NCBI GenBank assembly: GCA_009781445.1
Contig: WQYD01000013.1
Location: 1-34,713, forward strand
Source: Bacillota bacterium
GTDB lineage: Bacteria; Bacillota; Clostridia; Christensenellales; DTU072
Length of the DNA: 34,713 nucleotides
Direction of reading: 5' to 3'
Part shown: piece after piece, positions 1 to 34,713 of the stretch
Layout of the letters: each line of letters opens with the position of its first letter
Numbering within the stretch: position 1 is the stretch's first letter
Program-made: the position numbers and the translations under genes
The notes under the pieces: generated by a model
Databases searched by the model: none
Told to the model about the DNA's origin: nothing
The model's input: the letters and a program-made list of their open reading frames with translations, nothing else

Positions 1-128
1 AATAAATCCGCGCCGAGGGGTGAATGTTGCCGATTTATCGGCAATAGAGGGGGCAGGCGGTGAGTAATTACAAACAATTGCCCCCTCAGCAGAGTGCAGG
101 AAATACCAAGGGGATTTATTGCACTCTG
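1..128. repeat. Structured intergenic repeat, copy 1 (5' end cut off by the window)
   Basis: This segment recurs at 32214-32341 in the same orientation. By eye the first 71 positions are identical, with about eight substitutions afterwards and no length change. It folds into successive hairpins: TTGCCGA/TCGGCAA (27-44), AGGGGGCA/TGCCCCCT with arms near 49 and 86, and CAGAGTGCAG/TTGCACTCTG (90-128). One difference between the copies turns an A-T pair of the last stem into a G-T wobble, so pairing is kept. It ends six bases past the hydA stop codon. It could be a small RNA, a 3'-end structure or a non-autonomous repeat; I do not recognise it as a named RNA family. Confidence 0.75.
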
Positions 129-134
129 ATTAAT

Positions 135-1877
135 TTAGTATTTTGGGCGTTGTTGATATTTTGTGTGAAGGATTTTGTGTGCCTTGTTTCCGCCGATTTC
201 GCCAAGGTAATCCTTATAAAGTTCTTTAACCGCAGGATTCTCGTGAGATTTCCTTAATTTCATTGCCTTATCGGATTTATAAATTGCCTGTGCGCGCTTG
301 GTGCGGATATCAACCGTGTTTCTTTCGTGCGCCGTTTTAATGGGCTGTCCGCCACCGTTTACGCAACCGCCGGGGCAACTCATAATTTCAATAAAGTGGT
401 AATTTGCTTTGCCACTCTTAATCTTGTTAAGAAGTGCGCCTGCGTTTGCAAGCCCCGAAGCCACTGCCACTTTCACAGCTATACCGCCGATTGTGAGGGA
501 AGCCTCTTTAATTCCTTTCGTTCCGCGAACAGCGGTGAAATCAAGTTTATCAAGTTCTTTCTTTTCAAGAATCTCATAAAGCGTCCTTAATGCGGCTTCC
601 ATAACACCGCCTGTTGCGCCGAATATAAGCCCTGCGCCTGAGAAGATACCCATGGGTGCATCAAAGGCTTCGTCCTTTAAAAGGTTGAACTCAATGCCTT
701 GCAAGCGGATTAAGCGCGCAAGTTCTCTTGTGGTTAGCACTGCATCTACATCGGGTACACCGCCTGCATTTTGGTTATCACGCGTTTTTTCAAATTTCTT
801 TGCGGTGCAAGGCATGATAGACACGAAGTAAATATTTTCAGGCTTAACTTTTAGCTTTTCAGCATAATAGGTTTTGCAAAGCGCACCAAGCATTTGTTGG
901 GGTGATTTACAGCTTGAAAGGTTAGGGATAAATTCAGGATAATAGTGTTCCACAAATTTAATCCAAGCAGGGGAACAGCTTGTTAGCATTGGTAGCGTTC
1001 CGCCTTTCTTTACGCGGTTAATGAATTCCGTGCCTTCTTCCATAATGGTAAGATCTGCCGTGAAGTTCACATCAAAAACATCGTTGAAGCCGATTTTTCT
1101 AAGGGCAGAAACCATTTTGCCCTCTACATTCGTGCCCATTGGGATTCCGAACTCTTCGCCAAGCCCCACCCTAACAGCAGGGGCAGTACCGCAGATAACG
1201 CGCTTATTAGGATCTGCAAGTGCGGAAAGAACTTCGTTAATTTCGTCCTTTTCTCTCAAAGCGGCGGTGGGGCAAACATTTATGCACTGCCCGCAACCCA
1301 CGCAAGGGGTATCCTTTAAATTCTTTTCAAAGGCTGTGCCTACATGAGTGTCAAAACCTCTTGCATTGCAACCGATAACGGAAATTCCCTGATAGTTCTT
1401 GCAAGCGGCGACACAACGGCGACAAAGGATACATTTGTTGTTATCTCTCACAAGATAGGGGGTAGTTTCGTCTACTTCGCTTTCACTCATTTCACCGCTG
1501 AATTTACCTGCGTTGCACATCAATTCCTCGGATAGCGTTTGCAATTCACAATTTTTTGAACGAACGCAAGATAAGCATTTCTTTTCATGGTTTGATAGCA
1601 AGAGTTCCACTGTGGTTTTTCTGCTTTCAAGAACCTTTTTGCTGTTTGTGATAATTTCCATGCCTTCATTGGCAGGATAAACGCAGGACGCCACAAGGCT
1701 TCTTGCGCCTTTCACTTCAACCACGCACACGCGACACGCGCCGATTGGATTTATATCCTTTAAATAGCAAAGCGTGGGGATTTTTATACCAGCAACCGCG
1801 CAAGCCTCTAAAACCGTGCTACCGGCGGGTACTTGATAAGCCACGCCGTTTATTTTAACATTAAGCATTTTTTCCAT
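135..1877 (-). CDS. hydA: [FeFe] hydrogenase catalytic subunit (HydA/HndD type)
   Basis: Iron-only hydrogenase subunit of 580 residues that interconverts protons and H2 at an H-cluster in the cytoplasm. An N-terminal plant-type [2Fe-2S] domain (residues about 1-80) is followed by a His/Cys cluster region and two [4Fe-4S] motifs (CILCRRCVAAC and CVGCGQCINVCP, residues about 150-210). The H-cluster motifs are TSCSPAW, MPCTAKKFE and the C-terminal EIMSCPGGCVNGGGQP. The Ser in TSCSPAW is an accepted variant of the first motif. The gene is last in an operon with NuoF- and NuoE-like genes, which points to an electron-bifurcating enzyme coupling H2 to NAD(H) and ferredoxin; that is inferred from subunit make-up. 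The start is supported by GGAGGAAACAGGA before ATG. No hydEFG maturases are in the window. Confidence 0.95.
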   Translation of the reverse strand: MEKMLNVKINGVAYQVPAGSTVLEACAVAGIKIPTLCYLKDINPIGACRVCVVEVKGARSLVASCVYPANEGMEIITNSKKVLESRKTTVELLLSNHEKKCLSCVRSKNCELQTLSEELMCNAGKFSGEMSESEVDETTPYLVRDNNKCILCRRCVAACKNYQGISVIGCNARGFDTHVGTAFEKNLKDTPCVGCGQCINVCPTAALREKDEINEVLSALADPNKRVICGTAPAVRVGLGEEFGIPMGTNVEGKMVSALRKIGFNDVFDVNFTADLTIMEEGTEFINRVKKGGTLPMLTSCSPAWIKFVEHYYPEFIPNLSSCKSPQQMLGALCKTYYAEKLKVKPENIYFVSIMPCTAKKFEKTRDNQNAGGVPDVDAVLTTRELARLIRLQGIEFNLLKDEAFDAPMGIFSGAGLIFGATGGVMEAALRTLYEILEKKELDKLDFTAVRGTKGIKEASLTIGGIAVKVAVASGLANAGALLNKIKSGKANYHFIEIMSCPGGCVNGGGQPIKTAHERNTVDIRTKRAQAIYKSDKAMKLRKSHENPAVKELYKDYLGEIGGNKAHKILHTKYQQRPKY

Positions 1878-1892
1878 TCCTGTTTCCTCCGA

Positions 1893-3389
1893 TTACTTTT
1901 TGTCTATAGCTTTGAATTTGCATATATCCATGCAAACCCCGCATTTGATACATTTTTGCATATCAATGAAGTGCTTTTCCTTAACTGCGCCCGTAATTGC
2001 ATCCACAGGGCATTTCCTCTTGCAAAGCGTACAGCCTATGCACTTATCGTTAACCACATAGGAAAGCAAACTTTTGCAGATACCTGCGGGGCAAGTGTTA
2101 TCCTTAACATGGGCTTCGTATTCCTCACGGAAATATTTAAGCGTGGAAAGCACGGGGTTTGGTGCGGTTTGCCCCAAGCCACAAAGAGAGGCGTCCTTTA
2201 TGTATTCGCATAACGCTTCCATATCGTCAAGATCCTTCATTGTAGCTTTGCCTTCGGTAATCTTTTCAAGATATTCCAAAAGCCTTGTAGTACCCACACG
2301 GCAGGGGGTGCATTTTCCGCAAGATTCTTCTTTTGTGAAATCAAGGAAGAATTTTGCAATGTCTACCATGCAGTTATCTTCGTCCATAACGATTAGTCCG
2401 CCACTGCCCATCATTGAACCAAGGGCGATAAGGTTATCGTAATCAATCGGCACATCAAGGTGCTGTGCAGGTATGCAACCGCCTGAAGGCCCGCCTGTTT
2501 GCGCTGCTTTAAATTTCTTGCCGTCTGGTATTCCGCCACCGATTTCATCTATAACCGTCCTGAGTGTTGTACCCATTGCAATTTCCACAAGCCCTGTGTT
2601 ATTGATTTTTCCGCCAAGCGCGAAAACTTTAGTGCCTTTGGATTTTTCCGTTCCCATTCCTTGAAGCCACTTTGCGCCTTTCAAGAGGATAGGGGGGATA
2701 TTCGCAAATGTTTCCACATTGTTTAAAACTGTGGGTTTTCCGAACAAGCCTTTCACAGCAGGGAAGGGGGGACGCACACGGGGTTCACCGCGGTTACCTT
2801 CAATAGAAGTCATAAGTGCGGTTTCCTCACCGCAAACGAACGCACCGCTTCCAAGGCGGATTTCAAGGTCAAAGCAGTGCTTACTGCCAAAGATATTTTT
2901 GCCAAGGAATCCGTACTTCTTAGCTTGCGTAATCGCAATTTGCAACCGTTTAACCGCCACGGGATATTCCGCACGGATATAAACATAGCCTTGCTTTGCG
3001 CCGATAGCATAGCCTGCAATCGTCATAGCTTCAATGAGGCAATGGGGATCGCCCTCTAAGATTGATCTATCCATGAATGCCCCCGGATCGCCTTCGTCTG
3101 CATTGCAACAAACGAACTTTGTATCGTTCTTTTGGTTTAAAGCAAATTGCCACTTAGTACCTGTGGGGAATCCGCCACCACCGCGCCCTCTAAGCCCTGA
3201 ATCTTTAATAGTATCCACAACCTGCTGAGGCGTGAGTTCCGTTAAAGCCTTTGCAAGGGCTTGATATCCGTCATAAGCTATGTATTCGTCAATATTCTCA
3301 GGGTTAATAACACCGCTGTTTTGCAAAGCCACCCTGTACTGCTTTTTCATGAAATCGGTTTTATCTAAACATTTATTTATTTCTGCCAT
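1893..3389 (-). CDS. hydB: NADH-binding flavoprotein subunit of hydrogenase (NuoF/HydB-like)
   Basis: A 498-residue NuoF-like subunit that binds FMN and NAD(H) and passes electrons to HydA. Visible signatures are [13 protein letters not shown] (nucleotide site), [14 protein letters not shown] (FMN), a glycine-rich VCGEETALM segment, the [12 protein letters not shown] [4Fe-4S] site, and two C-terminal ferredoxin motifs ([12 protein letters not shown] and [12 protein letters not shown]). It lacks the N-terminal thioredoxin-like extension found in longer HydB proteins; the separate 121-residue gene just upstream supplies that fold. AGGAG sits ten bases before the ATG. It is 15 bases upstream of hydA and clearly co-transcribed with it. 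Confidence 0.94.
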
Positions 3390-3415
3390 TTTAATTTTCT
3401 CCTTTTGTTGCCCGA

Positions 3416-3781
3416 TTATTCGTTTCCGATAACAAAATCCATTACAGGTTTTCCGCCTGCAAGGTGCTCTTCGGCTATGCGCTTAGCAGAATCTGCCGCA
3501 AGCGCGATATATGTTACCTTTTCTTTGCCCGCTTCCGTTACCTCAACCATGGGTTCATGCTTGCACATTCCAAGGCAACCTGATTGGATAATTTTCACAT
3601 TTGTAAGCCCAAGCCTCTTAACTTCTTTTTGGAAAGCCTTGAACACAGGTTCTGCGCCCGCGGCAATTCCGCAAGTGGCAAGCCCCACAGTTACGCGGAT
3701 ATTGGAATTAGTTTTGCCGTCTAAATTTAATTCGGCACGCATTTGTTTTCTAATGTCGTTTAATTCTTGAATTGTTTTCAT
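3416..3781 (-). CDS. (2Fe-2S) ferredoxin-domain thioredoxin-like protein of the hydrogenase operon
   Basis: A 121-residue protein of the thioredoxin-like [2Fe-2S] type that accompanies NuoF-like hydrogenase subunits. Candidate ligands are Cys37 (in ATCGIAAGA), Cys69 and Cys73 (in [11 protein letters not shown]), the usual Cys pattern of this short family. It lies between the NuoE-like and NuoF-like genes with short gaps, and GGAGG precedes its ATG. It probably serves as an extra electron-transfer or assembly module for the NuoF-like subunit, matching the N-terminal domain that is fused in longer HydB proteins. The role is inferred from domain make-up and position. Confidence 0.9.
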
Positions 3782-3792
3782 GTTCTCCTCCG

Positions 3793-4296
3793 TTAATCCT
3801 TTTTATAGTTAGAAAGAACTCTTTCCATGTCTGCCTTGCCAACCTTGCCGTAAACATCGGCGTTAACAGTTAGCACAGGCGCCAAACCGCAACAGCCTAT
3901 GCAACGCGTGCCAAGCAATGAAAATTTGCCGTCCTCAGTGCAATCGCCTGATTTGATTTTTAAAAGCTCGGCAAGCCTGTCAAGAATGTCCCCCGCGCCT
4001 TTAACATAGCAAGCAGTTCCTATGCACACTGCAATTTGATATTTGCCTTGCGGATTGAGTGTAAACTGAGAGTAGAATGTGGCAATCCCAAAAACTTCTT
4101 CAAGAGAAACATTCAATTCGTCTGCAATAATAGTTTGCACTTCAATGGGCAGATATCCGTAAATTTCCTGCGCCTGCTGTAAAGACGGCATTAAACCGCC
4201 ACTCATGTTCTTTGTAACGGCAAGTTTTTTCCTTAGTTCAGCCTCTTGCGATGCCGTGCCGTTAAATGGTACTTTGGTTAGCTTTATTTTAGCCAT
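3793..4296 (-). CDS. hydC: NuoE/HydC-like [2Fe-2S] subunit of hydrogenase
   Basis: NuoE-like thioredoxin-fold subunit of 167 residues. It carries a [2Fe-2S] cluster with likely ligands in CIGTACYVKG and GTRCIGCCGLAP and transfers electrons between the flavin subunit and HydA. An upstream in-frame ATG would add 21 residues, but the chosen ATG at 4296 has GGAGG seven bases before it and gives the usual family start (MAKIKL...), so the longer form is unlikely. It is the first gene of the hydrogenase operon, 11 bases before the next gene, and is transcribed away from argC. Confidence 0.93.
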   Translation of the reverse strand: MAKIKLTKVPFNGTASQEAELRKKLAVTKNMSGGLMPSLQQAQEIYGYLPIEVQTIIADELNVSLEEVFGIATFYSQFTLNPQGKYQIAVCIGTACYVKGAGDILDRLAELLKIKSGDCTEDGKFSLLGTRCIGCCGLAPVLTVNADVYGKVGKADMERVLSNYKKD

Positions 4297-4330
4297 TTTG
4301 TATCCTCCGTTGTTTTTTATACCAAGAATA

Positions 4331-4359
4331 ATTTTACTATATATATTTAAATAAAGCAA
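4331..4359 (-). promoter_or_regulatory. Candidate promoter of the hydrogenase operon
   Basis: Read on the minus strand, TTGCTT (4354-4359) and TAAAAT (4331-4336) are separated by exactly 17 bases, upstream of the NuoE-like start. A second register (TTGCCT with TATATA, also 17 apart) overlaps it. Assignment is by consensus only. Confidence 0.5.
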
Positions 4360-4430
4360 TAGGCAATTGGTTAATAGTGGTAAATGAAAAGTAAATCACT
4401 TCCGCCATTACCTTATAAAACCAACCAAAT

Positions 4431-4508
4431 ATTCAAATTTATGCACACAATATTCAAAAATGCTTGATTTTATGCAGAAAAACGCTTGACTTTATGTGTT
4501 TTTATTCA
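4431..4508 (+). promoter_or_regulatory. Phased ATTCA/ATGCA half-sites: candidate arginine-repressor operators
   Basis: Half-sites resembling ARG boxes lie at 4431 (ATTCA), 4441 (ATGCA), 4452 (ATTCA), 4472 (ATGCA) and 4504 (ATTCA). The spacings of 10, 11, 20 and 32 bases are close to whole helical turns, so the sites would share one face of the DNA. They overlap and precede the argC promoter. ArgR control of arginine biosynthesis is well known in Bacillota; its presence here is inferred. Confidence 0.45.
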
Positions 4509-4514
4509 TATCAT
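4486..4514 (+). promoter_or_regulatory. argC promoter, giving a near-leaderless transcript
   Basis: TTGACT (4486-4491) and TATCAT (4509-4514) are spaced by 17 bases. The expected transcription start near 4521 is only about three bases before the argC ATG at 4524, and no Shine-Dalgarno sequence is visible. Confidence 0.65.
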
Positions 4515-4523
4515 AGTATCAAC

Positions 4524-5462
4524 ATGATTAAAGTTTTTATAGACGGAAAAGAAGGCACAACGGGGCTTCAAATAGCGGATAGGCTTAAAGCGCGCAAGGA
4601 TATTGCGCTTTTAGAGTTATGCGAAGAAGAAAGAAAAAGCCCTCTTTGCCGTAAGGAAGCAATAAATTCAAGCGATATTACCATACTTTGCCTGCCGGAC
4701 GATATAGCAAAAGAATCCGTGAGTTTGGCGGAAGGAAAGGTGAGAATTATAGACGCGTCTACCGCACATAGGACGGAAAAAGGCTGGGCGTACGGCTTGC
4801 CCGAACTTTCAAAAGAATTTGAAAACGGCGTGATTAACGGAAATAGAGTGTGCGTCCCGGGGTGTCATGCAAGCGGATTTCTTGCGCTTGTGTATCCGCT
4901 TATCGCAGGCGGATATTTGGATAAAAGCGCGCGCCTTTCCTGCACCTCACTAACAGGTTATAGCGGTGGCGGTAAGAAAATGATAGAAAGGTATCAAGAT
5001 AAGGATAATTATAATCTTTTAAACGCGCCTGCAATTTATGCTGTCGCGCAACAGCACAAGCACCTTAAAGAAATGGTTAAAATTTCAGGGCTTGATAACG
5101 CGCCTTGCTTTAATCCTATCGTGTGCAATTTTTATAGCGGAATGCTTGTGTTTGTGCCTCTGCCCACAAACTTGCTAAACTTTTCTAAAGAAGATTTAAG
5201 CGGTGAAGTTGTTTTAAAGGTGAGAGAGATTTTGGCAAGGCATTACAATAACGGCAACGGCAGAATAAAGGTGCTTAACGCAGGCGAAGGCATTCACGAA
5301 AACGGCACAGTTATTGCAAGCAGGCTTTCGGGAAGCGATAATATGGAAATAATGGTTGAGGGAAGCAAAGATAATATCACCCTTTACGCGGTTTACGATA
5401 ACCTTGGCAAAGGCGCAAGCGGTGGGGCGGTGCAGTGCCTTGATTTAATGTTGAAACATTAA
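4524..5462 (+). CDS. argC: N-acetyl-gamma-glutamyl-phosphate reductase, type 2
   Basis: Reduces N-acetylglutamyl phosphate to N-acetylglutamate semialdehyde with NADPH, the third step of arginine synthesis. At 312 residues, starting MIKVFIDGKEGTTGLQI, it is the shorter type 2 form; the catalytic cysteine is Cys114 in CVPGCHASGF. An earlier in-frame ATG at 4464 would add 20 residues, but it lies upstream of the promoter and the family begins at MIKVF. First gene of an argCJB cluster. The stop codon lies inside a perfect 13-base inverted repeat (5440-5467). Confidence 0.95.
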   Translation: MIKVFIDGKEGTTGLQIADRLKARKDIALLELCEEERKSPLCRKEAINSSDITILCLPDDIAKESVSLAEGKVRIIDASTAHRTEKGWAYGLPELSKEFENGVINGNRVCVPGCHASGFLALVYPLIAGGYLDKSARLSCTSLTGYSGGGKKMIERYQDKDNYNLLNAPAIYAVAQQHKHLKEMVKISGLDNAPCFNPIVCNFYSGMLVFVPLPTNLLNFSKEDLSGEVVLKVREILARHYNNGNGRIKVLNAGEGIHENGTVIASRLSGSDNMEIMVEGSKDNITLYAVYDNLGKGASGGAVQCLDLMLKH

Positions 5463-5467
5463 ATCAA
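5440..5467. repeat. Inverted repeat straddling the argC stop codon
   Basis: TTGATTTAATGTT (5440-5452) is mirrored perfectly by AACATTAAATCAA (5455-5467) across two bases. The stop TAA (5460-5462) is inside the 3' arm. No T-tract follows, so it is not an ordinary intrinsic terminator and argJ lies downstream in the same direction. Confidence 0.7.
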
Positions 5468-5470
5468 TGC

Positions 5471-5623
5471 AGAATTCAGAATTCAGAATGCAGAATTATG
5501 GAATCTAAATATCATTATTGATTAGGCAATAGGCATGGAAGTTAAAACTAAAAACTAAAAAGTAAAAACGGTGGAATCTAAATATCATTATCAATAAATC
5601 CACAATTCTGAATTCTGAATTCT
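5471..5623. repeat. MITE-like nested repeats in the argC-argJ gap
   Basis: A 19-base perfect inverted repeat (5471-5489 and 5605-5623, made of AGAATTC steps) encloses two 20-base direct repeats beginning TGGAATCTAAAT (5499 and 5572). The centre has AAAACT/AAAAGT runs and an AGGCAATAGGCA motif. Related pieces recur at 7886-8012, including inverted copies of GGAATCTAAAT. No coding potential; it may be a small non-autonomous element or a slippage-prone filler. Confidence 0.6.
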
Positions 5624-5651
5624 TAATTCTGAATTAAAAAAGAGGTAAACA

Positions 5652-6878
5652 ATGAACGATATCAAATTTATAAACGGCGGTGTTACTGCCCCCAAAGGGT
5701 TTCTTGCCTCAGGCGTACACGCAGGAATCCGCAAGAATAAAACCAAAAAAGATTTGGCAATTATAGTTAGCGAAGTTCCTGCAAACGCGTCAGCGGTGTA
5801 CACAACAAACCTTGTGAAAGGCGCGCCGATTTATGTTACGCAGGAAAATTTGAAGAACGGAAAAGCGCGTGCGGTTATCTGCAACAGCGGTTACGCTAAC
5901 ACTTGCGCGGTGGGCGGAAAAGAACTTGCGCTTGCAACTTGTGAAATTGTTGAAAAGCACTTTGGGATTCCAAAAACCGATATTATAGTAGCCTCAACTG
6001 GCATTATAGGGCAGTTAATGACTCTTGAACCTTTTGAGAAAGGTGTGCCTTTGCTTAAGGAAAATTTAAGTATTATTGAGGGCGGGGAAGACGCGTCTGA
6101 AGCAATTATGACTACGGATACATTCAAAAAGCAAGTAGCCGTTTCATTCACCGTGGGCGGTAAAACGGCGGTAATCGGCGGAATTGCAAAAGGTTCGGGA
6201 ATGATAAATCCTAACATGGCTACCATGCTTGCATTCCTAACAACCGATATTGCAATCTCTGCAAAAATGCTTAAAAAGGCTTTAAGTGAGGACACTCAAA
6301 AAACCTTTAATATGGTTAGTGTAGACGGTGATACTTCCACTAACGATATGTACTCAATCATGGCAAACGGCATGGCGGGAAACAAAGAAATCACAAAAGA
6401 CGGCGAAGATTTTAAAGCATTCTGCACCGCCCTTAACGCAGTTTCTACCGCGCTTTCCAAGATGCTTGCCAAGGACGGCGAAGGCGCAACCAAGCTAATT
6501 GAATGCACGGTTGAGGGTGCAAAGAGTGAAAAAACCGCAAGGCTATGCGCTAAATCCGTAATATCCTCAAGCCTTTTTAAATCGGCAATGTTCGGCGCAG
6601 ACGCTAATTGGGGCAGGGTTTTATGCGCCCTTGGTTACGCAGGTGCAGACATAAATGTTAATAAAATAAGCGTATCGTTTTCCTCTCTTGCAGGCACGGC
6701 AGAGGTTTGTGAGAACGGAATGGGGCTAAACTTTTGCGAAACTAACGCTAAAAAAGTTTTATCCGAAAAGGAAATTTTTGTTAAAATCAACCTCAATTCG
6801 GGGGATAAAAGTGCGACAGCTTGGGGGTGTGATTTAACTTACGATTATGTAAAAATAAACGGTGATTATAGAAGTTAA
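5652..6878 (+). CDS. argJ: Bifunctional ornithine acetyltransferase/N-acetylglutamate synthase
   Basis: Transfers the acetyl group from N-acetylornithine to glutamate (cyclic arginine pathway); many members also use acetyl-CoA to make N-acetylglutamate. It has 408 residues, full length. The self-cleavage site is visible as MINPNMATML, with nucleophilic Thr191 starting the beta chain, and KGSGM just before it is typical. AGAGG precedes the ATG. Its last codons belong to a near-duplicate tandem (TATAGAAG-TAAGGAAA, two copies, 6865-6905) whose second copy appears to supply the argB ribosome binding site. Confidence 0.96.
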   Translation: MNDIKFINGGVTAPKGFLASGVHAGIRKNKTKKDLAIIVSEVPANASAVYTTNLVKGAPIYVTQENLKNGKARAVICNSGYANTCAVGGKELALATCEIVEKHFGIPKTDIIVASTGIIGQLMTLEPFEKGVPLLKENLSIIEGGEDASEAIMTTDTFKKQVAVSFTVGGKTAVIGGIAKGSGMINPNMATMLAFLTTDIAISAKMLKKALSEDTQKTFNMVSVDGDTSTNDMYSIMANGMAGNKEITKDGEDFKAFCTALNAVSTALSKMLAKDGEGATKLIECTVEGAKSEKTARLCAKSVISSSLFKSAMFGADANWGRVLCALGYAGADINVNKISVSFSSLAGTAEVCENGMGLNFCETNAKKVLSEKEIFVKINLNSGDKSATAWGCDLTYDYVKINGDYRS

Positions 6879-6910
6879 GGAAAAATATAGAAGATAAGGA
6901 AATTATAAAT

Positions 6911-7768
6911 ATGAACAACAGCCAAAAAGCAGATATCTTAATTCAAGCCCTGCCTTATATCAAGCAGTACAGCAACCAAATTCTTGTGGTTAAATACGGC
7001 GGTAGCGCAATGACGGACGAAAACCTTAAAAAGTCCGTAATGAGTGATATTACCCTTCTTCAACAGGTGGGCATTAAAGTCGTGCTTGTTCACGGTGGCG
7101 GGCCTGAAATCAACGATACTTTTGAACGCATGGGCATTAAAACCGAATTTATCGGCGGTTTAAGAAAGACTGATAGAGAAGCCGTGGAAGTGGTGCAAAT
7201 GGTGCTTGCAGGCAAGGTAAGCAAGAACCTTGTAAGCCTGATTGCAAATAACGGCGGTAACGCGATAAGCCTCTCAGGTGCAGATGCACGCATGATAGAA
7301 TGCGTAAAAATCAGTGACGATTTAGGATTCGTGGGCGAAATCACTAAAATAAATGTGAAGCCTGTGCTTGATTTGCTTGAAAAGGGCTATATCCCCGTAA
7401 TATCTTCCGTGGGAACGGATAAGGACGGCAATCCTTATAATATAAACGCGGATACGGTTGCCTCGCGCCTCGCAGGCGAATTAAAGGCTTATAGTCTGAT
7501 TTCAATGACGGACACAAAAGGAATCTTAAAAGATCCTAAGGACGAATCAACCCTAATAAACCTCATAAAATTAAGCGAAGAAAAAACGCTTTTAAAAGAA
7601 AAGTTTGTAAGCGGTGGCATGATTCCAAAAATCAAATGCTGTTTTGACGCGCTAAAAGCAGGGGTGAACCGCGTGTTTATTATAGACGGACGCGTGCCTC
7701 ACGCTATCCTTATAGAAGTGTTGAGTGACGAAGGCATAGGCACAATGTTCACGGCAAACGGCTTATGA
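6911..7768 (+). CDS. argB: Acetylglutamate kinase
   Basis: Phosphorylates N-acetylglutamate with ATP, the step before ArgC. It has 285 residues with the amino-acid-kinase signatures KYGGSAM (residues about 28-34) and VHGGGPEI, plus the C-terminal SGGMIPK substrate/ATP motif. Whether arginine inhibits it cannot be read off with confidence. It is 32 bases after argJ. The last codons and stop form the 5' arm of a 16-base stem (7755-7878). argD, argF, argG and argH are not in this window. Confidence 0.96.
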   Translation: MNNSQKADILIQALPYIKQYSNQILVVKYGGSAMTDENLKKSVMSDITLLQQVGIKVVLVHGGGPEINDTFERMGIKTEFIGGLRKTDREAVEVVQMVLAGKVSKNLVSLIANNGGNAISLSGADARMIECVKISDDLGFVGEITKINVKPVLDLLEKGYIPVISSVGTDKDGNPYNINADTVASRLAGELKAYSLISMTDTKGILKDPKDESTLINLIKLSEEKTLLKEKFVSGGMIPKIKCCFDALKAGVNRVFIIDGRVPHAILIEVLSDEGIGTMFTANGL

Positions 7769-7883
7769 ACTGCGTGATACTTTGTCATTCGCAGATTTTT
7801 ATCAGGTCATGTACGATTAAGTACATTCCCCTCTAAAAATCTGCGATTTCCTCGTCTGACTTGTTCCTAAGCCGTTTGTTTTT
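7755..7883 (+). terminator. Large nested hairpin with T-tract at the end of argB
   Basis: The outer arms (7755-7770 and 7863-7878) match over 16 bases with one mismatch; the 5' arm contains the last argB codons and stop. Inside are a perfect 12-bp stem CGCAGATTTTTA/TAAAAATCTGCG (7790-7801, 7834-7845) and a small TGTAC/GTACA stem near 7811-7825. TTTTT follows at 7879-7883. It probably ends the arg transcript, but it is far larger than a usual intrinsic terminator and may be a repeat element serving as one. Confidence 0.6.
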
Positions 7884-7885
7884 AA

Positions 7886-8012
7886 TTAAGAATTAAGAAT
7901 TCAGAATGCAGAATTAAGGATTATTTAACTAATAATGAGATTTAGAATCCACCATTTATCATTTATCATTCTTCATTTTTCATTTTCTTGCCTATTGCCT
8001 CAAAGATTTAGA
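7886..8012. repeat. Dispersed short repeats (AGAATTC, TTTATCATT and AGAATCC motifs)
   Basis: This noncoding stretch has AGAATTCAGAATGCAGAATT, which matches the argC-argJ gap, a run of ATCATT/TTCATT steps (7943-7978), CCTATTGCCT, and two GATTTAGAATCC copies that are inverted relative to those at 5499 and 5572. No gene is supported. Confidence 0.5.
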
Positions 8013-8019
8013 ATCCGAA

Positions 8020-8168
8020 AGAACCCCAAAGGGGTGAAATGTGCATAACCCCGCGCTACGCTTACGCTTGCACGGGGTGCATAGAGTGTGCGTATATAAA
8101 TATATCCGTGGAAGCCCCAAAGGGGCTTTATGTGCATAACCCCGTGCAAGCGTAAGCGTAGCGCGGGG
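8020..8168. repeat. Two direct units whose GC-rich 29-bp cores are in opposite orientation
   Basis: Each unit reads CCCCAAAGGGG, a short spacer, ATGTGCATAA, then a 29-bp core. The cores (8049-8077 and 8140-8168) are exact reverse complements, while the flanks are direct. Each core begins CCCCG and ends CGGGG and contains GCTACGCTTACGCTTGC or its complement. Overlapping open frames here are low-complexity and were not called as genes. Confidence 0.7.
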
Positions 8169-8193
8169 CATGGGGATAGTGGTAATATAATAC

Positions 8194-8237
8194 AAACCCC
8201 GCCCCTTCTGCCACAGGCAGAAGGGGCGGGGTTTTTT
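8194..8237 (+). terminator. Strong GC-rich intrinsic terminator between convergent genes
   Basis: A perfect 19-bp stem (8194-8212 with 8216-8234, loop ACA) is followed by TTTTTT. It lies between argB (plus) and the zinc-ribbon gene (minus) and may work in both directions, although the minus side has only a mixed T-rich tail. A small CTGCCC/GGGGCAG hairpin lies at 8292-8311; nothing else is recognised up to 8355. Confidence 0.75.
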
Positions 8238-8355
8238 GTTGCGTGTGGCTTTTCGCATTGTGCCGTGGGTTGCACCCAAGGCTCAAGCATATCCTGCCCG
8301 CTTCGGGGCAGTTACGGAATATTCTGCACCATTTCCACCGTCCCTATGATGCAGG

Positions 8356-9432
8356 CTATCTATAAAAAATTTTAGCCTTGCAGTTCTTATCCCAGTTCTT
8401 GTCCCATTTTTTAGAGTTTGCTTTATTTACATAAATTTTTTGATGTTTGCCCCAATTCAAAAAAGCACCTGCCCCTACGGCTGAGATGCTATCGAGAAGT
8501 AAAATGCTTGTAATTTTGACACAATCTTGAAAAGCAAAATCGCCGACATATCTTATATTTTCAGGTATAAAAACGCTAATAATTGTGTCACGAGAGGATT
8601 CAAAGGCTTTTCTGCCTATTATGGTTACAGTTTTAGTTCCTATTTTTTCAGGAATCGTAACACAACATTCCGTCCCTGTGTATTTTTCAATAGAAAGAAC
8701 AGTAGTACCTATATTTAATTCTTTAAATTCAAAGAGAGTAGCAAATTTCTCTTCGCGTTGCTTTTCTTCGTGCAGTTTTTCTTGTTCCGCTTTCTCTTCG
8801 CGTTGCTTTTCTTCGTGCAGTTTTTCTTGTTCCGCTTTCTCTTCGCGTTGCTTTTCTTCGTGCAGTTTTTCTTGTTCCGCTTTTTTGCGCTTATACCTTG
8901 CTGTTGTGGCAGGTGCTTTTGCGTAAATTTCGGCTTTCTGTTCGTCATTTGCAACGGCTATCGCTTTTTCAAAATAGCTGTCTGCTTTTTTTTCAATACT
9001 CTCTTTGTTTCTGGCGTCCACTTCAGCTTCACTCAAATAGGTATCGGAATGTACAGAGTGAAAATAATCCTGGCAGTACAAACCGAAACCCTTTTCGCGC
9101 ATTAAGCAAAGCCCCAACCAGCCCCTATAATCGGCAGGATTCAATTTAATCGCCTCTTTGAAGGCTTTGTCTGCACTAAAGTCTTCACCCAAACTCAAAA
9201 ACACATTACCGTTTCTTATGTAATCCTCTGCCTCGTTCTGTTCTTTACCTATTATAGTTTTATTAATAACTTGGTTGGTGGTGTGTTGCGTGTTGTAGTT
9301 TGTGGTGTTATGGATAATATCTTGTTTAATTAGAATCTTTGTTCCGCAATGGTTGCAGAAGCCAAATTCCCTCGTGTCGTCCAACCCAACTTGTCCGCCA
9401 CATTGCCCGCAAACTAATGTAATAACTGCCAT
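8356..9432 (-). CDS. Zinc-ribbon, TPR-like, coiled-coil and leucine-rich-repeat protein
   Basis: A 358-residue protein with no signal peptide. Residues 8-29 form a zinc ribbon (C8xxC11, C26xxC29). Residues about 65-180 look TPR-like (NPADYRGWLGLC, with alternating helices). Residues about 184-228 are three exact copies of the 15-residue charged repeat EEKAEQEKLHEEKQR, encoded by perfect 45-bp repeats at 8749-8883. The C-terminus (about 235-340) is a BspA-type leucine-rich-repeat segment (VTIIGRKAFESS, VGDFAFQDC, VGAGAFLNW). AGGAGG precedes the ATG. It is probably a cytoplasmic interaction scaffold; no enzyme motif is seen. The exact DNA repeats imply recent expansion. Confidence 0.85.
   Translation of the reverse strand: MAVITLVCGQCGGQVGLDDTREFGFCNHCGTKILIKQDIIHNTTNYNTQHTTNQVINKTIIGKEQNEAEDYIRNGNVFLSLGEDFSADKAFKEAIKLNPADYRGWLGLCLMREKGFGLYCQDYFHSVHSDTYLSEAEVDARNKESIEKKADSYFEKAIAVANDEQKAEIYAKAPATTARYKRKKAEQEKLHEEKQREEKAEQEKLHEEKQREEKAEQEKLHEEKQREEKFATLFEFKELNIGTTVLSIEKYTGTECCVTIPEKIGTKTVTIIGRKAFESSRDTIISVFIPENIRYVGDFAFQDCVKITSILLLDSISAVGAGAFLNWGKHQKIYVNKANSKKWDKNWDKNCKAKIFYR
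8749..8883 (-). repeat. Three perfect 45-bp tandem repeats within a coding region
   Basis: Units start at 8749, 8794 and 8839 and are identical. Each encodes 15 residues of charged coiled coil in the zinc-ribbon protein. Copy number is likely to vary between strains. Confidence 0.9.
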
Positions 9433-9459
9433 TTTCTAAATCCTCCTAAGTGTTTTATA

Positions 9460-9540
9460 TAAAAAAACGACTCTATGCCAAAAAGCATAAAGCCGTTAAT
9501 CTTTACAGTTTATAGAATTCGCTTACTGTTTTAAAGCGAA
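9460..9540 (-). promoter_or_regulatory. Leader with H-type pseudoknot followed by intrinsic terminator
   Basis: On the minus strand, stem 1 is TTCGCTT/AAGCGAA (9534-9540 with 9518-9524) and stem 2 is ACAGT/ACTGT (9525-9529 with 9505-9509), where the first half of stem 2 lies in the loop of stem 1: an H-type pseudoknot. Next comes a 12-bp hairpin (9467-9478 with 9485-9496, two G-T wobbles) and a seven-T run, directly before the AGGAGG of the zinc-ribbon gene. The order promoter, knot, terminator, ribosome binding site suggests attenuation. It matches no riboswitch class I recognise. Confidence 0.5.
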
Positions 9541-9577
9541 GCGTTCTCTCTCTCTTATAGCGTGTTTTCATACTGCA

Positions 9578-9606
9578 ATTATACTAAAATAATCCCGTCT
9601 TTGAAT
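9578..9606 (-). promoter_or_regulatory. Candidate promoter of the zinc-ribbon protein gene
   Basis: On the minus strand a perfect TATAAT lies at 9578-9583, with a weak -35 (TTCAAA) about 16 bases upstream. It would start a leader of roughly 140 bases holding the pseudoknot and terminator. Between here and 9800 I see only an imperfect AACTC..GAGTT hairpin near 9680-9704 and CCTATTGCC-type short repeats. Confidence 0.5.
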
Positions 9607-9805
9607 GCTTTTGCCGTAACAATTTCAAGTTCCCTGCAATTAGCCTAAAACAAATTTGTCAGCGTCTTTTCCAACTCCCTCATATTTGAGAGAGTTAAAG
9701 TTTTCGTTATACAGTTTTTCCCTAAACATTTATTTCTTCATACTTTGCACCTCGTGGCTAAAATAAATCCACCACTATGCCCTATACCCTATTGCCTATG
9801 CCCTC

Positions 9806-9830
9806 AATGCACCATTGTGCATGGTGCATT
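9806..9830. repeat. Inverted repeat straddling the degV stop codon
   Basis: AATGCACCAT (9806-9815) and ATGGTGCATT (9821-9830) pair perfectly around a five-base loop. The stop codon of the minus-strand DegV gene (9829-9831) overlaps one arm. No T-tract follows on the minus strand. Confidence 0.65.
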
Positions 9831-10719
9831 ACTCTCTTTCCATTCCCACATAGCATACCCCAATCGTATTCGGCCCGCAGTGTGCGCCGATAACTGGGCC
9901 GATTATTTGGCGTTCAATTTTAATGTTCGGGATTCGTTCGGTGAGAAGTTCTTGAAGGTAATCAGCATCTTCTTTGCAGTTTGCGTCAAGTAGCCAAAGG
10001 GGGTATTTATCGGTGTCCTTAATTCTTTCTGCCACTTCGTTTGCGATTAGCGTGTACGCTTTATTTTTGCCTGAAGCCTTGTCTGCGGGGAAAAGTTTGC
10101 CGTCTTTACTCATTTTGATTATGGGCTTAATGTTTAAAAGTCCGCCGATTGCGGCTTTAACGGCAGAAATTCTGCCACCGCGTTTTAAATGGTTAAGATC
10201 GTTTGCCACAAAGGCAAGGTTTACTTTTTTAGAAAAACCCTCTAAAAACTCTGTCATTTCTTTCACGGATTTTCCTTCGTTCCAAAGTTTTGCACCCTCG
10301 TAAACTTGAATTCCGCCACCAAGGCTTATTGACTTTGTGTCAAACCTTGTGAATTTTAAGTTGGGATAAGTTTCTTTAAGTTCGTTAAGTGCGATTTGAA
10401 GGCTTTGGAATGTACCGCTTAATTCAGAGGAAAAACTTACATAAAAAATCTCTTTTCCCTCTTTTAAATAGGGTTCAAAGGCTTCTTTGTAATCTTCAGG
10501 ATTAAGGGCGATTGTGGTGGGCATTTTGCCACCGACTGCCATTAAGCCGTAAAACCAATCGGGGTTAAATTCTTCGCCCATATCGGCAAGATACACGGTT
10601 CCGTCTACCGTCCAAGGCATTCTTAGCACTGTTTTATCAATGTTTTGTTCTTTGGCAAGCGTGTGCCAAAGTTCGCTGTCCGTATCGTGAAAAAATACTA
10701 TATTGTTCTTTTTATTCAT
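9829..10719 (-). CDS. DegV family fatty-acid-binding protein
   Basis: A DegV/EDD-fold protein of 296 residues. Characterised members bind a fatty acid and, as FakB, present it to the kinase FakA for phosphorylation. Family landmarks are the phosphate-loop-like FSSELSGTFQSLQIA segment (residues about 97-111), the DTKSISLGGG segment and KPIIKMSKDGKL in the C-terminal domain. AAGGA precedes the ATG. It lies 32 bases after the helicase gene on the same strand and is probably read from that transcript, though the pairing has no obvious logic. No fakA is in the window. Confidence 0.88.
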   Translation of the reverse strand: MNKKNNIVFFHDTDSELWHTLAKEQNIDKTVLRMPWTVDGTVYLADMGEEFNPDWFYGLMAVGGKMPTTIALNPEDYKEAFEPYLKEGKEIFYVSFSSELSGTFQSLQIALNELKETYPNLKFTRFDTKSISLGGGIQVYEGAKLWNEGKSVKEMTEFLEGFSKKVNLAFVANDLNHLKRGGRISAVKAAIGGLLNIKPIIKMSKDGKLFPADKASGKNKAYTLIANEVAERIKDTDKYPLWLLDANCKEDADYLQELLTERIPNIKIERQIIGPVIGAHCGPNTIGVCYVGMERE

Positions 10720-10751
10720 AATTTATTGTTCCTTATAATCATTTATTTTAT

Positions 10752-13700
10752 TTATTCGTTTTGTTCGTTCTTTTTTTGTTCTTTGATTTTCTTCTTTTGA
10801 AGTTCAATTTGTTCTACAAGGGCATCAAGCACTTGGGCGCGGGAAAGCCACCAATCTCTACTCCAAACGCGCACAATTTTCCAACCGCAACTCTCAAGGA
10901 ATTTAACGCGGTAAACATCTCTTTCCAAGATATTATCCGCAGAGTGGAACGCCTGATAATCGCACTCAACACCAAGCACATATTGCTTTAAGGCTTCGTC
11001 ATAAACCGCAAGGCTTAACTTATACTTGGTGTTTCCAAGGTTCATATCCACCACATAGCCAAGTTTTTCAAGCGCGGTTTTCATTTGCCGTTCGTAATGC
11101 CCGATAGGATCAATAACGCTTCTTTCCTTGTGAAGTGTGGCAAGCACGGATTTAACTTCGTCCTGATTTCCGTTAGATACGGCACGGATATATTGAAGAT
11201 ACCGCTTTAAAAGCCTCGGGCCTTTGTTCTTAGATTGTTCCATGCGATCAAGTTCTTCAGGTTCAACACTGGTTACCACAAAAATCCTCTTTTTGGCACG
11301 GGTGATTGCCACATTAAGCCTATTCTCACCGCCGTCCATGGAAAGAGGCCCGAATTGCGCCACAATCTTATCGCCCTCATTTCTTGCATAACCTATGCTG
11401 AAAATGATAATGTCGCGTTCTTCACCTTGCACATTTTCAAGGTTTTTAACGAAAATTGATAAATCCTCACCATTTTCCACGCGGTTCTTTTCCTGCGAAA
11501 GTTGCTTAGCAAATTGGGGGGTTTTAAGGGCTTCCGCGTCAAGCATATCTTCAATATATTCCTTTTGTTCCACATTGAATGTTACTATGCCGATGCTTTC
11601 ACGGTGCTTTCTATCCCTAAGCAAATTCTTCACAAGTTTCACCACGGCAGAGGCTTCCTCGTGGTTCTTCCTATCAATCCACGCGCCCTGCACCATTATG
11701 CGCTTAATGGGCTGTTCGCCTGCCACATGGCGGATATTATTAGGTGCGACTTGCAAGCGGTTATCATAAAACGCCGCGTTGCTGAAATCAATAAGTTCGG
11801 CGGATTTACTTCTATAGTGGTAAGAAAGGTGAACAGGGAAATACCGCGAAGTGGCAAGATCAAGCAGGCTTTCCACTTCAAGCGCGGCACGCATTGATAA
11901 ATTCATATCAAAGAGTTCACCCTCGTCACCAAAGTATCTTTTCACGAAACCTGCTGTGGGGCGAAGCTGTTTGTTATCACCTGCAACCACAACTTTAGTA
12001 CCGCGGTAAATTGCAGGAATTGCGGATTCAATGAAAATCTGGCTGGCTTCGTCAAACACAATTAAATCAAAAAGGTTAGCTTTAAGCGGTAAAATGGTAC
12101 TCACATTTTCGGGGCTTAAAAGCCAGCAGGGGAAAAGCCTTAAAAGGTAATCCTCAAAATGCTCAAACATTGCGCGAATGGGCATAAACTTTCCGCCTTT
12201 GTTAATGTTGTGCAAAAAGTCGTGCGTGTTGCCTGCTTGCTGATAAAAATCTGCGTAATCTTTTGAGAAAATATCTTTAGCAAGTGTGCGTGAAAGTTCC
12301 CTTTGTTCCGCTTTTAGCGAAATAATGCGCTTTCTTAAATCCTCATAAGTAACGGTTTTGCTTAGGAAAACTTCCACGAAATTATTGCTTTTAATAATTT
12401 GGTGATAAATTCTGATGGGCACAACTTTTGCAAGTTCTGCGTTGAAAGAGGGCAAAGTGCCGTCACTTCTGCAATATGCAAAATTCAAAATTTCGGTTAC
12501 GCCTTGGGGCAAGGATTTAAGTGCGGAATACATATCCTTAATTTTCACATAGCTTTCAAGCGCGGTTTGAAGTTTTTTAAGCAAAACCGTGTTTCCGTTC
12601 AAAAGCCCTGCGATTGCCATTGCGTAGCCTTGCCTATCTAAAACCCTGCCAAGGATTTCATACTTTTCTTCGTACTGTTCCAAAGCGTGCTTTGCGATAT
12701 TTAAATCAATTGCGATATTATGCCTATGTTCGTCATAGCGCATTTTTATAAAAGGGAAAGCGGGCCAAAGCAAGGGGAAGGCGGAAAACCTTAGGGCTTT
12801 GGAAAGAGTGGGGTGTTCAATATCTGCAATTATCCCTGCCACTTTGCCTATAGAACGGCGATCGTCCGCTTGTTCTTCAAAATAGAATGTGGAAAGATAA
12901 CGGCTTCTTGGGTAGCGGGAATTATCAAAGGGTGCAGGCGGTTTTTTCAAAAATTCCGCAATCGCGCTTTGCGCTTCCTTTAAATGGTGCATATCAATCC
13001 CCGGAAGAATGTGGGGAATCATTTCGTTTGCTTTAATTAAGGAATCGTAGCTAATATAAAGTTTGGCTAAATCCTTATCCTCAATAAGGCGCATATCTTC
13101 GCTTAATTCAGGATAATTTCTTCTGATAACGCCTGTGTTTTTTAGCCCGTTATAAAAATCGTAATCTTTAGTATTATCGCCAATGTTATAACTCGCCGCG
13201 TACATTTCTTGAAGCGTAAGCCCGAAGTCTGTGCGGGTAAAAAGCGTGTCGCTTATGCTTTGCAAAATATCAAGTTCGGATTGAATGTTTAATTCGGTTT
13301 TCTTGTGCTTTAAATGCGCTTCGTCATAATTCCTGCCGTAAGTTCTTTCGTGCATTTCCTTGGCGCGTTCAAAAAACTTAGCTTTATCCTTTTCAGGATC
13401 GGGGATAAGCATTGCTTTGCTGTTAAGTTTGCCAAGGCGGTTAAACACCACATCAAGCGCGGCGCGCTTTTGGCTTACCACAAGCACCGTTTTCTTTTTG
13501 CACAAGGCGTCACTGATTATGTTCACAATGGTTTGGGATTTTCCCGTCCCAGGGGGGCCATAAACCACCACATTGTTTTCCTTGGCAATAACCTTGAGTG
13601 CGTTTTCTTGCGCATAATCCAAGTCATGAATTTCGTAAAATAAATCCCTGTCCTTTTTGTTCTTTCTTGCAAGGCTTTTATTCTTTTTATTTAGCTTTTT

Positions 13701-14609
13701 TGCCTCACCGGGGCGAAGCAACAAATCAATAGACGGCGAACTCAAATTATCCTTTTCAAGCGCAAGATAATCGTCATAAATGCTGTTAGCAAGCGGAAAC
13801 CTGCCAAGCACCGCCATGTTCTCAACCTTTAAATTATCTGCGTTATAATTATCAGAGAATTCATAGCGCGATAAGCTTTTTTTGTTAGGCTTTGCAAGCG
13901 CGACTTTAAAACCCTTGGATTTAAGGTAATCCACAACCTCAGCCACACACTTGGGGGAATCTTCCGCGTGCGGGAAAAATTCCTGCGTAACTTTTTCTGC
14001 ATTTATGCCCTTTTCCTTGGAATAGGCAAGCACAAAAGTTTTATTTAAAATTATAGGTTGATTCCTGTCAAGCACTATCTTAGCTTCGTCTTTTTCTATC
14101 ACGAGGTTTGCCGGGAAAAGCATAAGCGGTGCGCGCAAAGGAATATCAGAAGTTAAATTGCCTGCCACGAAAGGGTAGCCGATATATAAATCGTTTCTGC
14201 CAGTTTCTTTCTCAATTTCGTCTACTTCGCGTTTTAAATATCTTAAAGAAGAAATCTCTCTTTCCAAGAACGCCACTTTGCCTTCAGAAGCTGGCTTTTT
14301 TGCCTTGGGCTTAACCTTAATTTCGGTTGATTCTTCCTCTGAGGATTCGGCAACGGTGGCAACCACTTCGGCGGTTTCCTTATCGCTTGCTTTGCAAATT
14401 TTGGTGGCAATCTTTTCGTCCATAAGCACGAATTCCGCGCGCTTGTGCCACAAAAATTCTAAAAAATCATCTACTGCGTCTGTACGGCTTTCAAGCAAAC
14501 GCCCAATGTCGTAGCTATATTTTTTAACCACATCTTTTAGGAATAGGCTTCTGTTGCGTCCGCTGATTTGAATAAACCGTTCTTTATATTTATTATAGAT
14601 AGTGTTCAT
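10752..14609 (-). CDS. DUF4011-type superfamily 1 helicase with C-terminal Vsr/DUF559-like nuclease domain
   Basis: A 1285-residue protein. The N-terminus has the DUF4011-like start (ERFIQISGRNRSL). The helicase core shows Walker A GPPGTGKSQT (residue about 350), motif II DEASQ (about 853), GDNKQLRPT just after it, and motif VI NVAITRAKKRIF (about 1103). The last 100 residues resemble the Vsr/MTES_1575-type endonuclease fold (VLGVECDYQAFHSADN, then RDVYRVKFLESCGWKIVRVWSRDWW). An acidic, lysine-rich linker lies near residues 75-115. Proteins of this architecture are phage-defence candidates (I recall the Hhe-type system, unchecked); defence is inferred. The transcript appears leaderless. Degradation of nucleic acids is plausible but the substrate is unknown. 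Confidence 0.85.
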   Translation of the reverse strand: MNTIYNKYKERFIQISGRNRSLFLKDVVKKYSYDIGRLLESRTDAVDDFLEFLWHKRAEFVLMDEKIATKICKASDKETAEVVATVAESSEEESTEIKVKPKAKKPASEGKVAFLEREISSLRYLKREVDEIEKETGRNDLYIGYPFVAGNLTSDIPLRAPLMLFPANLVIEKDEAKIVLDRNQPIILNKTFVLAYSKEKGINAEKVTQEFFPHAEDSPKCVAEVVDYLKSKGFKVALAKPNKKSLSRYEFSDNYNADNLKVENMAVLGRFPLANSIYDDYLALEKDNLSSPSIDLLLRPGEAKKLNKKNKSLARKNKKDRDLFYEIHDLDYAQENALKVIAKENNVVVYGPPGTGKSQTIVNIISDALCKKKTVLVVSQKRAALDVVFNRLGKLNSKAMLIPDPEKDKAKFFERAKEMHERTYGRNYDEAHLKHKKTELNIQSELDILQSISDTLFTRTDFGLTLQEMYAASYNIGDNTKDYDFYNGLKNTGVIRRNYPELSEDMRLIEDKDLAKLYISYDSLIKANEMIPHILPGIDMHHLKEAQSAIAEFLKKPPAPFDNSRYPRSRYLSTFYFEEQADDRRSIGKVAGIIADIEHPTLSKALRFSAFPLLWPAFPFIKMRYDEHRHNIAIDLNIAKHALEQYEEKYEILGRVLDRQGYAMAIAGLLNGNTVLLKKLQTALESYVKIKDMYSALKSLPQGVTEILNFAYCRSDGTLPSFNAELAKVVPIRIYHQIIKSNNFVEVFLSKTVTYEDLRKRIISLKAEQRELSRTLAKDIFSKDYADFYQQAGNTHDFLHNINKGGKFMPIRAMFEHFEDYLLRLFPCWLLSPENVSTILPLKANLFDLIVFDEASQIFIESAIPAIYRGTKVVVAGDNKQLRPTAGFVKRYFGDEGELFDMNLSMRAALEVESLLDLATSRYFPVHLSYHYRSKSAELIDFSNAAFYDNRLQVAPNNIRHVAGEQPIKRIMVQGAWIDRKNHEEASAVVKLVKNLLRDRKHRESIGIVTFNVEQKEYIEDMLDAEALKTPQFAKQLSQEKNRVENGEDLSIFVKNLENVQGEERDIIIFSIGYARNEGDKIVAQFGPLSMDGGENRLNVAITRAKKRIFVVTSVEPEELDRMEQSKNKGPRLLKRYLQYIRAVSNGNQDEVKSVLATLHKERSVIDPIGHYERQMKTALEKLGYVVDMNLGNTKYKLSLAVYDEALKQYVLGVECDYQAFHSADNILERDVYRVKFLESCGWKIVRVWSRDWWLSRAQVLDALVEQIELQKKKIKEQKKNEQNE

Positions 14610-14615
14610 ACAATG

Positions 14616-14644
14616 ATTATATCATGAAGATTTTTAAAAGTAAA
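14616..14644 (-). promoter_or_regulatory. Promoter of the helicase gene, giving a leaderless transcript
   Basis: On the minus strand TTTACT (14639-14644) and a perfect TATAAT (14616-14621) are 17 bases apart. The predicted start falls at about 14609, the A of the ATG itself. Confidence 0.65.
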
Positions 14645-14708
14645 AAGGAAAAAAGCAAAAGAGGAACAATTTGGTAAAAATTCTTAAGGATAAAAAGCGA
14701 ATAATTTA

Positions 14709-14737
14709 TTAAAAAACCACGCAGTCCGTGGTATAAT
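14709..14737 (+). promoter_or_regulatory. Promoter and palindrome of the InlB-repeat lipoprotein gene
   Basis: A perfect TATAAT (14732-14737) lies ten bases before the GTG start; the -35 (TTAAAA) is weak. The palindrome ACCACG-cagtc-CGTGGT (14716-14732) fills the spacer and touches the -10, where a bound repressor or activator would act. The expected transcript start is about three bases before the GTG. Confidence 0.5.
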
Positions 14738-14746
14738 TTAATCACT

Positions 14747-17056
14747 GTGAAGCGAAATGTTTTTCTAATTGTCATTATGCTTTTTGCTGTGTCTGCCATT
14801 CTTGCGGGCTGTTTTTTAGGTGGCGGGGAAAGTGAGGAAAAAGAGGGCAAGTACGAAACGCCCACAGAGCTTAGATATGAAAGCGGGCTTTTGCAATGGC
14901 ATAGCACTGCAAATTCATCTTTATTTGATATTGAGTTAAACGGAAATATTGTTACCTCATTTGGTTTTTTATCCTCATATTATATTCAATCGGGGCATTA
15001 CACGGCGAGGGTGAGAGTAGCGGAAACGAAGCAATTTTACGCCTCTGATTGGACGGGCGAAATTTCATTTTCAGTGGTTCAGCCTTTCACCTTGCATTAT
15101 CAGGACGGAAGTTATTTCTCAGAATCTTTTGAAACCGTGGCAGGCGATCCTTATGAAAATCTTCCTATAATTCAACGCGAGGGTTATGAGTTTTTGGGTT
15201 GGTTTTCAAGCCAACACGGCGGTGTGGAAATCACTAACGGAATGCCTGCCCTCACTGTGCAGGATTTTTACGCAAGGTGGAAACCGCTTGAATTCACGCT
15301 TTATTTTGATAACAACGGCGGTGAGGGTGAGAGCAGTAAGATAATCATTTTCGGCAGTGTTTTAGGTTCTTTACCCGTCCCCGAAAAGGCAGGATATTTC
15401 TTCGGCGGTTGGTTTTCTGAAGACGGGGCAACAAATATAATCACCTCAACCCCTGTGAACAAAACGGAAGATATAACGGTTTATGCGCGTTGGCTTAAAG
15501 AAATTGAAATCTCGTTTGAAAGCGAAAACGGCAATGATTCTGTGCTTAAAACGGCGATAGTTTCCCACCCTCTGCCACTGCACAATGCGCCTCAAAAAAC
15601 AGGCTATGTGTTCGGCGGATATTTTGCTAAAAAGGGCGGTGAGGGAATGCAAATTTATAGCCTCAATATGTCCCCCTTGTTTGGTTTTTGGGGGGAAGAT
15701 TTCCCCACAGTTTTGTACGCAAAATGGACGCCCGTTACAAGGCAAATTTCCTTTAACCGAAACGGCGGAACAGGTGGCACAGCGCAAGCGGTAGCAGAGT
15801 TTGATAGCCCCATGCCAAGCGCGGAAGCCCCCTCAAGAATCGGTTACACTTTTATGGGATACTTCGTTCTTGGCAGTAACCCACAGCTTTTTTATTATGA
15901 TAAAGATATGGTTAGCCTAAGGGATTGGGATCGCCCTGAGATTAGCGCATTTTCATATGTTTTGCACGCGCATTGGCAGGTGAATACATATGGAATCAGC
16001 CTTGTTGTGGGCGAAGGCGCGCCACTTTTAAACAATGAACACACGGTAGAATTTAACCAACATTACACTCTTGAAGTTCCTCAAGAAAGATATGGCTATA
16101 TCTTCGGCGGTTGGTGGACTTCGGCGGGCGGTGGAACGCAATTTACTAATGAAAACGGCGTTAGTTTGTCCGCTTGGAATCGCACAAGCGGAATAACCCT
16201 TTACGCAATATGGATGGCGCAAAGGTACACACTTCTATATGTGGATAGCGGAATTGAGTTAAGCCACACAGTTACATTTAACCCAAATTATGAAGGCGCG
16301 CTGTTGCCTTATTTTACCCAAACGGTAACGCTTTTTGAGGGGCTAAAATATCACGAACCAAGGGGGCGCACAGGGTACATATTTGCAGGCTGGTACACCA
16401 CCGAACTTTTGAATATTCCCTTTAATTTTAACGCCACCGTAAGCGGGGATATAACGGTGTATGCAAAGTGGATTTCATATGATTCAAGCCACCGTGTGCT
16501 TGATATAGGGCGTGGTTCAGGGGGCTTTAGTTTTTTCCCCTCAAGTTCTACCTCTCAGTGGTTCGTTTTCGTTCCGCTTGTTACGCAATACATAAGAATA
16601 GTTGTAGCGGTAACAACGGGCGTTTCTGTGTCTGCGTTTATTCATGACGCCGAGGGCTTTGCGAGTAGACCGCCCAAACCCTTTGCAACTTACTATTCAT
16701 ATACGCAACAAGAATCTATAAATTTCCTTGCGGTAGCAGGTAGCCCTTACTATCTTCTTGTGTCGTCTGGTGGCGGTGTTACGCAGGGCAGTGTAAGCAT
16801 ATCCGCAGAGGGAAACAGGTTGCCTAATGACGGCGGAAAGGCGCAACCCACCACTTCGCGCACAGCCACATTCGGTTGGGAAACCCCCCTCATTTCTTGG
16901 ACGCCTGTGCGCGCAGGTTTTTCATTTGGCGGATACTTCACAGAGCCGAACGGTGAGGGTGAAATGTTTTATGATTCACAAAGAAATCCCGTTAAAAACA
17001 TTTGGGATTTTGAATATCATGATATAATTATACCGTTGTACGCAAAATGGACTTAA
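14747..17056 (+). CDS. Surface lipoprotein with InlB-type (Listeria-Bacteroides) repeats
   Basis: A 769-residue exported lipoprotein. The signal peptide ends in ILAGC with Cys22 as lipidation site, followed by a G/E-rich linker. Residues about 110-560 hold six beta repeats of the InlB B-repeat kind, each ending in GYxFxGWF ... YAxW (e.g. GYFFGGWFSEDG, GYIFGGWWTSAGG). A different beta domain (about 565-690) comes next, then a seventh repeat at the end (GFSFGGYFTEPNGEGE ... LYAKW). The GTG start is chosen because it yields a complete signal peptide and matches the promoter. The repeats suggest cell-surface binding or stalk formation; the ligand is unknown. It lies 56 bases before the ABC transporter gene, probably in one transcript. 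Confidence 0.88.
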   Translation: MKRNVFLIVIMLFAVSAILAGCFLGGGESEEKEGKYETPTELRYESGLLQWHSTANSSLFDIELNGNIVTSFGFLSSYYIQSGHYTARVRVAETKQFYASDWTGEISFSVVQPFTLHYQDGSYFSESFETVAGDPYENLPIIQREGYEFLGWFSSQHGGVEITNGMPALTVQDFYARWKPLEFTLYFDNNGGEGESSKIIIFGSVLGSLPVPEKAGYFFGGWFSEDGATNIITSTPVNKTEDITVYARWLKEIEISFESENGNDSVLKTAIVSHPLPLHNAPQKTGYVFGGYFAKKGGEGMQIYSLNMSPLFGFWGEDFPTVLYAKWTPVTRQISFNRNGGTGGTAQAVAEFDSPMPSAEAPSRIGYTFMGYFVLGSNPQLFYYDKDMVSLRDWDRPEISAFSYVLHAHWQVNTYGISLVVGEGAPLLNNEHTVEFNQHYTLEVPQERYGYIFGGWWTSAGGGTQFTNENGVSLSAWNRTSGITLYAIWMAQRYTLLYVDSGIELSHTVTFNPNYEGALLPYFTQTVTLFEGLKYHEPRGRTGYIFAGWYTTELLNIPFNFNATVSGDITVYAKWISYDSSHRVLDIGRGSGGFSFFPSSSTSQWFVFVPLVTQYIRIVVAVTTGVSVSAFIHDAEGFASRPPKPFATYYSYTQQESINFLAVAGSPYYLLVSSGGGVTQGSVSISAEGNRLPNDGGKAQPTTSRTATFGWETPLISWTPVRAGFSFGGYFTEPNGEGEMFYDSQRNPVKNIWDFEYHDIIIPLYAKWT

Positions 17057-17112
17057 GTGAAACCGTATTGCTACCAAATTACATATAGGCAAAAAGCCTA
17101 GCTAAGGAAACT

Positions 17113-20100
17113 ATGTTAAAGCTGATAAATATCAAAAAAGATTACGGGCGCGGTGAGAGGATTGTTCACGCGTTAAAGGGCGTTTCCGCTGAATTCGGTG
17201 GCAATGAATTTGTTGCCGTTTTGGGGGCTTCGGGTTGCGGTAAAACCACGCTTATGAATATCGTGGGGGGCTTGGATAGGTACACAAGCGGGGATTTAAT
17301 TATCAGCGGAAAAAGCACCAAAGAATATAAGGATTCGGATTGGAACACCTACCGCAATCACTCAATAGGCTTTGTGTTTCAAAGCTATAATTTGATTCCT
17401 CACATGACGGTTTTATCAAATGTTGAGCTTGCGTTAACGCTTTCGGGGGTAAGCGTAAAGGAAAGAAAAAGGCGCGCTAAGGAAGCCCTTATTAAGGTGG
17501 GTTTAGCGGATCAAACTCACAAAAAGCCCAATCAGCTTTCAGGCGGGCAAATGCAACGCGTTGCCATTGCAAGGGCTATTGTTAATTCGCCCAAAATCCT
17601 GCTTGCAGACGAACCCACAGGCGCGGTAGATAGCGATACGGGCGTACATATAATGGAAACCCTTAAGGAAATTTCTAAGGATTGCTTGGTTATTATGGTA
17701 ACCCATAACCAAGAACTTGCGCTTGAATATTCGGACAGGGTTATACGAATGAAAGACGGGCTAATTGTTACGGACGAACCCAATTTAAAGCAAGCAGAGG
17801 TTAAAACCGTAAGCACGGAAGAACCTGCTTTAGCATTATCCGAAATATCGGAAGAAAACGCGGGCGATTCGGTTTTGGCAGAAGAACCGCCCAAGAAAAA
17901 ACGGGCAAAAATGCGCATGGTTACCGCAATCAAACTTAGCGGTGCAAACCTTTTTAACAAAAAGGGGCGTTCTCTTATAACTGTGATTTCGGGAAGTATC
18001 AGCATAATTTGCATTGCGCTTATCCTTGCCATGAACAGCGGTTTTGCGTACTATATCAATGCCTTTGAAAAGGAATCCTTAGGGAAATATCCAATCAAAG
18101 TTTCAAGCCAATCTTCCTCAATTATGGATTTATTTAATTCCGCGCTTCAAGGCGATAGGTTTGATCCTTCGTCCGTCAGCCTCAATTCCATGATTGATTT
18201 ATTCAAAAGCGATTCAGACACGCGTGAAAAATATTCAGACGAACAGATAGTATACCTTGCAAAAATAATGCTTAGTGTGTTTGATACTATGCGTGATATT
18301 ATTTTTGGTGGCGGTTCGCATGATCTTGACGATATTTTGGATATCTTCGGCTTTAAATTTGAATCGGACATATCTTTATTTATGAATGAACTGGGGGATA
18401 GCTTTAAATCCGAATGGGGAAGCCTGCGCGTGGATTATGATATGTTTCTAAATATTTACGCAAATGTAAATAATTTCAGCGCAACGCGCATTAACCCCGT
18501 TATTGATAGGATTCTTAACGATCCTCTGTTTGGTAACTTTGCAGGCGGAATCAGCGAAAATATGATTAACCAAATGCGTAGCACCTTTAACGAGGTAGAT
18601 CCGTGGGCAATGATGATAGACGATAAAGAGGTTCTTAACAGCCAATATGAACTTCTTGCAGGGCATTGGCCCGATTACACCACGGAAGAGGGCATGAAAG
18701 AGCTTGTGCTTGTGGTAGACGAATATAATCAAGTGGAAGATTATGTTTTGCTGTTGCTTGGAAAAATAAACACAGGACACTTACTTAATAAATTTCTATT
18801 TAACACAGGCATAAAGGAAAATTACGCGTTTCGTGAATTCTTAGGGCAAGAATTTGTGATAATGGCACCCTCTGATTACTATGTGCTTACCCCCAGTGGC
18901 AGATATGTGCGAGTGAATACCGCGAGGCATATTAACGAATACGGCACAAAGATTAAAATTGCAGGTATAGTAAGGCTGAGAGAAGGGGTTAGCGGTGGCG
19001 TAATATCGGGAACGATAGGTTACACCGAAGCACTTGCCAAGCACATAATTAACAAAACTAATGAATCAGGCGTGGCAAAAGCGCAGGTGGCGGAATATGA
19101 AAAGTATCTTAAAGAACAGCAAAGGTTTTTTGAATTATTGCAGGCAATAACCTCTCTTGATTCCGTAATTTCCATAAATAATATAGGCGAAATGGCGGAA
19201 CTGTTTGAAAAGTTTAACGAAATTGAATTTGATTTTGAAGCCATTACGGAACTGTTAAATTCGGATTTAGAGCCGATAGATATGCTTAAACTGTTGCCAC
19301 AGCTACCAATTTCGCAGGAAAACTTGGAACTTGTGCTTGAGCTTGCAGAAATGCTTGAATTTACTTCTAAGGACAACATAAAGATTTTTAAGGATATTTT
19401 GGAAATTTATCCTGTTTTAAACATTACCCCCGAAAGGCTGGAATCTTTAGTTGAAATAATTGAACTTGTTTTAGAATTAAACATTGCGCCTGAAAATTAT
19501 GAACTTCTTTTAACCGCGCTTGAACTATATGAATCAATAGATATGCCCCCCGAGAGGGCAGAGGCACTTATGGAAGCAGTTCAGATTCTTGCCTCAATAT
19601 CCCTCAGCGAAAGCGAACTTGAAACTTTTATGCAAATTGCCATAATAGCTTCGGGGCTTGATCTTTCTGGAGAAGACTTGGAAGCCTTTCTTGAGATTGC
19701 CTTAACCCTTGCAGAGCTTGAGCTTTCGGCGGAAAATATTCCTATTCTTCTTGAAATCGCGCGTTTAACCGTCCTATTAGCGCAAAACCCTCTGGATTTA
19801 ACCTTACTTGGCGCGCTTTCCGCGCAGTATGATTTATTATCCGTTAGCCCAAGCAATCTTTCTGCCGTTCAATCGGCGGTGGCACTTATAGGTGCTTTGG
19901 AACTCAATCAAGAAAATGCGGAACTGCTTGGTGAAATGGTGGCTTTAATGGCAACCGTTGATTTATCTGAGGAAAACTTAAATTTGCTACGCGAACTTGC
20001 CACTCTAATGCCTGTGCTTGCTTTAGATCAAGAAGAACTTGAAACCATGGTGGAAGTCGCAAGAATTCTTGCCCAGCTTGAATTAACAAGCGAAAATGAA

Positions 20101-20997
20101 GAAACTTTAAGAGAGATTTTGGAACTTGTTCAAGCACTTGATATAACGAGAGAACAAATTGAAGCCGTGCGTGAAATTTATAACTTAGCTTTGGGTTTAA
20201 GTTTTGAAGACGAAGATACAAGCGTTTTTAATGAAATCTTTGCACTCATTGAGGGGCTTAATATAACGGGGGACGATTTTGCAATAATCAATCAAAATAT
20301 TCAAGGCACTCACGGCATTAAAAGCGTAACGGAACTTAATAGGATTTTAACCGTTCAGCAGTACGAAAATTTTATCTTCGGCACGCTTGATTCAAAAAAT
20401 CTGGATAAGCCTTCCGCGGTGTACTTTTATCCCAATTCCATTGAGGGCAGAAATAATTTTATAAAACTTGTAAACAATTTTAATAAAAAAATCAGTACAG
20501 ACGAAACCCTTTCAAAATCAACCACAGATTACACAGTTACTTATACAGACGAACTTTCGGAAATCACCAAGTCTATGAGTGGCATGATAAACACCATTAC
20601 TTATATCTTAATCGGCGTTGCCGCCATGGCTTTAATCGTTGCCATGCTTCTTGTGGCTATTATCCTATATATATCCGTGCAGGATCGGATTAAGGAAATA
20701 GGGCTTCTTCGTTCGCTTGGCGCAAGCAAAGCAAATGTTTCAGGGGTTTTTATTGCGGAAACCTTTATTATCGGCGTTATTTCAGGTATAATAGGTGTGG
20801 GGCTTAGCTTAATCCTTGCACTGCCTGCAAATGCAATTATAAAATCAGTGCTTGGCATTGAGGGGTTACTTAAGCCCATTTGGTGGCACCAGCTTGCACT
20901 CGTGGGGCTTGCGCTTTCAATCACAATAATCAGCGGTTTAATCCCTGCCATGCTTGCCGCTAAAAAAGATCCTGTGCTTGCGTTAAGAGCGGAATAA
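17113..20997 (+). CDS. MacB/FtsX-like ABC transporter (ATPase fused to permease) with an array of 20-residue helical repeats
   Basis: A 1294-residue fusion. Residues 1-225 are a MacB/LolD-type ATPase with Walker A GASGCGKTT (about 38-46), signature LSGGQ (about 142), DEPTGAVD (about 166) and an H-loop THNQ. A K/E-rich linker leads to TM1 (about 286-310). The outside region spans about 310-1150 and contains, at residues 733-1050, about sixteen tandem 20-residue repeats of the form L-S-x-E-N-L-E-x-L-x-E-I-A-x-L-x-x-x-L-E. Three more membrane segments follow (about 1157-1290), with the FtsX-type loop QDRIKEIGLLRSLGAS. Typical fusions of this kind are far shorter. AAGGA precedes the ATG. Mechanical coupling across the membrane is known for MacB-like proteins; the substrate here is unknown. 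Confidence 0.9.
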   Translation: MLKLINIKKDYGRGERIVHALKGVSAEFGGNEFVAVLGASGCGKTTLMNIVGGLDRYTSGDLIISGKSTKEYKDSDWNTYRNHSIGFVFQSYNLIPHMTVLSNVELALTLSGVSVKERKRRAKEALIKVGLADQTHKKPNQLSGGQMQRVAIARAIVNSPKILLADEPTGAVDSDTGVHIMETLKEISKDCLVIMVTHNQELALEYSDRVIRMKDGLIVTDEPNLKQAEVKTVSTEEPALALSEISEENAGDSVLAEEPPKKKRAKMRMVTAIKLSGANLFNKKGRSLITVISGSISIICIALILAMNSGFAYYINAFEKESLGKYPIKVSSQSSSIMDLFNSALQGDRFDPSSVSLNSMIDLFKSDSDTREKYSDEQIVYLAKIMLSVFDTMRDIIFGGGSHDLDDILDIFGFKFESDISLFMNELGDSFKSEWGSLRVDYDMFLNIYANVNNFSATRINPVIDRILNDPLFGNFAGGISENMINQMRSTFNEVDPWAMMIDDKEVLNSQYELLAGHWPDYTTEEGMKELVLVVDEYNQVEDYVLLLLGKINTGHLLNKFLFNTGIKENYAFREFLGQEFVIMAPSDYYVLTPSGRYVRVNTARHINEYGTKIKIAGIVRLREGVSGGVISGTIGYTEALAKHIINKTNESGVAKAQVAEYEKYLKEQQRFFELLQAITSLDSVISINNIGEMAELFEKFNEIEFDFEAITELLNSDLEPIDMLKLLPQLPISQENLELVLELAEMLEFTSKDNIKIFKDILEIYPVLNITPERLESLVEIIELVLELNIAPENYELLLTALELYESIDMPPERAEALMEAVQILASISLSESELETFMQIAIIASGLDLSGEDLEAFLEIALTLAELELSAENIPILLEIARLTVLLAQNPLDLTLLGALSAQYDLLSVSPSNLSAVQSAVALIGALELNQENAELLGEMVALMATVDLSEENLNLLRELATLMPVLALDQEELETMVEVARILAQLELTSENEETLREILELVQALDITREQIEAVREIYNLALGLSFEDEDTSVFNEIFALIEGLNITGDDFAIINQNIQGTHGIKSVTELNRILTVQQYENFIFGTLDSKNLDKPSAVYFYPNSIEGRNNFIKLVNNFNKKISTDETLSKSTTDYTVTYTDELSEITKSMSGMINTITYILIGVAAMALIVAMLLVAIILYISVQDRIKEIGLLRSLGASKANVSGVFIAETFIIGVISGIIGVGLSLILALPANAIIKSVLGIEGLLKPIWWHQLALVGLALSITIISGLIPAMLAAKKDPVLALRAE
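19309..20262 (+). repeat. About sixteen diverged 60-bp units encoding helical repeats
   Basis: Each unit encodes 20 residues starting [LI][ST]xE[NDE] and ending in a Leu-x-x-x-Leu-[ED/N] stretch. They occur in register from residue 733 to 1050 of the transporter, with one shorter, irregular zone near residues 880-910. DNA copies have diverged, so the array is old and kept by selection. Confidence 0.8.
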
Positions 20998-21040
20998 CGC
21001 TATCGCACATATCCAAATAAACCTTCCGCACAAAAGAGTT

Positions 21041-21871
21041 ATGAGTTTTGCAGATAAAGTTTTTATTGATAACATTAAGGATATCCTTGCCAACGGCTTT
21101 TGGGATAAGGGGCTTGAAGTGCGCCCCAAATGGGAAGACGGAACGCCCGCCCACACCGTTAAAAAATTCGCGCTTGTGAACCGCTATGATTTGGCGAAAG
21201 AGTTTCCGATAATCACAATCAGGAAAACCAATTTTGAATCCGCGGTAGACGAACTTTTGTGGATTTGGCAAAAAAAATCTAATAGAGTAGCGGAATTAAA
21301 TTCACGGATTTGGGACGCATGGGCAAATGAGGAAGGCACAATCGGCAAGGCTTACGGCTATCAGCTTGGCATACCCCACAAGTATAAAGAAGGTTCGTTT
21401 GATCAAGTGGATAGGGTTATTTTTGATTTAAAAAACAATCCTCAAAGCAGGCGGATTATAACCAATATTTATAACCATTCGGATTTGTCTGAAATGCAAT
21501 TATACCCCTGCGCCTATTCCATGACATTTAACACCTCAGGCAATACGCTTAACGCAATCTTAAATCAGCGTTCGCAAGATATGCTTGTGGCAAACAATTG
21601 GAATGTCGTTCAGTATTCAGTTTTAACCCACATTATGGCAAGGGTTGCGGGCTTAAAGGTTGGCGAATTTGTTCATGTTATTGCAGACGCGCATATTTAC
21701 GACAGGCATATTCCGATAGCGGAAGAAATTATAAAAAGGGAACAATTTCCCGCACCTGCATTTAAAATTAGGGATAGCGTAAAAGATTTTTATGATTTCA
21801 AAGTGGAAGATTTTTCACTTGAAAATTATAACTTTACTTTGCTTGGAAAGAAGTTGGAAGTGGCGGTGTAA
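21041..21871 (+). CDS. thyA: Thymidylate synthase (B. subtilis/phi3T-like ThyA)
   Basis: Makes dTMP from dUMP with methylenetetrahydrofolate as one-carbon donor and reductant. It has 276 residues, with catalytic Cys157 in LYPCAYSMTF and the nucleotide-binding RSQDMLVANNWNVVQYSVL and HIYDRHIP segments. The PCAY form, where many ThyA proteins have PCH, fits the ThyA branch typified by B. subtilis and phage phi3T, which I recall as having PCVY. The ribosome binding site is weak (AAGAG very close to the ATG), and the gene sits 43 bases after the ABC transporter, so it may rely on read-through. It pairs with folA downstream, which regenerates tetrahydrofolate from dihydrofolate. Confidence 0.95.
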   Translation: MSFADKVFIDNIKDILANGFWDKGLEVRPKWEDGTPAHTVKKFALVNRYDLAKEFPIITIRKTNFESAVDELLWIWQKKSNRVAELNSRIWDAWANEEGTIGKAYGYQLGIPHKYKEGSFDQVDRVIFDLKNNPQSRRIITNIYNHSDLSEMQLYPCAYSMTFNTSGNTLNAILNQRSQDMLVANNWNVVQYSVLTHIMARVAGLKVGEFVHVIADAHIYDRHIPIAEEIIKREQFPAPAFKIRDSVKDFYDFKVEDFSLENYNFTLLGKKLEVAV

Positions 21872-21894
21872 CAGCAGTATAAAAAACAAAAATC

Positions 21895-21920
21895 ATATGT
21901 TTTATGCAAATAAAACATAT
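21895..21920 (+). promoter_or_regulatory. Hairpin before folA
   Basis: ATATGTTTTA (21895-21904) pairs perfectly with TAAAACATAT (21911-21920) around TGCAAA, six bases before the folA Shine-Dalgarno sequence. It lacks a T-tract. It could modulate folA translation or bind a protein. Confidence 0.4.
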
Positions 21921-21939
21921 ATGTTGAGGATAAAAACAT

Positions 21940-22440
21940 ATGAATTTAATTGTGGTGGTAGACGAAAATTGGGGTATAGGTTCAGGCAATGATCTTTTAT
22001 TTCACCTGCCCGAAGATTTTAAATACTTTAAAGAAAAAACTCTAAACAAAGTTGTGGTAATGGGTGGCAACACACTGCTTTCTCTTCCTAAATCTCAGCC
22101 ACTTCCAAACCGCATAAATATAGTTTTATCCGATCTTTTCAAAAGGGACGATTGCCTTGTGGTTGAATCGTTAGAAGAACTTTTTACTGAATTAAAAAAA
22201 TACCCAGCTGAGGATATTTTTATAATCGGCGGTGCAATGTTTTATAAAACCATGCTTAACTATTGCGATACCGCATTCGTGACGAAAGTAAACACCACCG
22301 CCCCCGCCACTCACTTTTTCCCAAATTTAAACGAACTTAAAAATTGGCAACTTTTCAGCGAATCCGAACCAATCCCCTCAGGTGGTTACCAAATAAAATT
22401 CACCGTTTACAAAAATTCAGAGGTTTTGAAATCGTTATAA
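21940..22440 (+). CDS. folA: Dihydrofolate reductase
   Basis: Reduces dihydrofolate to tetrahydrofolate with NADPH. It has 166 residues with the family landmarks: NLIVVVDENWGIGSGNDLLFHLPEDFKYFK at the start (acidic active-site Glu/Asp in LPEDF), VVMGGNTLLSLPKSQPLPNR for NADPH, and IFIIGGAMFYK. GAGGA is nine bases before the ATG. It works with thyA immediately upstream, since ThyA consumes methylenetetrahydrofolate and releases dihydrofolate. Nothing unusual in length or residues. Confidence 0.95.
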   Translation: MNLIVVVDENWGIGSGNDLLFHLPEDFKYFKEKTLNKVVVMGGNTLLSLPKSQPLPNRINIVLSDLFKRDDCLVVESLEELFTELKKYPAEDIFIIGGAMFYKTMLNYCDTAFVTKVNTTAPATHFFPNLNELKNWQLFSESEPIPSGGYQIKFTVYKNSEVLKSL

Positions 22441-22473
22441 ATAATTGGATTTGTAAAAATTTTCTAAAAGGTA

Positions 22474-22502
22474 TTGACATGATATCCAAAAGGTGATAAC
22501 CT
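22474..22502 (+). promoter_or_regulatory. Promoter of the HNH/HEPN-like cassette
   Basis: A consensus TTGACA (22474-22479) and TAACCT (22497-22502) are 17 bases apart. Direct repeats AAAAGGT at 22466 and 22488, 22 bases (two helical turns) apart, flank the -35 and could be an operator. Confidence 0.5.
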
Positions 22503-22512
22503 GTAATTGTTG

Positions 22513-22677
22513 ATATTGCGGAACGCTGTTCCAATATAGAGGCAAAAAACTTAATCGTTATTATCATAAACCGATAATATGAGAGATGGCAATTTATTTG
22601 TTTTGCAAATATATCCATAAGAATGTGCGCATACAGCAAGTATAATCGTTCTCTCATTTTTCGGGAGAGCGTTTTTT
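22513..22677 (+). promoter_or_regulatory. Leader RNA with terminator and competing antiterminator
   Basis: Hairpins occur at 22513-22537 (GGAAC/GTTCC core) and 22559-22579 (TATTATC/GATAATA). A terminator (22647-22655 with 22663-22671, then TTTTTT at 22672-22677) ends just before the AGGAGG of the HNH gene. ATGAGAGA (22579-22586) can pair over eight bases with TCTCTCAT (22650-22657), the terminator's 5' arm, giving an exclusive antiterminator. No T-box or known riboswitch core is recognised. A stray TATAAT at 22641 could alternatively mark a second promoter. Confidence 0.55.
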
Positions 22678-22693
22678 ATTACAGGAGGTAAAA

Positions 22694-23335
22694 ATGGCAA
22701 CGGCGAGTGAATGGTGGAATCTGCAATTCGGAATAGGTGTGCAAGACGGAACTGACTACACAGGACGGCACATCAAAAAGGCGTCTTATGGGCAGTATGG
22801 TTCGCAATATGGGTGGGTATTAGAATATATCATGCCACTTGACAAGGGTGGCACAAAAATGGCGGACAACATACTTATTGTTAGCTGTGTTGCGCACATA
22901 TTGCGCGAGGGAAGAATCACATATTCAATTGACGGCGAAAGCTATCAGGTGCGCAAAGACGGCAGTGGCGGATACAAAATATTCCTATTAGAAAACAGCA
23001 AACTTTCCGTTTGGGAGCGCGAATTCGGCAATGCGATACAGGTACAGGATTTTATGGGACGCTTAATGCAGAAAGGCGCACAAGGCAAAACAGATTCAAG
23101 GTACGCTTGGAGCGTTGATCACATACTGCCACTTGCAAAGGGTGGCAACGATACTGCGGACAACAAGCAAATCGTAAATATGCTAACCAACTGCGAAAAA
23201 GCCGACAAAACAACTTTTGTTAGCGAGGACGGACGGCAATATCAAGTGCGGAAAACATCAAAGGTTGATAAGAAATATTGGGCGAACGGATATGACTATT
23301 CCGATAAGAAGCATTGCATGGTTGAGATTGAATAG
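22694..23335 (+). CDS. HNH-like nuclease with two tandem copies of the domain, the first degenerate
   Basis: A 213-residue protein built of two related halves about 98 residues apart. The second half has an HNH-type core: the Asp-His pair D142-H143 in SVDHILPLAKGGNDTADN, then IVNMLTNCEKADK. The first half aligns (LEYIMPLDKGGTKMADN, IVS) but has Glu44-Tyr45 in place of Asp-His, so it has probably lost catalysis. Each half is followed by a similar short strand segment (YQVRKDG, YQVRKTS). No zinc-binding cysteine pairs, signal peptide or membrane segment. AGGAGG precedes the ATG. It is 11 bases before a HEPN-like gene, so it is likely a nuclease effector or toxin of a two-gene unit; the function is inferred. 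Confidence 0.7.
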   Translation: MATASEWWNLQFGIGVQDGTDYTGRHIKKASYGQYGSQYGWVLEYIMPLDKGGTKMADNILIVSCVAHILREGRITYSIDGESYQVRKDGSGGYKIFLLENSKLSVWEREFGNAIQVQDFMGRLMQKGAQGKTDSRYAWSVDHILPLAKGGNDTADNKQIVNMLTNCEKADKTTFVSEDGRQYQVRKTSKVDKKYWANGYDYSDKKHCMVEIE

Positions 23336-23346
23336 GAGACGAACAA

Positions 23347-23940
23347 ATGACAGAGCCAAGAATTATCAAAAAGAACGATATAGTGAAAGAGTACAAGCTT
23401 GACCATTTTGTCAGCGATAGCGTTTTAAAAAGAAATATAGCATTTGCTTTGCAGAATATTTCGTTTTACCTTGAATTGGTGAAAAACAACCCTCTACCGA
23501 AAAGCCTACAAGCTACAACTTGCAAAGAGCTTGCTGTCAAAACTTTTGCCGTTTTGGAAGGAATGATGCTTGGGGCGACCGACTCTTTAAAGTGGCACTG
23601 CTGTAAGGTTGAATGTCGCAAAGAGGCTTGCGATTTATTTTTTAACGATAATACCGCGAAGTTTATTAAATTCAGCACCATTAAAGCCTATTTAAAAAGA
23701 GTTGGTATGCTTGAATTTTCGGAAAGTGGCAAGTGGTTCGTCAATTTGGCAAAAGACTTGCGCAACAATGTACACATAGGGAAAAGCGCAACGGTGGATA
23801 GCGAGAACCCATTTTACGGAACAGACTTCATTGAAAGTTCGCTTAATATCATTAAAGAGGTATCATCGGCACTTGCAGAGAATTTTGCGAAGCAGAAAGC
23901 CACACAGCGGTGCTTGTCTGGTTGCTACAAGAGCGAGTAG
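23347..23940 (+). CDS. Helical, HEPN-like protein paired with the HNH gene
   Basis: A 197-residue, mostly helical protein I cannot place firmly. The segment KDLRNNVHIG (R139, H143) resembles the RN..H signature of HEPN-type proteins, but the spacing is one residue shorter than the classical R-x4-6-H, so RNase activity is uncertain. Cysteines cluster at CCKVECRKEAC (about residues 85-95) and near the C-terminus (CLSGC). AGGAG precedes the ATG. Close coupling to the HNH gene, own promoter and position between folA and icd suggest a toxin-antitoxin or anti-phage pair. It could be effector, antitoxin or adaptor. Confidence 0.55.
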   Translation: MTEPRIIKKNDIVKEYKLDHFVSDSVLKRNIAFALQNISFYLELVKNNPLPKSLQATTCKELAVKTFAVLEGMMLGATDSLKWHCCKVECRKEACDLFFNDNTAKFIKFSTIKAYLKRVGMLEFSESGKWFVNLAKDLRNNVHIGKSATVDSENPFYGTDFIESSLNIIKEVSSALAENFAKQKATQRCLSGCYKSE

Positions 23941-24133
23941 GTAGTTTTGCGTTATTTGTAAAAGTTTTTCAAGTAGTAAATACCATTTTTATACACAGCT
24001 TGACAATTTTAATAGAGTAACTACCTCAAAATTATTGCACTCAAAACGCAAGGATAACCTTATGGTGCGTTTCGTATCTTTGCAAGGTGAGCCGTCTTCA
24101 CAAGCGTTAGCGTCTTCATATCCGCTGTATCTC
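23941..24133. other. Intergenic stretch after the HEPN-like gene
   Basis: No gene or clear terminator is visible. Two 7-base complements interlock (GGTAGTT 23940-23946 with AACTACC 24019-24025; TTGCGTT 23947-23953 with AACGCAA 24045-24051), a possible loose pseudoknot. A lone TTGACA (23999-24004) has no good -10 partner. Confidence 0.3.
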
Positions 24134-24162
24134 TTGATTCTTGCTTTCTTTTCCTATATAAT
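24134..24162 (+). promoter_or_regulatory. icd promoter
   Basis: TTGATT (24134-24139) and a perfect TATAAT (24157-24162) are 17 bases apart. A small GCGGT/ACCGC hairpin lies in the leader before the icd ribosome binding site. Confidence 0.7.
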
Positions 24163-24206
24163 AATTTAGCGGTGAATTTTACCGCAGGCACAAAGAGGAA
24201 TAAATT

Positions 24207-25400
24207 ATGCAAAAAATCAAAATGAAAAATGCAATAGCCGAACTTGACGGTGACGAAATGACGCGCGTTTTGTGGGCGGATATTAAGGAAATATTACTTA
24301 AGCCTTTCGTGGAACTTAACACAGAATATTATGATTTGGGGCTAAAGAAGCGTGACGAAACAAATGATAAAATTACCACAGAGGCAGGCAATGCAATTAA
24401 ACGGCTTAAGGTTGGCGTTAAGTGCGCAACCATTACGCCCAATGCGGAAAGGGTAAAGGAATATAGCCTCAAGGAAATGTGGAAATCACCAAACGGCACA
24501 ATCCGTTCGCTTCTTGACGGCACGGTTTTCAGAACCCCCGTTATCGCAAACGGAATCTTGCCCCTTGTGGCAAATTGGGTTAAGCCGATAACTATTGCAA
24601 GGCACGCGTACGGCGATATATATTCCGCGGTTGAAGCCTATGTGCCGAACGGCGGAAAGGTGGAAATTTTGCTACCCTCAGGCGAAAGGAAAACGGTTAA
24701 GGATTTAAAGGGTGCAGGCGTTATCATGGCAATGCACAATACAGACGAATCCATTAAAAGTTTTGCGCGCAGTTCTTTTAATTACGCGTTTGATATCGGT
24801 GAGCCTCTTTGGTTCGCCACTAAGGATACAATTAGCAAAACTTATGATCACAGATTTAAGGATATTTTTCAAGAGATTTTTGAAAGCGAATATAAGGAAA
24901 GATTTGAAAAAGCGGGGATTGAATATTTTTACACCTTAATAGACGATGCCGTGGCAAGGATAATGCGCTGTGAGGGCGGATTGATTTGGGCTTGCAAAAA
25001 CTATGACGGCGATGTTATGAGCGATATGCTTGCTTCCGCTTTCGGTTCGCTTGCAATGATGACTTCCGTCCTTGTTTCACCCGATAATTGCTATGAGTAC
25101 GAAGCCGCGCACGGCACGGTTACCCGCCATTATTATAAGTACCTTAAGGGCGAAGAAACTTCCACAAACCCCGTGGCAACGATTTTTGCATGGACGGGCG
25201 CACTTGCCAAAAGAGGGCAACTTGATAACAATAAAGAACTTGAAGCATTCGCAAAAAGGCTTGAAAGCGCAACCCTTAAAACCATTGAAAGCGGTGTAAT
25301 GACAAAGGATCTTTTGCCCCTATTTAAAAGAAACGGCGTAACCCCAAGGGGCGCAAGTTCCACTGAATTTCTTAAAGAAATTGCGAAGTATTTGCAGTAA
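24207..25400 (+). CDS. icd: NADP-dependent isocitrate dehydrogenase (type II, eukaryotic-like)
   Basis: Oxidises isocitrate to 2-oxoglutarate and CO2, normally with NADP. It has 397 residues and belongs to the branch that also holds eukaryotic cytosolic and mitochondrial enzymes: [12 protein letters not shown] at the start, [27 protein letters not shown] (isocitrate phosphate contacts), and [12 protein letters not shown] with [12 protein letters not shown] near the C-terminus. AGAGG precedes the ATG. It would supply 2-oxoglutarate for glutamate and therefore for the arginine pathway also present here. hemZ follows within five bases. Confidence 0.95.
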
Positions 25401-25405
25401 AACAT

Positions 25406-26776
25406 ATGAATTTTAAGCTAATCAGCCACTTGCCTGAATTTATGAACGAAGTGCCGGAAGTTCTAAGGGCATTTTTTCCGTATCTCAAAATAGACGCTGA
25501 TTCGCCAGAAGAACTTAGGCTTGATTTAAAAATAAAGGGCGGTGAACTGATTTTTGAAATAGGTTCGTCCTTTGCGCCTACAGTGCAAGAAGCCTTTTTT
25601 ATTTTAGCAGAAAGTGAAATTTTATTCAAGCGCGAAGCTAAAAAATTAGTTAAAAATTCGCTGTACTTATTTTGCAAAAACCTTACGGGGGTAGCCTTGC
25701 CGTACGGTTCTTTAACAGGTGTGCGCCCCACCACAGTGGCGCGTGCGGTTGGGTGCAATCCGCAAAAATTGATAAGCGAATACCATGTATCGCCTGAGCG
25801 TGCAAACCTTCTTTGCGAAACTGTTAAAAACCAAAAAAACCATATAAACATATGTGAAAACGCGGTAAGCATATATGTTAACATTCCTTTTTGCGCTTCG
25901 CGTTGCAAATATTGTTCGTTCATTTCCACAGAAATTAAGAGGGCGGAAAAACTTCTGCCTGAGTACACGGAATGCGTTTTAAGAGAAATTGAAAGCGTAA
26001 AGCAAACGGTAAATGAAAGAGGCTTAACGGTAAGATCGGTGTATGTGGGTGGTGGCACACCCACGGCTTTACCTATCAATTTGCTTGAAAAAATTCTTAA
26101 AAATTTAAGCAAAGTTGCAAGCGAATTTACCGTGGAAGCAGGCAGGCCTGATAGCTTAAATGCCGATAAATTAAGCCTTTTAAATGATATGGGAGTAAGC
26201 AGGATTTCTATAAATCCGCAATCGTTTAATAACCAAACATTAGAGGCTTTGGGGCGCGCCCATACCGCAGAAAACATATATGAAACATATGAAATTGCGC
26301 GGAAATTTAGCTTTAATATCAATATGGATTTAATTATAGGGCTACCTAATGAATCGTATGCTGATTTCAAGAATTCACTCAATAAAACCGTAAGCCTAAA
26401 GCCTGAAAACATAACCGTTCACACGCTTTCAATTAAGCGCGGTGCAGGGCTTAAAACGGACGGCGCAGTTAAATCCGTGCTTGGCATTTCGGCAATGTCT
26501 GCGGATTATTCAATTAAAGTTTTAAGCGAAAATAATTATATTCCGTACTATCTTTACCGCCAAAAAAACACAGAAGACAATCTTGAAAATGTGGGCTACA
26601 CTCTTCAAGGCAAGCAGTGCGTTTATAACATTGATCACATGGAAGAGGCGTCCTCAATCCTTGCGGTGGGCGCAGGCGCAATTTCCAAATTTATATTCGG
26701 AAAAGAAAACCGCACCGAACGAAAAGCTAATCCCAAAGGGCTTAAAGAGTATCTTGAAAGGCAAAGAGGGCAGTAA
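25406..26776 (+). CDS. hemZ: HemZ-like radical SAM coproporphyrinogen dehydrogenase family protein
   Basis: A 456-residue radical SAM protein of the HemZ/HemN family, which act on porphyrinogen side chains without oxygen in tetrapyrrole metabolism. The iron-sulfur/SAM motif is C163-ASR-C167-KY-C170. GGGTPTALP follows at about residue 213, and the N-terminal 150 residues carry the HemZ-type extension, with YGSLTGVRPTTVA. The ATG begins five bases after the icd stop with no Shine-Dalgarno sequence, so translation is probably coupled to icd. HemZ-like proteins are often annotated on similarity alone, and an exact coproporphyrinogen activity is not proven by the sequence. Confidence 0.88.
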   Translation: MNFKLISHLPEFMNEVPEVLRAFFPYLKIDADSPEELRLDLKIKGGELIFEIGSSFAPTVQEAFFILAESEILFKREAKKLVKNSLYLFCKNLTGVALPYGSLTGVRPTTVARAVGCNPQKLISEYHVSPERANLLCETVKNQKNHINICENAVSIYVNIPFCASRCKYCSFISTEIKRAEKLLPEYTECVLREIESVKQTVNERGLTVRSVYVGGGTPTALPINLLEKILKNLSKVASEFTVEAGRPDSLNADKLSLLNDMGVSRISINPQSFNNQTLEALGRAHTAENIYETYEIARKFSFNINMDLIIGLPNESYADFKNSLNKTVSLKPENITVHTLSIKRGAGLKTDGAVKSVLGISAMSADYSIKVLSENNYIPYYLYRQKNTEDNLENVGYTLQGKQCVYNIDHMEEASSILAVGAGAISKFIFGKENRTERKANPKGLKEYLERQRGQ

Positions 26777-26866
26777 ACATTTTTAACTAAATTCACGCAA
26801 ATCATATGTAAATTTTTCCATGAGGAATTTCTTTCAAATTTTTTAAAATTATTTTCAATTTTGCTA

Positions 26867-26895
26867 TTGACAAAGCAAATGCACGGGTGTATTAT
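26867..26895 (+). promoter_or_regulatory. Strong promoter of the Cys-repeat lipoprotein gene
   Basis: A consensus TTGACA (26867-26872) and TATTAT (26890-26895) with a 17-base spacer. The leader of about 105 bases includes a TGCG/CATGCG-rich, alternating purine-pyrimidine stretch (26920-26962). Confidence 0.75.
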
Positions 26896-26927
26896 TTGGG
26901 TAAGGGGTAACCTAATTAGTCGTGCGT

Positions 26928-26996
26928 ATGCGCCTATATGCGTTCATGCGCGTGAGTGCGTACGGAATTATTTTCGGAAACAAAAGCGCACTTTAA
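26928..26996 (+). CDS. Possible 22-residue leader peptide
   Basis: ATG at 26928 opens a 22-codon frame (MRLYAFMRVSAYGIIFGN, then KSAL) whose stop TAA at 26994-26996 overlaps the AAGGAAGAGGG ribosome binding site of the next gene. Translation of it could gate that site. There is no Shine-Dalgarno sequence before it, so it may be chance. Confidence 0.25.
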   Translation: MRLYAFMRVSAYGIIFGNKSAL

Positions 26997-27009
26997 GGAA
27001 GAGGGAAAA

Positions 27010-28770
27010 ATGAAAAACAAATTTAAAACTTTTATCACAATCATAGCAATTATCTTAATATGTTCGGTGGTGCTTTCTGCTTGCAGTAGCAGAGAAACCG
27101 AGAACAACGGCGCAGGCGAAGGCTGTGGCGAATGCGGATTGCACGCTTGCATAGCTTGCGAACCCTGCACCGCACACACCTGCACCCCTTGCGACAAGGC
27201 TTGCCAACTGCACACTTGCAACGGTTGCGAAATAACCTGTGCATTGCACACCTGTGAAATATGCGAAACGATTTGTGAAGAAACAACCTGCGCGATATGT
27301 GACGGTGGCGAGGGCGGATCGTATTATGCTTGCAACGATTGCGGGTTGCACGCTTGCTTAGCTTGCGATCCTTGCACGGCGCATAATTGCACCCCCTGTA
27401 GTAAAGCCTGCGCATTGCATACTTGTGCAATCTGCGAAAAAACTTGTGGCATTCACATTTGCGCCCCTTGCGGAATAACCTGCACATTGCACACTTGTGG
27501 CGAATGTGAAAGAGGTTGCGCCGAACATATCTGCACCACCTGCAACAAAATTTGCAATGAACACACCTGCACAATCTGCAATCTAACCTGCAACGATCAT
27601 GTTTGCACCACCTGCAACAGAACCTGCGGATTGCACATTTGTGGTGAATGCGAAATGGAATGCGATTTGCATGTTTGCGGGATTTGCGGTGAAACTTGCA
27701 CAGCGCATGAATGTGATATTTGCGAAACAACCTGTGACGGACACACCTGTGACGCTTGTGGCACTGAATGCCAAGCCCACGCTTGCGAACGCTGTGGAAT
27801 TATTTGTGGCGAGCATATCTGCGCAACCTGCGAAACAACCTGCACCGAACACACCTGCACACCCTGCAACAAAATCTGCAACTTACACATTTGTGGCGAC
27901 TGTAGCAGAACCTGCACTTTGCACATTTGTGGCGAATGCGAAAGGGAATGCGTTCAACATATCTGCGCAACCTGTAGCAGAACCTGCGAATTGCACACCT
28001 GCACAATCTGTAGCAAAACCTGCAACTTGCACACCTGCACACCCTGCAACCGAACTTGCAACTTGCACATTTGTGCAACCTGTAGCAAAACCTGCAACGA
28101 TCACACTTGCACAACCTGCAAAGGAATCTGCGAAATCAATTGTTGCTTAGAATGTGACGAAGCACATAAATGTTGCGAATGTAGCCCGTGTGACGAACAC
28201 GCTTGCGCTGTGTTCCGCTTGGTAACAAGTAGCACACACGACCTAAGTTCAGAATACTTAGTTTTAGAAGTTTGGATTGATAACACCAGCCCTATAGGTT
28301 TTAACTCTTATCAGCTTTCCTTGAATTTTGACGCTACGATGCTTACCCATGTAAGCACGGTATTAGATAAAACTATCTGCGGGTGTACAAACATGGAGCT
28401 CTGCGACGACCTTGATCATCCCTATTCCTATAGACCTGCTATAGCAGGGGGTTCGCCGGAGGAAGGAAATAACCCCGCAAACGGATATCTCTTGTTCGGC
28501 AAGAGTGGCACAGTCAGTTCCGACAGGATGAATACTCTCGCAGGCGGCGGATCGGTTATGATTGCCACCATAACATTTGCAGTTAATCCAAGCGTAACCC
28601 ATGGTTCGGAAGTTGAAATTTGGACAGGGACAACAGAGCACATACCCGATAATAACTTTATACGACGCGCGCCCACAAGCAGGTATACCCCCAATAGCTA
28701 CACTCACTTTCATAACGCAGAAGGTCATGAAGTCGCCCCAGTTACCATAACCTTCATTTCAGCAGAATAG
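27010..28770 (+). CDS. Lipoprotein with about 27 Cys/His 12-residue repeats and a cohesin-like domain
   Basis: A 586-residue exported protein. The signal peptide (residues 1-24) ends in LSAC, with Cys25 the lipidation site. Residues about 38-400 are tandem 12-residue units H-x-C-x2-C-x3-C-x2 (e.g. HTCTPCNRTCNL), about 27 copies, giving roughly 90 cysteines in all. The block starting CGLHACIACEPCTAH recurs after a GGEGGSYY break near residue 100, so a longer duplication is layered on the repeats. The C-terminus (about 400-586) looks like a cohesin/immunoglobulin-type beta domain (LVLEVWIDNTSPIGFNSYQL). The ATG at 27010 has AAGGAAGAGGG before it. Each unit could hold a metal or iron-sulfur centre, or be disulfide-bonded; function unknown, and I know no named family for it. 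Confidence 0.85.
   Translation: MKNKFKTFITIIAIILICSVVLSACSSRETENNGAGEGCGECGLHACIACEPCTAHTCTPCDKACQLHTCNGCEITCALHTCEICETICEETTCAICDGGEGGSYYACNDCGLHACLACDPCTAHNCTPCSKACALHTCAICEKTCGIHICAPCGITCTLHTCGECERGCAEHICTTCNKICNEHTCTICNLTCNDHVCTTCNRTCGLHICGECEMECDLHVCGICGETCTAHECDICETTCDGHTCDACGTECQAHACERCGIICGEHICATCETTCTEHTCTPCNKICNLHICGDCSRTCTLHICGECERECVQHICATCSRTCELHTCTICSKTCNLHTCTPCNRTCNLHICATCSKTCNDHTCTTCKGICEINCCLECDEAHKCCECSPCDEHACAVFRLVTSSTHDLSSEYLVLEVWIDNTSPIGFNSYQLSLNFDATMLTHVSTVLDKTICGCTNMELCDDLDHPYSYRPAIAGGSPEEGNNPANGYLLFGKSGTVSSDRMNTLAGGGSVMIATITFAVNPSVTHGSEVEIWTGTTEHIPDNNFIRRAPTSRYTPNSYTHFHNAEGHEVAPVTITFISAE
27120..28205 (+). repeat. Array of about 27 imperfect 36-bp coding repeats
   Basis: Units encode HxCxxCxxxCxx and use TGC/TGT and ACC/ATC codons repetitively. 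The array is in frame throughout, has no constant spacer and is not a CRISPR. Confidence 0.85.
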
Positions 28771-28806
28771 TCAAAGCACAAAAGAACAACACATTACCTA
28801 ATTAAG

Positions 28807-28834
28807 CGGTAGCAAATGCTACCGTTTTCTTCTT
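28807..28834 (+). terminator. Intrinsic terminator after the Cys-repeat lipoprotein gene
   Basis: CGGTAGCA (28807-28814) pairs with TGCTACCG (28817-28824), followed by TTTTCTTCTT. Confidence 0.8.
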
Positions 28835-28914
28835 GTGGGAATTTACGACAGGCGGTATTTTGGTGTCTAATTTTCTTTAAATTTTATTTAGTTGATTTAA
28901 AAATTAAAATTACA

Positions 28915-28943
28915 TTTTCATTAAGGGTTTTTTATGTTACAAT
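28915..28943 (+). promoter_or_regulatory. Candidate promoter of the ThDP-enzyme gene
   Basis: TTTTCA (28915-28920) and TACAAT (28938-28943) are 17 bases apart. The leader holds a small GCCC/GGGC hairpin (about 28969-28985) just before the ribosome binding site. The AT-rich surroundings make this tentative. Confidence 0.4.
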
Positions 28944-29000
28944 AGTAATAATAAAACTAAAATATAATGCCCTGCATTTTTGGGCGAAGGTGAGGCGATT

Positions 29001-30785
29001 GTGAAATTAACAGGCGGTGAAATTGTAATTAAGCAAATTATTAAAGAGGGTGTTCCGTATATTATCGGCATTCCGGGGCACGGTGCGCTTGCGTTGTTTG
29101 ACGCGATTAGGAAAGAGGACGAAGCGGGTAATATCAAGTACATTCAAGTTAAGCATGAGCAGGCGGCGGCAGGCATTGCAGACGGCTACTACCGCATTAA
29201 GGGCGAACCCCTTGCGGTTTTTGCATCCATTGGGCCAGGCGCGCTTAATTTAAGCATTGGGCTTGGCACTGCTTATGCGGATTCAACCGCATTTTTGGCA
29301 CTTTGTGGCGATACCCATGTTCACATGAAAGGCACAGGCGTTTTGCAAGAACTTGAAAAATATCAGGACAGCAACATTATCAGAAGTTTAGAACCTCTTG
29401 CCAAAAGAAGCTGGCGTGCAGAATCCGTTAAGCAGTTGCCAAGAATGGTGAAACGCGCTTTCCGTGAAATGCTTACAGGCAGGCGCGGGCCTTGCGTTAT
29501 GGCATTGCCAATGGATGTTCAGGCAGACGGGCTAAATGTTAGCGAAGACACATTCGTTAAAGAGGATATCAACATTAAGGCTTGCGCGGATAAGGAAGCC
29601 ATTGAAAGGGCAATCGCGCTAATGAAATCCGCCAAACGCCCCGTTATCATTATGGGTGGCGGTGCGCTGAATGCAAGGGCAGGCGAGATTATCACAAAAC
29701 TTGCCGAAAAGTGGGGCGCAGGCATGATTACCACGCTTGCCTCAAAAGGAACTGTAGCCGAAACTCACCCCCAATATTGCTTCCACACAGGCGCAAAAGG
29801 CACACCGATTGGTGTTAAGATTTGCAGAGAGGCAGATGTGGTTCTTGCACTTGGCACAAGGTTTGCAGACGAAACCACCTGTTCTTACAGAAAAGGAATT
29901 TCCTTTAACTTCCCCGATACTAAGCTGATTCATGTGGATATAGACACCCACGAAATCAGCAAGAATTACAAAGCCGATGTAGCCATTAACGCAGATTTAA
30001 TTGATACGGTTGAACAAATTCTTGCCAAGAATCCCAAATTCAACATTAGCAAAGCGTACCTTGACGAAATCACAGCGTTAAGAAAAGATTGGTTTAGTTA
30101 TTTAGACGGTATCAGAAAACAAAAAACTGATAAAATGACAATTTCAAAACTTGCAGGTATTTTTAACGATACGCTTCCCGCAAACACGATTATTGCCACT
30201 TCCTCAGGAAACACCCAAGCGCAACTTTTCCAAGAATATTGCTATAAAGAGCCTTATTGCAATTTAACCACAGGCGGTTTTTCCACCATGGGTTGGGCGA
30301 TTCCCGCCGCAATCGGCGCAAAACTTGCCTCACCGAATCAGCCCGTAATCGCGTTGCAAGGGGACGGCGATTTTATGATGATAATGCAAGAGCTTGCCAC
30401 CATGGCGAAGTACGATATTCCCGTGATAGTGGTTGTGCCTGATAACAGCGGTTGGATGGCGATTAAGGATTTGCAAATAGATGTTTTCAACCAACCTTTC
30501 GGCAATGATTTCGTTAAAGACGGCAAGCCGTACAGCCCCGATTTCGCCACGATTGCAGAAAGTTTTGGCATAAAGGCATATAGAGCGCATGACGAATCCG
30601 CCATAAAATCCGCCCTCAAAGATGCGGTTAAATTAAATAAACCCTGCCTTATCCATATCAATGTTACGGCGGTTCACCCTTATTCGGGCGGTAGGGCCTT
30701 TGGTTGGTGGGATGTTCCTATTCCTATATATATGGAAGAAAAAAGAGCGGTTTACGAGAAAAACGCTTCCGAAGAAACGGTTTAA
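29001..30785 (+). CDS. Thiamine-diphosphate-dependent enzyme, acetolactate synthase family
   Basis: A 594-residue enzyme with the three-domain ThDP fold. The catalytic Glu is in KHEQAAAGIADGY, a central FAD/nucleotide-type domain follows (PVIIMGGGALNA ...), and the ThDP/Mg site is GDGDFMMIM with the Asn about 26 residues on (VVVPDNSGW). The start is set at GTG 29001, with GAGG five bases ahead; a TTG at 28980 would add seven residues and lacks one. Members include acetolactate synthase, oxalyl-CoA decarboxylase and IolD. The coupled Gfo/Idh/MocA dehydrogenase hints at sugar or polyol metabolism rather than branched-chain amino acid synthesis, and no small regulatory subunit is nearby. The substrate is unknown. 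Confidence 0.82.
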   Translation: MKLTGGEIVIKQIIKEGVPYIIGIPGHGALALFDAIRKEDEAGNIKYIQVKHEQAAAGIADGYYRIKGEPLAVFASIGPGALNLSIGLGTAYADSTAFLALCGDTHVHMKGTGVLQELEKYQDSNIIRSLEPLAKRSWRAESVKQLPRMVKRAFREMLTGRRGPCVMALPMDVQADGLNVSEDTFVKEDINIKACADKEAIERAIALMKSAKRPVIIMGGGALNARAGEIITKLAEKWGAGMITTLASKGTVAETHPQYCFHTGAKGTPIGVKICREADVVLALGTRFADETTCSYRKGISFNFPDTKLIHVDIDTHEISKNYKADVAINADLIDTVEQILAKNPKFNISKAYLDEITALRKDWFSYLDGIRKQKTDKMTISKLAGIFNDTLPANTIIATSSGNTQAQLFQEYCYKEPYCNLTTGGFSTMGWAIPAAIGAKLASPNQPVIALQGDGDFMMIMQELATMAKYDIPVIVVVPDNSGWMAIKDLQIDVFNQPFGNDFVKDGKPYSPDFATIAESFGIKAYRAHDESAIKSALKDAVKLNKPCLIHINVTAVHPYSGGRAFGWWDVPIPIYMEEKRAVYEKNASEETV

Positions 30786-30836
30786 CGGCACAAGAACAAG
30801 GCTTGATAATAAAGCAGTAGCAAAAAGGAGCGGAAT

Positions 30837-32039
30837 ATGGCAAAATTGAAATTTGTTTTAATAGGTTGTGGCAGAATTTCCACAATGCATGTGGAAGGGT
30901 ATAAAAATAATCCAGACGGGGAACTTTGGGGTGTGTTTGACATCAATAGGGCAAATGCCGAAAAGTTTGCAGAGGAATTTAAAGTTCCCAAGGTTTATGA
31001 TAGCTATGAGGCGGTTTTGGCAGATCCTGAGGTTAGCGGTGTTGAACTCATAATTCCGCACCACTTGCATTGCGAATATACCATTAAGGCTTGCGAGGCA
31101 AAAAAGCATGTTTCTTGCCAAAAGCCCATGGCGTTAAATCTTGCAGAGTGCGATAAAATGATTGCTTCCGCCAAGGAAAACGGTGTGATTTTAAAGGTTT
31201 ACGAAAACTTTGTGTTCTATCCGCCTTATTGCCTTGCCAAACAAATGATTGATAGTGGGGAAATCGGCGAACCGCAGGGTATCCGCCTTAAAATGAACAA
31301 CGCAGGGCTTTTATCACGAAATGTGCCGATTCTTTTTAAAGAGGCAGATAAAGGACACGCCCCTGTGGATAAAAACCTTGAGCCGACAGGTTGGGAAATC
31401 CCCAAAAAATCTTGGCTGTGGCGGTTTAACGAAACGCTTAGCGGTGGCGGGCCTACCGTGTTTGATGACGGGTATCACAAATTTTCCGTGGCAATGTACT
31501 TGCTTGGCGAGGTAGAAAAGGTTAACGCATGGATAGATAAAACTCAAATTATCCCAGGGGTGTATAACGATAGCCCCGCGGTTATCATGTGGAAATATAA
31601 GGATAAAACCGTGTACGGCGTGTGGGATATAATGCAATCGGATAAAATGTATATTGAAAGCAAGTATTACACCTGCGATGAACGCGTGGAAATCACAGGA
31701 AGTCGCGGTGTTATTTGGATTACGCGTTGCACAGGCACAATGATGCCTACCGTTGCCCCTGTGGTAATGTATAGGGACGGCAAGCTAACAGAGTTTTGGG
31801 TGGAACGCGCAGATTGGCAGGATTCTTTCACAGATTGCACTAAAGATTTCGTGGATTCCGTAAAGAATAACCGCCCCCCCGTTCTCACAGGCGAACGCGC
31901 CAAAGAGGTAATGAAATTTGCCCTTGGCGCAATAGATTCTTCAAATAAGAATAAGGAAATTTACCTTGATAATTATGAAGATAAAGCACTTCTTAAAAAG
32001 CGCGGGCTAATCGGTTCACTTTTAATGCGGAAAAAATAA
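30837..32039 (+). CDS. Gfo/Idh/MocA family NAD(P)-dependent oxidoreductase
   Basis: A 400-residue dehydrogenase with an N-terminal Rossmann fold (FVLIGCGRISTMHVEGY, residues about 6-22) and the family EKP-like motif at CQKPMALN (about residue 97). The C-terminal alpha/beta domain has GGGPTVFDDGYHKFSVAMYLLGE (about residues 203-225). Such enzymes oxidise or reduce sugars, inositols or their derivatives. AAAGGAG precedes the ATG, and the gene lies 51 bases after the ThDP enzyme, so the two likely act in one pathway. The first residue of the family EKP motif is Gln here (QKP), as in several divergent members; substrate not assigned. Confidence 0.88.
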   Translation: MAKLKFVLIGCGRISTMHVEGYKNNPDGELWGVFDINRANAEKFAEEFKVPKVYDSYEAVLADPEVSGVELIIPHHLHCEYTIKACEAKKHVSCQKPMALNLAECDKMIASAKENGVILKVYENFVFYPPYCLAKQMIDSGEIGEPQGIRLKMNNAGLLSRNVPILFKEADKGHAPVDKNLEPTGWEIPKKSWLWRFNETLSGGGPTVFDDGYHKFSVAMYLLGEVEKVNAWIDKTQIIPGVYNDSPAVIMWKYKDKTVYGVWDIMQSDKMYIESKYYTCDERVEITGSRGVIWITRCTGTMMPTVAPVVMYRDGKLTEFWVERADWQDSFTDCTKDFVDSVKNNRPPVLTGERAKEVMKFALGAIDSSNKNKEIYLDNYEDKALLKKRGLIGSLLMRKK

Positions 32040-32087
32040 CAGAAATAAAACGCTAAGAATCAGATAGCTTTTGCGTATCAAAAACAT

Positions 32088-32125
32088 AAAGCCAAGAAAG
32101 TTTAAAAGTATTTCTTGGCTTTTTT
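32088..32125 (+). terminator. Intrinsic terminator after the oxidoreductase gene
   Basis: AAAGCCAAGAAA (32088-32099) pairs perfectly with TTTCTTGGCTTT (32111-32122), and further T residues follow. The stem is long and the site is clear. Confidence 0.9.
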
Positions 32126-32154
32126 GAAACTATCTTTCGTTGCGGTAGCAAAGG

Positions 32155-32184
32155 AAAAACAAAAAATCGCACTTTTTTGTTTTT
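32155..32184. repeat. AT-only hairpin next to repeat copy 2
   Basis: AAAAACAAAAAA (32155-32166) pairs perfectly with TTTTTTGTTTTT (32173-32184) around TCGCAC. It could act as a second terminator or belong to the repeat element just downstream. Confidence 0.5.
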
Positions 32185-32191
32185 CACCTTA

Positions 32192-32341
32192 CGGATTTTA
32201 GGCTTTAGCCGTGAATAAATCCGCGCCGAGGGGTGAATGTTGCCGATTTATCGGCAATAGAGGGGGCAGGCGGTGAGTAATTACGAACGATTGCCCCCTT
32301 AGCAGAGTGCAAGAAATACCGCAGGAATTTATTGCACTCTG
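32192..32341. repeat. Structured intergenic repeat, copy 2, with its complete 5' hairpin
   Basis: Positions 32214-32341 match 1-128 of the window. Upstream, an additional hairpin CGGATTT/AAATCCG (32192-32223) encloses GGC-TTTA-GCC; the window edge hides the corresponding part of copy 1. The element lies between the terminator of the oxidoreductase and the promoter of the metallothionein-like operon, so it is not a leader of either. A separate small RNA gene or an inert repeat are the main options. Confidence 0.75.
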
Positions 32342-32374
32342 AACGAAATACAACTAACGGTAGCGTGCGGGGTA

Positions 32375-32403
32375 TTGACTTTAAGCCCCTTTTCCATTAA
32401 AAT
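32375..32403 (+). promoter_or_regulatory. Promoter of the metallothionein-like operon
   Basis: TTGACT (32375-32380) and TAAAAT (32398-32403) with a 17-base spacer, followed by a 40-base leader and AGGAGG at 32432-32437. Confidence 0.75.
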
Positions 32404-32445
32404 AAGCAATAGGAATTCCGAAAAATCTTAAAGGAGGAAACACCT

Positions 32446-32565
32446 ATGGCAAACGAAAAAGCACATTGTAATTGCGGTTGCGTATGCGGTGGTAACGGCG
32501 GTTGCACTTGCACGCCCGAAAGCCATTGCGGTTGTGGCGGAAACTGCCCAAGTTGCAAAAAGTAA
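32446..32565 (+). CDS. Cys-rich, metallothionein-like 39-residue peptide
   Basis: The frame encodes 39 residues with ten cysteines (8, 10, 12, 14, 20, 22, 28, 30, 34, 37) and His7 and His27: short CxC clusters spaced by glycine (AHCNCGCVCGG, CTCTPESHCGCGG). AGGAGG lies nine bases before the ATG behind a good promoter, which makes it a real gene despite its size. The composition is that of a metallothionein or metal-binding peptide, cytoplasmic since it has no signal. It ends directly at the next gene's ATG. Metal and sequence family are not established; a structural Cys peptide or redox buffer are alternatives. Confidence 0.75.
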   Translation: MANEKAHCNCGCVCGGNGGCTCTPESHCGCGGNCPSCKK

Positions 32566-32820
32566 ATGAACGAAAATATCGGGGAAATGATAGCAATCGG
32601 GCGCAAACAAAAGCGTTTAACCCAAGCCCAACTTGCGGGGCAACTTTTCGTTAGCCCTCAAGCGGTAGGAAAATGGGAACGGGGCGAAAGCCTTCCCGAT
32701 ATATTCATGCTTACAAAAATATCCGAGATATTAGGGCAAACCCCAAACTGCCTGCTTACCCCTGTCGTGTGTTCGTGCGGGGCGTGTAAGTGGTGCTGTA
32801 AGAGTTCAGAATGCAGATAA
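32566..32820 (+). CDS. XRE-family helix-turn-helix regulator with a Cys-rich tail
   Basis: An 84-residue DNA-binding protein. Residues about 8-62 form an XRE/HTH_3 domain (KRLTQAQLAGQLFVSPQAV, WERGESLPDI). The last 20 residues carry a cysteine cluster (CSCGACKWCCKSSEC), unusual for this family and suited to binding metal. The ATG begins on the base after the metallothionein-like stop with no separate ribosome binding site, so translation is coupled. A self-regulating metal-responsive operon is a reasonable inference. The 3' end forms part of a perfect 16-base inverted repeat. Confidence 0.8.
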   Translation: MNENIGEMIAIGRKQKRLTQAQLAGQLFVSPQAVGKWERGESLPDIFMLTKISEILGQTPNCLLTPVVCSCGACKWCCKSSECR

Positions 32821-32840
32821 ACAAGTTTATCTGCATTCTG
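32807..32840. repeat. Inverted repeat straddling the XRE-gene stop codon
   Basis: CAGAATGCAGATAAAC (32807-32822) is mirrored perfectly by GTTTATCTGCATTCTG (32825-32840). The stop codon (32818-32820) is within the 5' arm. No T-tract follows on either strand. Confidence 0.75.
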
Positions 32841-32865
32841 CTTAGGGGGCAACAGTTCACAAAAT

Positions 32866-33936
32866 CTAATTGTTGCGAAGCCAATCGTTGATATTTTTTT
32901 CCGTTCTCTCAACCGATGCAGTTTGCGCCCTTTGCTCACTCTTCACTGTGCTTGCCATGTCTGAAAGCGTCGCAGTTTGCGCCCTTTGCTCACTCTTCAC
33001 TGTGCTTGCCATGTCTGAGGTTATTGCAGTCCGTTTCTGCTCTTCAGCCAAAACCGCAACAGCTTTAGCTACCTCAACCGCAGTCCGCACTTTGCTTTGG
33101 GCTTCAAGGTTTTTGTAATGGCTTTGCGTTGCTTTTTCAGCAAGATATAAGTTTACTGCTTCCTGCTTGGTAAAAACTCTGCCAAGCCGAAAGTATTCGC
33201 AAAATGTAAACAGAATTTCCGAATGCCAAAAATCACTCGCAAGTCCACCGTTTTGTGAAAGATTAACAATTGATTGAGCGCAGATTGCCCTTTGCTGTTC
33301 CGTTGCTACAATTTCTGATGAAATTTGATTCAAAATTCTTGTTTTTTCCGCATTATACTTCGGTAGCGTAACATTATTATATTGAGGCAATGTAACGCTT
33401 TCAAACTCTTGCAGTTTTTTGGGAAACGATCGTACTCGCGATCTGTAATCCGATATTGCCAAAATCAGGAATACAATAGCGCAGACCGCCATCGCGATAA
33501 TTATTAACGAAGCTATTAATGACGCATATATTCCGAACGAAGAAAAGAAGGCTTTTGCCCTAAAACCAAAGCTGTAGTTCGAACCTGAGAAGCTATTGGC
33601 ACCCTTGAAAATGCTTGAACTGAAAAGCTCGCCCCTAAAGAAAATATTAGGAAAAATTTCTGCTATTGCGCCCAAAAAGTATTGCTTAGCGAAAATGTAG
33701 AAGATGCTGTAAAGCACAAAGAAGGCAAGCAAGAAAAGGACAAATGCAAGCAAGAGTTCCGCAATGATTCCAAAGCCATCATAAAAAAAATAGGGCGATG
33801 TAGGACGCGTTGGCGGAGGGGGTGCAGAGTCAACTTTTTTATTTTTTAAGTCAGCCAATTTCTTAGAATAGTTTTCCCAATTTTTACAATCGAGATATTG
33901 TTGCTGAATTGCTTCGCGTTCTGTTGTGTGTTGCAT
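32866..33936 (-). CDS. Membrane protein of unknown function with a tandem-repeat tail
   Basis: I do not recognise this 356-residue protein. After a charged, proline-rich N-terminus (SAPPPPTRPTSP, about 37-48) there is one hydrophobic region (about 55-95) and another (about 138-160), with a Ser/Phe-rich loop between them. The C-terminal third is helical and ends with two near-exact copies of the 18-residue unit SDMASTVKSEQRAQTATL (DNA copies 54 bp apart, from 32918). TAAGGA precedes the ATG. It is 28 bases after the gene at 33964-34659 on the same strand, so they are probably co-transcribed. Confidence 0.7.
   Translation of the reverse strand: MQHTTEREAIQQQYLDCKNWENYSKKLADLKNKKVDSAPPPPTRPTSPYFFYDGFGIIAELLLAFVLFLLAFFVLYSIFYIFAKQYFLGAIAEIFPNIFFRGELFSSSIFKGANSFSGSNYSFGFRAKAFFSSFGIYASLIASLIIIAMAVCAIVFLILAISDYRSRVRSFPKKLQEFESVTLPQYNNVTLPKYNAEKTRILNQISSEIVATEQQRAICAQSIVNLSQNGGLASDFWHSEILFTFCEYFRLGRVFTKQEAVNLYLAEKATQSHYKNLEAQSKVRTAVEVAKAVAVLAEEQKRTAITSDMASTVKSEQRAQTATLSDMASTVKSEQRAQTASVERTEKNINDWLRNN
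32918..33018 (-). repeat. Two near-exact 54-bp coding repeats
   Basis: Starts at 32918 and 32972 are 54 bases apart and share 47 identical bases. They encode the helical tail repeat of the unknown membrane protein. Confidence 0.8.
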
Positions 33937-33963
33937 ATCATAATTCCTTAATAGTAATGTTGT

Positions 33964-34659
33964 TTATTTGGAAAGTTTTATAGTGTTGTCGTTTTTACTA
34001 TATCGCACCGATAGGCATTCACTATCAAAATCAGATGATATAATTGAAAAAACTTCATAGCCGTCGGCACCACGATAGTGATAGTAAAAACCTACTCGTA
34101 TTTTAAGACTTCCAGATGGCTCATTAAAAAAGATTCTTGGAATAGATATAGTTTCGCCGTCGTGCTTAAAGGTTTTACCCCTTTTTCTCGTTTGGCTGAC
34201 CGCATATTGCTCTGACCAAAATTCGTCGGGAGACATGGCAAGCAAAAGATGAGCGTGGTTTTGTGTGGCAAAAAACTCGCCGAGCGAGGAATTGACATTA
34301 AAATCAAACTTCGTGATAGTGCCGACGAAAAGAAAAATTGACAAAGGCGAGTTGCCTGTTCGCAAATTCAAAGAGGGGGGCTTACTAAGATATCCAAAGA
34401 AGAGTTTCAATGGCACTTCAGAACTTAGCGTTGACATTTCAAAATGGGCGCTATCACCCTTTAGTGCAATTGTCAGTGGGTTCGTCGCTCGGTTGCCCTT
34501 TAAAGGTTTTGAAAAGTTGAAACCTAACGCCAATCCATCTTCGCGTGCAAAGTCCACATCTGAAACCTGCTTCATGTACACAATGGGCGAGATCAAAACA
34601 CCTAAGCTTAAAATTGCCAACAAAACCAAAATTACAACAAACCTTGCTGAGTTAAACAT
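33964..34659 (-). CDS. Membrane-anchored protein of unknown function
   Basis: A 231-residue protein with a single N-terminal membrane anchor (VVILVLLAILSLGVLISPIV, about 8-27). The rest is predicted to be outside and looks beta-rich (ALKGDSAHFEM, LSIFLFVGTITKF, SLKIRVGFYYHYRG). AGGAGG precedes the ATG. No family recognised. It is upstream of, and probably co-transcribed with, the neighbouring membrane protein. The last 54 bases of the window beyond it hold only its upstream region. Confidence 0.7.
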   Translation of the reverse strand: MFNSARFVVILVLLAILSLGVLISPIVYMKQVSDVDFAREDGLALGFNFSKPLKGNRATNPLTIALKGDSAHFEMSTLSSEVPLKLFFGYLSKPPSLNLRTGNSPLSIFLFVGTITKFDFNVNSSLGEFFATQNHAHLLLAMSPDEFWSEQYAVSQTRKRGKTFKHDGETISIPRIFFNEPSGSLKIRVGFYYHYRGADGYEVFSIISSDFDSECLSVRYSKNDNTIKLSK

Positions 34660-34713
34660 CTCTTGTGCCTCCTGTAGGCGTGAATTTTTTTGCGAAAGAC
34701 AATGTATAACGAT

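Follow-up and report, generated by a model that had tools for sequence, protein, structure and literature searches.

The window analysed here (the whole stretch of DNA, 34,713 nucleotides) comes from an uncultured Clostridia-type bacterium whose draft genome comprises 1.89 Mb in 98 contigs and is 93% complete. One of its open reading frames encodes a 586-residue membrane-anchored surface lipoprotein, which carries a tandem array of Cys/His units between its lipid anchor and a C-terminal beta domain (Table 1). The signal sequence MKNKFKTFITIIAIILICSVVLSA followed by Cys fits the bacterial lipobox pattern [LVI][ASTVI][GAS]C near residue 25. Since the gene has its own promoter-like site and a terminator-like hairpin, it is probably transcribed alone, as a single-gene unit. 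A search of the leader against Rfam returned no riboswitch or other known RNA family, and a DtxR-like half-site (TAACCTAA, 26908-26915) was dropped from consideration because its second half is absent and it does not recur upstream of the paralogs. The gene upstream reads as a HemN-like radical SAM protein and the one downstream as a TPP-dependent enzyme; named in this way from sequence, the neighbours give no functional hint.

Table 1 Features of the lipoprotein gene, with positions in the window
Feature	Position	Strand	Basis
Promoter-like site, sigma-70 type, TTGACA-N17-TATTAT, 11/12	26867..26895 (26867-26872 + 26890-26895)	+	
Leader of ~100 nt: moderate hairpin (z -1.65, not significant), SD-like AGGAAGAGGG before ATG	26901..27009	+	
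Lipoprotein gene, 586 aa	27010..28770	+	ORF/sequence
Signal peptide MKNKFKTFITIIAIILICSVVLSA, lipobox LSA followed by C	27010..27081	+	sequence
Predicted lipidated Cys25	27082..27084	+	sequence
Upstream HxCxxCxxxCxx units, n = 3, aa 56-91	27175..27282	+	pattern count
Cys-rich break separating both arrays, including 11-residue unit HACLACDPCTA	27283..27381	+	sequence
Main array: 21 contiguous 12-residue Cys3His units, aa 125-376	27382..28137	+	pattern count
Degenerate Cys-rich end, HxCCECxPCxxHxC motif common to termite-gut MAG	28138..28203	+	
Cohesin-like beta domain, aa 399-586	28204..28767	+	profiles, sub-threshold
Intrinsic-terminator-like hairpin with T-rich tail	28804..28827	+	

Other parts of the window contain further features. 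A gene set on the minus strand (135-4359) reads as an electron-bifurcating [FeFe] hydrogenase, which would fit an obligate anaerobe. Three perfect 45-bp copies (8746-8883) inside the gene at 8356-9432 (-) encode repeats of the KAEQEKLHEEKQREE type; here a coiled coil, placed between the zinc-ribbon/TPR start and the LRR end of the protein, has expanded recently. A second lipoprotein (14747-17056) has six InlB-type (Flg_new) repeats.

Counting of the strict unit HxCxxCxxxCxx revealed 24 copies in the protein, 21 of them contiguous and three upstream. A preliminary description of this DNA had recognized the lipobox correctly and had put the units at about 27; with the two 11-residue variants at the array flanks (HACIACEPCTA and HACLACDPCTA) the count comes to about 26, and a degenerate HxCCECxPC motif follows. 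The mature lipoprotein contains 96 Cys, about 95 of them unlipidated. Residue shuffling of aa 25-398 (20,000 trials) gave a mean of 0.4 and a maximum of 4 strict units, and a DNA pattern spanning three units had 20 matches in the window compared with none in 100 dinucleotide shuffles; the regular Cys3His unit proposed from first inspection is thus present far above chance. Only Cys and His are invariant across the 21 units of the main array. All of their codons (84/84) are intact and vary at third positions only, where divergence is 0.44 compared with 0.0 at positions 1-2. The remaining eight codons per unit, by contrast, show divergence of 0.49, 0.62 and 0.58 at codon positions 1, 2 and 3, respectively. 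Because the ligand codons vary synonymously while the others have diverged by roughly 50-60%, the pattern reflects selection at the protein level and not recent amplification of DNA; the repeat is old, and selection retains the four ligands and little else. The same divergence by codon position rules out a frame or low-complexity artefact, and the reversed pattern gave 0 matches against 51 genome-wide.

The window protein matched no family in Pfam (E up to 1), NCBIfam (E up to 1) or PHROGs (E up to 0.1), and profile matches of the array segments were limited to chance-level zinc fingers (best E 0.09). No PDB entry matched the Cys/His repeat, and a literature search on the spacings HXCXXCXXXC and CXXXCXXHXC found no paper on the motif. 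The earlier statement that no described family has this unit is therefore borne out in Pfam, NCBIfam, PHROGs and PDB; the repeat is genuine and under selection, and it is both rare and without a description in the libraries searched.

Within its own genome, the unit also occurs in two or three further exported proteins, here named C19, C36 and C37. The C19 protein has a lipobox, six units and then a further domain; the C36 protein has InlB repeats followed by cohesin-like domains alternating with arrays; and the C37 protein consists of an array, a CBM_X2-like domain and a TM segment. The contigs carrying C36 (L014:3-4205) and C37 (L013:4916-6250) end inside the array in compatible orientations, and the two may be halves of a single large gene for a surface protein that the assembly divided; an overlap between the contig ends was looked for and none was found. 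Intergenic regions of this genome share dispersed sequences. Seven-base tandem repeats of AATTCTG, found between genes and directly upstream of two Cys/His-repeat genes, lie at 5466-5498, 5603-5635 and 7884-7916 of the window, at L014:4288-4306 and at L015:5344-5362. An identical 22-base sequence, GGTTATGCACATTTCACCCCTT, is found at 8029-8050 (-) of the window and upstream of the C36 gene, and is perhaps part of a longer dispersed element.

Outside this genome the repeat is rare. No carrier emerged when 39 other species in the family and several hundred genomes of the order and class (sets partly overlapping) were searched with a profile. A strict-pattern scan of the genomes of 84,980 species, whose records may not include those of the window's own genome, yielded 31 stretches with one credible carrier; a carrier whose units are all degenerate or 14 residues long would escape a pattern this strict. 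Nearly all other stretches were triplet-repeat artefacts in translated frames (CRHCCRHC and the like), four (L033, L037, L042 and L063) gave no open frame with the full pattern on translation, and matches in viral contigs were unconvincing. The pattern had no match in plasmid and phage collections.

The credible carrier is the Oscillospiraceae MAG Nt197P3bin121 from termite gut (WRHO01000033.1 and one further contig), Nt197 being the code for the termite Neocapritermes taracua (PMC7024585). It encodes three repeat proteins, with the architectures GH74-array-LTD, CotH kinase-array-LTD-like and LRR-array-C-terminal domain. The first ~725 residues of the GH74-type protein match solved xyloglucanases (best E 5.6e-114), and lamin-tail matches at the C-termini of two of the three proteins, one of them weak, are just or well below the curated cut-off. 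In the GH74-type xyloglucanase at L094:1-2865, a linker of the 14-residue variant HNCTISPCNRPCEL is joined to the lamin-tail-like domain. The MAG proteins share with the window protein the unit (LHICTTCDRDCT), the C-x4-C variant and the HxCCECxPC motif, but differ from it in their partner domains, which are GH74, CotH, LRR and lamin-tail-like.

Comparison of 84 unit junctions from seven proteins revealed where the repeat tolerates changes in length. The standard spacing was found at 69 junctions, and two extra residues were inserted between Cys3 and Cys6 at 10; among the remainder, the Cys6-Cys10 interval had one extra residue once and was one residue short twice, and two junctions were degenerate. 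Cys10 and the next His were two residues apart at every junction scored. As nearly all insertions are placed between Cys3 and Cys6, C-x3-C-x2-H-x-C appears to be a rigid core straddling the boundary of the 12-residue unit, and this core, lying across two HxCxxCxxxCxx units, is the likely site. The complete ligand set first proposed for each unit is kept strictly at exactly four residues per repeat, which, together with a genome in which neither DsbB nor VKOR was found, makes one metal ion per unit plausible, but the placement of indels moves the boundary of the set, as the core spans two units.

The arrays contain approximately 4 to 24 units, and in every carrier they occupy an interval between anchor and domain or between two domains. 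Their position between domains together with their variable length suggests a portable spacer; a stalk had been listed only as an alternative in the preliminary description, and this context, common to seven proteins in two lineages, supports it. An AlphaFold2 model of the array from four rows reached a pLDDT of 42 and showed about one short strand in each unit; a single-sequence model of the C-terminal head had a pLDDT of 30, too low for the nine-stranded jelly-roll fold of cohesins to be read; models of this quality lend no structural support to a rod or to site geometry.

The C-terminal domain is present in six copies in the genome, one in the window protein and five in paralogs. When a profile of the six was compared with PDB, the three best matches were cellulosomal scaffoldin chains (E 0.007-0.044) and the next two were entries titled 'Endoglucanase', identified by title only; the five best spanned E 0.0069-0.095. 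The Pfam cohesin profile PF00963 matched five of the six domains (best E 1.1e-4), all below the gathering score: the window domain reached 12.5 bits (E 0.17) and the C36 paralog 21.3 bits, against a curated cut-off of 24.1 bits that none of the six attains. The resemblance to cohesin noted initially thus held up in profile comparisons, with scaffoldins best in PDB, though sub-threshold in Pfam, and on these profiles we describe the head as cohesin-like without classing it among the cohesins. One paralogous domain, 67% identical to the window head, belongs to a surface protein with a 2147-residue open frame, C1. This protein (L012:6509-12817; C1:118508-124816) combines two cohesin-like domains with Ig-like repeats, a dockerin, a TM segment at its C-terminus and another type of Cys-rich repeat, 54 residues long (CDDCTVCQTHDSCLCVACVCGACATCNDACAHTCKLCADALCCVCDTINCKECV). 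Its dockerin, carried on a surface protein and not on an enzyme, is the only one in the whole genome, and no set of dockerin-bearing enzymes was found genome-wide, so the system is not a cellulosome. The head therefore resembles the cohesins of scaffoldins in profile and in that one of its paralogs also bears a dockerin, but differs from them in that all matches lie below the Pfam gathering score and the genome has no cellulosome.

Taken together, these sequence features lead us to propose, with moderate confidence, a lipid-anchored protein in which the Cys/His repeat would form a stalk pinned by zinc or another metal and holding the cohesin-like head away from the membrane; the repeat itself is most likely such a metal-pinned spacer, rather than an enzyme or a wire. 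Each core, in which the last two Cys of one unit join the His and the first Cys of the following unit, would most likely bind one metal ion, probably Zn(II), and the C-x2-C (or C-x4-C) loop would act as a hinge between successive sites. With about two dozen such beads, very little sequence could yield a stiff and compact rod, and this in an organism seemingly lacking a disulfide-forming system. Like a cohesin, the head would presumably have its binding partner among other surface or extracellular proteins. A search for DsbB and VKOR in the 93%-complete genome found neither, with positive controls detected; the odd number of thiols (three) plus a His in each unit, combined with this result, favours metal, most likely zinc, over disulfides. 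Obligate anaerobes tend toward excluding Cys from exported proteins (PMC12453122), so that about 95 unlipidated Cys call for an explanation. We rank the metal-pinned spacer above metal storage, disulfide lacing and a redox wire.

The array could instead act as an extracellular metallothionein that binds, buffers or scavenges metal (Zn, Cu, Cd, Fe) at the surface, with the number of units setting capacity, and the metal itself possibly being the function would be compatible with the spacer position. One Cys3His set per 12 residues and a Cys content of 25% are of metallothionein order, and the copy in the window, with 24 units, is unusually long and is preceded by a strong promoter-like site of its own. 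Metallothioneins share with the array a very high Cys content, short tandem units and almost no other conserved residues, and long tandem-repeat metallothioneins occur in fungi. However, the array is exported, lipid-anchored and interdomain, has a fixed 12-residue Cys3His spacing, and gave no Pfam, NCBIfam or PHROGs profile match to metallothioneins or to other known families of Cys-rich repeats. The short runs in GH74 xyloglucanase, CotH and LRR proteins are unlikely to serve storage, no metal transporter or metal regulator adjoins the gene, and its leader has no regulatory RNA family, which leaves a metallothionein role unlikely.

We regard as improbable a disulfide-laced stalk, in which Cys oxidized in the cell envelope would cross-link neighbouring units. 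The location outside the cell agrees with it, and eukaryotic EGF and granulin repeats, which are extracellular, Cys-rich and disulfide-bonded, provide a precedent. Against it, three Cys cannot pair within a unit, the invariant His is left without a role, and neither an even Cys number per unit nor an envelope disulfide pathway (DsbB and VKOR searched) was found, although chemical or other enzymatic oxidation of Cys may be compatible with the absence of both from a draft genome; the tendency of anaerobes to keep Cys out of exports (PMC12453122) also weighs against lacing.

A redox wire, with an iron-sulfur centre in each unit carrying electrons from the membrane outward, had been raised by the preliminary description and is unsupported. 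The core C-x3-C-x2-H-x-C does resemble the radical-SAM spacing C-x3-C-x2-C, and identical sites are closely spaced; yet no electron donor, multihaem cytochrome or maturation partner adjoins the gene, cluster insertion outside the cell would need an unknown system because Sec exports are threaded unfolded, and the module also serves as a short linker in hydrolases, all of which makes this function very improbable. Hardly any credence is due to an unstructured, drifting linker whose Cys and His are kept by repeat homogenization: the low-confidence structure prediction would suit it, but homogenization would keep all positions alike, and the divergence of the other codons beside intact, synonymously varying ligand codons largely refutes it.

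The metal-pinned spacer has a partial parallel in the Aap/SasG B-repeats, zinc-dependent stalks of Gram-positive surface proteins in which Zn is bound between molecules. Both would place an elongated repeat stem, possibly involving metal, on a surface protein; the B-repeats, however, are long beta domains, whereas the unit described here has 12 residues with a full ligand set. More tentatively, the Cys3His unit might represent a new scaffold, a metal-beaded rod used as a portable spacer shared between anaerobic gut Clostridia, which would serve surface proteins and polysaccharide-degrading enzymes alike, with the number of beads setting the length of the stem, and the stem would possibly be switched by metal supply or oxygen. 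Although obligate anaerobes tend to avoid Cys in exported proteins, this genome invests 96 Cys in a single mature surface protein and uses the same device in others. Since the repeat also serves as a linker in a xyloglucanase from the termite gut, a recombinant enzyme would allow it to be tested. Should the units bind metal, they would be an unusually short repeat for a surface stem, might find use in the design of spacers tunable by metal, and would offer a handle on how anaerobes stabilize extracellular proteins without disulfides.
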